Below, piece by piece: positions 1 through 64,000 of a stretch of 64,000 nucleotides of DNA. The stretch is from Gluconacetobacter diazotrophicus PA1 5 (GTDB lineage: Bacteria > Pseudomonadota > Alphaproteobacteria > Acetobacterales > Acetobacteraceae). The notes beneath the pieces are model-generated. The model did no database searches, had not been told where the DNA came from, and saw nothing but the letters and a program-made list of their open reading frames with translations. The position numbers were made by a program, and so were the translations under genes. The first letter of the stretch is position 1. Every line of letters begins with the position of its first letter. The DNA is taken from positions 682,001-746,000 of the forward strand of contig NC_011365.1 in assembly GCF_000021325.1 (NCBI RefSeq). Reading direction: 5' to 3'.

Positions 1-1
1 T

Positions 2-409
2 ACCGGCTGGACGCGCGTGGACCCCATCGTCAGCCTGGTCGTGTCGGTCACGATCGTCGCCGGCACCTGGTCGCTGCTGCGCGATTCGCTGGACATGGCG
101 CTGGACCGGGTGCCCCGCACGATCGACCGCGCCGGGGTCGAGGCCTATCTGCGCACCCTGCCGGGGGTGCTGGACCTGCACGACCTGCATATCTGGCCGA
201 TCAGTACGACGGACACCGCCCTGACCGTGCATCTGGTGCGCGCCGCCTGCCCCGTTCCTCCGGGGGAGGAAGACGCCAGCGAGGACAGCCTGCTGCGTGA
301 CGCGACCGAGGCACTGCGCACGCGCTTTCGCATCGGCCATCCCACCTTCCAGATCGAAACGCTGTCCTATTCCGCACGATGTGTCCTGGCGGACGCGAAC
401 ACGATCTGA
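2..409 (+). CDS. CDF family cation efflux transporter, C-terminal part (5' end outside window)
   Basis: The open frame enters from the left edge in frame 2 and encodes about 135 residues. The visible start (TGWTRVDPIVSLVVS) matches the segment leading into the last transmembrane helix of CzcD/ZitB-type cation diffusion facilitators. A helix follows, then the cytosolic ferredoxin-like domain with the usual HDLHIW motif. Such proteins are proton-coupled exporters of Zn2+, Co2+ or Cd2+ in the inner membrane; the metal cannot be told from this part. The N-terminal helices with the HxxxD metal sites lie outside the window, so completeness cannot be judged. A GTG at 17 could be mistaken for a start but lies inside the conserved region. 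The next gene, also a CDF protein, begins 3 bases after the stop, so the two are probably co-transcribed. Confidence 0.85.
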   Translation, partial: TGWTRVDPIVSLVVSVTIVAGTWSLLRDSLDMALDRVPRTIDRAGVEAYLRTLPGVLDLHDLHIWPISTTDTALTVHLVRAACPVPPGEEDASEDSLLRDATEALRTRFRIGHPTFQIETLSYSARCVLADANTI

Positions 410-412
410 CCC

Positions 413-1342
413 ATGCCGCATATCAGCAAGAACGCCCTGGCCTGGACCAGCCTGGGGGTCAGCCTGGTCGCCCTGAGCCTGAAATACGCCGCCTGGCGCG
501 TCACCGGCTCGATCGCGCTCTATTCCGATGCGATCGAGACGATCATCAACGTCGTCGCCGCCCTGGCCGGCCTGTGGGCGCTACGCGTCGCCAGCCTGCC
601 GCCCGACGAAAACCACACCTACGGCCATTACAAGGCGGAATACCTGTCGGCGGTGGCCGAAGGCGTGCTGGTACTGATGACCGCGCTGGCCATCGGGCGC
701 GAGGCCTGGATCGACTGGCAGCATCCGGTTCTGCCGCACGCGCCGCTGTCGGGCATCGCGCTGAACGGCTCGGCCGGCGTACTGAACCTGGCCTGGGCGA
801 TCGTGCTGCTGCAGTCCGGCCGGGCGCGGCGATCGCCGACCCTGATCGCAGCGGGCCAGCACGTGATGTCCGACGTGTGGACCACGGTCGGGCTGGTCGC
901 CGGCTTCGTCCTGATCCCGCTGACCGGGCAGGCCTGGCTGGATGCCGCCCTGGCCGCGCTGATCGCGGTGAACGTACTGCGCGTCGGCTGGGAGATGATG
1001 CGCCGTTCGATCGCGGGCCTGATGGACGAGGCCCCGGATGCGGACACCCTGGCCGATATCCGCCACGTCATCGCCAGCAACGCCACCGGCGCGATCGAGG
1101 CGCACGACCTGCGGGCGCGCATCGTCGGCGCCATGGCGTTCGTGGAATTTCATCTGGTGGTTCCCGGCGCCATGTCCGTGGACGCTGCCCACGAGATCTG
1201 CGACCGGATCGAGGCCGCCCTGCGCGCCGAGATCGGCCAGGCGCTGATCCACATCCATGTCGAGCCCGAGCGCAAGGCCAAGCATGAGGGAATTGCGGTT
1301 CCGCCGGCCCCCGCGCCCCGGGCAATCCTGCCCTCATCCTGA
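413..1342 (+). CDS. CDF family cation efflux transporter (FieF/CzcD-like)
   Basis: A complete 309-residue cation diffusion facilitator, normal length for the family. An N-terminal membrane domain of about six helices (roughly residues 8-205) carries the metal-site signatures YSDAIET and HVMSD and the loop HTYGHYKAEYLSA. A cytosolic ferredoxin-like domain (about 210-290) ends in HIHVEP. It should export divalent metal, such as Zn2+, Fe2+ or Co2+, in exchange for protons. It begins 3 bases after another CDF gene but is not a duplicate of it: the cytosolic domains differ clearly (HDLRARIVGAMAFVEFHL here, HDLHIWPI upstream). Two different CDF pumps in one unit suggest a metal-detoxification operon, which is inference. 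Metal specificity is not readable. Confidence 0.9.
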   Translation: MPHISKNALAWTSLGVSLVALSLKYAAWRVTGSIALYSDAIETIINVVAALAGLWALRVASLPPDENHTYGHYKAEYLSAVAEGVLVLMTALAIGREAWIDWQHPVLPHAPLSGIALNGSAGVLNLAWAIVLLQSGRARRSPTLIAAGQHVMSDVWTTVGLVAGFVLIPLTGQAWLDAALAALIAVNVLRVGWEMMRRSIAGLMDEAPDADTLADIRHVIASNATGAIEAHDLRARIVGAMAFVEFHLVVPGAMSVDAAHEICDRIEAALRAEIGQALIHIHVEPERKAKHEGIAVPPAPAPRAILPSS

Positions 1343-1461
1343 AACAGGGCTAGCATGGCGGTTCCGCTGGAACCCGCCGGACAATCCGCGCTAAAGGGAC
1401 GGATGGCCCCGAACCGACCCGCAGCCCCCATCCGGGCAGGCCTGGCCTGCCTCGGGCGAGA

Positions 1462-2871
1462 ATGATGAAAACCGACCTGACCGAACTGCGCATCCGCCAT
1501 ATGCGCCACCTGCGCCGATCCGCCCGGGTCACGACGGCGCAGTGGCGGCGCAAGATCGTGTACTGGGCCGCGGCCATCGTCGTGGGGCTGGTCGCCGTGG
1601 GCTTCGCCACCGCCGCCGACGCCGCCGCCGCCCTGCGTACGCGCCTGGTCCACTGGGACCCGTGGATCATGCTGGCGATCACCCCGGCGGGGCTGGCGCT
1701 GTCCACCTGGCTGACCCGCACCTGGTTTCGCGGCGCCCAGGGATCGGGCATTCCCCAGACGATCGCGACCCTGCACCTGGACGATTTCGCGGTGGTCGAC
1801 CGGCTGCTGTCGCTGCGCATCGCCTTCGGCAAGATCCTGCTGACCACGCTGGGCCTGCTGGCCGGGGCATCGATCGGCCGCGAGGGCCCGACCGTGCAGG
1901 TGGGCGCCGCGATCATGCATGCGTTCGGCCGCTGGCTGAACCTGTCGGCGGTGGGGATGCGCCGGGGGCTGATCCTGGCGGGCGGCGCGTCGGGCGTGTC
2001 GGCGGCCTTCAACACGCCGCTGGGCGGAATCGTGTTCGCGATCGAGGAACTGAGCCATTCCTTCGAGCAGCGCACCAGCGGCACGATGCTGACCGGCGTT
2101 ATCCTGTCGGGCGTCACCGCCATCGCGCTGGTCGGCAATTATACCTATTTCGGCCATACCGACGTCGTGGTGCCGATCGGCATAAGCTGGATCGCGGTGC
2201 TGGCCTGCGGTATCCTGGGCGGGGTCAGCGGCGGGGCGTTCTCGGCCATCCTGATCCGCTCCTCGGCCGGCCTGCCGGGCGTGCTGGGGCAGTTCGTCAG
2301 CCGCCGGCCGGTGGCCTTCGCGGCCGCGTGCGGCCTGGTACTGGCCGTCCTGGGCGTGGCATCGGGGGGCATCACCTACGGCACGGGCTATTTACAGGCG
2401 CGCGAGATCATCACGGGCCAGACCCATTATCCGGCGTCGTTCTTCATCCTGAAATACATCGCCACCATCGTGTCCTACTGCTCGGGCATTCCGGGGGGAC
2501 TGTTCGCGCCGTCGCTGGCCATCGGGGCGGGCATCGGCGGGTGGATCGCGCAGTTCCTGCCCCATACGACGCCCGGCGCGGTCGTCCTGCTGGGCACCGT
2601 CGCCTATTTCTCGGCGGTGGTGCAGGCTCCGCTGACGGCCACCGTCATCGTGATGGAAATGTCGGACAACCAGCAGGTGACGCTGGCGCTGCTGGCGACG
2701 TCGTTCCTGGCCTATGCCGTGTCGCGCACGGTCTGCAGCCAGTCGCTCTACAGCGCGCTGGCCGAAAAATTCCTCGATGTGGTGGAACATGCCCCCCCGC
2801 CGGCCGAGGAAACCGCCGCCCCGCCCCGGGCCGCGATCGTCCCCGGCCCCGCCGCGCCGGAACGGGTCTGA
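1462..2871 (+). CDS. ClC family voltage-gated chloride channel / H+-Cl- antiporter
   Basis: 469 residues, the usual size for a bacterial ClC protein without CBS domains. The selectivity-filter regions are visible in order: GSGIPQT (about residue 95), GREGPTVQVGAA (about 138) and SGIPGGLFAPSLAIGAG (about 337). About ten or more hydrophobic segments lie between them. ClC proteins move chloride or other anions across the inner membrane; those with the gating glutamate of GREGP exchange anions for protons, for example in acid resistance. That glutamate is present. Two adjacent ATG codons are available and the first is used. A 119-bp gap separates the gene from the CDF pair, and it converges on the P450 gene with only 21 bases between the stops. 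Confidence 0.9.
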   Translation: MMKTDLTELRIRHMRHLRRSARVTTAQWRRKIVYWAAAIVVGLVAVGFATAADAAAALRTRLVHWDPWIMLAITPAGLALSTWLTRTWFRGAQGSGIPQTIATLHLDDFAVVDRLLSLRIAFGKILLTTLGLLAGASIGREGPTVQVGAAIMHAFGRWLNLSAVGMRRGLILAGGASGVSAAFNTPLGGIVFAIEELSHSFEQRTSGTMLTGVILSGVTAIALVGNYTYFGHTDVVVPIGISWIAVLACGILGGVSGGAFSAILIRSSAGLPGVLGQFVSRRPVAFAAACGLVLAVLGVASGGITYGTGYLQAREIITGQTHYPASFFILKYIATIVSYCSGIPGGLFAPSLAIGAGIGGWIAQFLPHTTPGAVVLLGTVAYFSAVVQAPLTATVIVMEMSDNQQVTLALLATSFLAYAVSRTVCSQSLYSALAEKFLDVVEHAPPPAEETAAPPRAAIVPGPAAPERV

Positions 2872-2892
2872 CGAGATCCTGCGCGCGAGCGC

Positions 2893-4299
2893 TCAGCCGT
2901 GGTGGACCGGACAGCGTTGGGCCGACGCGCCTGCCGGGACCGGTCGAGTCCCGGCGGCGGCCGTGCGCTTCCACACCGTCATCGGCAGGGTGTCGCCGGG
3001 GCGCAGGGTCAGGCGGCAGACCGGCTCGACCACCGCGCCGGGCGCCAGGCGCAACGTCGTGCCGCGTGCCAGCGAGGCCAGGCAGATGATCGCCTCGACC
3101 AGCCCGAAGGACAGGCCGGGACAGATCCGCGGGCCGATGCTGAACGGCACGTAGGTATATTTCTGCGGCGCATCCGGACTGCCGGGCAGGAACCGCTCGG
3201 GCATGAAATGGTCGGGCTTGCGCCAGTAGAGACGGTGCCGGTGCAGCAGCCACGGCACCACCATGACCAGCGCGCCGGCCTTCACCTTGCGGCTGCGGAT
3301 GGTGTCGTCCTCCTTCGCCTCCCGCGCCAGCAGGGGCACGGGCGGGTAGAGGCGCAGGGTCTCCTCGACGATGGCACGCGTATAGACCAGTTGCGACACA
3401 TCCGCGAAGGTCGGTGCCCGCGAACCGAGGACGGTATCGAGTTCCTCGTGCAGGCGGGCCTCGACCTCCGGCGCCTGCGACAGCAGGTACCACACCCAGG
3501 ACAGGCAGTTGGCCGTGGTTTCATGCCCGGCCAGGAAGATGACGGCGGCCTCGTTCCGCAGCGCGGTGGCGTCCAGCACCCCATCGCGCATCAGCATCCG
3601 GATGACCGAGCCATCATCCTCGGTGCGCTGAAGATCAGCGATGATCCCGTCGAGGACAGCGTGAATCCGGGCCGTCGCGCGGCGGGTCTTGGCCCCGTTC
3701 CGGCGCGGAACCCAGGATGGCAGGCCGAACGACGCGAGATCGCTCTGATCGACATATTTCTGGTATTCGGTAAAGGCTTCCGCCACCTCGCGCGCATGCT
3801 CCGCCCCCAGCGTCCGGCCGAATACCGCGCGGCAGATGATTTCCGCCGTCAGTTGCGCCATGACCTTCAGCACGTCGAAGGTCGCCCCGTCGGGAAGGGC
3901 GGCCCATCTGTCGGCCAGTTCGCCGACGGTCTCGACCATCGCGGGGGCGAACTGGTCCATGCGCGAGGTGTGCAGCACCGGCGAGACCATCTGTCGCCGC
4001 TGCTTCCAGGTCTCGCCGTCGCTGACGAACAGCCCGTCACCCAGCAGCGGCGACAGGGCGTTGCGTATCTGCGGGCTCTTGCGCTGAAAATTCTCGGCAC
4101 GGGTGATGAAGGCGTGACGGACGGTGTCCGGACTGTTGCAGATGAAGACCTGCCGGGCCAGAACCTGCATCGACATCGTCTGGTATTCGAATGCCTTTTC
4201 TTCCCATATATTCAGGAAGTTTTGCGTTCCTCTCCGCAACAGCTCGAATACCGACAGCGATGTCTTCGGACGGGGCGGAAAGGGAGGGATGAATTCCAT
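2893..4299 (-). CDS. Cytochrome P450
   Basis: A 468-residue P450 of the fatty-acid-hydroxylase-like class. The I-helix motif AGHETTAN, the K-helix ETLRLYPPVPLLAREA (ExxR) and the heme loop FSIGPRICPG are all present, with the heme-ligand cysteine near residue 393. No signal peptide or fused reductase is seen, so it needs separate electron-transfer partners, and none is adjacent. The frame stays open into the next gene, but the start was placed at the ATG at 4299, which has GGTGG just upstream and begins MEFIPPFPPRP, a typical proline-rich P450 N-terminus. The substrate is unknown; related enzymes oxidise fatty acids, terpenes or hopanoids. It converges with the ClC gene. Confidence 0.9.
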   Translation of the reverse strand: MEFIPPFPPRPKTSLSVFELLRRGTQNFLNIWEEKAFEYQTMSMQVLARQVFICNSPDTVRHAFITRAENFQRKSPQIRNALSPLLGDGLFVSDGETWKQRRQMVSPVLHTSRMDQFAPAMVETVGELADRWAALPDGATFDVLKVMAQLTAEIICRAVFGRTLGAEHAREVAEAFTEYQKYVDQSDLASFGLPSWVPRRNGAKTRRATARIHAVLDGIIADLQRTEDDGSVIRMLMRDGVLDATALRNEAAVIFLAGHETTANCLSWVWYLLSQAPEVEARLHEELDTVLGSRAPTFADVSQLVYTRAIVEETLRLYPPVPLLAREAKEDDTIRSRKVKAGALVMVVPWLLHRHRLYWRKPDHFMPERFLPGSPDAPQKYTYVPFSIGPRICPGLSFGLVEAIICLASLARGTTLRLAPGAVVEPVCRLTLRPGDTLPMTVWKRTAAAGTRPVPAGASAQRCPVHHG

Positions 4300-4402
4300 A
4301 CTATTCCACCTATCGGCGCACAGTCGAAAATTCAAGCTCCGGGAGGGAATGGCAGGGGAGACAGTCCGTCGACCCTGCCCCCTGCCCCCTGCCCCCTGCC
4401 CC

Positions 4403-5467
4403 TTAGCGTGCCGCCAGATCGACGATTCCGATCCCCCCGTCCTCGGTCCCGAAGGCCAGGGCGCAGCCGTCGGGGGTGAAGGCCAGGGCGGAGATCGCGC
4501 CGCCACCGGCGCCGCGTACCGGCAATACCCGCTGCGCCGCCGCATCCTCCAGCAGCACGGTGCCGTCTTCGAACCCCGCGGCGACGATCTCGTGCACCGG
4601 ATGGCAGGCGACGCGCCGGCAGATGACACCGGGCACCCCTGCCAGTTCCGACGGCGGCTTGCCCATCGGGCCGCCGCCGAAGAACGGCCACATCACCACG
4701 CTGTCCGCCCCGCTGGTCACCAGCCATTTGCCGGTGCGCGAGAACGCCATGGACTGCACTTTGTGCGGATAGCCGCTCATGCGCATGTTGTGCCCGTCGG
4801 ACAGGCGCCAGCCATGCAGGTCGTTTTCCTGCATGCTGGTCACCAGCGCCTCGCCGCCCGGATGGATCGCGATGCCGGTATGGCTCCCCTTCCATTCCAG
4901 GCGCCGGGGGGTATCGACCTTGGCATGGACGAACCACAGCGACGCGCCATTGTAATGCGAGGCCGCGATCCGCTTGCCCTTGGCATCGAACACGATGCCG
5001 CTGACGGTCGAGGGGTGCTCCAGCACCTTCAGGGTCGTCGCCCCCGTGGCGTCGCGCAGTTCCACCTGCTTGCCCGACGCGAACGCGATCACGCCGGACT
5101 TTCCGTCCGCCCAACTGCTCACATGCTCGACCCAGCGGCGGCCACGCACCAGGTCGGTGACCGCGCCATCGGCGCCGATCCGACGCAGCGTGCTGTCGTC
5201 GCCCCCGGTCAGGAACCCCGCCGGGGCGGCATTCGGCGCCAGGGACAGGATCGCCCCGTCATGCACCGTCTGCACCTGCCATACGGCGGCGTTTGCGAAA
5301 TCCTCGCGTGCCGCCAGCACGATGTCGCCCTCGGCGGTGGCAAAGGCGAACTGCCGGCTGTCACGCGAGGCGACACAACCGGTGACATGGCCGTCGATCA
5401 TCCTTACCGCGCCGCGCGTCTCCAGCAGTCCCGCCGGCGCGTTGCCGGCCATCCCCGCGCCGCTCAT
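4403..5467 (-). CDS. WD40 repeat beta-propeller protein paired with a COG0523 GTPase
   Basis: 354 residues made of repeated beta-propeller blades. Recurring segments such as GVICRRVACHPVHEIVAAGF and ISALAFTPDGCALAFGTEDG show the WD40-like pattern with a conserved aspartate-glycine turn. No signal peptide is seen, so it is probably cytosolic. The start ATG at 5467 overlaps the stop of the upstream GTPase gene (ATGA), which indicates translational coupling. WD40 genes beside COG0523 GTPases are, to my knowledge, recurrent in alphaproteobacteria. The likely role is a partner or scaffold for the metallochaperone, but the biochemistry is not established. The 3' end is followed by about 100 bp with a short CCCCTGC tandem repeat before the P450 start. 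Confidence 0.8.
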   Translation of the reverse strand: MSGAGMAGNAPAGLLETRGAVRMIDGHVTGCVASRDSRQFAFATAEGDIVLAAREDFANAAVWQVQTVHDGAILSLAPNAAPAGFLTGGDDSTLRRIGADGAVTDLVRGRRWVEHVSSWADGKSGVIAFASGKQVELRDATGATTLKVLEHPSTVSGIVFDAKGKRIAASHYNGASLWFVHAKVDTPRRLEWKGSHTGIAIHPGGEALVTSMQENDLHGWRLSDGHNMRMSGYPHKVQSMAFSRTGKWLVTSGADSVVMWPFFGGGPMGKPPSELAGVPGVICRRVACHPVHEIVAAGFEDGTVLLEDAAAQRVLPVRGAGGGAISALAFTPDGCALAFGTEDGGIGIVDLAAR

Positions 5468-6462
5468 TGCGCGCGGCAGCTTTCGAAGCCGCGACGCAGG
5501 CGCGGGCGGTTGAGGTTGCGGCCGATGAAGACCAGGCGGGATTCGCGGGCCTCGCCTTCCTTCCACGGACCGATGAAGTCGCCATCGGCCATCATGTGCA
5601 CGGCCTGGAAGGCGAAGCGCCGGTTCTCGCCCGCATAGTTCAGGATGCCCTTGGCGCGCAGGATGTCGGCCCCCTGTTCCTGCAGCAACGCGCCGATCCA
5701 GGCCTGGAACTTCGCCGCATCCAGCGGTTCCTCCATCACATAGGACATCGAGGTCACGTTTTCCTCGTGCGAATGGCTGGTGTCCTCCAGGAAGCGCGGC
5801 GCGTGCTCCAGCGCGCGGGCCAGGTCGAAGCCGCCCTGGTCCAGCACGTCGGTCAGCGCGACGTCGCCGCGCTGGGCCCGGTGCAGGCGCGCCACCGCGT
5901 TGATCGACCGGATGCGCGATTCGATGGCCGCGATCGCGGCCTCGTCCACCAGGTCGGTCTTGTTGAGGATGATGACGTCGGCGAAGGCGATCTGGTTCAC
6001 CGCCTCGGGGCTTTCGTCCAGCGTCTGAAGCACGTTCATCGCGTCCACGACGGTCACGACGGCGTCCAGGCGCGTCTTGCCGCGCACGTCCTCGTCGACG
6101 AAGAAGGTCTGCGCCACGGGTGCCGGGTCGGCCAGGCCGGTGGTCTCCACGATGATGCCGTCGAACTTCCCGCGTCGCTTCATCAGGCTGCCCAGGATGC
6201 GGATCAGGTCGCCCCGCACGGTGCAGCAGATGCAGCCGTTGTTCATCTCGAACACTTCCTCGTCGGCATCCACCACGAGGTCGTTGTCCACGCCGAGTTC
6301 CCCGAACTCGTTGATCACCACGGCGTATTTGCGCCCGTGCTCCGCCGTCAGGATATGGTTGAGCAGCGTGGTCTTGCCCGCGCCGAGAAAGCCCGTCAGC
6401 ACCGTCACCGGCACCAGCCCATCACCGTCTTTCGGCTGGAGCGCCGCTTGGGTTTCAGACAT
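5464..6462 (-). CDS. COG0523/CobW family metallochaperone GTPase
   Basis: A 332-residue G3E-family GTPase. The Walker A motif GFLGAGKTT is at residues 24-32, the metal-binding CxCC motif CICC at 77-80 and the NKTD guanine-specificity motif near 190. A histidine/glutamate stretch (HSHEEN) precedes the C-terminal CobW_C domain. COG0523 proteins insert metal, mostly zinc, into client proteins, and many respond to zinc limitation; related CobW serves cobalamin synthesis. No cobalamin gene is nearby, so a zinc role is more likely (inference). ATG 6462 was chosen because CAGGAG lies 5-6 bases upstream; the frame extends further upstream but without a comparable ribosome-binding site. The gene is coupled to the downstream WD40 gene. 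No Zur site was recognised by eye. Confidence 0.88.
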   Translation of the reverse strand: MSETQAALQPKDGDGLVPVTVLTGFLGAGKTTLLNHILTAEHGRKYAVVINEFGELGVDNDLVVDADEEVFEMNNGCICCTVRGDLIRILGSLMKRRGKFDGIIVETTGLADPAPVAQTFFVDEDVRGKTRLDAVVTVVDAMNVLQTLDESPEAVNQIAFADVIILNKTDLVDEAAIAAIESRIRSINAVARLHRAQRGDVALTDVLDQGGFDLARALEHAPRFLEDTSHSHEENVTSMSYVMEEPLDAAKFQAWIGALLQEQGADILRAKGILNYAGENRRFAFQAVHMMADGDFIGPWKEGEARESRLVFIGRNLNRPRLRRGFESCRAQ

Positions 6463-6553
6463 GTCGTCTCCTGTCCCTGTATCCATTCGTTCCTGCATAT
6501 AGGCCCACCCGCCCGCCGGTCCCATCCCCCGGCGGCAGGAAAGTGGCGGCCGG

Positions 6554-7663
6554 TCAGGCGCCGGGGCCTGCCCCGCCGGCGGCGATGCCGGCCCGGCGCA
6601 GGCCGCGCAACGTGGTCCGGGCGGCCGCGCAGTCGAACAGCCGCGCCCGCGCCCGCCCCCGCGCCGACAGGTCGGCCCGCCGGTCCGCCGAACGGGCCAG
6701 GTCGCGGATCGCATCCGCCAGTCCGGTTTCCGGGTCCGGCGGGACCAGCAGCCCGGCATCCCCCACCAGGTCGGGCAACCCGCCGCGGGGGGATGCGACC
6801 AGCGCGGCGCCGCAGGCCATGGCTTCCAGCGCCGTCAGGCCGAACGGTTCCGGCCAGCGGCTGGGCACCACGACGATGGCGGCACGGGCCATTTCGGCCA
6901 GCACGCGGTCATGGGGCCGGTAGCCGGCCATGTCCACGCCTGCCGCCCGCGCCAGGGGCCGCAACGCCTCCAGGAACGGCGTGTCCGGCGAATCGGGGCC
7001 GAACCGGTCCGCGCCGATCATCCGCGCCCGCCATCCCGGCAGGTCGGGCAGCACCGCGCCGCACGCCGCGACGAAGGCATCCGCCCCCTTGTCCGCCACC
7101 ACGCGGCCGGCGAACAGGATCGTCCGGTCCCGCCCGGCCGGCGGCAGGGCGGGCGGCAGCCCGGCCAGGTCGATACAATTCGGGACCACGTCGACCCCCG
7201 CCCCGGTGGGCAGGCCCGCGACGAACCGCCCCCGGACCCAGCCGGACACCGCGACCACCCGCATGCGCCGCAGGATCGCCGCCCGCCCCCCCGGCGAGGC
7301 CGCGCCCCGCATCGCCTGCGGGTCGTTATGCAGCACCAGCATCATCGGCAGGCGGGGAAACCGCCGGGCCAGCGCCCAGGCCACGTCCGGGCGATTATGG
7401 ATTTCGACCAGCGCCGGGCGCACGGCGCGCACGATCCGCGCCACGGCGGCGGCGTAGCGTCCCGCCCCCCCCGCGATCCAGGCCGGCGGCCACAGGCCTG
7501 GCACCGCCGGCCGGAAGGTCACGCCGTCGAACGGCGCGGCCACCGCCGTGCCGACGACCACGTCGCCCACGTCCGCCAGCCGGCGCACCAGCAGGCTGAT
7601 CGCCCCCGCCTGCCCCGGCGCGAAGCGCTCTCGCGGCGGCAGCACGGTGACGACCGGCGCCAC
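6554..7663 (-). CDS. Glycosyltransferase family 4-like protein
   Basis: About 369 residues in the GT-B fold. The C-terminal half carries the GT4 donor-binding signatures: RTILFAGRVVADKGADAF near the linker and PEPFGLTALEAMACGAALVAS followed by GGLPDLVGDAGLLVPP. The N-terminal half holds an EIHNRPDVAW segment typical of acceptor domains. It should transfer a sugar from a nucleotide-sugar at the cytosolic face of the membrane; donor and acceptor are unknown. The start is uncertain. The best non-overlapping choice is GTG at 7663, 7 bases after the stop of the GST gene; the only in-frame ATG (7732) lies inside that gene, and neither has a clear ribosome-binding site. It is probably transcribed with the GST and mnmA genes upstream on the same strand. 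Confidence 0.82.
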   Translation of the reverse strand: MAPVVTVLPPRERFAPGQAGAISLLVRRLADVGDVVVGTAVAAPFDGVTFRPAVPGLWPPAWIAGGAGRYAAAVARIVRAVRPALVEIHNRPDVAWALARRFPRLPMMLVLHNDPQAMRGAASPGGRAAILRRMRVVAVSGWVRGRFVAGLPTGAGVDVVPNCIDLAGLPPALPPAGRDRTILFAGRVVADKGADAFVAACGAVLPDLPGWRARMIGADRFGPDSPDTPFLEALRPLARAAGVDMAGYRPHDRVLAEMARAAIVVVPSRWPEPFGLTALEAMACGAALVASPRGGLPDLVGDAGLLVPPDPETGLADAIRDLARSADRRADLSARGRARARLFDCAAARTTLRGLRRAGIAAGGAGPGA

Positions 7664-7670
7664 CAGGCCG

Positions 7671-8348
7671 TCAGGAAATGGATTCGTAGCGGTCGAGCTG
7701 CCACGCGGCGGGCTCGCGCGCCGCCTCGTCATACCAGCGCACGACCAGCGGATGCGCGCGTAGCGCCGCCGCGTACTCGGCCGCCACCGGCGACAGCGTC
7801 ACGCCATAGGACAGGAACCGGGCGATCACCGGGGCATACATCGCGTCCGCGACGGTCAGGCCGGCGCCGAACAGATAGGGGCCGCCCGCCCCGAACGCCG
7901 CGCGGGTTTCCGACAGGATGGCGTCGATCCGCGCGATGTCCCCCAGCACATCGTCCGCCAGGGGCGCCGCCAAAGGCCGCGCCTGGCGGCCCAGGTTCAT
8001 CGGCATGGCCATGCGCAACGGGCGGAATCCGGCATGCATTTCCGACGCGATGCTGCGGGCGTGGGCGCGGGCCACGCGATCGGCCGGCCACAGCGCGGGG
8101 GCGATCTCGGCGCAATATTCCCCGATCGCCAGGCTTTCCCACACCCGCGCGCCCCGATGTTCCAGATACGGCACCAGCCCGTTGGGCGAAACCGCCTTGA
8201 TCCCGGCGGTGCCGCCGCCCCCGGCGATGGGAATCAGGACCTCCTCGACATCCAGCCCGGCCAGATGCACGACCAGCCAGCCGCGCAGCGACCAGGACGA
8301 ATACCGTCTGGTGCCGATGATCAGTCTGCCGTCCGCCATACCACCCAT
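7671..8348 (-). CDS. Glutathione S-transferase family protein
   Basis: 225 residues. The N-terminal thioredoxin-like domain begins LIIGTRRYSSWSLRGWLV and contains the glutathione-contacting cis-proline region GLVPYLEH followed by WESLAIGEYCAE. An all-helical C-terminal domain follows (about residues 90-215). The serine-rich N-terminal active-site region fits bacterial GSTs related to the zeta/YfcF type. The natural substrate is unknown. Two in-frame ATGs exist, at 8348 and 8339, each with a purine-rich stretch (AAGGGA or GAAGGA) at good spacing; the longer form is given. It lies 29 bases after mnmA and just before the glycosyltransferase on the same strand, so co-transcription is plausible although a functional link is not evident. 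Confidence 0.85.
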   Translation of the reverse strand: MGGMADGRLIIGTRRYSSWSLRGWLVVHLAGLDVEEVLIPIAGGGGTAGIKAVSPNGLVPYLEHRGARVWESLAIGEYCAEIAPALWPADRVARAHARSIASEMHAGFRPLRMAMPMNLGRQARPLAAPLADDVLGDIARIDAILSETRAAFGAGGPYLFGAGLTVADAMYAPVIARFLSYGVTLSPVAAEYAAALRAHPLVVRWYDEAAREPAAWQLDRYESIS

Positions 8349-8377
8349 CCTTCGTCCCTTACGCGCGGTCCTGCCGT

Positions 8378-9463
8378 TCAGGCCGCCGCGCCCGCCATCT
8401 CGCGCCGCCGGATGAAGCCGCCGCCCAGGACGCGGCTGCCGTCATATAGCACGCAGGCCTGCCCGGGGGCCGGCATCGCGGCTTCGTCCAGCGTCACCGA
8501 GGCGCCGTCCGCCGTGCGCCGCACCGTCGCGGGCCGCGCGGCTTCGCGCGCGCGGATCTGGACCAGGCAGCGCAGGTCCCCCTCGGGCGGGTCGATCAGC
8601 CAGTTCATGTCCCGCAGCGACAGGTCGCGCACGGCGCTGCCGGTGCGCGGCCCGATCACCACGCGCCGGGAAGCGGGGTCGATGCCCACCACCATCTGGC
8701 GCGCGCCGTCACGCATCGCGGCATCGCCCAGCCGGCGGCTCTGCCCGACCGTGAAGCGGGTCACGCCGTCATGCCGCCCGACGACCCGGCCCGATCCATC
8801 CACGATCTCGCCCTCGCCCGCCATTTCGGGGCGCAGCGCCTCGACCACCCGGGCATAGGACCCGTCGGGCACGAAGCACAGGTCCTGGCTGTCGGGCTTG
8901 GCCGCCACGGACAGGCCGAACCGCTCGGCCTCGGCCCGGACGGCGGCCTTGTCCGGCATGTCGCCTAACGGAAAGCGCAGGAATTCCAGTTGCCGGCGGG
9001 TGGTCGCGAACAGGAACCAGGACTGGTCCCGGCCTTCATCCACCGGGCGGTGCAGTTCGGCCCCGTCCGGCCCCTCGATCCGGCGGACGTAATGGCCGGT
9101 CGCCATCGCCTCTGCCCCCAGGTCGCGCGCCATGCCCAGCAGGTCGGTGAATTTCACCCCCTGGTTGCAGGCCACGCAGGGTACCGGGGTCTCGCCGCCG
9201 GCATAGGCGTCGGCGAAGGTCTCGATCACGCTCTGGCGGAAGCGTGTTTCCGCGTCGATCACGTAATGGGGGATACCCAGCCGGTCGGCCACGCGGCGCG
9301 CATCATGGATGTCGCGTCCGGCACAGCAGGCGCCCTTGCGGGCGGACTCGCGCGAATCATAGAGCTGCAGCGTCGCGCCGACGACCTCGTGGCCTTCGGC
9401 CACCAGGCGCGCGGCGACCACGCTGCTGTCCACGCCGCCGGACATGGCGACCATGATCCGCAT
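8378..9463 (-). CDS. mnmA: tRNA-uridine 2-sulfurtransferase MnmA
   Basis: A 361-residue enzyme that thiolates U34 at the wobble position of tRNA-Lys, -Glu and -Gln, using ATP and persulfide sulfur. The PP-loop SGGVDSS lies at residues 8-14, the catalytic cysteine is in PCVACN (about 96-99), and the second active-site cysteine is in DLCFVPDG near 199. The CACCAGR-like [11 protein letters not shown] segment and the C-terminal beta-barrel are also present. Length is normal. It is the last member of a run with two cysteine desulfurases and a ferredoxin on the same strand, 21 bases after the ferredoxin. That supports a dedicated sulfur-delivery route, with the desulfurase as persulfide donor (established for IscS-MnmA in other bacteria, inferred here). 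Confidence 0.96.
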
Positions 9464-9484
9464 GAGTTGGTTCCCCCGTCTTTC

Positions 9485-9799
9485 TCAGGCCTTGTGCGGC
9501 AGGCGCACGACCAGCCCGTCCAGTGCCTCGGTCATCACGATCTGGCAGCCCAGGCGCGACGTCTTTTCCAGGCCGAATGCCAGGTCCAGCATGTCTTCCT
9601 CGTCCTCGGTCGGCGCGGCCAGCTTCGGGGCCCAGTCGGGATCGACCACGACGTGGCAGGTGGCGCAGGCCAGCGATCCCTCGCAGGCGCCTTCCAGGTC
9701 CACCCCGTGCTTGTGCGCGATCTCGAGGACCGACAGACCGACCGGCGCGTCGACCTCGCGGCGCGTTCCGTCACTCTCGATGAAAATCATATGCGGCAT
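9485..9799 (-). CDS. fdx: [2Fe-2S] ferredoxin, ISC/adrenodoxin type
   Basis: A 104-residue vertebrate-type ferredoxin. The four cluster ligands are in [10 protein letters not shown] (C-x5-C-x2-C) and the later C of [10 protein letters not shown]. In the ISC system this protein supplies electrons for Fe-S cluster assembly on the scaffold with the cysteine desulfurase. The start at 9799 has AGGA 7 bases upstream and overlaps the desulfurase gene by 13 bases; a second ATG at 9790 would give a classical ATGA overlap and cannot be excluded. The position between the desulfurases and mnmA suggests support of sulfur transfer or cluster assembly. No scaffold (IscU), A-type carrier or HscAB gene is in this window. 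Confidence 0.93.
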
Positions 9800-11013
9800 T
9801 CTGCTGTCCTGGCCGTATCGTCGTGGGCGGCGCGCGCGGCCGCCCCCCGTTCAGCCCGGCGCGCATCCGCTACAGCCCGGCACAGGATCGCGGCCGCACG
9901 ATCCATATCGGCGGCTGAGGTATAGCGTCCCACCGCCAGACGCAAGCTTCGTGCCGCGTCCTCGGCCCTCAGCCCCATCGCCGTCAGCACATAGGACGGC
10001 ACCAGTTCGGCCGACGAGCACGCCGATCCGGTGGATACGCACAGTTCCGGCGCATGCGCGATCACGTCCAGCGCCCGCACGTCGGGAAAGCGCAGGTTCA
10101 GGTTGGCCGGCAGGCGGTGCGCCATCGACCCGTTGACCACGATCCCGGGAACGCCCTCCTCCATGCGCTCCAGGAATCCGTCGCGCAGCGCCGCCATCCG
10201 CCGTGCCTCCTCGACCCTGACCGTCCGCGCGATGCGGCACGCGGCGCCGAACCCCACCAGCAGCGGCGTGGGCAGCGTGCCCGAGCGCAGTCCGCGTTCC
10301 TGGCCGCCGCCCGAGAACAGCGGCGCCAGCCGCACCCGGGGCCGCCGCCGGACATACAGCGCGCCCACCCCCTTCGGCCCGTACAGCTTGTGCGCCGACA
10401 CCGATGCCAGGTCCAGGTCCATCGCCCGGACATCCAGCGCCACCTTGCCCGCCGCCTGCGCCACGTCGCTGTGCAGCAGCGCGCCCGCCGCCCGCACAAT
10501 GGGGGCCAGGGCGGCCATGTCGTGCAGCACCCCGGTCTCGTTGTTCGCCGCCATGATGCTGACCAGCAGGGTGGGCACCGCCAGCGCCGCGCGCAGCGTC
10601 CCGGGGTCCAGCCGCCCATCGGGCGCGACCGGCAGCACCACCGGATCGAACCCTTCCGCCGCCAGGTCGCGCACCGATTCCAGCACGCATTTATGTTCCG
10701 TGGCCACGGTGACGACGCGCCGCCGGGCGTCGCCCCGGGCCGCCAGATGGCGCACCGCCCCCTTGATGGCGATGTTGTTGGCCTCGGTCGCGCCGGAGGT
10801 GAAGACGATTTCCCGCGCGTCGGCACCCAGCAGGGCGGCGACCTCGGCCCGCGCCTGCTCGACCGCGTCCCAGGCCCGGCGGCCCAGCGCGTGATCGGCG
10901 CTGTGGGGATTGCCGAACGATTCGGCGAACCACGGCATCATCGCCGCGACGACCGCCGGATCGCACGGCGTGGTGGCCTGGTAGTCCAGATAGAGTTCGC
11001 GCCCGTCCGTCAT
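9787..11013 (-). CDS. Cysteine desulfurase (IscS/NifS-like), second of a tandem pair
   Basis: A 408-residue PLP-dependent class V aminotransferase that removes sulfur from L-cysteine as an enzyme-bound persulfide. The PLP lysine is at 209 ([10 protein letters not shown]), the cofactor-stacking histidine is in TEHKCV, and the persulfide cysteine is Cys332 in [10 protein letters not shown], set on the long mobile loop typical of group I (IscS/NifS) enzymes. It is therefore expected to be active. The ATG at 11013 overlaps the stop of the upstream desulfurase gene (ATGA), so the two are translationally coupled. The C-terminus is somewhat longer than usual and rich in alanine and arginine. It probably provides sulfur to MnmA and to Fe-S assembly through the adjacent ferredoxin. 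Confidence 0.93.
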
Positions 11014-12176
11014 ACGTGGACCTCCGTTCGTTCCGATCTCGCACGCGCCGGCAGCCGGGCCGCCATCGCACGCCAGGCGGCGATGAAGCGCGTCACGTCA
11101 TCCTCGCGCACCGTCCAGGGCAGCGAGACGCGAATCGCCTCGCCGGCCAGCGACCCGTGGCCCATCGCCTGCAGCACATGCGACCGCGCGACCTTGCCTG
11201 ACGAACAGGCCGACCCGGCCGATACGCCGAATCCCGCCAGGTCCAGCGCGATCAACTGGATCTGCGCCGCACGACCGGGCAGGGCCAGGGACGTGGTGTT
11301 GGGCAGGCGCGGCGCGTCGCCGCCACAGACGACGGCACCGGCGGCACGCGCCGCCGCATCGATCGCGTCGCGCCACCGTGCCAGCGTCGTGGGATCGGCG
11401 CGTCCGTCCCCGCCACCCGCCAGGGCCGCCACCGCGTCCCCGGCCGCCTCGGCCATCGCCGCGATGGCCGGCAGGGCAGGCGTGCCCCCGCGCCGGCCGT
11501 GCTCCTGCCCGCCGCCGGCCATCATCGGCGGCAGCGCCCGCGTCGCCTCCCCGGCCAGCAGCAGGGCCCCCGCGCCCTTAACGCCGCCGAATTTATGGCC
11601 CGAGATCGCCATGCTGTCGGCACCCAGCGCGCCCAGGTCGATGGGTATCCGTCCCGCCGCCTGCACGGCATCGACATGCAGCAGCGCCCCATGGGCGTGG
11701 CAGATCCGCACCGCCTCGGCCACCGGCTGGATCGTCCCGACCTCGTTGTTCGCCAGCATCAGGCATACCAGCGGCGGGGGGCCGTCCGCTTCGACCAGCC
11801 ATTGCTCCAGCACCTCCAGCCGCGCCACGCCCTGCCCATCCACGGGTATCAGGTCCGCGCCGGCCGGCACGGCGGCCCGCACCGCGTCGTGTTCGACGGC
11901 CGAGGCCAGAATGCGCCGGCCCCCGCCCAGTCCGGCGATCGCCAACAGGTTGGCCTCGGTCCCGCCCGAGGTCAGGACGCAATTATCCGCCCGCGCGCCG
12001 AACAGCGCGGCCAGCCGTTCCCGCGCGGATTCGAGGATCGCGCGCGCCTGCCGCCCCGCCCGGTGGACCGATGACGGATTGCCGGTGATCGCGGCCGCGC
12101 GGGCCATGGCGTCCAGCGCGGCGGGACGCGCGGGCTCCGACGCGTTGGCATCGAAATAGAAAAAATCGCGATCCAT
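11010..12176 (-). CDS. Cysteine desulfurase family protein, first of a tandem pair
   Basis: 388 residues, a paralogue rather than a copy of its neighbour. The PLP lysine is Lys195 (SGHKFGGVKG), the stacking histidine is in SAVEHDAVR, and Cys324 in SAGSACSSGK occupies the persulfide position. A [GGTEANLLA] cofactor loop lies near residue 71. The start ATG at 12176 begins MDRDFFYFDANA, the usual beginning of the fold; GGAGG lies only 2 bases upstream, so spacing is short. The open frame extends to 12272 without support. It heads the operon desulfurase-desulfurase-ferredoxin-mnmA and is divergent from the alpha/beta hydrolase gene across a 643-bp gap. Pairs of such desulfurases are common near alphaproteobacterial Fe-S loci; how the two divide the work is unknown. 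Confidence 0.9.
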   Translation of the reverse strand: MDRDFFYFDANASEPARPAALDAMARAAAITGNPSSVHRAGRQARAILESARERLAALFGARADNCVLTSGGTEANLLAIAGLGGGRRILASAVEHDAVRAAVPAGADLIPVDGQGVARLEVLEQWLVEADGPPPLVCLMLANNEVGTIQPVAEAVRICHAHGALLHVDAVQAAGRIPIDLGALGADSMAISGHKFGGVKGAGALLLAGEATRALPPMMAGGGQEHGRRGGTPALPAIAAMAEAAGDAVAALAGGGDGRADPTTLARWRDAIDAAARAAGAVVCGGDAPRLPNTTSLALPGRAAQIQLIALDLAGFGVSAGSACSSGKVARSHVLQAMGHGSLAGEAIRVSLPWTVREDDVTRFIAAWRAMAARLPARARSERTEVHV

Positions 12177-12819
12177 GACCTCCACCCTGCGCGTCCGTCC
12201 TTGCCCCACGATGCGCGCTTCTGTCCGAATTCCGGGTCGCGCGGCGCGACCTAAACACGATTTATATGGCAATTGGCGATTTTGGATCGCTATATACGGT
12301 CCGCAGCCTGGCCGGTCAGCGCATGACCGGTCCGGCGGACGAAGATTTTTTCATGGCCGGATGCACGATCCCGCCCGACGCGACCGCGCCGGACAGGGCG
12401 CGCTGGGGCCTGAAGAAGGGATACTGAACTATGGTCCTGTCCTGCTGGAAGTCAACCGCCCCCCTCGCTTCCGCCCCTCCTGACTTCCCCCGCCCGCTTC
12501 CGACGGCTGATGGAAACGCATTCCACGCCTGACGAACCGGCATTTTGATCAGCACAGGGCTTGCTTCACAATAAAAAGGAGTGATGGCGGTGCCATCCCC
12601 GTCGATCGCGTTTCATTGATCGCGGGGAGATACGGCAACGCCGACGTGACCTGGTTTTGACGTGGACCGAACGCCCGGTCGCGCATCCCGTCTGGGATTC
12701 CGCGAAGGGCCGCTTGTTTTCTTTGCCGAGGGATGACGGGGCATCGTCATCCGCAGGCCGTGACAGTAACGATTCCGCCGCCATGCCCTGGGGCGCGGAA
12801 TCCATATCGCGGGATACGA
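12177..12819. other. Divergent 643-bp intergenic region between desulfurase operon and hydrolase gene
   Basis: No convincing gene is seen; short open frames here have no family resemblance. It must contain the promoters for the desulfurase operon (minus) and the hydrolase gene (plus). The part at about 12250-12300 is notably AT-rich and includes an imperfect inverted repeat (listed separately). At 12577-12583 a strong AAAAGGA-type sequence directly precedes an 11-codon open frame (ATG at 12583), which could be a leader peptide or chance. No recognisable IscR, Irr or Fur box was identified by eye. Confidence 0.5.
12263..12296. promoter_or_regulatory. Imperfect inverted repeat upstream of cysteine desulfurase operon
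   Basis: TATATGGC and GCTATATA (7 of 8 bases complementary) flank an 18-base spacer in an AT-rich island about 87 bases upstream of the desulfurase start. It could be a repressor site or part of a promoter. The spacing is long for a single dimeric operator, so this is only a candidate. Confidence 0.2.
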
Positions 12820-13485
12820 ATGCCTGAGGTCATGTTCGCCGGCCCTGACGGCCGCCTGGAAGGACGCTACCATCATTCGAGCGAGCCGAATGCGCCGCTC
12901 GCGCTGGTCCTCCATCCTCATCCGCTGCATGGCGGCACGATGAACAACCGCATCACCTATGCGATGTACCGCTCGTTCGAGAAAATGGGTTTCTCGGTCA
13001 TGCGCTACAATTCGCGGGGCGTCGGCCGGTCGCAAGGCCGCTATGACGGCGGCATCGGGGAAATCTCGGACGCCGCCGCGGCGCTGGACTGGATGCAGAT
13101 GGTCAACCCGAACGCCGGCGGGCTGTGGATCGCGGGCTATTCGTTCGGCGCGTTCGTCGGCATGCAGTTGCTGATGCGCCGGCCGGAAATCACCGGCTGG
13201 ATCAGCGTCGCCCCCCCGGCCAATCATTACGATTTCGGCTTCCTGGCCCCCTGCCCCTGCGGCGGCCTGATGATCGCGGGCGAGGCCGACGAGCTGGTGC
13301 CCGAACCCGCGGTCCGCAAGCTGGTCGACAAGCTGAACACGCAGAAGGGCGTGGCGGTCGATTACCGCATCTTTGCCGGCGCGGACCATGTCTTCGCCCA
13401 CCATTCCGACCAGGTCGCCGAGGCGCTGGAAGACCATGTCGGCACCATCATGGCGCGCGGCGCGCTGGCGCTGGCGGCCGACTGA
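12820..13485 (+). CDS. Alpha/beta hydrolase family protein
   Basis: 221 residues of the alpha/beta hydrolase fold. The oxyanion-side segment LVLHPHPLHGGTMNNR is near residue 27, and the nucleophile-elbow position reads GYSFGAFVG (GxSxG). An aspartate in AGEADELVPE and a histidine in GADHVFAHH complete a plausible catalytic triad. The family includes esterases and peptidases of unknown physiological role. The start ATG at 12820 begins MPEVMFAGPDGRLEG; upstream in-frame sequence is proline-rich and unlike coding sequence. This small hydrolase is, to my knowledge, often found divergently beside Fe-S assembly genes in alphaproteobacteria, as here, but a functional link is unproven. Confidence 0.87.
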   Translation: MPEVMFAGPDGRLEGRYHHSSEPNAPLALVLHPHPLHGGTMNNRITYAMYRSFEKMGFSVMRYNSRGVGRSQGRYDGGIGEISDAAAALDWMQMVNPNAGGLWIAGYSFGAFVGMQLLMRRPEITGWISVAPPANHYDFGFLAPCPCGGLMIAGEADELVPEPAVRKLVDKLNTQKGVAVDYRIFAGADHVFAHHSDQVAEALEDHVGTIMARGALALAAD

Positions 13486-13498
13486 CCCCGTCCCCGGG

Positions 13499-13544
13499 TT
13501 CATCTCGCAAGGCGGGCATGCTTCATCTCGCAAGGCGGGCATGC
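13499..13544 (+). repeat. Two tandem 23-bp direct repeats
   Basis: The 23-base unit starting TTCATCTCGCAAGGCGGGCA occurs at 13499-13521 and again, perfectly, at 13522-13544, in the gap between the hydrolase gene and tyrS. It is immediately followed by the hairpin at 13548-13576. Function is unknown; it may be a recent slippage duplication. Confidence 0.9.
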
Positions 13545-13547
13545 TAA

Positions 13548-13576
13548 GGCCTGTCGGGACATGTCCCCGACAGGCC
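13548..13576 (+). terminator. Strong hairpin between hydrolase gene and tyrS
   Basis: An 11-bp perfect stem, GGCCTGTCGGG with CCCGACAGGCC, encloses a 7-base loop. No T-run follows, so it is not a canonical intrinsic terminator. It could stop or stabilise the hydrolase mRNA, or lie in the tyrS leader, which begins 24 bases later. No T-box features are visible. Confidence 0.45.
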
Positions 13577-13599
13577 GGCCCGCCAGAGAGTACCCGACT

Positions 13600-14841
13600 A
13601 TGCCTAAAAGCGAATTCCTCCAGGAAGCCGAAGCGCGCGGCTTCATCTTCCAGTGCACGGACATCGACGCCCTGGATGCCGCCCTGCAGGCGGGGCCGGC
13701 GGCGGGCTATATCGGATTCGACCCCACGGCCGACAGCCTGCATGTCGGCAGCCTGATCCAGATCATGATGCTGCGCCTGATGCAGAAGCACGGGCATCGG
13801 CCCGTGGCCCTGATGGGCGGGGGCACGGCGAAGATCGGCGATCCCTCGTTCCGCGAGGAAGCCCGCCAGTTGATGACGGACGAGACGATCGCGGCGAACC
13901 TGCGCGGGATCGAGGGCTGCCTGCGCCAGTTCCTGCAATTCGACGGCGCGGCCGGGGCCAGGCTGGCCAACAATGCCGACTGGCTGGACAGGCTGTCCTA
14001 TATCGACCTGCTGCGCGACGTGGGCGTGCATTTTTCGGTCAACCGCATGCTGGCCTTCGATTCGGTCCGGTCGCGGCTGGAGCGCGAACAGGGGCTGACC
14101 TTTCTGGAATTCAACTATTCCATCCTGCAATCCTACGATTTCCGTGAACTGAGCCGCACGCAGGGCGTCACCCTGCAGATGGGCGGATCGGACCAGTGGG
14201 GCAACATCGTATCGGGCATCGACCTGGTGCGCCGGACGGACCAGAAGCAGGTCTTCGGCCTGACGACGCCGCTGCTGACCACCGCGTCCGGGGCCAAGAT
14301 GGGCAAGTCCGCGCGCGGCGCGATCTGGCTGTCGGCGTCCCGGCTGCCGATCTTCGAATACTGGCAGTTCTGGCGCAACGTCGATGACGCGGATGTCGGC
14401 CGGTTCCTGCGCCTGTTCACCGACCTGCCCATCGCGGAATGCGACCGGCTGGCGGCCCTGGGCGGCACCGAGATCAACGAGGCGAAGAAGGTCCTGGCGA
14501 CCGAGGCCACCGCCCTGTGCCACGGCCGCGCCGAAGCCGATGCCGCCGCCGAGGCCGCTCGCCGCACGTTCGAGGACGGGGCCGCGCCCGCCGCCCTGCC
14601 CGGCACGACGATCGCCGCCGACCTGCTGGCGGCGGGCATTCCCGCCTTCCGCCTGTTCGTCGAAAGCGGCATGGCCGCCAGCAATGGCGAGGCGCGGCGC
14701 CTGATTCGCGGCGGCGGCGCGCGGATCAACGACGTCGCGGTGCAGGATGAAGGCCAGGTGATCACCACGACGGACCTGGCGGACGGGGCCATCAAGCTGT
14801 CGTCGGGACGCAAGCACCATATCCTGGTGCGGCCCGCGTGA
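13600..14841 (+). CDS. tyrS: Tyrosyl-tRNA synthetase
   Basis: A 413-residue class I aminoacyl-tRNA synthetase that charges tRNA-Tyr. The N-terminal catalytic domain has the HIGH-equivalent LHVGSL (about residue 47) and the KMSKS-equivalent AKMGKSARG (about 231). An ILQSYDF / GGSDQWGN region binds tyrosine and ATP. A C-terminal S4 RNA-binding domain (about 345-410, [20 protein letters not shown]) contacts the tRNA. The ATG at 13600 gives [15 protein letters not shown], aligned with the usual N-terminus; an earlier in-frame ATG at 13561 lies in the loop of an upstream hairpin and is unlikely. Length is normal for the TyrRS-S4 type. Confidence 0.96.
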
Positions 14842-14854
14842 TGACGCCCGCCTG

Positions 14855-15265
14855 ATGGCTGCCGCGGCCGGGCCCGACGACGCCGCGCACCCGCCTGCGC
14901 CGCCCCCGCCCGTGCCGGACGCGCTGTGGCAGCGCCTTGCGCGCTCGGCCTTCCGCGCGCGCTTTCACCTGGACCCGAAGGACCGCGCCTATCTGACGGA
15001 CAAGGGCATGGCGACCGTGATGACCCACGCCGCGGATTTCATCGCGCGCCGCCTGGCCCCCGCGCGTCCCGCCCGCGACGGGCGCCAGACGCCCTGGCGC
15101 GGGCACCCGGTCTTCGTCGCCCAGCACGCCACCGCTACCTGCTGTCGCGGCTGCCTGGAAAAATGGCACGGCCTGGCGCGCGGCCGCGAACTGGACGCCC
15201 CCGAACGGGCCTATGTCCTTACGGTGATTCGCACCTGGCTGGATCGCGAACAGGCAAGCGGCTGA
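14855..15265 (+). CDS. DUF4186 family protein
   Basis: 136 residues matching the DUF4186 family, which is widespread but uncharacterised. The core reads LARSAFRARFHL near residue 28, then a helix with HAADFIARRLAP. The most conserved part is RGHPVFVAQHATATCCRGC, whose paired cysteines and histidines suggest a metal- or cofactor-binding site (inference). The N-terminal 20 residues are proline-rich and not conserved. No signal peptide is seen. It starts 13 bases after the tyrS stop and is probably in the same transcript. Its 3' end overlaps the convergent Rieske gene by 47 bases. Confidence 0.85.
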   Translation: MAAAAGPDDAAHPPAPPPPVPDALWQRLARSAFRARFHLDPKDRAYLTDKGMATVMTHAADFIARRLAPARPARDGRQTPWRGHPVFVAQHATATCCRGCLEKWHGLARGRELDAPERAYVLTVIRTWLDREQASG

Positions 15266-15575
15266 TCCACACCGCGCCGTCACGGACGTCCGCCGGCACG
15301 CCCGGCACCGCGCAGGTCGGGTCGGCCACGCCGTCGGGCCCGACGTAATGGCCCGATTCGTCGAACGCCCAGAGATGGAACGGACAGAGCAGGCGCCCGT
15401 TTTCGACATGACCGGCCGACAGGCGGGCGTCGCGATGCGGGCAGCGATCGGCGAAGACGCGGGGTTGCCCATCGGCCGCCATCCACACCACCAGCCCTTC
15501 GCCTTCCACCACGACGCGGCGCGGTCCGTCGCGTATGTCATCCATCACGCACAGGCGCGTCGGTTCGATATTCAT
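15219..15575 (-). CDS. Rieske [2Fe-2S] domain protein
   Basis: A 118-residue stand-alone Rieske ferredoxin-type protein. The two cluster motifs are CPHRDARL (CxH) and CPFHLWAFD (CxxH), separated by the usual GHVENGRLL segment. It resembles NirD-like or dioxygenase-ferredoxin electron carriers, but no oxygenase or nitrite reductase is adjacent, so its partner is unknown. The start at 15575 (MNIEPTRL) has AGGGGA five bases upstream; an ATG six codons earlier has none. It converges with DUF4186 and overlaps its end by 47 bases. Confidence 0.87.
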   Translation of the reverse strand: MNIEPTRLCVMDDIRDGPRRVVVEGEGLVVWMAADGQPRVFADRCPHRDARLSAGHVENGRLLCPFHLWAFDESGHYVGPDGVADPTCAVPGVPADVRDGAVWISRLPVRDPARCESP

Positions 15576-15669
15576 CCGTCCCCTACCTGACATGGCCCAT
15601 TCCGGTGCCTACCTGTTGCCTATCCCGTCCGAAGCGATCAGGCTAGAATGAACCTACTGAGATGACAGG

Positions 15670-16929
15670 ATGAACGGCTTCATGACTTCCGCATCGTCCC
15701 ATGACGGCCTGCTGGACCGGCTGGCCGAGGTCGCGGTCCGAACCGGACTGAACCTGGCGCCGGGCCAGCAATTGCTGATCACCGCGTCGCTGGACGCGGT
15801 TCCGCTGGTGCGCCGCATCACCGAACACGCCTATCGCGCCGGCGCGTCGCTGGTCACGCCGTTCTTCTCGGACGACGAGATGACGCTGGCGCGATTCCGC
15901 CACGCCCCGGATGCGTCCTTCGACGTCGCGGCCGGCTGGCTGCAGGACGGCATGGCCAACGCCTATCGCCAGGGCGCCGCGCGGATGGCCGTGACCGGCG
16001 GCAACCCCACCCTGCTGGCCGGGGAAGACCCGGACCGCGTCGCCCGCGCCGGCAAGGCCAGTTCGCTGGCCGGCCGCCCGGCGATGGAACTGATCACCAA
16101 TTTCGCCGTCAACTGGAACATCGTCGCCTGCGCCACCCCGGCCTGGGCCGCGCAGGTGTTCCCCGACGATGCCCCGGACAGGGCGCTGGCCCGGCTGTGG
16201 GACGCGATCTTCCTGGCGTCCCGCGTCACGGTGGACGACCCCGTGGCGGCGTGGGTCGAGCATAACGACACGCTGCACCGCCGCGCCGACTGGCTGAACG
16301 AGCGCCGGTTCGCGGCGCTGCAGTTCACCGGGCCGGGTACGGACCTGACGGTGGGGCTGGCGGACGGCCATGCCTGGGCCGGCGGGTCGGAACCGGCGCG
16401 CAACGGCATCGTGTGCAACCCCAATATCCCGACCGAGGAAGTCTTCACCACGCCGCACGCGCGGCGGGTCGAGGGCTATGTCCGCGCGACGAAGCCCCTG
16501 TTCCACCAGGGCACGCTGATCGACGGCATCGCGGTCCGCTTCGCCGACGGGCGCATCGTCGAAGCGCATGCGACCGAGGGGCTGGAGGTGCTGGAACGCA
16601 TCCTGGACACCGACGAGGGCGCCCGCCGGCTGGGCGAGGTGGCGCTGGTGCCGCATTCCTCGCCGATTTCGCAGAGCGGCGTGCTGTTTCGCAACACGCT
16701 CTTCGACGAAAACGCGTCCAGCCATATCGCGCTGGGCCAGGCCTACACGAAATGCATGCTGGATACCGAGAACCAGACGCCCGAGCAGATCCAGGCCCGT
16801 GGCGCCAACAGCAGCTTCATCCATATCGACTGGATGATCGGCTCGGCCGAGATCGACGTGACCGCCATCACCCAGGATGGCGCGTGCGAACCCCTGATGA
16901 AACATGGTGAGTGGGTCAACAAAGTATGA
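15670..16929 (+). CDS. M29 family aminopeptidase (AmpS/AmpT-like)
   Basis: A 419-residue cytosolic metallo-aminopeptidase of peptidase family M29, normal length. The conserved metal-site region is visible: NIPTEEVFTTP (about residue 256), EVALVPHSSPISQ, NTLFDENASSHIALGQAY (about 346-362) and the terminal SSFIHIDWMIGS. The glutamates, histidines, tyrosine and aspartate of these motifs bind the dinuclear metal in characterised family members. It removes N-terminal residues from peptides with broad specificity. The ATG at 15670 is used; a second at 15682 is possible. The stop overlaps the start of the next gene (ATGA), linking it to a small secreted protein. Confidence 0.93.
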   Translation: MNGFMTSASSHDGLLDRLAEVAVRTGLNLAPGQQLLITASLDAVPLVRRITEHAYRAGASLVTPFFSDDEMTLARFRHAPDASFDVAAGWLQDGMANAYRQGAARMAVTGGNPTLLAGEDPDRVARAGKASSLAGRPAMELITNFAVNWNIVACATPAWAAQVFPDDAPDRALARLWDAIFLASRVTVDDPVAAWVEHNDTLHRRADWLNERRFAALQFTGPGTDLTVGLADGHAWAGGSEPARNGIVCNPNIPTEEVFTTPHARRVEGYVRATKPLFHQGTLIDGIAVRFADGRIVEAHATEGLEVLERILDTDEGARRLGEVALVPHSSPISQSGVLFRNTLFDENASSHIALGQAYTKCMLDTENQTPEQIQARGANSSFIHIDWMIGSAEIDVTAITQDGACEPLMKHGEWVNKV

Positions 16930-17432
16930 AAACGCGACTGATCATCCTCGCGGCGGCGCTGGCCGTGTCCCTTCCCCTGTCCGCCATGGCGCAACAGCAG
17001 GCGCCCCAGCAGGGCCAGCCGACCGCGGCGGAGCAGGCCGCCTTCCAGCGTGACATGGAGGCGGCGGCGCAGTACCGCCTGCCCAACGATTTCCTGCCGC
17101 GCATGACCGCGACGGTCCGTGCCGTCCAGGCCGCCAACATCGCGCCGCCGAACGCGCCGAACCTGTCGCTGGCCCAGACGATCGACCGGACGGCCGCCAT
17201 TCCCGGCCTGGCGCCGATCCTGGCCGCCCATGGCTTCACCCCGCGCGACTTCGTGATGGGCATCACGACCTTCGGCCTGACCGAAGCCCTGATCCAGCAG
17301 CCGCCGCCGCCCGGCGCGCACGCCCCCACCCCGAACCCGGCCAACGTCGCCCTGATCCGCAATTCCCCCCAGGAAGCCCAGGCCCTGATGCAGGCCATGG
17401 GCGGGCCGGCCGGTCCCGGCCAGCAGCAGTAA
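16926..17432 (+). CDS. Hypothetical secreted protein, Pro/Gln-rich
   Basis: 168 residues with no recognised family. The N-terminus (MKTRLIILAAALAVSLPLSAMAQQ) is a clear Sec signal peptide, cleaved probably after AMA, so the mature protein is periplasmic or exported. The mature part starts with a glutamine-rich stretch, has a helical centre (about residues 38-115) and ends in a proline/glycine/glutamine-rich tail. The start ATG at 16926 overlaps the aminopeptidase stop, so the pair is translationally coupled. A link to peptide turnover in the envelope is only suggested by this position. Confidence 0.8.
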   Translation: MKTRLIILAAALAVSLPLSAMAQQQAPQQGQPTAAEQAAFQRDMEAAAQYRLPNDFLPRMTATVRAVQAANIAPPNAPNLSLAQTIDRTAAIPGLAPILAAHGFTPRDFVMGITTFGLTEALIQQPPPPGAHAPTPNPANVALIRNSPQEAQALMQAMGGPAGPGQQQ

Positions 17433-17466
17433 CGGCAGCAGTACCCGGCCCTGACCGGGACGGCGG

Positions 17467-18606
17467 TCAGCCGGCATCGTCGGTCGGCGTCGTCCCGGGT
17501 GCCAGCAGGGCCATCTTGGTGCGGCCGACCACGATGTCCTCGTCATACCGGGCGCGGGCCCTCTCACGCCCGACCTCGCCCATCCGATAGCGCAGGTCCG
17601 GGTCGCGGACCAGGCAGCCGAGGGAGCGCGCCAGCGGCACGGCCTCGCCCGGGGGAACCAGCAGCCCGGTACGGCCGTTCACGACCTGTTCGCGCGGGCC
17701 GCGAATATCGCTGGCCACCACCGGCAGGCCGGTCAGCATCGCCTCGATCACCGACATCGGCAGTCCCTCGAAATGGCTGGGCAGGGTGAAGATATCCGCC
17801 GCCGCCAGCAGGGCCGGAACGTCCTCGCGATAGCCCAGGCACCGCAGCCGCGCGCCAAGTACCCGCTGCGCCTCCTCGAAGCACGAATCGAGCGATTCTC
17901 CATGGTCGGACTCCAGGCGTTCGCCCACCACCCACAGCATCGCGCCGGACACCTGCTCCATCGCCTTCAGCAGTTCCGGATAGCCCTTGTGCCGCACCAG
18001 CCGTGACACGGCGATGATGACCACCGCCCCTTCCGCCACCCCCAGTTCGGCGCGAATCCGCCGCCGTGCCTCGGGATCGGGCTGGAAGAGGGAGGGGTTG
18101 CGCCCATTGCCCACCGCCAGCGGCGCCGGGTGGATCTTCAGGCGCCGGGCGTCCTCGGCCTCCTGCACCGATACGGTGAAATACCGGTCGGTGATCCGCC
18201 CGGCCAGCCATTCCAGCACCAGCGCCAGACCGCGCCGTGGGGCGGGCCCCGGCTGGTTGAACAGGAAGCCATGGCAGGTATAGGCCACGCACGGCACGCG
18301 GCACAGCCACGCCGCCAGGCGGCCCAGCAGGCCGCTGATCGGCATGTGGGCGTGGACGATGTCCGGCTTTTCCTCCCGGATCAGCCGGACCAGCGCGATC
18401 AGCGCCTGCATCTGCGCCAGGGGCGAGAAGGATCGGACCAGCGGCACCGTCTCGACGCGGAATCCCTCGCCGCGCACATCGGCCAGCAGGGGACCGTCCG
18501 CGCAGACGCCGACGACCTCGTGCCCATCGGCGCGCAGGCCCCGCATCAGCGGCAGCAGGAAGTGCCGCAGCGAAAAATCGACATTGGTGATTTCGAGAAT
18601 TTTCAT
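17467..18606 (-). CDS. Glycosyltransferase family 4
   Basis: 379 residues with the GT-B fold. The N-terminal domain begins MKILEITNVDFSLRHFLLPL and holds PDIVHAHMPISGLLGRLAAW. The donor domain shows VSRLVRHKGYPELLKAM, PSHFEGLPMSVIEAMLTGLPVV and GLLVPPGEAVPLA, the typical GT4 features including the EX7E-like acidic residues. It resembles WcaI/EpsD-like transferases for surface polysaccharide, using a nucleotide-sugar on a lipid-linked acceptor at the inner membrane; specificity is unknown. It is the last of a minus-strand run (rsmB, rpe, heparinase-like) and converges with the secreted-protein gene, with a small GC-rich hairpin near 17444-17459 between them. Confidence 0.88.
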   Translation of the reverse strand: MKILEITNVDFSLRHFLLPLMRGLRADGHEVVGVCADGPLLADVRGEGFRVETVPLVRSFSPLAQMQALIALVRLIREEKPDIVHAHMPISGLLGRLAAWLCRVPCVAYTCHGFLFNQPGPAPRRGLALVLEWLAGRITDRYFTVSVQEAEDARRLKIHPAPLAVGNGRNPSLFQPDPEARRRIRAELGVAEGAVVIIAVSRLVRHKGYPELLKAMEQVSGAMLWVVGERLESDHGESLDSCFEEAQRVLGARLRCLGYREDVPALLAAADIFTLPSHFEGLPMSVIEAMLTGLPVVASDIRGPREQVVNGRTGLLVPPGEAVPLARSLGCLVRDPDLRYRMGEVGRERARARYDEDIVVGRTKMALLAPGTTPTDDAG

Positions 18607-18642
18607 ACCCGGTTCCGGGCCACCAGACCGCGTGGCGCGCCC

Positions 18643-20436
18643 CTACCCTTCCATCTGCATCAACGCCCAGCGCACGACCTGGCGTGTACGCTCGCCGCTC
18701 TCGGCCTGGGGCACGGGCTTCGCCGGGGGGGCCGCGTCAGGGGTGTCGGCGTTCCGGGCCGGCCCGTCTTCATCCGCATGGTCCCGGGCGGCCCGATCCT
18801 CATCTGTCCGGCCTTCATCCGCCGGCTCCTTATCCGCCTGATCGGTATCCGCCTGATTGTCCTCTGCCTGATCTTCGTCCGCATGGTCGCCGGGACGCAC
18901 CCGGACGACGAGCTGCCGGCTGCGCTCGGGGGTCGTTCCGCCGCAATAGACGCTTTCCTCGACCGCGACCTTGCCGCCGTCGGCACGGAATTTCCAGATC
19001 TGGCCGCCGACGTCCAGGATGACGATCTGGGCATCGGCATCCCATTCCGCACCGACCGACGGATGGAGGTGGAAGCGCAGCACGAAGGATTGCTGGCGCT
19101 CGCCCTCGACGATTTCCTCGCCCCGCAGGTCCTCGCCCCCGTTTCCCAGATAGAGGCGCCGCCGCCAGGATGCGCCGAACGGCGCGTGATAGCCGTCATG
19201 GGACAGGTCCAGCCAATGCGCGCCGTCCTGGGCCACCTGTTCGGCCGTCACATGGACCGGCCGGCGCAGGATTCCGCCCTGCGGCGCGAAGTCCGAGGAC
19301 GAGGTATCCTCCAGAACCAGCAGGGAATGGGCCGCGCTTTCGCGCAGGGCCCGTCGCCATTCCGGCCCCTCGCCCGCGCCGCAATTGACGATCACCCGCC
19401 GCCGCGCCACCGAAAATTCGAACGACAGCGTGCCGGCATGGGCATCTTCATCGAAGCCGGGCGGCGGCGGGGGGGCCGCGTCCACCAGCAGCAGCGACCG
19501 GCCGACCTGCAGGCGGATGAAGCCGCCGTCCGGCATCGCGGTGGCCACCACGCGCGTGCGCGTCGCCTGCGACAGCACCGTCTCGATCATCGCGACATTG
19601 CCCGTGTGGCTGCCGTTGAACAGCGCCAGCCCGCCGTCGCCATGCCGCATCGCGCGCAGAACGGGACTCATCCGATCCAGCGCCAGGGTCAGGGCCATGG
19701 GCGGGGCGATCTGCGCGGCGTGCAGCATCGCGTGCATTTCCGCCAGTTCGCGCAGCACCAGGAACTGGATTTCCGGGCTGCGCTGGATATGGCAGCCGTC
19801 CGGCAGTATCTGCCGTTCCAGTTCGGCGTCGATATAGCGCCGGAACCGCACCAGGAAGCCGCTATGGTCGGGCATGGCGATCGCCGCCGCCAGCAGGCCC
19901 TTGAACGCGGCCAGCGCCCGCCAGTCATGCGATTCGGGCGGCATCAGGGCGGCAATCGTCCGTCCTTCCGCCAGCAGGCGCTGCATCAGGCGCTGGCGAA
20001 ACCCGTCATCGGCGGAAGCGGCGAAGAAATCGTAATGGCCCAGCCACGACGCCAGCCGCGTGCCCGTCACGGCGCAGTCACGCACCATCGGGTCGCTGGG
20101 CGGATGGGACAGCCAGTCATCGACCAGCGCCCGCGCCTGCAGCCGCGCCGAATCGGTCCCGACCGCGCGCAGGTCGCGCAGCCAGGCGAATCCGTGCAGG
20201 CAGGCCCGGAAGCGCTCGGGGTAGGACGGGTCCTCCCACCGGCCCGGGCCGATCGGCCGCGTGACGCCGGCATGAGACAGGCTGCCGCGGAGCAGCCGCG
20301 CGCCCGATGCCGCATCGCCCGGCCACAGGTCGCGAACGGCATGGACCGGCTGGGGCGGGACGCGGCCCAACCCGGCCAGCGACGGCAGGCGTGCCAGTGA
20401 AAGACGCGCGTCCTGGCTCCAGCGTCGCAGGACCAT
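18643..20436 (-). CDS. Heparinase II/III family protein with acidic repeat tail
   Basis: 597 residues. The N-terminal half is an alpha/alpha-toroid (GRWEDPSYPERFRACLHGF, then LILPDGCHIQRSPE-like helices). The central and C-terminal half is a beta-sandwich with SHDGYHAPFGASWRRRLYL, matching the heparinase II/III C-terminal domain. Family members are polysaccharide lyases, but no signal peptide is seen, so it may be cytosolic with an unknown substrate. Near residues 505-550 lies an unusual low-complexity insert rich in Ala, Asp and Glu, built on an ADxDxA/ADEDxA theme, before a short conserved terminus. The start at 20436 has GAGAGGGG upstream; a longer open frame runs into rpe without support. 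It follows rpe by 61 bases on the same strand, an order I regard as conserved in acetic acid bacteria. Confidence 0.85.
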   Translation of the reverse strand: MVLRRWSQDARLSLARLPSLAGLGRVPPQPVHAVRDLWPGDAASGARLLRGSLSHAGVTRPIGPGRWEDPSYPERFRACLHGFAWLRDLRAVGTDSARLQARALVDDWLSHPPSDPMVRDCAVTGTRLASWLGHYDFFAASADDGFRQRLMQRLLAEGRTIAALMPPESHDWRALAAFKGLLAAAIAMPDHSGFLVRFRRYIDAELERQILPDGCHIQRSPEIQFLVLRELAEMHAMLHAAQIAPPMALTLALDRMSPVLRAMRHGDGGLALFNGSHTGNVAMIETVLSQATRTRVVATAMPDGGFIRLQVGRSLLLVDAAPPPPPGFDEDAHAGTLSFEFSVARRRVIVNCGAGEGPEWRRALRESAAHSLLVLEDTSSSDFAPQGGILRRPVHVTAEQVAQDGAHWLDLSHDGYHAPFGASWRRRLYLGNGGEDLRGEEIVEGERQQSFVLRFHLHPSVGAEWDADAQIVILDVGGQIWKFRADGGKVAVEESVYCGGTTPERSRQLVVRVRPGDHADEDQAEDNQADTDQADKEPADEGRTDEDRAARDHADEDGPARNADTPDAAPPAKPVPQAESGERTRQVVRWALMQMEG

Positions 20437-20497
20437 CAGGCCCCTCTCATCCCACGATATCCGGACGCGCGCCGTGCGTCCGTCAGTCCGGCTTTCG

Positions 20498-21175
20498 TCA
20501 TGCGGGCCGGCGGCCGGCCTCGCGCAGGGCGGAAATCGCCCGGCCATAATCCGGCTGGCCGTAGACCGAGGTTCCGGCCACCAGCATGTCGGCCCCCGCC
20601 TCTGTGGCCAGCGCCGCGGTTTCCACATCCACGCCGCCATCGACGCCGATGCGGATGTCGCGGCCCGTCGCGTCCGCCAGGCGGCGCAGCGTGCGGATCT
20701 TGCCCAACTGGCTGGTCAGGAATTTCTGGCCCCCGAAACCGGGGTTGACCGTCATGACCAGGATCACGTCCACCAGGTCCAGCACCTCGGCCACCGCCTC
20801 GGGCGGGGTGGCGGGGCAGATGGCGACCCCCGGCTTCACGCCCAGCGAGCGGATATGCTGCAGGGTCCGATGGGTATGGGGGCCGGCCTCGATATGGACA
20901 TGGATATGGTCGGCGCCCGCCTGGGCAAACATTTCCAGGTACGGATCGACCGGCGCCATCATCAGGTGGACGTCGAACACCAGGCTGGATCGCGGGCGCA
21001 ACGCCTTGATGAGCTGCGCGCCGAAGGACAGGTTCGGCACGAAATGGCCGTCCATCACGTCCAGGTGCAGCCAGTCGGCACCCGCGCGCTCGACGGCGCT
21101 GACTTCGTCCGCCATGCGGGAGAAATCAGCCGACAGGACGCTGGGCGCGACGAGGGGGGGGAAGTGAGCAGGCAT
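20498..21175 (-). CDS. rpe: Ribulose-phosphate 3-epimerase
   Basis: A 225-residue TIM-barrel enzyme that interconverts D-ribulose 5-phosphate and D-xylulose 5-phosphate in the pentose phosphate pathway, central to sugar catabolism in acetic acid bacteria. Catalytic and metal residues are in APSVLSADFS, HLDVMDGHFVPN, DVHLMM and VNPGFGGQKF, and the phosphate-binding glycine motif is in VDGGVDVETA and AGTSVY. Length is normal. ATG at 21175 (MPAHFPPLVAPS) is the best start. It lies downstream of rsmB and upstream of the heparinase-like gene on the same strand. Confidence 0.96.
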   Translation of the reverse strand: MPAHFPPLVAPSVLSADFSRMADEVSAVERAGADWLHLDVMDGHFVPNLSFGAQLIKALRPRSSLVFDVHLMMAPVDPYLEMFAQAGADHIHVHIEAGPHTHRTLQHIRSLGVKPGVAICPATPPEAVAEVLDLVDVILVMTVNPGFGGQKFLTSQLGKIRTLRRLADATGRDIRIGVDGGVDVETAALATEAGADMLVAGTSVYGQPDYGRAISALREAGRRPA

Positions 21176-21329
21176 GGGGACAGTGTAACAGTAAATCACA
21201 TGCCGCGTGCAAGCCGTTGCGTGCCTCCGTCGCATCCCGGCGGATCACGATCGTGCTTGCCCGCGTCCATGTCCCCTGCTGCCCTGGGTTCCATGCCGGC
21301 CCTGGGTCCCGTGCCTGCCCTGGCCCGGC

Positions 21330-22646
21330 CTACCGGCGGCGGAACCGCGCCGCGAAGAATCCGTCCATGCCGCCCTGTTCCGTCCACAGGCCCGGATGGG
21401 TGCGCAGCCAGCCTTCCTTCGTCAGGGCTTCGGGCAGCACGGCCAGTTCCTCCGCCGTGAAGGGATCGGGTTCCAGCCCCATCGCCTCGGCCGCGCGTAC
21501 GCGTTCCGGCCCTTCCTCGGGCTGGAGCGAGCACACCGCATAGACCAGCCGGCCACCGGGACGCAGCATGTCGCGCGCCGCCGCCAGCAGCCGGTCCTGG
21601 CCCTCGGTCAGCGCCGTCAGGTCACGCGGGCGCTTGATCCACAGCACGTCGGGGTGGCGGCGTGCGGTGCCCGTCGCCGAACAGGGCGCATCCAGCAGCA
21701 CGGCGTCCAGCGGCGCGTCCGGCCGCCACGTGGCGGCGTCGCCCTGGACCAGTTGCACCCGGTCGGCCAGTCCGAGGCGGTCCAGGTTCTCCTTCAGCCG
21801 CGCCAGCCGGCCCGGCTCCCGCTCGATGGCCGTGACCTCGGCCCCCGCCACGGCCAGTTGTGCCGTCTTGCCCCCCGGGGCGGCGCACAGGTCCGCGATC
21901 CGCTCACCCGCGCGGGGCGCCAGCAGGCGCGCCGGCAGGGCGGCGGCCGCGTCCTGCACCCAGAACGCGCCCTGCGCATAGCCCGGCAGGTCGGCCACAC
22001 GGGTGCCGGCCGGCAGGCGCAGGGTCCCGGTGGGCAGCATCACCCCGCCGGGCGGCCGTTCGGCCTCCGGCAGCCCCGGCCGCAATGTCAGGTCCAGCGG
22101 GGCCTCCTGGCCCAGCGCCTCGGCCACCGGGCGCGCCAGGCTGCCCCATGCGCCCCACAGCCAGGGGGGCACGTCCAGCCGGGCCTGGTCCAGCCCCTCC
22201 AGCGCCCCGGCGCCGGCCTGGGCCACCCGGCGCAGCACGGCGTTGACCAGTCCCGCGAACGGCACCAGCCCCCGCCGGCGCGCCAGCGAGACCGCCGTGC
22301 CGACCGCCGCATGGGCGGGCGTGTCCAGGAACAGGATCTGCGCCACGCCGATCAGCAGCACCGTGCGCACCGGCAGGGGCGGCTCCTTCTTCAGGAAGGG
22401 TTCCAGCACCATGCCCGCCGTGCCCATGTGACGCAGCACGGTCGCCGCCAGACGGTGCGCGGCGGCACGGTCGCGCGCGTCCGCGTCCCGTGCGGCGGCG
22501 GACTGGTCCAGGCTGGTTTCCAGCATGCGCCGGTGTTCCAGCACCCCCTGCACGATATCGAAGGCGATATCCCGCGTCGGGTCCGCCGCGGCCCCGCGCG
22601 GGCCGCGCCCCCGCGCGCCTGACCTGTCTGGTACGCCCTGAATCAT
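21330..22646 (-). CDS. rsmB: 16S rRNA (cytosine-967-C5) methyltransferase RsmB/Sun family
   Basis: A 438-residue RsmB-type methyltransferase. An N-terminal NusB-like domain (about residues 20-150, AFDIVQGVLEHRRMLETSL, then VGTAVSLARRRGLVPFAGLVNAVL) precedes a Rossmann SAM-binding domain. That domain has DLCAAPGGKTAQLA (motif I, about residue 240), the first catalytic-loop cysteine in LLDAPCSATGT and the second in YAVCSLQPEEG. It methylates C967 of 16S rRNA using S-adenosylmethionine. The start at 22646 was chosen because upstream frame content is antisense to yggS; the first residues are not conserved, so the start may be slightly inside. It leads the minus-strand run rsmB-rpe-heparinase and is divergent from yggS. 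Confidence 0.92.
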   Translation of the reverse strand: MIQGVPDRSGARGRGPRGAAADPTRDIAFDIVQGVLEHRRMLETSLDQSAAARDADARDRAAAHRLAATVLRHMGTAGMVLEPFLKKEPPLPVRTVLLIGVAQILFLDTPAHAAVGTAVSLARRRGLVPFAGLVNAVLRRVAQAGAGALEGLDQARLDVPPWLWGAWGSLARPVAEALGQEAPLDLTLRPGLPEAERPPGGVMLPTGTLRLPAGTRVADLPGYAQGAFWVQDAAAALPARLLAPRAGERIADLCAAPGGKTAQLAVAGAEVTAIEREPGRLARLKENLDRLGLADRVQLVQGDAATWRPDAPLDAVLLDAPCSATGTARRHPDVLWIKRPRDLTALTEGQDRLLAAARDMLRPGGRLVYAVCSLQPEEGPERVRAAEAMGLEPDPFTAEELAVLPEALTKEGWLRTHPGLWTEQGGMDGFFAARFRRR

Positions 22647-22790
22647 ATCCGCCCGACTTGCCCCGTTCCCGATCGTTGGTTCGACATCCGGCGTGCTGAT
22701 CGCACGCCCGCCCCCGGGCCGCCAGTCCCCCGCCGGGGAATTCTGCCCGCCGCCCTTGACCGCCGGGCCGCGCGGCCCAACCGTAGCACC

Positions 22791-23537
22791 ATGACGACGC
22801 TGCCCGCCGCCCCCGTTCTTTCCCCCTCCGCCCTCGCCGCGATCCCTGCCGCGCTGGCAGGCATCCGGGCGCGGATTGCCGCCGCCGCCCGGCGGGCGGG
22901 GCGCGCGCCGGACGCGGTCACGCTGGTCGCGGTATCGAAATTCCATCCCCAGTCCAGCGTCGTGGCGGCCCTGGAAGCCGGACAGATGGTCTTCGGCGAG
23001 AACCGGGTGCAGGAAGCCGCCGGGAAATTTCCGTCCCTGCGCGCCGACTGGCCCGCGCTGCGGCTGCATGTCATCGGCGGGTTGCAGACCAACAAGGCCC
23101 TGGACGCGGTGCGGATCGCGGACATGATCGAAAGCCTGGATCGCCCGGCGCTGGCCGATGCCCTGGTGCGCGCGGCCGATCGCGCCGGCCGCCTGCCGGA
23201 CCTGCTGGTGCAGGTCAATACCGGCGACGAAGCCCAGAAATCCGGCGTGCCGCGCGCCCAGGCCGACGCCTTCATCACCGATTGCCGCCGGCGGTTCGGC
23301 GACGCGGTACGCGGGCTGATGTGCATTCCCCCGGCGGACCGGGACCCGGCGCCGCATTTCGCGTTCCTGGCGGAACTGGGCCGCGCGCACGGGCTGGAGG
23401 TGCTGTCGATGGGCATGTCGGCCGATTTCGAGGCGGCGATCGCGGCCGGGGCGACGCATGTGCGCGTCGGCAGCGCCATTTTCGGCCAGCGGCCTGCCAC
23501 AGCAACGCCCGATCCAGACAGGGGGGCCGGGGAATAG
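22791..23537 (+). CDS. YggS family pyridoxal phosphate homeostasis protein
   Basis: A 248-residue single-domain PLP-binding TIM-barrel protein (YggS/PROSC/PipY family). The PLP lysine is in VAVSKFHP (about residue 50), and FGENRVQEA, HVIGGLQTNK, VQVNTGDEAQKSG and LSMGMSADFEAAI are all typical. It has no known catalytic reaction; it buffers free PLP and affects amino-acid and vitamin B6 balance. HIGGLQTNK replaces the more usual HFIGxLQxNK, a small change. It is divergent from rsmB and followed by kup 106 bases later on the same strand. Confidence 0.93.
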   Translation: MTTLPAAPVLSPSALAAIPAALAGIRARIAAAARRAGRAPDAVTLVAVSKFHPQSSVVAALEAGQMVFGENRVQEAAGKFPSLRADWPALRLHVIGGLQTNKALDAVRIADMIESLDRPALADALVRAADRAGRLPDLLVQVNTGDEAQKSGVPRAQADAFITDCRRRFGDAVRGLMCIPPADRDPAPHFAFLAELGRAHGLEVLSMGMSADFEAAIAAGATHVRVGSAIFGQRPATATPDPDRGAGE

Positions 23538-23643
23538 CTAGGTCCCGGCAAGTCACCTTGCCCCCCCCGGATCATGACGCTATGCCGATGAACAAGGCCG
23601 GCCAACCCGCCGCCCTCTGATCTGACTGCGGAGACGTCCCGAC

Positions 23644-25638
23644 ATGACGCCAGTCCCGGGCGATATGGCCCCCGGATCCCTGCCTTCCGCCCCGGCGAGC
23701 CCGAACGCCGCGGGGGGCGTGGCGGACGTGCCGACGAAAATCACCGAATTCGGCGCCGACCAGCATGAACATGCGGCCAATCCGGTCGGTTTCGCCGCCC
23801 TCATGGTCGTGCTGGGCGTGGTCTTCGGCGATATCGGGACAAGCCCGCTCTACGCCCTGCGATCGACCATCCTGGTCGTGTCGCAGCACCACCAGATCGA
23901 AGCCTGGGAGGTGATGGGCGTCGAAAGCCTGATCCTGTGGTCGCTGATCCTGATCGTCACCGTGAAATACGTGCTGCTGATCATGCGCGCCGACCATAAT
24001 GGCGAGGGCGGGATCATCTCGCTGATGTCGCTGGCCCAGCGCGTGTCGGAAAACACCCGGCTGAAGCTGGTGCTGGGCATGACCGGCATCGCCGGGGCGT
24101 GCCTGTTCTTCGGCGACGGGCTGATCACGCCCGCGATTTCGGTCCTGTCGGCGGTCGAGGGGCTGGAGGTCAGCTTTCCCGCGGCCCACGACCTGGTCAT
24201 TCCCGTGGCCATCATGGTGCTGATCGGGCTGTTCAGCGTCCAGTCGGCCGGCACGGGCAAGGTCGGCACGGTCTTCGGCCCCGTCATGCTGCTCTGGTTC
24301 AGCATGCTGGGCATCCTGGGCATGCTGCAGATCCTGCGCCATCCGGGCATCCTGATGGCGATCTCGCCGATCTATGCCGTGCGCTTCATCGCCTTTCACG
24401 GCTGGCTGTCGTTCATCGCGCTGGGGTCGGTGGTGCTGTCGGTCACCGGGGCCGAGGCCCTGTACGCCGACATGGGACATTTCGGCCGCCAGCCCATCCG
24501 CTACGCCTGGCTGTTCTGCGTCCTGCCCTGCCTCGCGCTGAACTACATGGGCCAGGGGGCGCTGATCATCGCCACGCCGTCGGCGCTGAGCAATCCGTTC
24601 TTCCTGCTGGGTCCGCACTGGATGCAGATCCCGATGGTCATCCTGTCGACGATGGCCACCGTCATCGCCAGCCAGGCCGGAATTTCCGGCGGGTTCTCGC
24701 TCTGTCGGCAGTTGATCCAGCTCGGCTACCTGCCGCGCATGCGCATCACCCACACCAACAAGAACGAGGAAGGGCAGATCTACCTGCCCGAGTTCAACCG
24801 CTTCCTGATGGTGGGCGCGCTGACGCTGGTGGTGGCGTTCCGCAGTTCCGACGCCCTGGCCTCGGCCTACGGCATCGCGGTGACGGGCACCTTCATGTGC
24901 ACCTGCGTCCTGGCGATGGTGGCGTTCCGCCGCCTGTATCACTGGTCGCGGGCGGCGGCGGCGTTCACGTTCGGCGGCTTCTTCGTCATGGACAGCATCT
25001 TCTTCGCGTCCAATGCGCTGAAGATCCCGCAGGGCGGCTGGGTGCCGGTGCTGCTGGGCATCGCGCTGACCCTGATGATGACGACGTGGAAGCGCGGCCG
25101 CGGCCTGATCATGAACCGGCAGAAGCTGGACAGCCTGCCGGTCAATTCCTTCCTGGCGCGCCTGCCGCAGTCGCGCACCATCCGCGTGCCCGGCACGGCG
25201 GTGTTCATGACCGCGACGCCGGAATTCGTGCCCACCTGCCTGCTGCACAACCTGAAGCACAACAAGGTGCTGCACGAGCACGTGCTGTTCGTCACGGTCC
25301 AGACCCTGGACCAGCCCGAGGCCACGCGCGGCCACCGGGTGGCGCTGCAGCTTCTGGCACCCAATATCTACCGGGTGATCCTGCGCTACGGCTTCATGGA
25401 AACCCCGAACCTGCCCCGCGCGCTGGAGGACCTGAAGGCCAACGGCGTGGATTTCGACGTCATGCAGGCATCCTATTTCACCAGCCGCGAACTGCTGGTC
25501 CGGTCCTCGGTGCCCAAGATGTCGCGCTGGCGGATGTCGCTGTTCCTGCTGATGGCGCGCAACGCCACCCCCGCCACCGAATTCTTCCGCATCCCGCCGG
25601 ACCGGGTCGTGGAACTGGGCGTGCGGCTTGCCATCTGA
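23644..25638 (+). CDS. kup: Kup family potassium uptake transporter
   Basis: 664 residues, slightly longer than E. coli Kup. A hydrophilic N-terminus of about 50 residues precedes about 12 membrane segments, starting [20 protein letters not shown], the family signature. [33 protein letters not shown] and [13 protein letters not shown] follow. A cytosolic C-terminal domain of about 170 residues ends the protein. Kup is a low-affinity K+/H+ symporter, useful at acidic pH, which fits an acid-producing organism. The ATG at 23644 gives [11 protein letters not shown]. Its 3' end overlaps hemW by 11 bases, so the two are probably expressed together although functionally unrelated. Confidence 0.95.
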
Positions 25639-26809
25639 CGCCGCACCGCTCGCGCTCTATATCCACTGGCCATTCTGCCTGGCCAAATGTCCGTACTGCG
25701 ATTTCAACAGCCATGTCCGCGATGTCATCCCCCAGGCCCGCTTCGCCGCCGCCCTGCGGCGCGAACTGGCGCAGGACGCGGCACGGCTGAACGCGGACGG
25801 GCCCCGCAGGCTGGGCTCGATCTTCTTCGGCGGGGGCACACCCTCGCTGATGGACCCGGCGACCGTGGCGGCGCTGATCGCGGACGCCACCACCCTGTTC
25901 ACCCCCCTGCCGGACCTGGAAATCACGCTGGAGGCCAACCCCACCAGCGTCGAGGCCGGGCGGCTGCGCGCGTTCCGCGATGCCGGGATCAACCGGGTGT
26001 CGCTGGGCATCCAGAGCCTGGATGACGACGCGCTGCGCCTGCTGGGCCGGGAACATTCCGCCACGCAGGCCATAGATGCGCTGGATCTGGCGCGCGGCCT
26101 GTTCGACCGGATCTCGTTCGACCTGATCTATGCGCGGCCGGGCCAGTCCCTGCCGGCGTGGCGGGCCGAACTGGACCGGGCGCTCTCGCTCGTCTCCGAT
26201 CATCTGTCGCTGTATCAGTTGACCATCGAGCCCGGCACCCGGTTCGAGGGGCTGCACCGCCAGGGCCTGCTGGCCCTTCCGGACGAGGACGATGCCGCGC
26301 GGCTGTACGAGGAAACGGCTATCGTCGCCGGCCGCCACGGACTGATGGGGTACGAGGTCTCGAACTACGCCCGTCCCGGGGCGGAAAGCCGCCACAACCT
26401 GACCTACTGGCGCTATGGCGATTACCTGGGCATCGGTCCCGGCGCGCATAGCCGCCTGACGCTGGACGGTACGCTGCACGCCACCCGCCGCCACCGCGCC
26501 CCCGAACCCTGGGCCGAACGGGTCGAGCGGCAGGGAAGCGGCGTGATGCAGGACGAGACCTTGTCGGCGCGCGACCGCGCCCGGGAAATGCTGCTGATGG
26601 GCCTGCGCCTGAGCGAGGGTATCACCGAGGACCGCTTCGCCCGCCGCACCGGCATGGCGATGGCCGATGCGCTGGACCCCGCGATTCTGGCGGCGGCGCT
26701 GGAAGAAGGATATCTTCTGCGGGACGAGACGACGGACGGACCGGTCCTGCGCGCAACACCGTCGGGCCGCCTCCGCCTGGAAGCGCTGCTCGGCGCCCTG
26801 GTGCTGTAG
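25628..26809 (+). CDS. hemW: Radical SAM HemW (coproporphyrinogen III oxidase-like heme chaperone)
   Basis: 393 residues of the HemN/HemW radical-SAM family. The [4Fe-4S] motif CxxxCxxC is [11 protein letters not shown] with cysteines at 17, 21 and 24, shortly after [16 protein letters not shown] follows, then the SAM-binding EANPTS and [17 protein letters not shown] segments, and a C-terminal HemN_C helical domain. HemW-type proteins act as heme chaperones rather than as true HemN oxidases. Only a TTG at 25628 fits the conserved N-terminus, overlapping kup by 11 bases; no ATG lies between it and the cluster motif. An rdgB/rph neighbour, common elsewhere, is absent here. Confidence 0.93.
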
Positions 26810-26839
26810 GACCCGGCCCACCAGCATTTAGGACGCCGC

Positions 26840-28030
26840 ATGTTTTTCTGCCCTCTCCGGCGCGCGATGCGCCTCGGGACGACCCGACGCGAATCGACGC
26901 CGCGCGAAGTGCCGCGCCGCGCCTTCCGCCGCGCCCTGGGCGCCGGCGTGCTCGGCCTGCTGGCCGCCTGGCTGACGGCCGGGCCGCCCGCGCGGGCGGC
27001 CGCCCCGCAACTGGTGATCGAGGACAATGATTTCCTCGGTCCCGGCGGATCGGACCAGCAATCGATCATTCCGCTGCTGTTCAATCCGGCGGTCCGGGTC
27101 CTGGGCTTCACCGTCGTGACCGGCGATGGCTGGGAAAACCAGGAATCCGCCCATCTGCGCCGGTTCCTGGACATTATCGGCCGGGGCGACGTGCCGGTGG
27201 CGGACGGCGCGGTCTATCCGCTGATCAACAGCGTGCCGATGATGCGCCTGCGCGAACAGCAATACGGCGTCATCCCGTGGAAGGGCGCCTGGGGCGGAAT
27301 CGGGTCGATCGACGGCACGCCCGCGACCCAGCCCCCCTTGCCGGACCTGAAGGAGGGCGCCCCGGCACAGCGTCCGATCGATGACAGTGCGGCCCTGTTC
27401 CTGATCCGTCAGGTCCACAATCACCCCCATCAGGTCACCATCGTGGCCGCCGGGCCGCTGACCAACCTGGCGCTGGCGATCCGCATCGACCCGACCTTCG
27501 CCGCGACGGCGAAACAACTGGTGTTCATGGGCGGATTGCTGGACACCAGCATGAAATCGCTGACCGGGAACGTCGATTTCGCCTCGGACTTCAACATGAT
27601 CTTCGACCCGGAGGCGGCGCATATCACGCTGACGGCACCGTGGCCGTCGATCACCGTCGTGGGCAACGTGTCGAACGACCTGATGATGACGCGCGACTAC
27701 CTGAAGCGCATCACGCAGAAGAAGACGAAAATGACGGACTATATCGGCACCTATTACGACCCGCTGCCGATGTGGGACGAACTGGCGACGGCGATCGCCG
27801 CCGACCCCGGCCTGATCACGTCCTCGATCGACGCCTATATGGACATCGACATTTCCAAGGGGCCGCAATACGGCCACGCCGTCGTCTGGCCGGATGCCAC
27901 CGCGCCCAGGGCGATGGGCGTCCGCAAGGTGCGGATCGTGCAGTCCGTGGATGCGGGACGCTTCCTCGCCACGTTCCTGCACGAGGCCCAGAGCGACATC
28001 CATCCGTCCCATGCCTTCCCCCGGCCCTGA
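26840..28030 (+). CDS. Secreted inosine/uridine-preferring nucleoside hydrolase family protein
   Basis: 396 residues. The first 55 form an export signal with a twin-arginine-like RRAFRRALGAG followed by a hydrophobic stretch and ARAAAP, so the protein is probably periplasmic via Tat or Sec. The rest matches the nucleoside hydrolase fold: TVVTGDGWENQ, VTIVAAGPLTNLALAIRIDP, LVFMGG and DFNMIFDPEAA. The canonical N-terminal calcium-binding DxDxxxDD is replaced by EDNDFLGPGGSDQQS, so metal binding and substrate may differ from classical IunH; this belongs to a divergent subfamily. It cleaves N-glycosidic bonds of nucleosides if active. It lies 30 bases after hemW on the same strand and 7 bases before DUF1489. 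Confidence 0.85.
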   Translation: MFFCPLRRAMRLGTTRRESTPREVPRRAFRRALGAGVLGLLAAWLTAGPPARAAAPQLVIEDNDFLGPGGSDQQSIIPLLFNPAVRVLGFTVVTGDGWENQESAHLRRFLDIIGRGDVPVADGAVYPLINSVPMMRLREQQYGVIPWKGAWGGIGSIDGTPATQPPLPDLKEGAPAQRPIDDSAALFLIRQVHNHPHQVTIVAAGPLTNLALAIRIDPTFAATAKQLVFMGGLLDTSMKSLTGNVDFASDFNMIFDPEAAHITLTAPWPSITVVGNVSNDLMMTRDYLKRITQKKTKMTDYIGTYYDPLPMWDELATAIAADPGLITSSIDAYMDIDISKGPQYGHAVVWPDATAPRAMGVRKVRIVQSVDAGRFLATFLHEAQSDIHPSHAFPRP

Positions 28031-28037
28031 CGATCCC

Positions 28038-28484
28038 ATGTTGCACATGGTCAAGCTGGCGGTCGGAATCGCATCGATCGACGACCTGGCGCATCGTCAG
28101 CGCACGATGATGGAGGGCGCCGGAGATGGGCTGGACGGCACGCACGCCGACGGACGGCCCTGGCTGCGTACCCGCATGTATCCCCGCCGGGCAGAAGAAA
28201 TTCTGCAGGGCGGTTCGCTCTACCGGGTCATCGGCGGCATGATCCTGTGCCGGCAGCGCATCGCTGATATCCGCCCGGACGTGCGCGAAGACGGGGCGGC
28301 CTGCGCGCTGGTAGTGCTGGCCCCCGCGATCGTCCCGGTCGTCCCGCGCCCGATGCGCCCCTTCCAGGGCTGGCGCTACCTGCGCCCGGCCGACGCCCCG
28401 CCCGATCTGGGCGCGGGCGGCGGCGACGCCACGGCGCTGCCCGAAGCGCTGCGGCGGGACTTGGCGGGGCTGTGCCTGATCTAG
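28038..28484 (+). CDS. DUF1489 family protein
   Basis: 148 residues matching the alphaproteobacterial DUF1489 family, of unknown function. Recognisable parts are MVKLAVGIASIDDL at the start, RTRMYPRRAEEILQGGSLY (about residue 38), MILCRQRIADI and PMRPFQGWRYLRPADAPPDL near the C-terminus. The start ATG at 28038 lies 7 bases after the nucleoside hydrolase stop. No signal peptide or membrane segment is seen, so it is probably cytosolic. Confidence 0.86.
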   Translation: MLHMVKLAVGIASIDDLAHRQRTMMEGAGDGLDGTHADGRPWLRTRMYPRRAEEILQGGSLYRVIGGMILCRQRIADIRPDVREDGAACALVVLAPAIVPVVPRPMRPFQGWRYLRPADAPPDLGAGGGDATALPEALRRDLAGLCLI

Positions 28485-28533
28485 ACGCCGCTGGCGAAGT
28501 CCCGGGAAATCAATACTCTGCGCAGGAGAGCGA

Positions 28534-29853
28534 TTGCGCGGACTCATGAAAATGGGGCAACATGGCATCATGACCCGACGTCTGACGCCACCGGACGATG
28601 CCGCCCCACCCGCCGCGCGCCGGCCGCACGGCGGATACGGCGTCGTGATCGGCCTGTCGCTGCTGGGCGCGGCCGCGACGCTGGCGGCCTGCAGCACCGC
28701 GCCCGGGTCACGCTATTCGCGCTATTATGCCCGCAACGGCGCCTACCGCGCCCCCGGCCCGGCCGAGGACCCATGGGGCCCGTACATCGCCGAGGCCTCG
28801 GGCCGCTTCGCGGTGCCGCAGGAATGGATCCGCGCCGTCATCCAGCAGGAATCGGGCGGCCATGAATACCTGGACGGCCAGCCGATCACTTCCTCCGCCG
28901 GGGCGATGGGCCTGATGCAGTTGATGCCGCAGACCTATGCCGACATGCAGGACCAGAACACGCTCGGCCCCGACCCGTACGAACCGCACGACAATATCCT
29001 GGCCGGCACCGCCTATATCCGGCAGATGTACGACCGCTACGGCGCACCGGGATTCCTGGCGGCCTACAACGCCGGACCGCAGCGGCTGGACGATTATCTG
29101 CAGACCGGGCGGTCGCTGCCGAACGAGACGGTCAATTACCTGGCCTCGGTCACACCCAACCTGGGCAGCACCATCCCCCTCAGCGGCCCGCTGGCGGCCT
29201 ATGGCACCGGCACGCAGATGGTCTCGGCCACACCGACGCCCCTGCCGGTGGCCATGGCATCCGCCGCACGGCCGGCCGGCCCCCGGCTGCCGGTCGTCGT
29301 CACGCCCACGATCGCCAACCCGACCGGCGGCCAGCCGATCCAGTACGCGGCCTATGTCCCGCCGCGCCCCCGTGCCGCGCGCTGCGCGCAGGACCCCAAC
29401 GCGGCCTACGACCCCGACGCGCCCTGCCTGCCCATGGTCAGCGGCCCGCCGCAACCTCTGCCGCCCCCGGCACCGGTGCTGCCGGCAGTCGTCACCGCCG
29501 CCACGATGCCGCCGGCCCCGTCCCGGATGGCGCCCATCGTTCCCGCGATCATTCATATTCCGCTCTCGGGCCGTGCCCTGCCGCCTGACGGCGTGAATTA
29601 CGGCCAATGGGCCATCCAGGTCGGCGCCTTCACTTCGGAGGGCCAGGCCCGCTTCGCCAACACGATGGCCCGCCAGGCCGCGTTCAACGCCCTGAATGGT
29701 GCCCGCGGCGTCGTGCAGCCCATCCCGTCGCCCGGCGGTCACGCCGTCTATCGCGCGCGGCTGGCCGGCCTGGCGCAGAACAGCGCGGCCACGGCCTGCA
29801 CCACCCTGCGGCAGCAGGGACTGGCATGCATGATCGTCCGGCCGGGGCATTAG
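28534..29853 (+). CDS. Lytic transglycosylase lipoprotein with C-terminal SPOR domain
   Basis: 439 residues. A lipoprotein signal ends in LAAC (about residue 53). A soluble lytic transglycosylase domain follows (about 80-200), with the catalytic glutamate in VIQQESGG and the typical SSAGAMGLMQLMP, NILAGTAYIRQM and LAAYNAGP motifs. A proline-rich linker of about 150 residues leads to a SPOR domain (about 355-439, WAIQVGAFTSEGQARF). It should cleave peptidoglycan, with SPOR directing it to denuded glycan at division sites, like RlpA or MltC-type enzymes. A TTG at 28534 is preferred because AGGAG lies 5 bases upstream; ATGs at 28546, 28552 and 28570 are alternatives. It converges with the GH3-like gene. 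Confidence 0.9.
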   Translation: MRGLMKMGQHGIMTRRLTPPDDAAPPAARRPHGGYGVVIGLSLLGAAATLAACSTAPGSRYSRYYARNGAYRAPGPAEDPWGPYIAEASGRFAVPQEWIRAVIQQESGGHEYLDGQPITSSAGAMGLMQLMPQTYADMQDQNTLGPDPYEPHDNILAGTAYIRQMYDRYGAPGFLAAYNAGPQRLDDYLQTGRSLPNETVNYLASVTPNLGSTIPLSGPLAAYGTGTQMVSATPTPLPVAMASAARPAGPRLPVVVTPTIANPTGGQPIQYAAYVPPRPRAARCAQDPNAAYDPDAPCLPMVSGPPQPLPPPAPVLPAVVTAATMPPAPSRMAPIVPAIIHIPLSGRALPPDGVNYGQWAIQVGAFTSEGQARFANTMARQAAFNALNGARGVVQPIPSPGGHAVYRARLAGLAQNSAATACTTLRQQGLACMIVRPGH

Positions 29854-29875
29854 GTTTCCCCGGATTCTTCTACCC

Positions 29876-31834
29876 TTATTCGCTTTCGCTGTCGGGCAGC
29901 GCTCCGGGCACGTGCAGTTCCGGCAGGTGAACCATGGCCTGGCGGACCAGGTTGGCCGAATGCGCCCCCAGCGAAAGCGCATAATCGCCGGCCGGCACCA
30001 CCCATTCCAGCGTGGCGGGGTGCCACTGTCCCAGCAGATGCGCGTCGATGCCCAGCGACAGGCGCGCCGCCTGCCCCGGTTCCAGTTGCACGACGCGCCA
30101 GCCCACCAGCCGCTTCGGCGCGTCACCCACCCCGGCGGGCAGGTCCAGATAGACCTGCGGCACGTCGCGGCCCGCGCCGCTGCCGGAATTGGTCACGCCG
30201 AAGGACACGACCAGCCGCGTCCCGTCCCGCGTCACCCGCAGGTCGCTGTATGAAAACCGCGCGCGGACCGACAGCCCGTAGCCGAACGGAAACAGCGGCG
30301 CGACATGCGCGCGGTCGAACGCCTTGTAGCCCGACAGGCTGACCTGCGCCGGCACCTGCCCGCCCGTGAAGGTCGCGGGCAGCCGCCCGGCGAAATCCCG
30401 CTGACCGGTCAGCAGCGCCGCCAGCGCGGCCTCGCCCCCGCCGCGCCAGGACCAGGCCTGAACCACACCGTCGACCAGGTCCAGCCACGGCATGGGCCGG
30501 TCCGGATCGTCCGACAGCAGCACGACCACCACATGGCCGCCGCTGCCCGCGATGGCGGCGATCAGCCGGTCATCCTGCGGCCCCTCGGAAAAAACCACGA
30601 TCCGATCCGCCCGCGCGACATCGGCGGGCGAGTGCCCGCCCCCCGGCGAATCGGCAGCCAGCCGCGCCGCCTGCCCCGTGCGGCCCAGGGCCTCCACCAG
30701 CGCGCGGGCCGCGTCGTGCGCGGCACCCGCGCCCACGATCAGGACCGGGCCATCGGCGGTGGCGCCGCCCGTGGTCGCCAGCGGCAGCACATCGTTTTCG
30801 TTCCGCAGCAGGACGGCGCCCTCCGCCAGTTCCTCCTCCGCCAGCGGATCGTGCGGCGGCTGGACCGTACCCAGCGCACCGAAGGGCGGCGGGCGGTCGA
30901 TCACGCCGGCCTGGTCCAGCGGCAGCAGGATATGCGCGATCATCCGGTCCAGCGTGGCGGGCTGCACCGCGCCGCCGCTCACCGCCTGCCGCAAGACCAC
31001 GGCGAACAGGGTGTCCGTCGCCGGCGATCCCTCCAGGTCCACGCCGGCGGCCAGCGTCGCCAGCAGGAAAGGCTGGCGCGCCATGCCGTCGCCCGCGACC
31101 TCGCGGTCCGCCAGCTCGGCGATCATGCCGGCGAAATGCCAGCCATCGCGGATCGTCCGCCTCATCCCGTCCATGTCGCCGCAGGGATGAGCGTCGGCGA
31201 TCGCCGTCCGGCACAGGATTCCGGCGCCCCGGGCCTGTTCCATCGCCAGGTACAGGCCCAGCAGCCGGTCGGCGCGCGTGGCGCCGGGGCCGGCGACGCC
31301 CTTGCCGCCGAACAGCGGCAGCACATGGCCCGCCAGCAGCCCGGAGGCGGCGCCCCCCATCACCCGGCCGCTCAGCAACGGGTCTTCGCCATCGCGCGTC
31401 CGCCCGGTCGGCACCGGCCCGACGCCCCCCATCGGCACGATGGCCCGCCCGGCCGCGCGAACCGCATGCGCGTGCGCCAGCCCGGCCCGCCGCGCCAGAT
31501 CCGTGTCCCATGTCGCCATCAGCGCCAACGGCGACGGCAGGCCCGGCCCGTCGCCCAGCGCCATGCGCAACGCGGGCAGGCCCACGCGCGGAACCCCCGG
31601 CAGGGTGACGATCATGGGGCCGCCGCCCTGCGCCGGGGTCATTTCGGCCTGGACCAGGGCCAGCTTTTCCGCCGGCGTCAGGCGCGCCACCATCGACGCG
31701 ATTCGCGTCCCCCGGTCCACCGCGCCGGCCCGCGACACGGACTGCATGACCGGCAGGATCGACGCGACGCCCAGGGCCGCCACGACCAGGCGCGTCCTTC
31801 GCCTTCGGGAATCCGTCCGCACCGTCAATCCCAT
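29876..31834 (-). CDS. Glycoside hydrolase family 3-like secreted protein, probably lacking the nucleophile
   Basis: About 652 residues. A basic N-terminus (RRRRTRLVVAALGVASILPV) is an uncleaved or cleaved export signal. The GH3 N-terminal (about 50-320), C-terminal (about 335-520, EGAVLLRNENDVLPLA) and fibronectin type III-like (about 560-640) domains are in the normal order, as in periplasmic beta-glucosidase BglX. In active GH3 enzymes the GFxGFVVSDW motif carries the nucleophilic aspartate. Here the equivalent after IRDGWHFAGMI reads AELADRE, so the aspartate appears to be missing. It may be a non-catalytic or re-tasked relative. The GH3 N-terminal barrel is also shortened. The start at 31834 (MGLTVRTDS) is the best available. 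It converges with the lytic transglycosylase. Confidence 0.75.
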   Translation of the reverse strand: MGLTVRTDSRRRRTRLVVAALGVASILPVMQSVSRAGAVDRGTRIASMVARLTPAEKLALVQAEMTPAQGGGPMIVTLPGVPRVGLPALRMALGDGPGLPSPLALMATWDTDLARRAGLAHAHAVRAAGRAIVPMGGVGPVPTGRTRDGEDPLLSGRVMGGAASGLLAGHVLPLFGGKGVAGPGATRADRLLGLYLAMEQARGAGILCRTAIADAHPCGDMDGMRRTIRDGWHFAGMIAELADREVAGDGMARQPFLLATLAAGVDLEGSPATDTLFAVVLRQAVSGGAVQPATLDRMIAHILLPLDQAGVIDRPPPFGALGTVQPPHDPLAEEELAEGAVLLRNENDVLPLATTGGATADGPVLIVGAGAAHDAARALVEALGRTGQAARLAADSPGGGHSPADVARADRIVVFSEGPQDDRLIAAIAGSGGHVVVVLLSDDPDRPMPWLDLVDGVVQAWSWRGGGEAALAALLTGQRDFAGRLPATFTGGQVPAQVSLSGYKAFDRAHVAPLFPFGYGLSVRARFSYSDLRVTRDGTRLVVSFGVTNSGSGAGRDVPQVYLDLPAGVGDAPKRLVGWRVVQLEPGQAARLSLGIDAHLLGQWHPATLEWVVPAGDYALSLGAHSANLVRQAMVHLPELHVPGALPDSESE

Positions 31835-32005
31835 CCCCCCTGCCCCTGCGCCGCGATCCGGGCGCCATGACACGTCAACGCCCCATGTGGCGGAAACGTC
31901 GCGAGACACCGCCTTCGATCACGGCGCCGCATGATGTCTCTTTTCAAGCAGGCCGGAACAGGGAAGAAGGGATTTTGCATCTCCATTGCGTGATGGCCAT
32001 CTTTT

Positions 32006-33178
32006 TTGGAATCCCCCCTCGTGCCCCTGCCCCTTCTCGCGCTCGCGCTCGCCTCGTTCGGAATCGGAACGACCGAATTCGTCATCATGGGGTTGCTGCC
32101 CCAGCTGGCCGACAATCTGGGCGTGTCGATCCCCGCCGCCGGGCAACTCGTCTCGGGCTATGCGCTGGGGGTGACGGTGGGGGCGCCGATCGTGGCGGTC
32201 GCGACCGCGCCCCTGCGCCGCAAGACCGCCCTGCTGGTCCTGATGGCCATGTTCATCGTCGGTAATTTCTGCTGCGCCGTCGCGCCCACCTACCTGCTGC
32301 TGATGGCGGCGCGGGTCATGACCGCCTTCTGTCACGGGGCCTTCTTCGGCACCGCGGCCATCGTGGCGGCCGACCTGGTTCCGCGCAACAAGCGGGCGCA
32401 GGCCCTGTCCCTGGTGTTCGCCGGCCTGACCCTGGCCAACGTGTTCGGCGTCCCGTTCGGCACCGCGCTGGGCCAATGGGCGGGGTGGCGCGCGACCTTC
32501 TGGGCGGTCTGCGCCATCGGGGTCGTGGCGCTGCTGGCCATCGTCGTGCTGGTGCCGGGCGGGGACGACCACGCCCCGGCCCGCGTGCTGGCGGAACTGC
32601 GCGTGCTGCGCCGGCGGCAGGTCCTGCTGACCATGCTGATCTCGACCATGTGCTCCGCCAGCCTGTTCAGCGTCTTTACCTACATCACCCCGCTGCTGCA
32701 GATCCGGGCCGGCCTGTCGCCGCAGATGGTCACGGTGGCGCTGCTGCTGTTCGGGGCGGGCATCACCATCGGCAACCTGGCCGGCGGCCGCCTGGCGGAC
32801 TGGGTGCTGCTGCCTTCGGTCATCATGGCGCTGGTGGCGTCGATCGTGGTGCTGGTGGCGTTCGTCGAAACCAGCCATTTCGCCGTCGCCTCCATGGCCA
32901 CGCTGTTCCTGTGGGGCATCATCGTGTTCGCGCTGGTCCCGCCCCTGCAATATCGCGTCGTGCAGCAGGCGGCCGAGGCCCCGAACATGGCCTCGACCCT
33001 CAACCAGGGCGCCTTCAACCTGGGCAACGCGGTGGGGGCGTGGATCGGCGGGCTGGTCGTGTCCTCGCCCTGGTCCTATGGCGCGCTGCCGGTCGTGGGC
33101 GCGGTGCTGGCGCTGGCGGCGCTGCTGCTGGTCCTGTGGGCGCAGGCCGCCGAACGCGGTACGGTGGCCGCACGCTAG
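32006..33178 (+). CDS. MFS transporter, DHA1 family (AraJ/PbuE-like exporter)
   Basis: About 390 residues with 12 predicted transmembrane helices and no large soluble domain. The first helix carries SFGIGTTEFVIMGLLPQLA, a signature of the AraJ/YdhP/NepI branch of the drug:H+ antiporter-1 family. APLRRKTALL in the loop between helices 2 and 3 is motif A-like. GAFFGTAAIVAADLVPRNKRAQA follows. Members export purines, arabinose-like sugars or drugs; the substrate is unknown. The start is uncertain: the frame begins with TTG 32006, and GTG 32021 is equally possible; neither has a good ribosome-binding site. It is divergent from the GH3-like gene. Confidence 0.85.
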   Translation: MESPLVPLPLLALALASFGIGTTEFVIMGLLPQLADNLGVSIPAAGQLVSGYALGVTVGAPIVAVATAPLRRKTALLVLMAMFIVGNFCCAVAPTYLLLMAARVMTAFCHGAFFGTAAIVAADLVPRNKRAQALSLVFAGLTLANVFGVPFGTALGQWAGWRATFWAVCAIGVVALLAIVVLVPGGDDHAPARVLAELRVLRRRQVLLTMLISTMCSASLFSVFTYITPLLQIRAGLSPQMVTVALLLFGAGITIGNLAGGRLADWVLLPSVIMALVASIVVLVAFVETSHFAVASMATLFLWGIIVFALVPPLQYRVVQQAAEAPNMASTLNQGAFNLGNAVGAWIGGLVVSSPWSYGALPVVGAVLALAALLLVLWAQAAERGTVAAR

Positions 33179-33339
33179 AGAAAATGTCCTGCCGACTTGG
33201 CGGGGCTGGCAGGCCGGGATATGAAGACGGCATCGAAACCGGCTGGAACCTGGCCCGACCGCCGGCCCCGGCCGGGCGGGAAACACCACGACGGCCGGTC
33301 CATCAGCGGGACCATACACAAGGGGACCACAGGGGCATC

Positions 33340-33867
33340 ATGACCGTTCGACCGCCATCCGCCATCCGCCGTTCCCTTTCGTCGCGGGCGCGCCTGCTGC
33401 CCGCGCTGGCCCTTTCCCCCATGCTCGCCGTCCTGGCCGCGTGCGGCAGTTCGCCGCACAGCGCCGACGCCGGGCTGGCCATGCCGAAGAACCACCTGCT
33501 GAGCGAGGATCGTTCGGCCAGCGGCGGCGACGACCAGATCGGCAACAGCGGCGTGAACGCCTATCTGTGGCGCGGCGCGATCGACACCCTGTCCTTCATG
33601 CCGTTCGCCTCGGCCGACGCGGTGGGGGGGGTGATCCTGACCGACTGGTACACGCCGCCCGCGACCAAGAACGAACGCTTCAAGATCACGGCCTATGTGC
33701 TGTCGCGCAACCTGCGGTCCGACGCCATCCGCGTGTCAGTCTTCCGCCAGGCCTTCACCGACGGCCAGTGGACCGACACCCCGGTCGCGCCGAACACGGT
33801 TTCGGACATCACGTCCCGCATCCTGACCCGGGCGCGGCAGCTTCGCGCCGACAGCGGCGGCCACTGA
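33340..33867 (+). CDS. DUF3576 family lipoprotein
   Basis: 175 residues. A lipoprotein signal ends in AVLAACGSS (lipobox LAAC, about residue 35), so it is an outer- or inner-membrane lipoprotein. The rest matches DUF3576: [54 protein letters not shown] and VSVFRQAF. Function is unknown; the constant position before leuS and lptE in alphaproteobacteria points to the cell envelope. The ATG at 33340 has AGGGG 6 bases upstream; the open frame extends much further 5' but overlaps the MFS gene in another frame. The 160-bp gap upstream probably holds the promoter for this gene and leuS-lptE-holA. Confidence 0.88.
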
Positions 33868-33949
33868 CCCGCGCCGCCCCGGCGCGGCCCGCTTCCCTGC
33901 ATCGATCGATCAGGGCCCCCATAGACGATCGGGCCACGTGCCCCGGACC

Positions 33950-36571
33950 ATGATCATGACCGAGAATTCCCCCGCCCCCTATGATTTCCGCACGGCCGAG
34001 CCGCACTGGCAGGCCGAATGGGACCGGGCGGGGGCTTTCGACGTGCCCGACGTGCCCCCCGCCGACCGCCCGAAATATTACGTGCTGGAGATGTTCCCCT
34101 ACCCGTCGGGGCAGCTTCATATGGGCCATGTCCGCAACTATACGCTGGGCGACGTGGTGGCTCGGTACAAGCGGGCCCGCGGCCATTCGGTGCTGCACCC
34201 GATGGGCTGGGACGCGTTCGGCCTGCCGGCGGAAAACGCGGCGCGCGAACGCGGCGTGCACCCGCAGGCCTGGACCCTGGACAACATCGCCGCCATGCGC
34301 GCGACGCTGAAGCGCCTGGGCTTCTCGTTCAACTGGGACCGCGAGATCGCGACCTGCCTGCCGGACTATTACGGCAAGCAGCAGAAGCTGTTCCTGGACA
34401 TGCTGGGGGCCGGCCTGGTCGAACGCCGCGAAAGCTGGGTGAACTGGGACCCGGTGGACCATACGGTGCTGGCGAACGAACAGGTGGTGGACGGCCGCGG
34501 CTGGCGGTCCGGCGCGCTGATCGAAAAGAAGCAGCTTTCGCAGTGGTTCCTGCGCATCACCAAATTCGCGCCCGACCTGCTGGACGGGCTGTCGCACCTG
34601 CCCCGCTGGCCCGAGCGGGTACGGACGATGCAGGAACGCTGGATCGGCCGGTCGGTCGGCGCGCGGGTGCGTTTTGCCCTGCATGCCCCGCCCGAGGGTT
34701 TCGACACCGACCTCGATTCGGTCGAGGTCTTCACCACGCGGCCGGATACGCTGTTCGGCATGGCCTTCCTCGCCGTCGCGGCGGACCACCCGCTGGCGGC
34801 CAAGGTGGCGCAGGACAATCCCGCCGCCGCCGCGTTCATCGCCGAATGCCGCCGCCTGGGCACGTCCGAGGAAGCGATCGAAACGGCGGAAAAGCGCGGT
34901 TTCGATACCGGGTTGCGGGTATCGCATCCCTTCCTGCCGGATCGCAGCTTCCCGGTCTGGATCGCCAATTTCGTGCTGATGGATTACGGCACGGGCGCGA
35001 TCTTCGGCTGCCCCTGCGGTGACCAGCGCGACCTGGATTTCGCCAATGCCTATCACCTGCCGTTCCAGCCGGTGATCCTGCCGCCCGGCGAGGACGCCAC
35101 GACCTTCACCATTACCGGCAAGGCGTGGGACGGTGACGGCACGCTGTTCAATTCCGGCTTCCTCGACGGGCTGGATTCGGCCACCGCGAAGGCCGAGGCG
35201 ATCACCCGGCTGGAAGGCATGGGCGTCGGCCGGGGCGTGGTGAACTGGCGCCTGCGCGACTGGGGCATCTCGCGCCAGCGGTACTGGGGCTGCCCGATCC
35301 CGGTGATCCATTGCGCGTCCTGCGGCGCGGTGCCGGTGCCCGACGACCAGTTGCCCGTGGTGCTGCCCGAGGACGTGACGTTCGACCGTCCCGGCAATCC
35401 GCTGGACCATCATCCGACCTGGAAGCACGTCGCCTGCCCGCGTTGCGGCGCCGCCGCCACGCGTGAAACCGATACGTTCGACACGTTCGTGGACAGTTCG
35501 TGGTACTTCGCCCGCTTCACCGCGCCGCACGCGGCAGCGCCGACCGTGCGCCCGGCGGCGGACGGCTGGCTGCCGGTCGACCAGTATATCGGCGGCATCG
35601 AACACGCGATCCTGCATCTGCTCTATGCCCGCTTCTTCACCCGGGCGATGCGCGAAACCGGGCATGTCGGGCTGGACGAGCCGTTCGACGGCCTGTTCAC
35701 CCAGGGCATGGTGAACCACGAGAGCTATCGCGACGCGGCGGGCCAGTGGCTGTATCCCGAGGAAGTCGACCGCCGTGCCGATGGCGCGGTCAGCCGCGAT
35801 ACCGGCGCCCCGGTGACGATCGGCCGCGTCGAGAAAATGTCCAAGTCCAAGCGCAACACCGTAGCGCCGGTCGCGATCATCGAACGGTTCGGCGCCGATA
35901 CCGCACGCTGGTTCGTGCTGTCGGACAGCCCGCCGGAACGCGACATGGAATGGACCGAGGCCGGCGTGGCCGGCGCCGCGCGCTTCCTGCAGCGGCTGTA
36001 CCGGACCGTGCGCACCGTCGCCGAATCCGTGCAGCCCGTGGCGGAAGCCGCCGCCACGCCCACGGAAGCCGCCGATACGCTGCGCCGGGCCACCCACCGC
36101 GCCATCGCCGCCGTGACCGACGCGCTGGAAAGCTTCGCGATCAACGTCGCGGTGGCCCGCCTGCACGAACTGACGACCGCGCTGGCGGAGTCCGAACGCG
36201 CGTCAGGCGACGACGGCATGGATTTCGCCCGGCGCGAGGCCGCGCTGACCCTGTGCCTGCTGGCCGCCCCGATGGTGCCGCACCAGGCCGAGGACATGCT
36301 GGCCCTGCTGGAGCCCGGACAATCCCCCGCCGTCAGCCGCCCGTGGCCGGTCGCCGAGCCCGAACTGCTGGTCGCCCGCCAGGTCACGATCGCGGTTCAG
36401 ATCATGGGCAAGCTGCGCGGCACGGTCGCGGCCCCGCCCGACGCCCCGGCGGATGCGGTCATCGCCCTGGCGGAAACGGAGACCAACGTCGCCCGGCTGC
36501 TGGAGGGCAAGCGCATCGTCAAGCGCATCCACGTGCCCAACCGCATCGTCAATTTCGTGATCGCGGGCTGA
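33950..36571 (+). CDS. leuS: Leucyl-tRNA synthetase
   Basis: About 873 residues, normal for bacterial LeuRS. The class I catalytic domain has the HIGH motif in [15 protein letters not shown] (about residue 47) and KMSKS in [10 protein letters not shown] (about 630). The CP1 editing domain (about 230-430) includes the threonine-rich [12 protein letters not shown] and the aspartate-containing [15 protein letters not shown], needed to clear mischarged tRNA. Zinc-ribbon-like [10 protein letters not shown] and [10 protein letters not shown] pairs follow, then the anticodon-binding and C-terminal domains. It charges tRNA-Leu. Starts at 33938 (GTG), 33950 and 33956 are all in frame and close. It is followed 4 bases later by lptE. 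Confidence 0.97.
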
Positions 36572-36575
36572 CCCG

Positions 36576-37304
36576 ATGACCGCCCCGCCGCGCCGCGCCG
36601 TCCTTGGGGCCCTGTTGCTGGCCGGGTCGCTGTCCCTGGGCGGATGCGGCTTCCAGCCCCTCTATGGCGGCAAGGGTGCCGGCGGCAGCGCCGCGGACAA
36701 CATTCCCGACGAGCTTCGGCAGGTCTATGTCGCGAGCATTCCGGAACGGTACGGCCAGGAATTGCGGCTGTTCCTGCAGCAGGACCTGGCCGGTGCCGGC
36801 CCCGAGGACCCGACCGGCTATACGCTGCGCGTCAATTCCTATGTGATGAACGAAGCGATCGACATCCATTCGGACAACACCAGCGGGCGTACCCGCGCCA
36901 CGGGCCACGCGCACTGGATGCTGTATACCGTCGCCCCCAACCCCGTCCTTCTGACCCAGGGCGACGCCCAGACCGTGGACGGCGAGAACGAGTCTTTCGA
37001 GCAGTATTTCGCCCAGAACCTGAACCAGGCCACGCTCGGCCGGCGCGTGGCCGACACGATCGCCGAGCGCATCACCCAGCAGCTCGCGGTATGGTTCCGC
37101 AGCCATACCACGCCCGCCCAGCGGGTCGTCGCCCCGCAGCCGACCTATATCGACCCGAACGTCATGCCCAATGCCAGCAACGAGATGCCACGCCAGTCGG
37201 TCGGCGAGGACGGCATGCCGGGCATGGCCATCGGACGTTCGCTGCCCAACCCGTCCGGCGCGTCGGAGACCGAGCCCGCCAACGGGACCCTGATCAACCA
37301 GTGA
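36576..37304 (+). CDS. lptE: LPS-assembly lipoprotein LptE
   Basis: 242 residues. A lipoprotein signal ends in SLGGCGFQPLYG, the hallmark LptE start with the acylated cysteine near residue 24. An alpha/beta domain follows (about 45-175, VYVASIPERYGQELRLFL ... VADTIAERITQQLAVWF). LptE plugs LptD at the outer membrane and helps deliver lipopolysaccharide to the surface. The C-terminal 65 residues (from about 175) are a polar extension rich in Pro, Asn and Met, longer than in E. coli. The gene begins 4 bases after leuS and its stop overlaps the GTG of holA, the usual leuS-lptE-holA order. Confidence 0.93.
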   Translation: MTAPPRRAVLGALLLAGSLSLGGCGFQPLYGGKGAGGSAADNIPDELRQVYVASIPERYGQELRLFLQQDLAGAGPEDPTGYTLRVNSYVMNEAIDIHSDNTSGRTRATGHAHWMLYTVAPNPVLLTQGDAQTVDGENESFEQYFAQNLNQATLGRRVADTIAERITQQLAVWFRSHTTPAQRVVAPQPTYIDPNVMPNASNEMPRQSVGEDGMPGMAIGRSLPNPSGASETEPANGTLINQ

Positions 37305-38314
37305 AGATCGACGCGCGCTCGGTCGCCCGCATCCTGCGTGAACCCGGGGCGCTGCGCGTCATCCTGCTGCACGGCGACGATTCCGGCCTGATCCGCGAAC
37401 GCGCCCGTCTGGCCGCGACCGCCATCGCCCCGAACCTGGACGACCCGTTCCGCGTCGCCGTGCTGGACCGCGACGCGGCGGACCGGCTGGACGAGGAGAT
37501 CTTCGCGCTATCCCTTGCCGGCGGCCGCCGCGTCGTCTGGGTCCGCGACGGCGGGGACAGCCTGACGGCCCCGCTGAAGGCCAGCCTGGCCCGGCCATCG
37601 GATACGCTGGTGATCGTCGAGGCCCCGGGCCTGGCCTCGCGCGCGCGCCTGCGCGCGCTGGCCGAGGCGCAGGCCGATTGCGCCGCCATCGCCTGCTACC
37701 CCGAGGAAGGCCGCGCGCTGGAAGCCTCGATCCGCCAGATGCTGGCGGAAGAGGACATTCGCATCGATCCCGACGCCCTGTCCTGGTTCGCCGGCCTGCT
37801 GGGACCGAACCGGGCCGCGACACGAGGCGAGGTCGAGAAGCTCGCCCTCTATGCCGGGCGGGGCGGCCAGCTCTCGCTGGACGACGTGCGGATGTGCATC
37901 GGGGACGCGGCGGGCGTGTCGCTGGAAGACGCGGCCTTCGCCGCGACAGCGGGCGACCGGGCCGGCGCGGATATCGCGATCGAGCGCGCGCTGGCCGAGG
38001 GCACCAGCCCGATCGCGGTCGCCCGGTCGCTGCTGTCGCACCTGCACCGGCTGCGGCGCGCGCGAATCGCCATGGATGGCGGCCAGAGCCGCGCCGACGC
38101 CATGCGCGGCCTGCGCCCGCCCGTCTTCTTCAAGCGGACCGATGCCTTCGGCCAGGCCCTTTCCCTGTGGACGGCCGCCCGCCTGATGGAGGCCGCCGAA
38201 CAGACCCAGCGCCTGGAACTGGAGTGCAAGCAGACCGGCGCCCCGGACCTCGCGCTCTGCCGCCGCCATATCGCGCGCCTGGCCGCGACCGCGATGGCGG
38301 GGCGCCGCCGGTGA
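37301..38314 (+). CDS. holA: DNA polymerase III subunit delta
   Basis: 337 residues of the clamp-loader delta subunit, which opens the beta sliding clamp during replication. The N-terminal AAA+-like region starts VKIDARSVARIL, with VILLHGDDSGLIRERAR and VWVRDGGDSLTAPL; as usual for delta it has no functional ATPase site. FAGLLGPNRAATRGEVEKLALYAG and the C-terminal helical collar (about 210-330) match the family. A GTG at 37301 overlaps the lptE stop (GTGA), so the two are translationally coupled; the frame is open further upstream only as a shadow of lptE. It ends 48 bases before the tRNA-Arg gene. Confidence 0.94.
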   Translation: MKIDARSVARILREPGALRVILLHGDDSGLIRERARLAATAIAPNLDDPFRVAVLDRDAADRLDEEIFALSLAGGRRVVWVRDGGDSLTAPLKASLARPSDTLVIVEAPGLASRARLRALAEAQADCAAIACYPEEGRALEASIRQMLAEEDIRIDPDALSWFAGLLGPNRAATRGEVEKLALYAGRGGQLSLDDVRMCIGDAAGVSLEDAAFAATAGDRAGADIAIERALAEGTSPIAVARSLLSHLHRLRRARIAMDGGQSRADAMRGLRPPVFFKRTDAFGQALSLWTAARLMEAAEQTQRLELECKQTGAPDLALCRRHIARLAATAMAGRRR

Positions 38315-38362
38315 CCTGCGCGCTTGCCCGAACCGTCCCGCTCGGCTAGAAGCGTCGTGTGT

Positions 38363-38666
38363 GTCCGCGTAGCTCAGCAGGATAGAGCACAGGATTCCTG
38401 GTTTTCAAATTGGGCGTCATGATGGGAAACCGCATGACGGATCCGCTCAAATTCGGGGAACGCTCTGACCGCGCGGTCGTGCCGATCCCGAGCCAAGCCC
38501 GGCGCCTGCCGGGACGGTGTAGAGACTGGACGGGCGGCACCTGTCGGCCTTCGGGCCCAGGGTGAAGGGACAGTCCAGACCACGAACGCCATCGACGATG
38601 GCGGCGGCGAAAGCCGAAGTGGGATGAATCCTGGGGCCGTGGGTTCGAATCCCGCCGCGGACACCA
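38363..38666 (+). tRNA. tRNA-Arg(CCU), interrupted by a group I intron
   Basis: The exons are 38363-38399 and 38627-38666. Joined, they form a full cloverleaf: acceptor GTCCGCG/CGCGGAC, D-stem GCTC/GAGC, anticodon stem CAGGA/TCCTG with loop TTCCTAA (anticodon CCT at 38397-38399), T-stem GTGGG/CCCGC with loop TTCGAAT, discriminator A and an encoded CCA (38664-38666). The anticodon loop is broken after anticodon position 36 by a 227-nt insertion. Without splicing no functional tRNA-Arg(CCU), reader of AGG codons, could form from this copy. It lies downstream of holA. Confidence 0.96.
38400..38626 (+). ncRNA. Group I self-splicing intron (IC3-like) in tRNA-Arg(CCU)
   Basis: A 227-nt intron between anticodon position 36 and base 37. 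The 5' exon ends in U and the intron ends in G (38626), as required for group I splicing. A GGG at 38412-38414 can pair with the exon CCU, giving a G-U wobble at the splice site (P1 guide). AGAGACTGGACGGG at 38521-38534 and CAGTCCAGAC at 38571-38580 match the conserved P7-containing core; GACTG (38524-38528) pairs with CAGTC (38571-38575). There is no open reading frame. Small IC3 introns at this position of tRNA-Arg(CCU) are known from alphaproteobacteria such as Agrobacterium, and the Azoarcus tRNA-Ile intron has the same core. Confidence 0.93.
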
Positions 38667-39015
38667 CACCCTCCGTGCGGTGCTGGACAATTTCCATCAC
38701 AGCGCCGTGACTTTTCCCGGAATTACCCTGCCACCCAACGATCCAGCTCCGGATTCATCCGGCGCTGTCCGCTTGCCTTGCGCATCCGGCTCGACCAAAC
38801 AACGAATTGAAGAAGACCCGGCAGAATCCGTATGCATCGCAAAAGGGACCGGGATCGTTCACCTTGGACCCGATAAGCCATGGATGTCCTGGGCGTGATC
38901 GGGTGGAACCGGTGCCCCTCCGTTTCGCCGCTTTTCGGTTCCGCCAGCCCTTTTCCCCCCGTCTCGATCGCGTTACATCCTGATTCATTGGTCGCATTTG
39001 GAATTATATCCCTTC
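38667..39015 (+). other. Intergenic region upstream of the polyketide synthase
   Basis: About 350 bases between the tRNA and the PKS gene with no supported gene; short open frames on both strands lack family resemblance. Base composition drops toward the 3' end (about 38980-39012), which probably holds the PKS promoter and leader. No operator, riboswitch or terminator with a T-run was recognised. Confidence 0.5.
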
Positions 39016-42000
39016 ATGCAGAATCGTTCCATGCCTGGGCACATTACCGATACTCCGGAAGACCCCATCGCCATCATCGGTGCTTCCTGCCGTCTGCCCG
39101 GCGCGACGGACCTTGAAGGTCTCTGGCACCTTCTGGACGAGGAACGCGAAAGCGTCAGGCCGCTTCCGGGCGACCGGTTTCCCCTGCGGGATTTCTGGCA
39201 CCCGCGGCGGGGCGAGGCCGGGAAATTCTATGCGACGCACGCCGCGACCCTGGACAATGTCGAACTGTTCGACGCCGCGTTCTTCGGCATTTCGGCGCGC
39301 GAGGCCCGGCAGATCGACCCGCAGCAGCGCCTGCTGCTGGAACTGGCGTGGGAAGCGCTGGAGGATGCCGGGACGACGTCCGAGAGGATCGCGACGGCCG
39401 GTGTCTATATCGGCGCCTCGGGGCTGGAATATGCCAACCAGCGCCTGACCGACCCGGCGAACGGCGACGCCTATTTCATGCCGGGCAACACGCTCAGCAT
39501 CTTCGCCAACCGTATCTCCCACGCCCTTGGCCTGCGCGGGCCGAGCATGACGGTCGACACCGCCTGCTCGTCCTCGCTGTTCGCCCTGCACAGCGCGTGC
39601 GAGGATCTGCGCGCCGGCCGTATCGACGCGGCCCTGGTGGGCGGCGTCAGCATGCTGCTGTCGCCCTATCCGTTCATCGGCTTCTGCGCGGCGGGCATGC
39701 TGTCCCCGAAGGGACGGTGCCATTCGTTCAGCGCCGATGCCGACGGCTATGTGCGCGGCGAAGGCGGGGCCATGGTCCTGCTGAAGCCCCTGTCGGCCGC
39801 CCAGCGCGACGGGGACGACATTCGCGCGGTCATTCTCCGCACCGCTGTCAATGCCGACGGGCGGACGCCGGGCCTGACCTTCCCCAGCGCCAAGGCCCAG
39901 GCCGCCCTGCTGCGGGACATTTACGACCAGGCCGGAATCTCGCCCGACCGGCTCGCCTTCGTCGAGGCCCACGGCACCGGCACCCCGGCCGGGGACCCCG
40001 TGGAAACGAAGGCGCTGGGCAGCGTGCTGGGCCAGGCGCGCGCCACGCCGCTGCCGATCGGGTCGGTGAAGACCAATGTCGGGCATCTGGAGCCCGCGTC
40101 GGGGCTGGTCAGCCTGCTGAAGGCGATGCTGGCGCTGCAGAAGCGGCGCCTGCCGGCCTCGCTGCATTGCGAAAATCCCAGTCCGGCCATCCCGTTCGCG
40201 GACCTCAACCTGGATGTGGTGACGAAGGCCCGGCCGCTCGGCGAGGGCGAACTGATCGCCGGCGTCAACAATTTCGGCTTCGGGGGCGCCAACGCCCACG
40301 CGATCCTGGCCACCGCCCCGGCCGGGGCCGCCGATCAGGCTGCCCGCCCGTCCGCGCCCGAGGCCGCGCCGGGCCGCGCCGTGCCGTTGCTGCTGTCCGC
40401 CCGGTCCGAGGCCGGATTGCGCGACCTGGCACGGATCTGGTCCGCCAGATCGTGGAGCGACGCCGACCTGCGCGGCGTCGCGACCCGCCGCGCCCACCTG
40501 CCCTATCGCCTGGGCGTTCCCGGCGGGAATGCGGCGGACATGCGCGCGTCCCTGGCGACCTGGGTGGACTCGCGGGTCCATCCCGATGTGGTGACCGGAC
40601 AGGCCCTGGCCCAGGGGCGCACGGTGTTCGTCTTTTCCGGCAACGGCACCCAGTTTTCGGGAATGGGGCAGGAACTGCTGGAGATCAGCGCCCCGTTCGC
40701 CGCCGGCATCGCCGAGGCCGACGCGGCGCTGCGCCCGCATCTCGGCTGGTCGGTGCTGGAGACGATGCGGTCGGGCGACTGGTCGGCCGAACCGGCGGAC
40801 ATCGCGCAGCCGATGCTGTTCGCCTTCCAGATCGGCGTCCTGCGCGGCCTGGAACGGCAGGGCGTGCGGGCGGATATCGCGATCGGCCATAGCGTGGGCG
40901 AAATCGCGGCGGCCTTCTACGCCGGGATGCTGGACATGGAAGAGGCCGCGCGCATCGTCGTCCTGCGCAGCCGTCACCAGGCGGCAGCGCCCGGCGGCGG
41001 CATGGCCGCGCTGCATGGCGATTTGGAGGAGGCGACGCGCCTGCTGAAGCAGGCCGCGCCGGAACTGGAAATCGCGGCTTTCAACGCGCCGAACGCCCTG
41101 GCCGTCGCGGGCGATCTGGACGCGCTGGACCGGCTGGAGGCGGCGAACGCCGGCACGGCGCTGCAGATCCACCGGCTGAAGGTCGGGTACGCCTATCACA
41201 GCAGCCGGATGGACCCGATCTCGACCCCGCTGGTCCAGGACCTGGGCGCCATCACCGCACGCCTGCCGGAGCGGGTGCTGATCTCGACCGTGACGGGCCA
41301 GCCGGTGACCGCGACGTTCGACGCCGAGTATTGGTGGCGCAACGTCCGCGCGCCGGTCCTCTTCGCCGAATCCGTGCGCCAGGCGGCCGCCCAGGGCGGC
41401 GCCATCTTCATCGAGATCAGCCCGCGCCCGGTCCTGCAGCATTACCTGCGCGAGATCCTGCGGGACAGCGACGTGCAGTTCCGGGCCATACCGGCGGTGC
41501 CGGCCCGGGTCACCACCGACCCGTTCCCCCGCGCGGCCCTGGCCTGCTTTGCCGCGGGCGGCGATATCCTGTCGGCGTCGTGCTTCACTGGCCCGGCCCA
41601 GGTCCGTGGCCTGCCCGGCGTCCAGTGGCAGCGCGAGCGCCACTGGTACACCCCGACCGAAGACGCGTCCGTGGTCCTGTGCGACCAGCAGAACACCCAT
41701 CCCCTGCTGGGCGCGCGCGGCAAGGCGGATCCGAACGAGTGGATCGCGCATCTGGACGGCGCGGTGCAGCCCTGGCTGGCCGACCACAAGGTCGGCGATA
41801 CCATCGTCCTGGCCGCGGCCTGCATGATCGAATTCGCCTTCACCGCCGCGCGGGCGGCATGGCCGGCGGCGCAGGTGCTGGAACTGCGCGACTTCCAGAT
41901 CATGCGCCCGATCATCATCGAACCGGCACAGTTGCGTGAAATCCGGGTCCGGCTGGCAGCGGACGGCACGATCACCCTCGACAGCCGGCCGAGGCTGGCC

Positions 42001-45000
42001 CACGCGGTCTGGACGCGCCATGCGACCACACGGGCCGGCGTGGCACCTGTCCCCCCTGCGGCGCTGCCGCCCGCCGCCACCGATTCCATGCTGGCGGGGG
42101 ATGCGCTGTATGCCACGGCGCGTGCCGCCGGGCTGGCCTACGGGCCGGCCTTCCAGCGCGTCGCCGCCACGTCCATGGCCGAAGGCCGGGTCGAGGTGAC
42201 ATTGACCGGGCACGCCCCGATGGCGGGCCTGACGCTGGACCCGACGGCGCTGGACGGCACCTTCCAGGGGCTGGTCGGACTGGCCGTCAACCATGCCGGG
42301 GCCGGAACCGAATCCACGGATGCGCCGCTGCCCCGCAAGTTCGGCGTGATCCGCCTGGACCTGACGGCGGCGGAACCGGTCCGTGGACAGGCCACCGTCA
42401 CGACGTCCGGCCCGCGCGAGACCGAGGCCGATATCGTCATGCTGGACGGCGACGGGCGCGCGGTGCTGTCGGCCACCGCCTGCTGGTTCACCCGCATGCC
42501 GGGCGAACGCCCCACCCCGGTGGCCGAGCGCAGCTTCCATGAAATCTGGCTGCCGTCGCCCCTCACCCCCGCCCCGTTGTCCGACGACCGCTTCCTGGCC
42601 CTGCGTCCGGTCATGGAAACACCGGCCGGCGACGCGGACGACAAGGATGCCGGCCTTCTGGCCCAGGCCTTCCTGACCGCCTGCGACGCGCCCGCGGGCG
42701 ATGCACCCCAGGGCGAGACACCAGACGTCACGCGCGTCTGGCAGACCCTGTTCCTGGACCTGCCGCAATGGCTGCCGGCGGCGCTGCTGCTGGCCTGGGT
42801 GGGCGAACGGCGCGGCAAAGCCCCTCTCCACGAAGCGATGCCGGGCGACGACGCCTTTCCCGACATCGCGTTCCGGCAGTTGCTGTCCGGCCGTGCCGCC
42901 GAACTGGCGGCGGCGCAGATCGCCGACGCCATTGCCGCCTATACGCGCGACTGGCCGCAGGACCGCCCGATACGCGTGCTGGAACTGCATGCCGACCGGG
43001 GTACCCTGACCCGCCAACTGGCCCCGCGCCTGGCCGGACTGCCGGGGAGCCTGGATTACACGATCCTGGAACCCAACCGCGAACGGCAGGCCCGGCTGCG
43101 CCCGACGGTGCTGGCCCACCTGCCCGGCATCGTCCTGGCCGAGACCGTTCCGGCCGGCGCCTATGACGTCCTGGTCGCCTACACGCCCGGCCTGCACGGC
43201 ATCGTGCCGGCCGCCATCTTGGCGCAGGCCGACCGGCTGGCCCCGGGCGGCCTGATCCTGGTGGCCGAGGCGGCCGAGGACGGGGGCTGGGGCGTCCTGC
43301 GCGACCTGTCCGCCGATCCGCTGACCACCATCGCCGCGTGGCGCGACCTGCCGCATCGCCTGCGCGCGGTGGCCGAGAGCACGCCCAGCCAGACGCCGTT
43401 CCCGCTCGCGCTGCTGGCGGCTGTCGCGGCCGAGGCCGAAGACCCGCTGGCCGCCGCCCCCGAACCGGCCCCCGTCCTGCCGCCGGTCCGCCTGTCCTAC
43501 GCGCCCGAGGGTCACGAGGACGACGAAACCGCCCTCACCGCCCGGGCGATGCTGGCCCTGGCCGAGGACGCACGGCAGGCCGCCGAGGCCGGCGAACGTC
43601 TGGCCGTCGTCACCCGCGATGCCGCCCGCACGCCGCACGAGGCCGCGCGTACGGCCCTGGCCCGGACGATCGCCAACGAATTTCCGTCCTTGCGCTGCCG
43701 GCGGATCGACCTGTCCGCCGCCATGACGGAGGCCGGAACCGAAGAGGCCGTGCGCGCCGAATGCGCGTCGACGGATGATGAGCGCGAGGTGCGCTGGACC
43801 CCCGACGGACGCGTGGTCCGCCGCCTGCGCGAGAGCCTGCCGGATCGTGCCGCCGCCCCGGCGTCCGAACCCGTGCGGCTGATCCAGCCGGTCCCGGGGC
43901 CGCTGGACCGCCTGTGCTGGACCCCGGAAGCCCGCACTGCGCCCGGGCCGCGTGACGTCGTCATCGATGTCCGCGCCAGCGGCCTGAACTATCGCGACGT
44001 GCTGTCCGCCATCGGCATGCTGCCCGATGAGTTGCTGCTGGACGGCTTCGCCGGCGCGACGCTGGGCATGGAATGCACCGGCGTGGTCGAGGCCGTGGGG
44101 GATCAGGTCACCGACCTCTCGCCCGGCGACCGCGTCATGGCGCTGTCCGCCGCCGCCCATTCCAGCCGTGTGGTCACGGACCGGCGCAGTGTCCTGCCCC
44201 TGCCGGACTGGCTGTCCTTCGCGGCCGGCGCCACCGTTCCCGTTGCCTACCTGACGGTGCTGTACGCGCTTGAAACCGTGGGCGCGCTGCGCGCCGGGGA
44301 AACGGTGCTGATCCATGGCGCGGCCGGCGGCGTCGGCCTGGCCGCCATTCAGTATGCCAGCCATGTCGGGGCGCGGATCATCGCCACCGCGGGCTCGCCG
44401 GCCAAGCGGGCGGCGCTGCGACGGCTGGGGATCGAAACCGTCCTGGACAGCCGCTCGCTGCGCTTCGGCGCGGATGTCCTGGCCGCCACGAACGGCCAGG
44501 GCGTCGATGCGGTCCTCAACGCGCTGAGCGGCGAGGCGATGGAGCGCAGTCTCGAACTGCTGCGGCCGTTCGGACGCTTCCTGGAACTGGGCAAGCGGGA
44601 CTTCCTGGCCAATACCCGGGTCGGTATCGGCCCGCTGCGGCAGAATGTCAGCTATCATGCGATCGACGTCGATGCGCTGGTGCGCCACCGCCCGGAACTG
44701 GTCGGCACCCTGACGCAGCGCCTTCACGCCCTGCTGGAAGAGGGCGCGCTGGGCCCGCTGCCACATACCAGCTTCCCCGCCGCCGCCGCGACCGATGCGT
44801 TCGCGCTGATGCGCACGTCGGCCCATGTGGGCAAGATCGTCCTGACGATGGGCCCCGTGCACCTGCCGCCCGACCTGGATGTGCCCGCCGACCGGACGGT
44901 CCTGGTCACTGGGGGAACCGGCGGGTTCGGCGCGCGCGCCGCGCTGTGGCTGGTGAAGCGGGGGGCCCGGCACCTGGTGCTGGTCAGCCGGCGCGGCCCC

Positions 45001-46074
45001 GCCGCCGACGGCGTCGCCGACCTGCGTGCCACGCTGCTGGATGCGGGCGCGCTTCGCGTCGAAATCCGCGCCTGCGACGTGACGGACCCGGCCGCGCTCG
45101 CGTCGCTGGTCGGTGATATCCGCGCCACCATGCCGCCGCTCGGCGGAGTCGTGCATGCCGCCGTCACCGTGGCGGACGGGCTGGTCTCGACCCTGACGGA
45201 GGAGCAGGTCGCCACCTCGGTCCAGGCCAAGCTGGGCGGCGCGCTGGCGCTGGACCGGCTGACGCGGGACGATCCGCTTTCGCTGTTCCTGATCTTCTCC
45301 TCGGCCACGATCACCCTCGGCGCGCCGGGCCAGGGCGCCTATGTCGCCGCCAACGCGGCGGTGGAGGCAATGATCCGGCGACGCCGCGATTCGGGCCTGC
45401 CCGGCTGCGCCGTCCGCTGGGGACCGATCGCCGATTCCGGCTTCCTGGAACGCAACGCGGCGGCGCGCGAGGCGCTGGATCGCCGGCTGGGCGCGCAATC
45501 GATGCGCTCCATGGCGGCGCTGGACGCCCTGCCCGACCTGCTCGTCTCGTCCGATCCGTGCCCGGTGCTGGCGGACATGGACTGGCAGGCAACCGGAAAC
45601 ATGCTGCCGATCCTGGACGAACCGCTGTTCGGCGCCGTGGCGCGCCGTCGGGACGAAGATAGCGACACCGGCGACCTGATGACCCTGCTGGCCGGGGCGA
45701 CCGAGGAACAGCGGCGCGAAATCGTCGCCGACCTGATCCTGGGCGAACTGACCCGCATCATGCAGACCGATCGCGAGGCGCTGCCCCTGGACCAGCCGCT
45801 GGCCGAACTGGGCATGGATTCGCTGACGGCGGTGGAACTGGCACTGGGGCTGGAACGCCGACTGGGCGTGTCGCTTCCCGGTTTCGCCTGGCAGGAAATG
45901 ACCGTACGGCGCGTCGCCCGCCAGGTCTCCGCCCTGCTGGGTGCCGGCGGCCAGGACGCCGCCGTCACGCCGGACGAGGCCGTGCTGGACCGCCATCTGT
46001 CCGCCGAGGAACGGCAGGCCGCCTCGGCGTCGTCCGAACCCGTCTCCCAGAACAATGAAGAACTGACCACATGA
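39016..46074 (+). CDS. Type I highly reducing polyketide/fatty-acid synthase (RkpA-like)
   Basis: A 2352-residue single-module synthase. Domains in order, with approximate residues: KS 18-440 (DTACSSSL cysteine near 183, EAHGTGTPAGD, NVGHLEPASG); AT 535-850 (GHSVGE serine, YHSSRMD); DH 890-1160 (ADHKVGDTIVL with LDPTALDGTFQG); a methyltransferase-like segment 1290-1430 whose SAM motif is degenerate (VLELHADRGTLT); ER 1620-1950 (HGAAGGVGLAAIQYA); KR 1955-2180 (VTGGTGGFGARAALW, SSATITLG, QGAYVAANA); ACP 2235-2310 with the phosphopantetheine serine near 2269 (LGMDSLTAVEL). All reductive domains are present, so a saturated chain is expected. No thioesterase is present, so release needs another enzyme. 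The stop overlaps the oxoamine synthase start (ATGA), which suggests chain release by that enzyme. Start 39016 is tentative; TTG 38998 and ATG 39031 are in frame. Confidence 0.93.
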   Translation: MQNRSMPGHITDTPEDPIAIIGASCRLPGATDLEGLWHLLDEERESVRPLPGDRFPLRDFWHPRRGEAGKFYATHAATLDNVELFDAAFFGISAREARQIDPQQRLLLELAWEALEDAGTTSERIATAGVYIGASGLEYANQRLTDPANGDAYFMPGNTLSIFANRISHALGLRGPSMTVDTACSSSLFALHSACEDLRAGRIDAALVGGVSMLLSPYPFIGFCAAGMLSPKGRCHSFSADADGYVRGEGGAMVLLKPLSAAQRDGDDIRAVILRTAVNADGRTPGLTFPSAKAQAALLRDIYDQAGISPDRLAFVEAHGTGTPAGDPVETKALGSVLGQARATPLPIGSVKTNVGHLEPASGLVSLLKAMLALQKRRLPASLHCENPSPAIPFADLNLDVVTKARPLGEGELIAGVNNFGFGGANAHAILATAPAGAADQAARPSAPEAAPGRAVPLLLSARSEAGLRDLARIWSARSWSDADLRGVATRRAHLPYRLGVPGGNAADMRASLATWVDSRVHPDVVTGQALAQGRTVFVFSGNGTQFSGMGQELLEISAPFAAGIAEADAALRPHLGWSVLETMRSGDWSAEPADIAQPMLFAFQIGVLRGLERQGVRADIAIGHSVGEIAAAFYAGMLDMEEAARIVVLRSRHQAAAPGGGMAALHGDLEEATRLLKQAAPELEIAAFNAPNALAVAGDLDALDRLEAANAGTALQIHRLKVGYAYHSSRMDPISTPLVQDLGAITARLPERVLISTVTGQPVTATFDAEYWWRNVRAPVLFAESVRQAAAQGGAIFIEISPRPVLQHYLREILRDSDVQFRAIPAVPARVTTDPFPRAALACFAAGGDILSASCFTGPAQVRGLPGVQWQRERHWYTPTEDASVVLCDQQNTHPLLGARGKADPNEWIAHLDGAVQPWLADHKVGDTIVLAAACMIEFAFTAARAAWPAAQVLELRDFQIMRPIIIEPAQLREIRVRLAADGTITLDSRPRLAHAVWTRHATTRAGVAPVPPAALPPAATDSMLAGDALYATARAAGLAYGPAFQRVAATSMAEGRVEVTLTGHAPMAGLTLDPTALDGTFQGLVGLAVNHAGAGTESTDAPLPRKFGVIRLDLTAAEPVRGQATVTTSGPRETEADIVMLDGDGRAVLSATACWFTRMPGERPTPVAERSFHEIWLPSPLTPAPLSDDRFLALRPVMETPAGDADDKDAGLLAQAFLTACDAPAGDAPQGETPDVTRVWQTLFLDLPQWLPAALLLAWVGERRGKAPLHEAMPGDDAFPDIAFRQLLSGRAAELAAAQIADAIAAYTRDWPQDRPIRVLELHADRGTLTRQLAPRLAGLPGSLDYTILEPNRERQARLRPTVLAHLPGIVLAETVPAGAYDVLVAYTPGLHGIVPAAILAQADRLAPGGLILVAEAAEDGGWGVLRDLSADPLTTIAAWRDLPHRLRAVAESTPSQTPFPLALLAAVAAEAEDPLAAAPEPAPVLPPVRLSYAPEGHEDDETALTARAMLALAEDARQAAEAGERLAVVTRDAARTPHEAARTALARTIANEFPSLRCRRIDLSAAMTEAGTEEAVRAECASTDDEREVRWTPDGRVVRRLRESLPDRAAAPASEPVRLIQPVPGPLDRLCWTPEARTAPGPRDVVIDVRASGLNYRDVLSAIGMLPDELLLDGFAGATLGMECTGVVEAVGDQVTDLSPGDRVMALSAAAHSSRVVTDRRSVLPLPDWLSFAAGATVPVAYLTVLYALETVGALRAGETVLIHGAAGGVGLAAIQYASHVGARIIATAGSPAKRAALRRLGIETVLDSRSLRFGADVLAATNGQGVDAVLNALSGEAMERSLELLRPFGRFLELGKRDFLANTRVGIGPLRQNVSYHAIDVDALVRHRPELVGTLTQRLHALLEEGALGPLPHTSFPAAAATDAFALMRTSAHVGKIVLTMGPVHLPPDLDVPADRTVLVTGGTGGFGARAALWLVKRGARHLVLVSRRGPAADGVADLRATLLDAGALRVEIRACDVTDPAALASLVGDIRATMPPLGGVVHAAVTVADGLVSTLTEEQVATSVQAKLGGALALDRLTRDDPLSLFLIFSSATITLGAPGQGAYVAANAAVEAMIRRRRDSGLPGCAVRWGPIADSGFLERNAAAREALDRRLGAQSMRSMAALDALPDLLVSSDPCPVLADMDWQATGNMLPILDEPLFGAVARRRDEDSDTGDLMTLLAGATEEQRREIVADLILGELTRIMQTDREALPLDQPLAELGMDSLTAVELALGLERRLGVSLPGFAWQEMTVRRVARQVSALLGAGGQDAAVTPDEAVLDRHLSAEERQAASASSEPVSQNNEELTT

Positions 46075-47357
46075 CGGGACCGAAATTCGGCCGACGCCTC
46101 GGCGAACGCATCAAGCTGCTGGCCAGCCTGTCCGGTGCCGCACCGGCCCAGACAGGCTCGCGCGGCTGGTCCCTGCCGGGCGTGGAGGAAATGGAGTTCA
46201 TGGCGAAGCGCGCGGCGGCGCTCGGCATCGCCGATCCGTTCTTCCGCCAGCATGACGGACTCGACGGGGCCACGACGTCGATCGACGGACGCAGCTACAT
46301 CAATTTCTCGTCCTACGACTATCTCGGCCTGAACGGCGATCCCCGGATCATCGCCCGGGTCGAGGACGCGCTGCGCAAATATGGCACGACGGTTTCGGCC
46401 AGCCGCATGGTGTCGGGGGAACGCCCGTTCCATCGGGAACTGGAACATGCGCTGGCCGAATGGCACGGCGCCGAGGACTGCGTCGTGATGGTATCGGGCC
46501 ATGCGACCAACGTGACGACACTGGCCCAGTTGATGCGGCCCGGCGACCTGATCGTCCATGACGCCCTGGCCCATAACAGCCTGATCCAGGGCGCGATCCT
46601 GTCCGGCGCCCGCCGCGTCGCCTTCGCCCACAACGACGTCGCCGCCGCGCGCGAGCAGCTATGGATGCACCGCAAGGCTCATAAGCGCGCGCTGCTGGTG
46701 CTGGAAGGCCATTACAGCATGGATGGCGATATTCCCGACCTCGCGGCCTTCGTGGCCCTGGCGCGGGAATTCGACTGCATGTCGCTGGTGGATGAAGCCC
46801 ATTCGACCGGCGTGCTGGGCGCGGGCGGGCACGGCATTGCCGAACAGGCCGGCGTTGCACCGGATTCGGTCGACCTGTGGATGGGGACCCTCAGCAAAAG
46901 CCTGGTATCCTGCGGCGGATACATCGCCGGGCGCGCGGATGTCATTACCTACCTCAAGCGTACGGCCGCCGGATTCGTCTATTCCGTCGGCCTGCCGCCG
47001 CCCGGCGCCGCCGCCTCGCTGGCCGCACTGGACATCATACGCGAGGAACCGTGGCGCATCGCGCGCCTGCGCGAAAACTCGGCCCATCTTCTGCGTCTTT
47101 TCCAGGATGCGGGGTTCGATACCGGCAGTTCCGCCGGCTACGGCATCGTGCCGCTGGTCACCGGCAGTTCGGTGACGGCCGGTCGCCTGTCGCAGGCCGT
47201 ATTCGAACAGGGCATCAACGTCCAGCCGATCATCCATCCCGCGGTGCCGGAACGGGCGGCGCGCCTGCGCTTCTTCGTCAGCGCATCGCACACGCCCGAT
47301 CAGATCGAAACGACGGCGGCGGTTCTCGTGCGGGAATTGCAGGCCCTGTCGGAATAG
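46071..47357 (+). CDS. Alpha-oxoamine synthase (RkpG/BioF-like PLP enzyme)
   Basis: 428 residues of the fold-type I alpha-oxoamine synthase family, to which BioF, KBL, ALA synthase and serine palmitoyltransferase belong. SYDYLGLNGDPRI opens the conserved core. VDEAHSTGVLGAGGHG binds PLP, and the Schiff-base lysine is in GTLSKSLVSCGG (about residue 281). An N-terminal extension of about 70 residues precedes the core, longer than in BioF. Such enzymes join an acyl thioester to an amino acid with loss of CO2. Coupled by ATGA to the PKS, it probably uses the chain on the PKS ACP to make a long-chain aminoketone (inference). No other biotin genes are near, so BioF is unlikely. Its 3' end overlaps the convergent kpsS-like gene by 58 bases. 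Confidence 0.9.
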   Translation: MTGPKFGRRLGERIKLLASLSGAAPAQTGSRGWSLPGVEEMEFMAKRAAALGIADPFFRQHDGLDGATTSIDGRSYINFSSYDYLGLNGDPRIIARVEDALRKYGTTVSASRMVSGERPFHRELEHALAEWHGAEDCVVMVSGHATNVTTLAQLMRPGDLIVHDALAHNSLIQGAILSGARRVAFAHNDVAAAREQLWMHRKAHKRALLVLEGHYSMDGDIPDLAAFVALAREFDCMSLVDEAHSTGVLGAGGHGIAEQAGVAPDSVDLWMGTLSKSLVSCGGYIAGRADVITYLKRTAAGFVYSVGLPPPGAAASLAALDIIREEPWRIARLRENSAHLLRLFQDAGFDTGSSAGYGIVPLVTGSSVTAGRLSQAVFEQGINVQPIIHPAVPERAARLRFFVSASHTPDQIETTAAVLVRELQALSE

Positions 47358-48523
47358 GCGGACAGGATCCGCCGAACCGATCCCTCGACCGCCAGCGCCC
47401 GTCCTTCGGGGGTGAAGAAATCACCCTCGACCAGCACCTCCTGGATCAGCATGCGGCAGAAGGCGTCCAGCAGTCCGGCATCCGGGGCGCAGGCCTCGCG
47501 CCAGTAGCGTCCCAGCGGGCCGGAAAAGGTCAAGCCCTCGACGTCGTAGATCGCCTCGCCCAGGATTTTGACCGGCTTGTTCCGCCGCAGGGCCAGCAGC
47601 CCGACGGTGCTGTTCACCGTCACGACCCCGATGCAGGAATCCAGGACCGGTTCCAGCGGCCCTTCGGACATGAAATAAACCCGGTCCGCGACGCCCAGTG
47701 CCTGCGCACGATCACGGACCAGCCCCTCCCAGTCCGTCAGCCGGGGATCGAGCGGGTGACGCCGCACGACCAGCGACAGCGTATCGGGCGCATGGGCGGC
47801 GAAAGAGCCCAGAATCTGCTCCAGCGCCTGGCCCATGCCGTGGAACGGGGAATGGACCCGGAGCTGGTAGTCCCCTTCCATCTGCATCGGCACCAGCATG
47901 AAGGGGCCATCGGGCAGTACCGCCTGCGGCGGCTTGCGCACCAGGCGCCCGGCCCAGTCCCGCAGCCAGCCCGCATATTCCACGAACGGGTCGATGGCGG
48001 CATGAAACCGCGCGTGGGGAAAAAGCGGGGTCAGGGCCACGCGCAGGGCGTGATAGGACACGTCATAGACCGACCGCCGCAGGAAATCGGCATGCGGCTT
48101 GTATCGCGGGGCGGGCCAGGGTGCGGTCCCGCGCGCCCGGATGGCGGCGGCGTCGCGCGGCAGGGCGGAAAATCCATTGACGCCGTGCGGCTCCAGCGTA
48201 ATCCAGCCCGGCCTCAGATACCCCTCCTCGAACACCCATATGGCGATGCCCCGCTCGCGGGCGATCTCGGTCGCCACGCGATGGATCGGTCGGCAATCGC
48301 CGAACAGGATCATCGCATCCGGCCGTTCGCGCGCCACGATGTCTTCGATGAAGGCGGGCAAGGCCTCCTCGCGTCCGCGAAACCAGGTGGCGTCCGAGGA
48401 AAAGACGACATCGCCGCCGTTGAAAGCGATGCGACGGACGTGATGACCGGCGGCCTTCAGGGCCGCGGCCAATTCGGAAAAGAACGGGGTGGCATTGCCC
48501 TGCAGCACCAGGAAACTCAGCAC
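47300..48523 (-). CDS. KpsS-like capsule polysaccharide biosynthesis protein (beta-Kdo transferase family)
   Basis: 407 residues resembling KpsS/LipB of group 2 capsule loci. Key segments are VLQGNATPFFSELAAAL at the start, ILFGDCRPIHRVA, VFEEGYLRPGWITLEPHGVN (about residue 130), MQMEGDYQLRVHSPFHGM and VNSTVGLLALRRNKPVKILG near 310. KpsS adds the first beta-Kdo to the lipid acceptor of capsular polysaccharide at the inner membrane. The GTG start at 48523 has AGGA 5 bases upstream and overlaps the stop of the upstream glycosyltransferase by 7 bases, so the operon is translationally coupled. It is the last gene of the minus-strand kpsC-GT-kpsS operon and meets the oxoamine synthase gene tail to tail. 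Confidence 0.9.
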   Translation of the reverse strand: MLSFLVLQGNATPFFSELAAALKAAGHHVRRIAFNGGDVVFSSDATWFRGREEALPAFIEDIVARERPDAMILFGDCRPIHRVATEIARERGIAIWVFEEGYLRPGWITLEPHGVNGFSALPRDAAAIRARGTAPWPAPRYKPHADFLRRSVYDVSYHALRVALTPLFPHARFHAAIDPFVEYAGWLRDWAGRLVRKPPQAVLPDGPFMLVPMQMEGDYQLRVHSPFHGMGQALEQILGSFAAHAPDTLSLVVRRHPLDPRLTDWEGLVRDRAQALGVADRVYFMSEGPLEPVLDSCIGVVTVNSTVGLLALRRNKPVKILGEAIYDVEGLTFSGPLGRYWREACAPDAGLLDAFCRMLIQEVLVEGDFFTPEGRALAVEGSVRRILSAYSDRACNSRTRTAAVVSI

Positions 48524-49758
48524 GCCGTCCTCGCTTCCACGTTCATCGGACGAACGGCCGCCGCCGCATCGGCACGCACCGCGCCGTCGATCGTCGCCAA
48601 CCCGGCCGCCACCTGGGCCGGCCAGTCGGCAAAGACCGGCGTCTCGCCGTTCTCGCGCGTGTCCTCTCCGGCCAGGTCCAGGATCCTGCGCTGCCAGCCG
48701 GGTCCATCCAGCGGGTCCAGGTAACAGGGCAGATCTCCGGCGATTTCGCGAAAGACCGGCAGGTCGCTGCACAGGCAAGGGGTGCCCATGGACAGGGCCT
48801 CCAGCAACGGCAGGCCGAATCCTTCGGCGAACGAGGGAAACAGCAGGGCGCGCGCCCCCCGGACCAGATCAGCGACCACCACATCGGACAATGTCGCGTA
48901 TTCGTGCACGACCCCCTGAAGGGCGGGGCAACGTTCCATCATGTCGAGTATATTTTCGTTTTCCCAGCCGCGGCGCCCGATGACGACCAGATGCGGCAAC
49001 CGGCTCCGGTCACGTCCCGTTGCCATATGCCGCCAGATATTAAGCAATAATAAATGATTTTTTCGCGGTTCGATCGTTCCCAGCACGACGAAATACGGGA
49101 CATCCGGCGCCAGGCCGCTGACCGGGATCGTGGAGATTGGATCGACATGGCATCCATGGTGCACCACGCCGATCGGCGGGCAGCGGCCACCCGGCGCCAG
49201 GTAGTGCCGCAGGGAGTCCGCCACGGCCTGCGAGGGCACGATGACGGAATCCGCCAGTTGGCCCACCGTGTCCATACGCTGCCGATGGCGGTCCGGTTCG
49301 GTCGGGCGGGCATATTCCGGATAGTCGATCGGTATCAGGTCGTGGACCATGACGGCCAATCCGGCATTCGCCCGATCCATGAAACCGGCGATCACGTCAC
49401 GCTTCATCAGGTGATGATGCGACAGCAGCAGATACAGCCGGCGCCGCGCGGTCTCGCCAACCGTGCCGGCCGCCGCCGCCTGCAGCAGCAGCCCGGCCAT
49501 CAGTGACGCCCCGCGCCAGGGCCGCGTCCCGTTCGTCCAGGCCCGCGCCAGCATCCGCAGGAACCAGGTTGTGGGACGGCGCGGCAGGACCCCGATCCGC
49601 CCCAGCGGGTGATAGGCCACGAAGGTCACCCGCGCCGGGAAATTCCGTGACAGATACAGCGCGTATTCCAGCTCGACACGATCGATTCCCGTCGGTACCG
49701 CGCTGCCGGCACGCGACAGCAGCCGGGAAATATCCATCAGGATCGGGTTGGACATCAT
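48517..49758 (-). CDS. Glycosyltransferase family 4 in capsule operon
   Basis: 413 residues. The N-terminal part starts MMSNPILMDISRLLSRAGS and includes GIDRVELEYALYL, a segment seen in GT4 enzymes of polysaccharide loci. MVHDLIPIDYPEYARP precedes the GT-B donor domain with VLGTIEPRKNHLLLLNIW (about residue 250) and FAEGFGLPLLEALSMGTP (about 335), typical of mannosyl/rhamnosyl-type GT4 proteins. Sugar specificity is unknown. The ATG at 49758 overlaps the stop of kpsC (ATGA) and the 3' end overlaps kpsS by 7 bases, so it is embedded in the capsule operon and probably builds the repeat unit. Confidence 0.88.
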   Translation of the reverse strand: MMSNPILMDISRLLSRAGSAVPTGIDRVELEYALYLSRNFPARVTFVAYHPLGRIGVLPRRPTTWFLRMLARAWTNGTRPWRGASLMAGLLLQAAAAGTVGETARRRLYLLLSHHHLMKRDVIAGFMDRANAGLAVMVHDLIPIDYPEYARPTEPDRHRQRMDTVGQLADSVIVPSQAVADSLRHYLAPGGRCPPIGVVHHGCHVDPISTIPVSGLAPDVPYFVVLGTIEPRKNHLLLLNIWRHMATGRDRSRLPHLVVIGRRGWENENILDMMERCPALQGVVHEYATLSDVVVADLVRGARALLFPSFAEGFGLPLLEALSMGTPCLCSDLPVFREIAGDLPCYLDPLDGPGWQRRILDLAGEDTRENGETPVFADWPAQVAAGLATIDGAVRADAAAAVRPMNVEARTAC

Positions 49759-51437
49759 GACGCCACCGCCGCACGATAGCGCGCGACAGCCTTGCGCCAG
49801 CCTGTCTGCAAGGCCAACGCCCGCATCCACCAGGTAGGCCGCCAGACCCGGGCGTCCTGCAGGCGCTCGATCAGGACTTCCGGGCTGCATGGCAACCGGG
49901 TCACCGGGTCCAGATAACGCGGAAACAGGATCAGGACCCCCGCGACCAGTTCCTCCAGGGACAGGCGCCGCGTCCGGCGGGGGGGAACGTCCCCCCGATC
50001 GACCGTCAGCCCCCATCCCGCATAGAACGGCGCGCCATAGGTCACGACGCGCCGTCCCCGCATCAGGGCCTCGAATCCGGCAAGCGAGGTCAGGGTATGA
50101 ACCTCGTCCACGCGGGCGATCGTATCGGTGATCGCTCCGCCGCGATCGATCCGATCGGCCAGCCGCAGGACAAGCGCGTCGTCCACATGCCCCACCCGAT
50201 GGGTCGCTTCGACATCGGGATGCGGCCGATAGAGGATGAAGGCGTCCGGGTTGCTCTCCCGGACCGCCTGCAGCAGTTCCAGGTTGCCTGCGATCCGCCC
50301 GCCCCCACGGCGCACCGACTGGTCGTCCGCGACCTGGCCGGGCACAAGGATCGTGCGCCGCCCCGCGGCGTCCCAGTATGCAGGCAGGGCAGAGGCCCGA
50401 CCGGGGCCATATTTGGAAATACCAAGCAGCACCAACGCATCCATCAATTTCCTGGCGCGGGCGCGCAACACATCATCAAAGGGGGATGTGGCCAGAATAT
50501 GTTCCAGGTCGCTCTCCTGCGCCGGGTCGTAATACATGCCGCGCGTGTCGATCGTAATCGACGAAGGCGGGGTCAACGCGCTGCCCAGGCCGATGGATCG
50601 GATGAAGCCGTCCTCCACCCGCCACAACGGAATACCCGCCCGGCGCACCGCATCTTCCAGTCCCGGTGGCTGCCGGGTTGCCCACACCGCCACCGCGCCG
50701 CGCTGCCCGGCGCGGATGTCCAGGCGAAAGGGTGGATGGCCGGGCGCCGTCGCCAGGAAATCGGCAATCCTGCGCCGCTTCCATCGCGACATTCCAAGGC
50801 ATGCGCCGATCCTGCGATTGGCCATGATCGTCCGCCGCCAGTCCGCCAGAAGCGTGATCGCGTCGGCGCATGCCATCGGCGCACCGGTAAACGGATCGAC
50901 ATAATCAGTGCGATTCGCAATGTCGGCCATGATTCCGGCCAGGCTCATCCCATCCGGAATCCCCTTCACCGCATGGCCGCGCAGAACGGCCAGCCGGGCC
51001 AGATCGGTTGTCGGGTGGGCATAGACACAGGTCGCACCGTCAAGAAGATCGTGCGGATCGGTATCGGCCGGGACTACCGCCAGCCCATGGCGGCGGCCCC
51101 ATGCGGCCAGTGCGCCCTGGCGCCGCCCGCAGACCAGAACCACGTCCTGCGCGGCATGCGCGGCGAAGACATTCCGCAGGATCGAACGAATTGGACGGGA
51201 ACCGGCCCCCCATCCCGGGCCATATACGACGACCGGCCGCCGTGCTCCGGCAGGCCGCCCCCAGAAACATCCGCCGACGCGCTGCCGCACGATCCGCGCG
51301 GCCAGATCGTCCAGTTCCCGCCCGGAACCGCAGACCCGTTCCGACGTAGCACCATCCTGCTTCACGGCCAGAACCGGCATGACCCGGTGAAAGGGTGGAG
51401 GACGCAACAAGGCGGTTGTATCACCCGTTATCCGCAT
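49755..51437 (-). CDS. KpsC-like capsule polysaccharide protein, N-terminally shortened
   Basis: 560 residues. KpsC/LipA proteins of group 2 capsules usually have about 650-700 residues in two related beta-Kdo transferase modules that extend the Kdo linker. The C-terminal module is complete here: LWRVEDGFIRSIGLGSAL (about residue 270), ITIDTRGMYYDP, ILVPGQVADDQSV, YRPHPDVEATHR, DEVHTLTSLAGFEALMRGR and APFYAGWGLTVDRG. The first about 220 residues keep only the end of the N-terminal module (DYVDPFTGAPMACADAI, LLADWRRTIMANRRIG, MSRWKRRRIADFL), so its catalytic core seems missing. It heads the minus-strand operon, and its stop overlaps the start of the following glycosyltransferase. Confidence 0.87.
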   Translation of the reverse strand: MRITGDTTALLRPPPFHRVMPVLAVKQDGATSERVCGSGRELDDLAARIVRQRVGGCFWGRPAGARRPVVVYGPGWGAGSRPIRSILRNVFAAHAAQDVVLVCGRRQGALAAWGRRHGLAVVPADTDPHDLLDGATCVYAHPTTDLARLAVLRGHAVKGIPDGMSLAGIMADIANRTDYVDPFTGAPMACADAITLLADWRRTIMANRRIGACLGMSRWKRRRIADFLATAPGHPPFRLDIRAGQRGAVAVWATRQPPGLEDAVRRAGIPLWRVEDGFIRSIGLGSALTPPSSITIDTRGMYYDPAQESDLEHILATSPFDDVLRARARKLMDALVLLGISKYGPGRASALPAYWDAAGRRTILVPGQVADDQSVRRGGGRIAGNLELLQAVRESNPDAFILYRPHPDVEATHRVGHVDDALVLRLADRIDRGGAITDTIARVDEVHTLTSLAGFEALMRGRRVVTYGAPFYAGWGLTVDRGDVPPRRTRRLSLEELVAGVLILFPRYLDPVTRLPCSPEVLIERLQDARVWRPTWWMRALALQTGWRKAVARYRAAVAS

Positions 51438-51567
51438 CGCTGGTCATTCCCGGGCATTCGCGATGTTATATCCTCTCAAAATCGTCTGAATTTATGGGGT
51501 TATAGCAAACATTTCGAAATCGACAACGCTGTGCCACGTTAAAATCCGGTCCCCGGGCGCCAGTTCA

Positions 51568-52749
51568 TTACAGTAACGAGCAATAGAATTGACGCAGCCG
51601 CTCGGTATAGGCGGCACGGGAAAACCGGGATGCACGCAGCCTCCCTTTCCCCTGCAACGCCAGTCGCAAAGCCGAGGTTTCCCCCAGCCCGTCCAGTGTC
51701 CGGATCCCCCTGGCGATGTCATCGATATCCAGGGGATCGACCAGGATCGCGGCGTCCGCGGCAATTTCTTCCGTCGCCCCGCCGCGCGCGGTCAATACCG
51801 GCGTCCCCAGGGCCATCGCCTCGACGATGGGCAATCCGAATCCCTCGGCCAGCGAGGGAAAGAGCAAACCATGCGCATCCTGGATCGCCCGGATCAAACT
51901 CGGCTGGTCACACCAGGGCAGACGCAGGACCGGGGTGTCCCCGACAAACGGCGCGTAATCGGGCCTGTCATCCCCATCGGGTCCGATCAGGACCAGCGGC
52001 CGCCGCGTGCCGCTGCGCGCATGGGCGGCGACGAGACGACAGATATTCTTCCGGCTTTCGACGCGGCCGACATGCAGGAAATAGCCCGGTGGCGCGGGCG
52101 GCAGCACCTGCCCCGCCTGCCGCAATTCGTCGGCGGAAAACCCGGCCGTCTGGAACAGGTTGTGAATATGCGACAACGGGACATCGCATTGGGTGGCGAT
52201 ATCGCGACGCGCCGACTCGGAAATCGTCACCACCGCATCGGCCGAACGGACCAGACGCCGCAGCAGCCGCCGATAGCGATCGGGATCGATCCCGGTCAGT
52301 TCCGGATGAGTCAGGGGAACGACGTCGTGGATCGTCACCACATTTCGCGCCCCTTTCATTCGAATCGGCAGCGGATAGGTCCAGTGCATGATGTCGGGCG
52401 GCGTGGGCACCGAGACGGTGGCCAGCGCCCCCCAGAGCTTGAACCTGACATGCGCGATACGGAAAATATCCGGGCACACCGCATAGGGCGCGCCCCCATC
52501 CCGGCAAATCGTCGCGGGATAAGCAGGCCGCAGGGTCTGCACCGCACGCCAGACCTGCCTGGCCGAAGAATGCGGATGGCCGATCGGCGCTCCCTCGACC
52601 TGATCGGTCAGATAGGTCGCGGGCAGGCCCGCCTGCTCCAGGCATTCCGCGATGGCCTGGGTATAGCGCGCCACACCGGTCCCGCCGGCCCGTTTCGCAT
52701 TGCGTCCGTCCAGCCAGATCACCGGCCCGTCAGACAACGTCGCCGCCAC
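51568..52749 (-). CDS. Glycosyltransferase family 4
   Basis: 393 residues of the GT-B fold. An N-terminal segment IWLDGRNAKRAGGTGVARYTQ resembles mannosyltransferases of polysaccharide loci. VVTIHDVVPLTHPELTGID and VVTISESARRDIA follow. The donor-binding half has HVGRVESRKNICRLVAAH (about residue 225) and FPSLAEGFGLPIVEAMALG (about 297). It should add a sugar to a growing surface polysaccharide; the donor is unknown. It is separated from kpsC by a 130-bp gap, so it may have its own promoter, and is divergent from the LTA-synthase-like gene across 144 bases of AT-rich DNA that probably hold both promoters. Confidence 0.88.
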   Translation of the reverse strand: MAATLSDGPVIWLDGRNAKRAGGTGVARYTQAIAECLEQAGLPATYLTDQVEGAPIGHPHSSARQVWRAVQTLRPAYPATICRDGGAPYAVCPDIFRIAHVRFKLWGALATVSVPTPPDIMHWTYPLPIRMKGARNVVTIHDVVPLTHPELTGIDPDRYRRLLRRLVRSADAVVTISESARRDIATQCDVPLSHIHNLFQTAGFSADELRQAGQVLPPAPPGYFLHVGRVESRKNICRLVAAHARSGTRRPLVLIGPDGDDRPDYAPFVGDTPVLRLPWCDQPSLIRAIQDAHGLLFPSLAEGFGLPIVEAMALGTPVLTARGGATEEIAADAAILVDPLDIDDIARGIRTLDGLGETSALRLALQGKGRLRASRFSRAAYTERLRQFYCSLL

Positions 52750-52893
52750 GAATTATAAATCGGATTTCATAAAAAAACCGCAATATCAGCCCTTTGCTGC
52801 CCGGCATGGCAAACCGGTCCTCATCTGTGTATGGAGTAGCGCTGGCACATGACCCCGCGTATGCCACATCCGGAACAAGACCAAGGTGGTAGA

Positions 52894-54363
52894 ATGCAGG
52901 CTTGGGCCATTGCTGTCGTATCGGTTCTCGGGCTCGTCACCCTTTTCGTGCTTCGGTTCACGAGTGGCAAGCTGACCCGATCGTTTCTCAACGATATCCC
53001 GGACATCGTGATCGGCATCACGCTGTGGCTGGCGCTGACATTGCTGACCCAGCGGCCGGCCTCATCGGCCCTGCTGTGGACGGTTCTGGCCGCGGGCCTG
53101 CTGCTGGCCGACCACACCAAACGCCAGGTCCTTCGGGAACCCGTTGTCTTTGCCGATGCCAGCGAACTCTTTCTGGTCTTCACGCACCCGCGCTTCTACC
53201 TGCCCTACGTCCATCCCGCCGTCTTCTATGGAATCGGCGGAACGCTGGTCCTGGCGACGGCGTGGCTGTTTTCGGTCGAACCGCCCGCCATGCCGGCCCA
53301 TCCCGTACTGTCCCGCGTGGCGGGGGCCCTGCTGCTGGCCGTTCCGATCGGTGCCTATTTCTGGCGCCCGTCGCTGAACATCATGGCAAAAGTCCTGCGC
53401 AAGTTCGGACCGAGCGGCGATCCGGTGCTGGACGCGCAAAAACTGGGCATGCTGGGCAGCTTCGCCGCCCATACGGTCTGCTCGCGCCAGGAACGGCCTG
53501 AACGCCAGGCCGCCTGCAGCTTCGGCATCGTGACCGTGCCGGCGGACAAGCCGCCGGTGGTCCTGGTCCAGGCCGAATCCTTCTTCGATATCGGCCGGCT
53601 GGACCCCACCCAGCCGTCCCCCCTGACGGAGTATATGGCCTGCCGGGACCGCGCCTGGCGCCATGGCCACCTGAATGTCGATTCATGGGGGGCCAACACG
53701 ACACGCAGCGAATTCGCGGTCATCAGCGGCGCCTCCCCATCCGACCTGGGACTGGATCGCTTCAACCCCTATTATTCCTTCGCCCGCCGTCCCCTGGACA
53801 CCCTGGCCGCGCGCATGCGGCAGGCGGGCTACCTGACGGTCTGCGTCCATCCCTACGACCGCCGGTTCTACGGCCGGCACAAGGTCATGCCCAATCTCGG
53901 CTTCGACCAGTTCATCGGCGGCGAGGCCTTCGACGCCCCGCACGGCCACCTCGTCCCCGACGAGGTCCTGGGCGCCTGGATCAACGACTTCGTCGACCGC
54001 CAGACCCAACCCGTCTTCGTCTTCGCCATCACAGTCGCCAACCACGGCCCCTGGCCAACCCAGGCCACAACCCCCGGCCCCTTTGCCCCCAAACTCGGCG
54101 GCTACCTGGACAGCCTGATGGCCACCGACCGAATGATCGGCCAACTGGCGTCCTCCCGCTGGCTGAACGATGACGGCGGCATTTTTGCCCTATACGGCGA
54201 CCACCAGCCCAGCCTGCCCATGCTGAATAATGGCACCTTCGATATCGGCACCTCGACCGATTATTTCATCCTGGACCGCACACGGCAGGCCGGCCATCGC
54301 CGCGACATCGGTGTCCATCAGTTGGGCCGTAACATTGCGGAATGCCTGATGGAATGCCCCTAA
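52894..54363 (+). CDS. LTA synthase/sulfatase-family membrane phosphotransferase (LtaS/OpgB-like)
   Basis: About 489 residues. Four or five N-terminal transmembrane helices (residues 1-190) precede a periplasmic sulfatase-like catalytic domain. VVLVQAESFFD carries the metal-binding glutamate, NTTRSEFAVISG the nucleophilic threonine near residue 285, and YGDHQPSLP the C-terminal metal ligands. The family moves phosphoglycerol or phosphoethanolamine from lipids to glycans (LtaS, OpgB) or acts as an EptA-like modifier. Placement among capsule genes suggests decoration of the polysaccharide (inference). The ATG at 52894 was chosen for its AAGGTGG ribosome-binding site; an ATG 45 bases earlier has none. 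Confidence 0.85.
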   Translation: MQAWAIAVVSVLGLVTLFVLRFTSGKLTRSFLNDIPDIVIGITLWLALTLLTQRPASSALLWTVLAAGLLLADHTKRQVLREPVVFADASELFLVFTHPRFYLPYVHPAVFYGIGGTLVLATAWLFSVEPPAMPAHPVLSRVAGALLLAVPIGAYFWRPSLNIMAKVLRKFGPSGDPVLDAQKLGMLGSFAAHTVCSRQERPERQAACSFGIVTVPADKPPVVLVQAESFFDIGRLDPTQPSPLTEYMACRDRAWRHGHLNVDSWGANTTRSEFAVISGASPSDLGLDRFNPYYSFARRPLDTLAARMRQAGYLTVCVHPYDRRFYGRHKVMPNLGFDQFIGGEAFDAPHGHLVPDEVLGAWINDFVDRQTQPVFVFAITVANHGPWPTQATTPGPFAPKLGGYLDSLMATDRMIGQLASSRWLNDDGGIFALYGDHQPSLPMLNNGTFDIGTSTDYFILDRTRQAGHRRDIGVHQLGRNIAECLMECP

Positions 54364-54382
54364 GTGCCGTGGCCAGAGGAAA

Positions 54383-54585
54383 GGCTTTAACTTCGAATCT
54401 TCCTTTTCCAGACACCTTCAGCCAACGGCCGTTCGAAACCTCCACCCCGCCATATTCGTTCGCCAAATGCAGAATGTGACATCCCCTATGCCTTAATTGG
54501 ATTACAGTTCGATCGCAGTCCCGCTTGCCTTATGCTCCGGCAAAATCTTCAGGACCTGTTCCCGGGTGAAACACGCTGTCTTCAT
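54383..54585 (-). pseudogene. Decayed IS3-family orfA remnant
   Basis: Read on the minus strand from ATG 54585, the sequence gives FTREQVLKILPEHKASG, like the N-terminus of IS3-family orfA (FTxxQIIxVLKEHxAG). After a stop and a shift it continues as EYGGVEVSNGRWLKVSGKG, matching the [20 protein letters not shown] segment. The middle part is lost and codons are mutated, so it is an old, dead copy. It lies just after the LTA-synthase-like gene and marks earlier IS activity at the edge of the polysaccharide island. Confidence 0.7.
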
Positions 54586-54855
54586 TGTCCATTCCCGAAA
54601 ATAGATCTTATCTCAAATCGAGTACACTTCAGGGCTGGGTCACTACGGCACCTGCCTTCTCACCCTCACGTTTGCGCTTCCCAACAATAGGATCCAGAAC
54701 TTCACTTCCGATTGCGACCTGGCAGAAGAGATAATTATAAAATAATAATTCTTTGAAACTACCCTCCGAGGCTATTCAATGCGCTTCGAGAACATCCAAT
54801 AACCGGAGTTGAGGTTTCGCCTCGCTTAGCCTTCCAACAAAAATTGAGCTAAAAC
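54586..54855 (+). other. AT-rich intergenic region upstream of galE
   Basis: No gene is supported. A strikingly AT-rich run at 54731-54751 (ATAATTATAAAATAATAATTC) stands out from the GC-rich surroundings and probably belongs to the galE promoter or to foreign DNA. A possible -35 TTGAAA is at 54753-54758, without a good -10 partner. Confidence 0.45.
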
Positions 54856-55860
54856 ATGACGCACCAATCCCGTTTCCTGATCACCGGCGGAGCCGGCTAT
54901 GTCGGTAGCCACGTGGTCGCCGCGCTGCGCGACGAGGGGCACAAGGTGGTCGTGTTCGACAATCTGCGCACCGGCCATCGAGAGTCGGTCCCGGAGGATG
55001 TGGCCCTCATCGAAGGCGATCTTGTCGACCGCGCCCTCATCGATAGCGTGCTTGCCGACGGTCCGTGGGACGGGGTACTGCATTTCGCGGCGCTTTCGCT
55101 AGTGGGCGAAAGCATGCAGCAGCCGCTCCGCTACATGGAAGCCAATGCGGGCTTGGGCTTCACGCTGATCGATGCCTGCGTCCGCAATGGCGTCAAACGC
55201 TTCGTCTTCTCATCCACTGCGGCCCTGTTCGGCCAGACCGAGGACCCGCTGATCACCGAGGACACCCCGATCATTCCCGGTTCGCCCTATGGCGAGAGCA
55301 AGCATATGGTCGAGCGTGCCCTGTTGTGGGCCGACCGGATTCACGGATTACGTAGTGCCTGCTTGCGCTATTTCAATGCGGCCGGCGCCGATCCCGGCGG
55401 ACGGATCGGCGAAGACCATCGCCCCGAAACCCATCTAATTCCGCTGGTGATCGACGCGGCACTGGGCCGTCGAGATGCGCTGCAACTGTTCGGCAACGAT
55501 TACCCCACACCGGACGGTACATGCATCCGCGACTATGTCCATGTCAGCGACTTGGCCCATGCCCACCTGGCGGCGTTAGAGGTCATTCGAGACCGCAGCG
55601 TAGTCTATAACGTTGGCACCGGCACGGGCCATTCGAACATGGATGTGATCCGCAGCGTCGAGCGCGTGACGGGGCAGCCGGTCCCATGGTGCCTGGCTCC
55701 CCGACGCCAGGGTGACCCGGCCCGCCTGGTCGCGGGGGCAGAACGGCTGCGACGCGAGACCTCTTGGAGCCCACGCTTCATCACGCTCGACGAAATCGTC
55801 GAGACGGCTTATCGCTGGCGCCTAGTCCATCCTGACGGCTACCTTACCGCCCCAGCGTGA
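54856..55860 (+). CDS. galE: UDP-glucose 4-epimerase (GalE) family
   Basis: 334 residues of the extended short-chain dehydrogenase fold. The NAD-binding motif is FLITGGAGYVGSHVV near the start; VVFDNLRTGHRESVP, the catalytic serine in FVFSSTAALFG and YxxxK in PYGESK (about residue 147-151) follow. FNAAGADPGGRIGEDHRPETHLIPLV and RDYVHVSDLAHAH are characteristic of GalE. It interconverts UDP-glucose and UDP-galactose and would supply UDP-galactose for the neighbouring polysaccharide genes. Codon use is less GC-biased than in its neighbours (more CTT, TTG, TCA), and the gene is flanked by an IS3 remnant and an IS cluster, so acquisition by transfer is likely. No ribosome-binding site is clear. 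Confidence 0.92.
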   Translation: MTHQSRFLITGGAGYVGSHVVAALRDEGHKVVVFDNLRTGHRESVPEDVALIEGDLVDRALIDSVLADGPWDGVLHFAALSLVGESMQQPLRYMEANAGLGFTLIDACVRNGVKRFVFSSTAALFGQTEDPLITEDTPIIPGSPYGESKHMVERALLWADRIHGLRSACLRYFNAAGADPGGRIGEDHRPETHLIPLVIDAALGRRDALQLFGNDYPTPDGTCIRDYVHVSDLAHAHLAALEVIRDRSVVYNVGTGTGHSNMDVIRSVERVTGQPVPWCLAPRRQGDPARLVAGAERLRRETSWSPRFITLDEIVETAYRWRLVHPDGYLTAPA

Positions 55861-55959
55861 AGTGCTTCCTTTTTTGGATCGCCCCGGGCCGGAACTTCTG
55901 GGGTGTCTGATCTGCTCCCGAAGGTTGGACCGCCGGATGGTAGAGTTTCCGGCGTGGTT

Positions 55960-56208
55960 TCACGGTAACGGGCTGGGTGCGTCACCGGGAAGATGCAGCG
56001 AGATCGGCGTCCTGTTGCCAATCGCCCCATGCGGGCGGACCTCGTTGTAGTCTCTACGCCAAGCCTCCAACTTTTCGCGTGCATCCGCACGCGTCAGGAA
56101 CCAGTGGGCGTTCAGACACTCCGCCCGCAGACGTCCGTTGAAGGCCTCGATAAACGCATTGTCCGTCGGTTTGCCGGGTCGGGAGAAGTCCAGCGTGACA
56201 TTGTTGGC
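55960..56208 (-). pseudogene. IS3-family transposase orfB, C-terminal fragment (element D)
   Basis: About 82 codons on the minus strand, starting directly at the IS21 end with ANNVTLDFSRPGKPTDN and continuing AFIEAFNGRLRAECLNAHWF, EAWRRDYNEVRPHGAIG to a stop. This is the end of an IS3-family integrase domain, with the last catalytic glutamate in AFIEAF. The N-terminal two thirds are missing, so it is non-functional. Confidence 0.88.
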
Positions 56209-56222
56209 TGTTGATTTCCAGC

Positions 56223-56268
56223 GAGAACTGACCCTGTAGGGGCGGAAATTTTCATTGAGAATTGACCC
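56223..56268 (+). repeat. Left-end multiple terminal repeats of the IS21 element
   Basis: GAGAACTGACCC at 56223-56234 and GAGAATTGACCC at 56257-56268 are direct repeats at the left end. They match inverted copies at the right end and are probable transposase-binding sites. Confidence 0.85.
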
Positions 56269-56320
56269 GTGTCTGACACTTCCCCGGAGCAACTGTCCGG
56301 GGGTTAAAGGAGTGATCAGC

Positions 56321-57787
56321 ATGGAATTGTTGAGTGTGATCCGGCGGTGGCATTACCGGGATCATGTACCGATCCGCGAGATTGAGCGTCGGACGCGATT
56401 GTCGCGCAACACGATCCGCAAGTATCTCCGGGCGGAGACGGTTGAGCCGCAGTTCAAGGTTGCCGGGCGCCCGAGCCGGCTGGACCCGTTTGCGGAGAAA
56501 CTGGCGACCTGGCTTGCTCTGGAGACGTCAAAGTCGCGCAAGCAGCGCCGCACGGGGCGGCGCCTGCATGCGGACCTTGTAGCGCTGGGTTATGACGGAT
56601 CGTATGGACGGGTTGCGGCCTTTATCCGGAACTGGAAGGCGGAACAGCAAAGGGCGCGGCAGACGACGGGACGCGGCGTGTTCGTTCCGCTGCGCTTTCA
56701 ACCCGGAGAGGCCTTCCAGTTCGACTGGGGAGAGGACTGGGCGGTGATCGGAGGGCGGCGCGTCAAGCTGCAGGTCGCCCACACCAAGCTGTCCTACAGC
56801 CGGGCCTTCATTCTGCGGGCGTATCCGCTCCAGACTCACGAGATGCTGTTCGACGCGCTGACGGAAGCCTTTCGCGTTTTGGGCGGGGTTGCGCGTCGAG
56901 GTATTTTTGACAATATGAAAACCGCCGTGGACCGGGTTGGGCCCGGCAAGGTCCGCCAGGTCAATCTGCGTTTTTCGGCCCTGGTGAGCCATTATCTGTT
57001 CGAGGCGGAGTTCTGCAATCCGGCAGCGGGTTGGGAGAAAGGTCAAATCGAGAAGACCGTCCAGGACGCCCGGCGGCAGATCTGGCAGGAGATGCCGCAT
57101 TTTCCTGATCTGGCCTCCCTGAACGTCTGGCTCGAGGCGCGTTGCCGGGAACGTTGGACTATCTTGAGGCATGTCGAATTGCCCGGCAGCCTCGCCGAGG
57201 CCCATGCGGCGGAAGTGCCTCACCTGATGGTTCCAGGGCGCCCGTTCGACGGGTTCGTCGAACATACCAAACGGGTTTCGCCGACTTGCCTCGTGCAGTT
57301 CGAAAGCAACCGCTACAGTGTGCCCGCCTCTTTTGCCAATCGGCCGGTCAGCCTGCGCGTCTATCCCGACCGGTTGGTGATCGCGGCCGAGGGACGGATA
57401 CTATGCGAACATCCCCGGATCGTCGAGCGGTCCCACGGCGTGCCCGGTCGCACGATCTATGACTGGCGGCATTACCTGGCGGTGCTCCAGCGCAAACCCG
57501 GGGCCTTGCGCAATGGCGCGCCCTTCTCTGAATTGCCCGAGGCGTTCCGGACGCTGCAGACGCACCTCCTCCGGCGCACGGGCGGCGACCGGGAAATGGT
57601 CGAGATCCTCGCCCTGGTGCTGCAGCATGATGAGCAGGCCGTGCTTTGCGCGGTTGAACTCGCGCTCGAGGAGGGAGTAGCCACCAAGACACACGTCCTC
57701 AATACGTTGCATCGTCTGACGGACGCCAAGAAAACAGGAGCACCCAGGCTCGACGTGACCTTGCCCCCTGAAATGCCCTCGCATTGA
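56321..57787 (+). CDS. istA: IS21-family transposase IstA, C-terminus replaced by IS3 insertion
   Basis: 488 codons. An N-terminal helix-turn-helix (MELLSVIRRWHYRDHVPI, then RLSRNTIRKYL) precedes the DDE integrase domain: FQFDWGED (first Asp), GIFDNMKTAVD (second Asp) and WEKGQIEKTVQ (Glu). SRYSVPASF-like NRYSVPASF and the beta-barrel domain follow. AAAGGAG lies 8 bases before the ATG at 56321. The natural C-terminus is lost: after GAPRLD the IS3 element's end adds a short foreign tail (VTLPPEMPSH) and a stop. The lost part ([12 protein letters not shown] to RHAS, stop at 59046-59048) is still readable beyond the IS3 copy, so about 29 native residues were exchanged for 10. Whether this IstA still works is unknown. 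Confidence 0.9.
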   Translation: MELLSVIRRWHYRDHVPIREIERRTRLSRNTIRKYLRAETVEPQFKVAGRPSRLDPFAEKLATWLALETSKSRKQRRTGRRLHADLVALGYDGSYGRVAAFIRNWKAEQQRARQTTGRGVFVPLRFQPGEAFQFDWGEDWAVIGGRRVKLQVAHTKLSYSRAFILRAYPLQTHEMLFDALTEAFRVLGGVARRGIFDNMKTAVDRVGPGKVRQVNLRFSALVSHYLFEAEFCNPAAGWEKGQIEKTVQDARRQIWQEMPHFPDLASLNVWLEARCRERWTILRHVELPGSLAEAHAAEVPHLMVPGRPFDGFVEHTKRVSPTCLVQFESNRYSVPASFANRPVSLRVYPDRLVIAAEGRILCEHPRIVERSHGVPGRTIYDWRHYLAVLQRKPGALRNGAPFSELPEAFRTLQTHLLRRTGGDREMVEILALVLQHDEQAVLCAVELALEEGVATKTHVLNTLHRLTDAKKTGAPRLDVTLPPEMPSH

Positions 57788-57815
57788 AGTAAGGTCTGTC
57801 CACTGGAGACAGACG

Positions 57816-58082
57816 ATGAAGAAAGCGCGATTTACGCAGGACCAGATTATCGGGGTCCTGAAAGAGCATCAGGCGGGCGCTACGGCTGCGGATCTGTGCC
57901 GCAAGCACGGGATCAGTGACGCGACCTTCTACACCTGGCGGTCGAAATACGGCGGGATGGAGGTGTCGGAAGCGCGGCGCCTCAAGGCTCTTGAAGAAGA
58001 GAACGCGAAGCTGAAGCGGCTTCTGGCGGAGAGCGTGATGGACGTCTCGACGCTGAAGGAACTACTGGCAAAAAACTCGTGA
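57816..58082 (+). CDS. IS3-family transposase OrfA (element C)
   Basis: An 88-residue DNA-binding protein with the HTH_Tnp_1 fold: [36 protein letters not shown], then a leucine-zipper-like [19 protein letters not shown]. OrfA binds the IS ends. It begins 12 bases after a GGAGAC sequence. Its stop overlaps the GTG of orfB (GTGA), so orfB is made by re-initiation or, as in many IS3 elements, by frameshifting into an OrfAB fusion. Confidence 0.95.
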
Positions 58083-58933
58083 CGCCCGGTTTGCGGCGGG
58101 AAGCCGTGACCTGGGCGATCCGGGAGAAAGAGTATTCGCAGCGACGGGCCTGCCGGCTGATCGGCATGGACCCGAAGACCTGGCGCTATGCGTCACGCCG
58201 CCCGGATGATGCCGCAGCGCGCGGGCGGCTGCGCGAACTGGCTGGGGAGCGACGGCGATTTGGCTACCGGCGACTGCATATCCTGCTCGGCCGGGAAGGA
58301 ATGACGATGAACCACAAGAAGCTGTTCCGGCTGTATCGCGAAGAGGGGCTGTCGGTCCGCAAGCGTGGCGGCCGGAAACGGGCGCTGGGCACGCGCTCGC
58401 CGATGATGCTGCCCGACGGGCCGAACCAGCGCTGGAGCCTGGATTTCGTCTCGGATGCATTGAACAACGGACGGCGCTTCCGGGTGCTGACGGTGGTCGA
58501 CGACTACACGCGCGAATGTCTGGCGCTGGTGGCGGACACCTCGTTATCAGGCGAACGCCTCGGTCGTGAACTCGACCGGATCGGCGAGCATCGCGGCTGG
58601 CCGCTGATGATCGTTAGCGACAATGGCACCGAGATGACATCGAACGCGATCCTGGCCTGGCAGCAGAAGCGATCGGTGCTGTGGCACTATATCGCACCGG
58701 GCAAGCCGCAGCAGAACGGGTTCGTCGAGAGCTTCAACGGCCGGTTCCGCGACGAATGCCTCAATGAGCATCTGTTCCGTAACATCGCCCACGCTCGGAC
58801 GGTCATCGAGGACTGGCGGGCCGACTACAACGCCGTCAGGCCTCACACCAGCCTCAATGGCATGACGCCAGAGGCTTTCGCTCAACACGCCACCAAGGCA
58901 TACAACAATACACAGACCCTAACTCAAAACTGA
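58079..58933 (+). CDS. IS3-family transposase OrfB, DDE integrase (element C)
   Basis: 284 residues with an intact catalytic core. HTH_21 N-terminal region ([19 protein letters not shown]) is followed by the rve integrase domain with the DDE residues in [22 protein letters not shown] and [30 protein letters not shown] ends the conserved part. GTG at 58079 overlaps the orfA stop. All key residues are present, so this copy is probably active. Confidence 0.95.
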
Positions 58934-59037
58934 GGGCACGTTCGGGGCAGGGTCAGACGCGCCGCAGGCATTGGTGCTCGAACGCGAGCCTCAGGCCGAT
59001 ACCGGACGGTATGACGCCCTGCGCGGGGAGGCCCGTC

Positions 59038-59817
59038 ATGCGTCATGATCCCGCGGCCGGTGCCCTCGTCGTCATGCTGCGCGGCCTGCGGATGTATGGC
59101 ATGGCCCAGGCCACGGCCGAACTGACCGAACAGGGTGCGCCGGCATTCGAGGCCGCCATCCCCGTCCTCTCCCAGCTTTTGAAGGCGGAACTCGCCGAGC
59201 GAGAGGTGCGCTCCATCGCCTATCAAACCAAGACTGCCAGGTTCCCGGCCTACAAAGATTTGGCAGGGTTCGATTTCTCGGCCGCCGAGGTCAACGAGGC
59301 CATGGTCCGTCAACTCCATGCCGGGGATTTCATCGACCGTGCCGACAACGTCGTCCTCATTGGTGGACCAGGAACCGGCAAGACCCATCTGGCCACCGCA
59401 CTTGCCGTGCAGGCGATCGAACATCACCGCAAGAAGATACGGTTCTGGTCCACGGTCGACCTCGTCAACGCCCTCGAACAGGAAAAAACCGCCAATCGAG
59501 CAGGACAGATCGCGGAACGTCTCCTGCGCCTCGATCTCGTGATCCTGGACGAACTTGGCTATTTGCCGTTCAGCGCATCAGGCGGTGCCCTGCTGTTCCA
59601 TCTCCTCAGCCGTCTCTACGAGCGCACCAGCGTCATCATCACCACCAATCTGAGCTTCAGCGAATGGGGCGAAGTCTTCGGTGATCCCAAAATGACGACA
59701 GCCCTGCTCGATCGCCTTACCCACCACTGTCATATCCTCGAAACCGGAAATGACAGCTACCGGTTCCGCGCAAGCTCCGCCGCCCCCAGGAACCGGAAGG
59801 AAAAGGCAACCGCTTGA
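59038..59817 (+). CDS. istB: IS21-family helper ATPase IstB
   Basis: A 259-residue AAA+ ATPase of the DnaC/IstB family, which remodels target DNA for IstA. Walker A is [14 protein letters not shown] (about residue 107), Walker [14 protein letters not shown] and sensor [16 protein letters not shown]. The ATG at 59038 has GGGGAGG 5 bases upstream and would have overlapped the original istA stop (59046-59048) by 11 bases. After the IS3 insertion it is separated from its coupled upstream gene by 1.2 kb, so its translation may now depend on its own site. Confidence 0.94.
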
Positions 59818-59853
59818 CCAGCCCATAAAACATAGCAGAGATAACCAAAGGCC

Positions 59854-59889
59854 GGGTCAGTTCTCGATGAAAACCCAGGGTCAAATCTC
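59854..59889 (+). repeat. Right-end multiple terminal repeats of the IS21 element
   Basis: GGGTCAGTTCTC at 59854-59865 and GGGTCAAATCTC at 59878-59889 are inverted copies of the left-end repeats. They lie just inside the right end and after the istB stop. Confidence 0.85.
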
Positions 59890-59903
59890 AGCAGAAATTA
59901 ACA

Positions 59904-60106
59904 CCCAGACGGCGATAGCCAAAGCGGCGTCTTTGGCTCGCCAGATCCCGCAGGCGCTGGCGCAGGGCGGCATCATCTGCCCGGGTGGAAACATACCGCG
60001 CAACACGCCTGGCAAGACCAACAAGGGCACAGGCGCGACGCTCACTCAGTTCCAGAGCCTTTTGAAGGTGCAGGACCGCCTGCCGCTTTGCGACAGGCGT
60101 CACCAC
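59904..60106 (-). pseudogene. IS3-family orfB N-terminal fragment (element A)
   Basis: About 68 codons: VTPVAKRQAVLHLQKALELS, RRACALVGLARRVARYVS and [10 protein letters not shown], then the IS21 end. The integrase domain with the DDE residues is missing. GTG 60106 overlaps the orfA stop as in intact IS3 elements. Confidence 0.88.
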
Positions 60107-60366
60107 TTTTTTCCAACAATTTCCTTCAACGCCGCATTATCCAGCATCGCATCCGCCAGGAGACGCTTCAGACGACTGTTTTCATCTGCCAATGCCTTCA
60201 GCCGTTTGGCCTCAGATACCTCAAGGCCACCATAGCGGGTCTTCCATTTGTAAAACGTCGCATCACTGATCCCGTGTTTGCGGCAAAGATCAGAGACCTT
60301 GAGCCCAGCCTCCTGTTCCTTCAGCACCCCTATGATCTGCTCTTCCGTAAAACGACTGCGTTTCAT
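60100..60366 (-). CDS. IS3-family transposase OrfA (element A, complete)
   Basis: 88 residues, similar but not identical to OrfA of element [61 protein letters not shown]. The HTH and the leucine-rich helix are intact, but its orfB partner is truncated, so the element cannot move by itself. Confidence 0.9.
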   Translation of the reverse strand: MKRSRFTEEQIIGVLKEQEAGLKVSDLCRKHGISDATFYKWKTRYGGLEVSEAKRLKALADENSRLKRLLADAMLDNAALKEIVGKKW

Positions 60367-60479
60367 TCGTCCGTATCCTTCTCGATCGGACTCTACTTTT
60401 AAATGGTTACATTTCCGGGTGGCACGTCACCTGGCTGATCCCGGCCTTCCGACAAAGCTCCGCGACGGGGATGCCGTCA

Positions 60480-61655
60480 TACCAACTCCTGTTTGTTAAA
60501 ACCCATGTGCCCATTGTCGTAGCCCGAGGGACATGATGCGCCAGGGCTGGTCGACGAGCTGGTTCCAGGCGTGGCAGCAGATATCGACGATGTCGTCGTA
60601 GGTGCGGAAGATCCGGTTCGACAGCCAGGTATTGCGCATGAACTGCCAGACGTTTTCCACCGGATTGAGTTCGGGCGAGCGTGGCGGGAGCGGCAGGATG
60701 GTGATGTTGGCGGGGATATCGAGTTTCGGGCTGGTATGCCACGCTGCCTGATCGACGATGAGGATAGCGTGAGCGCCCGGCGCTACGGCCTGCGAGATCT
60801 CGTCGAGATGCCGGTTCATGGCGTGGAGGTTGCACCAGGGCAGGACGAGGGCCGCTCCCTTGCCTAGCGCCGGACAGATCGCTCCGAAGATCCAGGCCGA
60901 ACGTGTGCGCTGATCGGCAGGCGCGCGTGGACGGGTGCCGCGTCTGGCCCAGCGGCGCGTCAGCTTCGTTTTCTGGCCGACCCTCGCCTCGTCGCCCCAC
61001 CAGAGTTCGATGGCCTTGCCGGGATGCCGGGCCCGGATCCCGGCCATGACGTCGGGGAAGCTTTTTTAAAAACGTCCTGGGCCTCGGGATCCTGGGCATG
61101 GTGCCGGGGGCGTCCCGTCAGAAGGCGGAAGTCGAGGCCCCGGATAACGGCGCTCAGCCGGCTGCGCGAAAGAGAGACGCCGAATTCCTCATAAAGCCAT
61201 TGCCCCAGATCAGCCTGCCGCCAGCGCACCACCCCATGCACGGCAGCGATCGGGCCGTCCTCGATCCGGCGCATCAGCGCTTCCAACATGGCTGGTGTCA
61301 GGCGGGGAACGACACCGCCCCCATGATGATCCCGCACGCCATCCGGGCCCTCGGCGTTGAAACGCACCACCCAGTCCCGCACAATCTGCCGATCCGTCCC
61401 AGCCAGTCGTGCCGCGTCTCCGCGTGACGCACCATCGTAGATCGCCGCCAGCGCCAGAAGCCGACGCGCCTGGCCCGCATGCCTCGTTGTCCGCGCCAGA
61501 GCACGCAGTCCCGCCGCATCATAATCCTCACGCAACGCTAACGCCCCGCCCATTCGGATGCCTCCCGCCCGGTTCGGCATCCTGTGAATCACAGCTCGTT
61601 CCAGAACGATACCGTCAGGCAATCACATATGAGTCAGGGCCGACCGGAGTTGGTA
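60480..61655 (-). mobile_element. IS630-type element
   Basis: 1176 bp with short inverted ends TACCAACTCC at 60480 and GGAGTTGGTA ending at 61655, flanked by TCA on both sides (60477-60479 and 61656-61658). It carries one transposase gene in two frames. Removing the element with one TCA copy restores the frame of the orfA of element D, which supports these boundaries, although the usual IS630 target is TA and the element's own ends are TA. Confidence 0.85.
60496..61553 (-). CDS. IS630-type transposase, two frames joined by a probable -1 frameshift
   Basis: The first frame starts at ATG 61553 (GGGAGG 7 bases upstream). It encodes helix-turn-helix domains: MGGALALREDYDAAGLRALA, LAGTDRQIVRDWVVRFN and the winged-helix WLYEEFGVSLSRSRLSAVIR. 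At a run of six A (minus strand; T6 at 61062-61067 on the plus strand) a shift to -1 leads from DVFKK into SFPDVMAGIRARHPGKAIEL and the DDE domain. That domain has LWWGDEARVGQ (Asp), ILIVDQAAWHTS (Asp) and RSPELNPVENVWQ (Glu). Without the shift the first frame runs on to 60960 with a nonsense tail. Programmed frameshifting is known in some IS630 members; a plain mutation is the alternative. Confidence 0.85.
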
Positions 61656-61821
61656 TCAGCCCCTTGCTTCAGAATGAACGCCTTCTGTGCGTCCGAAAAT
61701 TTCGATGCCTTCATCGTTTTCCGCTCATCCCAGCCAGAGAAAAGGCGCACGGAAAACTCTACCCAAAAACGATCCAGTTTGTCGGGAGCAGATCACACTA
61801 CCCGCGCACCGGTCTCATTAC

Positions 61822-63777
61822 TCACGGCGCAACATAGTCACTGGCGGCCACGCCATTCTCAATCCACACCATGTCCCAATAGGTCAAGTTGGGCAGGGTG
61901 AAGGTGATGTAATTACCGCTAGTGTCGGCGCCTGTTGTGTAGACGAGTTGCCGGGCCTTTCCGTGCGCCGCATCGGGACTGGCCCAGTAGAGGTTGCCCA
62001 GGGTGCCCCCCGAGGTCACATACATCTTGACCGCCAGCGCACCGGTCTTGGTCGGCGCCGGATAGGTCCCGTTGGGGTCCGACACGTCGCTCATCCCCGC
62101 TGCCGGCATCTGCTGGAAGTTGAGCAAGTGCAGGATGTCGAAGCCGGCGCGATGCAGCGGCAGCAGATAGACCGCCCCGGCCGTCGCCGTCGCATTCCCT
62201 GTCGCGCCGGAGATGATGGAGGGGTAGGCATTGCCGGTGACCGCGACGTTGTTCCGCAGCAGCTTTTCATAGGCCACGCCGAAATTCTGGTAGTCGTATT
62301 CCGCCTGCGCCATCCCGGCCGGCAGCGACAGCATGTTGCCAATTGGGAAGTCATCGTTGGAAATGAAGCGCGCGCCGTCGCCGGCATTTTGCTGACCGCC
62401 CACGATCCAGGCGTGATGCGCGCCAGTCGCCAGGATCGTCGCCTCCTGGTAGAGGATTCCGGGCAGGCTGAAGCTACAGGCCGTCGAGCCGCCGTTGGTG
62501 GAGCATGACGACGACGCAGCCACGGTCTTGTCCAGCCCCATGTCCCAGTCGAGCCCGATATTGATCGGCGTCCGGTTCGCCCACCCCCAGACCTGCGCGG
62601 ATTTGTTCCAGAACGCGCCATAGCCGCTGATATCGTCGCCATGGTCCCACCGCTCCACGAAGTGGTAGAGTTCCTGACCCGACTGCACCAGATCCTGCTC
62701 GTTATAGGAACTGGCTGGGTTCAGCGTCATCGGAGCGCCCACCAGGCCCGTCACCGTCTTGAGGAACGAGGAATAGGCCGTGTCCAGAGTGATCCGGTTG
62801 CCGGACCAGTCCCAAAGCGGTGTGCTGATCGTGCCGTAGGTGTCGACGAAGATGCCGTCGAACCCGAAATGCTGGATGACCTGCCGGGCCTGCTGCGCCC
62901 AGTAATACTGCCAGTTCACATTGTTCGGGTTCATGTAGCCGACGTTGGCATCGAAATGCCAGACATCGCTCAGCTTGCAGGACGAGGTCGCGCCACAGTT
63001 ATCGCTGAACATCGCCCACTGCAGGCTCGCGCCGGAGCCGTCCTGGGTGAAATCTGGCGAGATCCCGACATTCGCACCGTAAAGCGGGAAGTAGGACAGC
63101 GTTCCCATCCGGTATCGCCTGGCCGTGGCGATGCCGCGCCGGATCAGCTGCGCGGACTGGGTCAGGTTGTCCCCGTTCACCCAGTTTTCCGCGTCCGTCC
63201 AGGGCTTATGCCAGCGATACAGCTGGTTGTAGAACTGGAGATTGTTGCAGTGATAGGCATTGAGTCCGGCGATGTCGGCCTCGGGCGTCCCGTAGATCCC
63301 GGCAGGGTTCCAGCCGCCCCCGGCCGTGAAGGTGCCGGTGAACCAGCACTGGCGCGGATAGACCCACCAGTCAGGCGAGTAATCGATCGCGGCGGCCTGG
63401 GTATCGACGGCGGTGCCGGCCGCGTTGGCCGCGACGATCTGGACGTAATAGCCCTGATGATCGGCCATGCCCACGGTCGGGATATCGATCTCCACCGTGG
63501 CGGACGCGGATGCCGCGAGGCTGCTCACGGCCGCCACCACCGGCTGGCCCACCGGCACGCCGCGACCGCTCACGGTCGCGGTCAGGGTGCCGCTGAACGC
63601 GCCGCCGGTGCCGTTAGCGAGCCCAACGAACAACCGTGCCACGTCCCCGCTCGTATAGGTCGCACGGTCGCTGTCGACCGTCTGGATCAGCGATCCCGTC
63701 AGGGTCGGCGCCCCCGCGTGAGCCGCCCCAGCCAGGACGAACGCGCAGAGCGCCAGCAGCTTACCAAGCCGGAACAT
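61822..63777 (-). CDS. Secreted GH66 dextranase / cycloisomaltooligosaccharide glucanotransferase-like protein
   Basis: 651 residues with a Sec signal peptide (MFRLGKLLALCAFVLAGAAHAG). A beta-sandwich domain (about 25-150, IQTVDSDRATYTSGDVARL) precedes a TIM-barrel with the family's YSPDWWVYPRQCWFTG. GFDGIFVDTYG carries the probable nucleophilic aspartate (about residue 305) and YHFVERWDHGDD the probable acid/base glutamate. Such enzymes cut or cyclise alpha-1,6-glucans (dextran), which acetic acid bacteria make. The mature protein is probably periplasmic or extracellular. The ATG at 63777 has GGGAG 9 bases upstream and overlaps the stop of the next gene upstream by 17 bases. The gene ends 26 bases from the end of IS3 element D. 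Confidence 0.82.
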   Translation of the reverse strand: MFRLGKLLALCAFVLAGAAHAGAPTLTGSLIQTVDSDRATYTSGDVARLFVGLANGTGGAFSGTLTATVSGRGVPVGQPVVAAVSSLAASASATVEIDIPTVGMADHQGYYVQIVAANAAGTAVDTQAAAIDYSPDWWVYPRQCWFTGTFTAGGGWNPAGIYGTPEADIAGLNAYHCNNLQFYNQLYRWHKPWTDAENWVNGDNLTQSAQLIRRGIATARRYRMGTLSYFPLYGANVGISPDFTQDGSGASLQWAMFSDNCGATSSCKLSDVWHFDANVGYMNPNNVNWQYYWAQQARQVIQHFGFDGIFVDTYGTISTPLWDWSGNRITLDTAYSSFLKTVTGLVGAPMTLNPASSYNEQDLVQSGQELYHFVERWDHGDDISGYGAFWNKSAQVWGWANRTPINIGLDWDMGLDKTVAASSSCSTNGGSTACSFSLPGILYQEATILATGAHHAWIVGGQQNAGDGARFISNDDFPIGNMLSLPAGMAQAEYDYQNFGVAYEKLLRNNVAVTGNAYPSIISGATGNATATAGAVYLLPLHRAGFDILHLLNFQQMPAAGMSDVSDPNGTYPAPTKTGALAVKMYVTSGGTLGNLYWASPDAAHGKARQLVYTTGADTSGNYITFTLPNLTYWDMVWIENGVAASDYVAP

Positions 63778-64000
63778 AATGCGTGCTCCCGTTTTGATCC
63801 TTGAACGTGAAGCAGCCGGTCGATCCCGCCAGCGAGCCGCAACTGGCGGGCGTCGCGACATAGCCCGAAAACGCGATGTTGCCGTAAAGTCCGATCGCGC
63901 CGGTGCCCTTGGCGTAGAAACTGATGGATGCATTCGCGGCATTCGGCGACAGATACCCGTTGCCAGAGGTGTCCTGCCACACGGTAATGATGAGACCTGT
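63761..64000 (-). CDS. Unidentified protein, C-terminal part (5' end outside window)
   Basis: About 79 codons read in from the right edge on the minus strand. The sequence is rich in Gly, Ser, Thr and aromatic residues (TVWQDTSGNGYLSPNAANAS, ISFYAKGTGAIGLYG), with two cysteines that could form a disulfide, and ends STHYVPAW. The composition fits an exported beta-rich protein. No family can be named. Its stop overlaps the GH66 start by 17 bases, so the two genes are probably an operon and may act on the same glucan. Confidence 0.7.
   Translation of the reverse strand, partial: TGLIITVWQDTSGNGYLSPNAANASISFYAKGTGAIGLYGNIAFSGYVATPASCGSLAGSTGCFTFKDQNGSTHYVPAW

What the first reader, a model, noticed from the sequence alone, without database searches (positions are those of the whole stretch)
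38363..38666. Group I intron splitting the anticodon loop of tRNA-Arg(CCU)
A complete tRNA appears only when a 227-nt segment is removed. The segment has U before and G at its end, a GGG guide able to pair with the CCU exon end, and a P7 core like the Azoarcus/Agrobacterium IC3 introns. It carries no endonuclease gene, so it is probably inherited or mobile only in trans. The only AGG decoder seen in this window depends on self-splicing, so AGG reading is linked to ribozyme activity.
Basis: partly seen in the sequence, partly recalled or inferred. Interest (0 to 1): 0.75.

Follow-up and report, generated by a model that had tools for sequence, protein, structure and literature searches.

The report
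Self-splicing intron in an arginine tRNA
A gene for one arginine tRNA is interrupted in its anticodon loop by a small RNA intron of a known bacterial self-splicing kind; relatives of this intron sit in many other tRNA genes, and a few of those lie beside broken tRNA halves and DNA integrases, which hints at how such introns spread.

Summary
Removing window 38400-38626 (227 nt) leaves a regular tRNA-Arg(CCU). The insert is a group I intron: Rfam Intron_gpI E 2.9e-6, although 31.8 bits against a gathering score of 50. A P3-P9 core over 31 relatives is 98.8% paired, with two-sided changes in 16 of 36 pairs. It belongs to the known alphaproteobacterial tRNA-Arg(CCU) introns; a Bartonella member self-splices (passages). 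It interrupts the only tRNA-Arg(CCU) gene seen in 14 of 14 Gluconacetobacter genomes. AGG reading is not shown to depend on it, since tRNA-Arg(UCU) is intact.

Beyond the window, the same core lies in tRNAs for Arg, Leu, Lys, Thr and Ile/Met, and its guide follows the exon (170 of 187; shuffled mean 104). In 12 of 199 copies a broken piece of the same tRNA lies nearby (control 1 of 44), and at 4 of these 12 a tyrosine integrase was found. This suggests integrative elements that break a tRNA and carry an intron-bearing replacement. The window's own copy shows no such trace.

The parts
38363..38399 (+). 5' exon of tRNA-Arg(CCU), ends with U36
38400..38626 (+). group I intron, 227 nt, last base G
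38627..38666 (+). 3' exon of tRNA-Arg(CCU) with encoded CCA
38412..38414 (+). internal guide GGG, pairs with CCU 38397-38399 (P1)
   Evidence: sequence; guide test over relatives
38415..38439 (+). P2 hairpin with GAAA loop
   Evidence: sequence
38443..38448 (+). P3, 5' strand (3' strand 38532-38537)
   Evidence: two-sided changes in 5 of 6 pairs
38452..38457 (+). P4, 5' strand (3' strand 38487-38492)
38493..38517 (+). P6 and its extension (P6 pairs 38493-38494 with 38516-38517)
   Evidence: P6 does not vary in the alignment
38524..38528 (+). P7, 5' strand (3' strand 38571-38575), expected guanosine site
   Evidence: 4 of 5 pairs never vary, 1 changes on both sides; G binding recalled
38539..38563 (+). 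P8
38580..38622 (+). P9.0, P9a and P9b (GAAA loop in P9b)
37301..38314 (+). reads like holA (DNA polymerase III delta subunit; named by eye), neighbour upstream, not part of the intron
   Evidence: found in 13 of 13 loci of the genus and in L045; weak partial match in L052

Best explanation
The insert is a genuine small group I intron in the only tRNA-Arg(CCU) gene found in a Gluconacetobacter genome. The precursor folds so that the guide GGG pairs with the anticodon CCU; a guanosine held in P7 cuts after U36; the freed exon attacks behind the last intron G; the exons join into a normal tRNA. Shown here: boundaries, guide, conserved and covarying core, sole copy, presence across the genus. Inferred from homology: the self-splicing chemistry and the guanosine step. 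Within Gluconacetobacter the intron is inherited in place, without an endonuclease gene of its own.
For: tRNA restored by removal; Rfam E 2.9e-6; core pairs in 98.8% of cells, 16 of 36 pairs with two-sided changes, 0 of 500 shuffles as high on any of five measures; triplet at the guide position pairs with the exon in 170 of 187 introns, shuffled mean 104, maximum 115 of 1000 shuffles; 14 of 14 Gluconacetobacter genomes hold the CCU gene only in split form, with G015 as full-length positive control; holA upstream in 13 of 13 loci; [quoted passage not shown]
Against: Rfam score below its gathering score, and the same family rings at E <= 1 in 8 of 14 control genomes, so weak Rfam matches alone prove little. 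The structure was drawn by hand on the alignment that tests it. Folding of the single sequence gives z -2.70, with 1 of 100 shuffles as good, and cannot hold the P3-P7 pseudoknot. No RNA data.
Confidence: 0.92

Rival explanations
1. The intron no longer splices and the gene is dead; AGG is read by tRNA-Arg(UCU).
For: tRNA-Arg(UCU) is intact; AGG is rare, 3 of 325 arginine codons in four genes.
Against: Both exons, guide and core are kept in 13 of 13 genus genomes, and the spliced product is a regular tRNA.
Confidence: 0.05
2. The window's gene is the end state of an integrative element that broke the old tRNA-Arg(CCU), brought an intron-bearing replacement, and then decayed. This is compatible with self-splicing and concerns origin only.
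For: Such an architecture in relatives: G010 Lys, G060 and G242 Thr, and a broken 5' half beside intron-bearing tRNA-Arg(CCU) in L128 (decayed) and L217 (inverted).
Against: No broken half in the window's genome or within 1.5 kb of the gene; the holA neighbourhood is stable in the genus. Sister genera without the intron were not compared at this locus.
Confidence: 0.2
3. The insert is removed by protein enzymes, as archaeal and eukaryotic tRNA introns are.
For: It lies in the anticodon loop, after position 36, close to the usual place of such introns (37/38; PMC4033280, passage).
Against: Length, and the covarying group I core; bacterial tRNA introns are described as group I (PMC4033280, passage).
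Confidence: 0.01

Closest known systems
Alphaproteobacterial tRNA-Arg(CCU) group I introns (Paquin, Heinfling and Shub 1999, seen only as a reference; Bartonella BbgpI, PMC7717549, passages read)
   Same: Same tRNA, anticodon loop, CCT on both sides, group I stems, no endonuclease reported in the passages; tRNA gene unannotated until the intron is removed.
   Different: New host genus. Letters of the published introns were not compared here.
Azoarcus tRNA-Ile(CAU) and cyanobacterial tRNA-Leu(UAA) introns (IC3; recalled, with passages in PMC4033280 and PMC3984707)
   Same: Small group I introns of tRNA anticodon loops.
   Different: Other tRNA and another guide. Azoarcus letters were not compared.
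tRNA-dependent lysogeny (PMC10865867, abstract and passages)
   Same: For relatives G010 and G060, not for the window: a tyrosine integrase, a short core in the anticodon loop, a broken host tRNA and a complete tRNA of the same type on the element.
   Different: The replacement here holds a group I intron inside the core; the paper's text has the word intron once, in a reference title. Alphaproteobacteria instead of actinobacteria.
Group I introns of tmRNA (PMC11915505, passages)
   Same: Few endonucleases; one loop invaded at several neighbouring positions; C before the intron in 15 sequences.
   Different: T-loop of tmRNA; that C is paired with A, while the Leu(CAA) cases here would pair C with G.

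Membership tests
Group I intron | U before the intron, paired with G of the guide; G as last base | tested here: met
Group I intron | P3-P9 core with the P3-P7 pseudoknot | tested here: met
   (structure drawn by hand)
Group I intron | Rfam RF00028 gathering score | tested here: not met
   31.8 of 50 bits, E 2.9e-6; this is a curators' cut-off, not a biological feature
Group I intron | Self-splicing with guanosine | not testable with these tools
   needs an experiment
Subgroup IC3 | No P5abc, GAAA loops in P2 and P9 | tested here: inconclusive
   Seen in the sequence; no subgroup model was run; the defining features are partly recalled
Alphaproteobacterial tRNA-Arg(CCU) introns | Insertion in the anticodon loop of tRNA-Arg(CCU), CCT on both sides | tested here: met
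   description
Alphaproteobacterial tRNA-Arg(CCU) introns | Homology to the published Agrobacterium or Bartonella introns | not tested
   Their letters were not fetched; homologues in other families of the class were found with model R1
tRNA-dependent integration (window's own gene) | Native tRNA broken beside the replacement copy | tested here: not met
tRNA-dependent integration (G010 Lys, G060 Thr) | Broken native tRNA with a short shared core, tyrosine integrase, complete tRNA of the same type on the element | tested here: met
   in G060 the second half lies on another contig
tRNA-dependent integration (G010 Lys, G060 Thr) | The replacement tRNA is needed for stable integration | not testable with these tools
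   needs an experiment

The most novel reading that the evidence does not exclude
Group I introns of bacterial tRNA anticodon loops that lack an endonuclease spread and persist on integrative elements. The element integrates into the anticodon loop of a tRNA gene, leaves it broken, and supplies an intron-bearing replacement. The intron splits the integration core in the replacement (ACTTT|TAAT in Lys, CTTGGT|AA in Thr), so the integrase no longer sees that copy, while splicing restores the RNA. When the element decays, an intron-bearing sole tRNA gene remains, as in the window.
Probability: 0.3. Interest if true: 0.8.

Novelty: new member of a known kind. Interest (0 to 1): 0.47.

Why it matters
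For the window: a tRNA gene that ARAGORN, run without introns, does not see, because the tRNA exists only after splicing. For the family: one intron core occupies about ten kinds of tRNA, its guide follows each exon, and a few copies look like replacement tRNAs beside integrases. That would give a testable answer to how introns without an endonuclease move, and why they sit in anticodon loops, where integrases also act.

Tried and rejected
Rfam at gathering threshold found nothing in the window. A first alignment mixed strands and was discarded. Free splicing with ARAGORN gave many meaningless tRNAs, so boundaries were fixed by the model's end and by stem and loop rules. A first guide test, any pairing triplet within about 45 bases, was uninformative because other exons also found partners; a test at a fixed distance replaced it. 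That distance, 28 bases before P3, was chosen after reading examples; at 27 and 29 bases 14 and 32 of 187 fit. G352:C55, listed as two matches, proved one intron with a long insertion. tRNA-Leu(UAA) was sought in 37 genomes besides G000: extra 5' halves near the copy in G444 and G685 were followed up, a possible one in G026 was not.

Results against the island reading: the scan found a broken piece in 12 of 199 copies, with flanks of very different length (some under 300 bases), and one weaker match (L202) was not counted. The control, with about 1.5 kb flanks for most loci, gave 1 of 44 tRNA calls, some counted twice because loci overlap, so the difference in rate is weak; the architecture in G010, G060 and G242 is the main evidence. 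No integrase turned up in the proteins scanned beside L209, L216, L233, L296, L128, L217 or in G242; not every open frame was scanned. L196 has a transposase-type integrase core instead. In L259 the native tRNA is broken in the T region, outside the intron site, so core hiding does not fit it; L128 and L233 halves are decayed and L217's is inverted. Of 39 viral copies checked, none had an extra 5' half and one had a weak 3' match.

Rows dropped: L041 (same core as L040) and L051 (N runs) were left out of alignment A2 (31 of 33 used). Of 213 loci typed (138, 75), L051, L227, L228 and L276 were dropped, leaving 209, of which 202 have distinct cores and 18 were labelled by hand; L225, L229 and L231, cut off at an end, were not typed. 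Some of the 209 are the same gene from two collections. The loci are best matches and chosen ones, not an even sample. Of 83 model matches in 80 viral loci, 61 were typed.

Full report
Observation. Window 38363-38666 reads 37 bases of a tRNA, 227 bases of insert and the last 40 bases of the tRNA with CCA. ARAGORN finds no tRNA in the window as it stands and a regular tRNA-Arg(CCU) once 38400-38626 is removed. Rfam's group I model matches 38395-38597 with E 2.9e-6 in a 651-base search, but its 31.8 bits stay below the curated 50. In the whole genome it is the only match of that family at E <= 1; the same search also rings, mostly below the cut-off, in 8 of 14 control genomes.

Organism. The genome has contigs of 3,887,492 and 27,455 bases. 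Two genomes with the same genus code, G010 and G006, share the contig lengths 258,142 and 56,075 with Gluconacetobacter dulcium LMG 1728 and G. sacchari LMG 19747, so the genus is Gluconacetobacter. The window genome's own lengths recall G. diazotrophicus PAl 5 (memory, no call).

Structure. 31 intron cores were aligned. A structure of 36 pairs (P3, P4, P5, P6, P7, P8, P9.0, P9a, P9b), drawn by hand, is formed in 98.8% of cells, with two-sided changes in 16 pairs and 77 cells; 0 of 500 shuffles reach any of the five measures, and sliding one strand lowers pairing to 27-46%. P3 has two-sided changes in 5 of 6 pairs. GAAA loops close P2 and P9b and there is no P5abc, as in subgroup IC3 (partly recalled).

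Sole copy and decoding. Rfam lists 52 tRNA places in the genome; ARAGORN types Arg ACG, CCG and UCU as uninterrupted and no second CCU. A natural intact tRNA-Arg(CCU) of G015 used as query finds only two separated exons in 14 of 14 Gluconacetobacter genomes and the full gene in G015. With tRNA-Arg(UCU) intact, AGG reading is not shown to depend on the ribozyme. AGG is 3 of 325 arginine codons in four genes near the insert.

Inheritance. In one search the 12 other genomes of the genus keep the stretch at 92-96% identity, and in 13 of 13 loci, the window's included, a holA-like gene lies upstream. In the family 140 of 299 genomes and 54 of 102 genera have a match of model R1 at E <= 1e-6; in the class 49 of 385 genomes, in the phylum 41 of 398, family members included. 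These large searches used stricter filters that lose weak matches. Intact tRNA-Arg(CCU) was typed in 9 loci of the family. The distribution is patchy, as the title of Paquin et al. 1999 already says (seen as a reference).

Other tRNAs. Of 209 loci kept, 89 are Arg(CCU), 55 Leu(UAA) and one decayed, 25 Lys(UUU), 9 Thr(GGU), 8 Lys(CUU), 8 Leu(CAA) and one doubtful, 5 Arg(UCU), 2 Thr(CGU), 2 Leu(UAG) and 4 Ile or Met(CAU). At 28 bases before P3 the triplet pairs with the last three exon bases in 170 of 187 introns; with exons shuffled among introns the mean is 104 and the maximum 115 of 1000. The triplet is GCC in 9 of 9 Thr(GGU), GAG in 49 of 55 Leu(UAA), GGG in 80 of 88 Arg(CCU). In a quick tree of 202 cores the tRNA type changes at least 28 times, against a shuffled mean of 100.5. 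So introns mostly stay with one tRNA type and have moved between types several times; only 23 of 199 inner branches are well supported.

Broken halves and integrases. In G010 the native tRNA-Lys(UUU) is cut in its anticodon loop. Its halves lie about 39 kb apart and share ACTTTTAAT, and a PF00589 integrase follows the first half. A complete tRNA-Lys(UUU) with the intron lies inside, about 125 bases from the second half. In G060 the native tRNA-Thr(GGU) is cut with shared CTTGGTAA; the intron-bearing copy follows after about 107 bases and a PF00589 integrase lies within 2 kb; the other half is on another contig. G242 has both Thr halves about 1.48 kb apart around an intron-bearing copy; the two proteins scanned there match no Pfam family. 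A scan of 199 copies found a broken piece of the same tRNA in 12: Lys(UUU) 2, Lys(CUU) 2, Thr(GGU) 2, Thr(CGU) 1, Leu(UAA) 2, Arg(CCU) 2, Arg(UCU) 1. PF00589 integrases were found at 4 of the 12: G010, G060, L203 and L259. The control gave 1 of 44 tRNA calls. The window's gene shows none.

Reading. The closest described system is tRNA-dependent lysogeny (PMC10865867, abstract and passages): a phage breaks tRNA-Lys with a 10-base core and brings its own tRNA-Lys. What is added here is an intron inside the core of the replacement. That the intron hides the core from the integrase is my inference; simple carriage of introns by phages is the plainer alternative. A 2014 review says that phage introns known then were all in protein genes (PMC3984707, passage). 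My searches of an open-access library found one claim of group I introns in other bacterial tRNAs, 22 to 49 bases long, in cyanobacterial tRNA-Arg, Gly and Lys (PMC5733544, passages), and, in tRNAscan-SE 2.0, introns in tRNA-fMet and tRNA-Ile2 (PMC8450103, passages). I saw no report of the Thr, Lys or Arg(UCU) cases in these listings and passages, but most subscription papers are not held.

Verdict. The finding is a correct reading of a known kind of element in a host genus new to me in print. Its claim about AGG is too strong. The more interesting result lies outside the window.

Noticed in passing
L123, L160 (G111) and L121, L165 (G290): Both tRNA-Arg(CCU) and tRNA-Arg(UCU) carry the intron and no intact copy was seen (weaker matches not all typed), so AGA and AGG reading there may depend on ribozymes.
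   Followed up: partly
L171, L175, L253, L262, L268: Introns in tRNA-Leu(CAA) that seem to follow C34 instead of U, with a C-G pair at the splice site (labelled by hand).
   Followed up: partly
L132, L133: Intron-bearing tRNA-Leu(UAG)-like genes with C instead of U at position 33 (read by eye, ARAGORN does not accept them).
   Followed up: no
L325 (tRNA 1594-1668, integrase 1742-3013) and L326 (2601-2649): The window's genome has an integrase beside an intact tRNA-Lys(UUU), and a displaced 3' piece of that tRNA 40 kb away: an ordinary island.
   Followed up: partly
L470, L471, L472: 1272 plasmid records, mostly Enterobacteriaceae, match the intron core at under 80% identity; in the 3 looked at it lies near aac(3)-IId.
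   Followed up: partly
L350-L429: Introns of this core are frequent in viral contigs, mostly in tRNA genes and perhaps some in protein genes.
   Followed up: partly
L021, 1820-1851: A 5' half-like copy lies beside tRNA-Arg(CCG) of the window's genome.
   Followed up: no
window 38998-46074: A long open frame downstream of the tRNA reads like a type I polyketide synthase (by eye).
   Followed up: no
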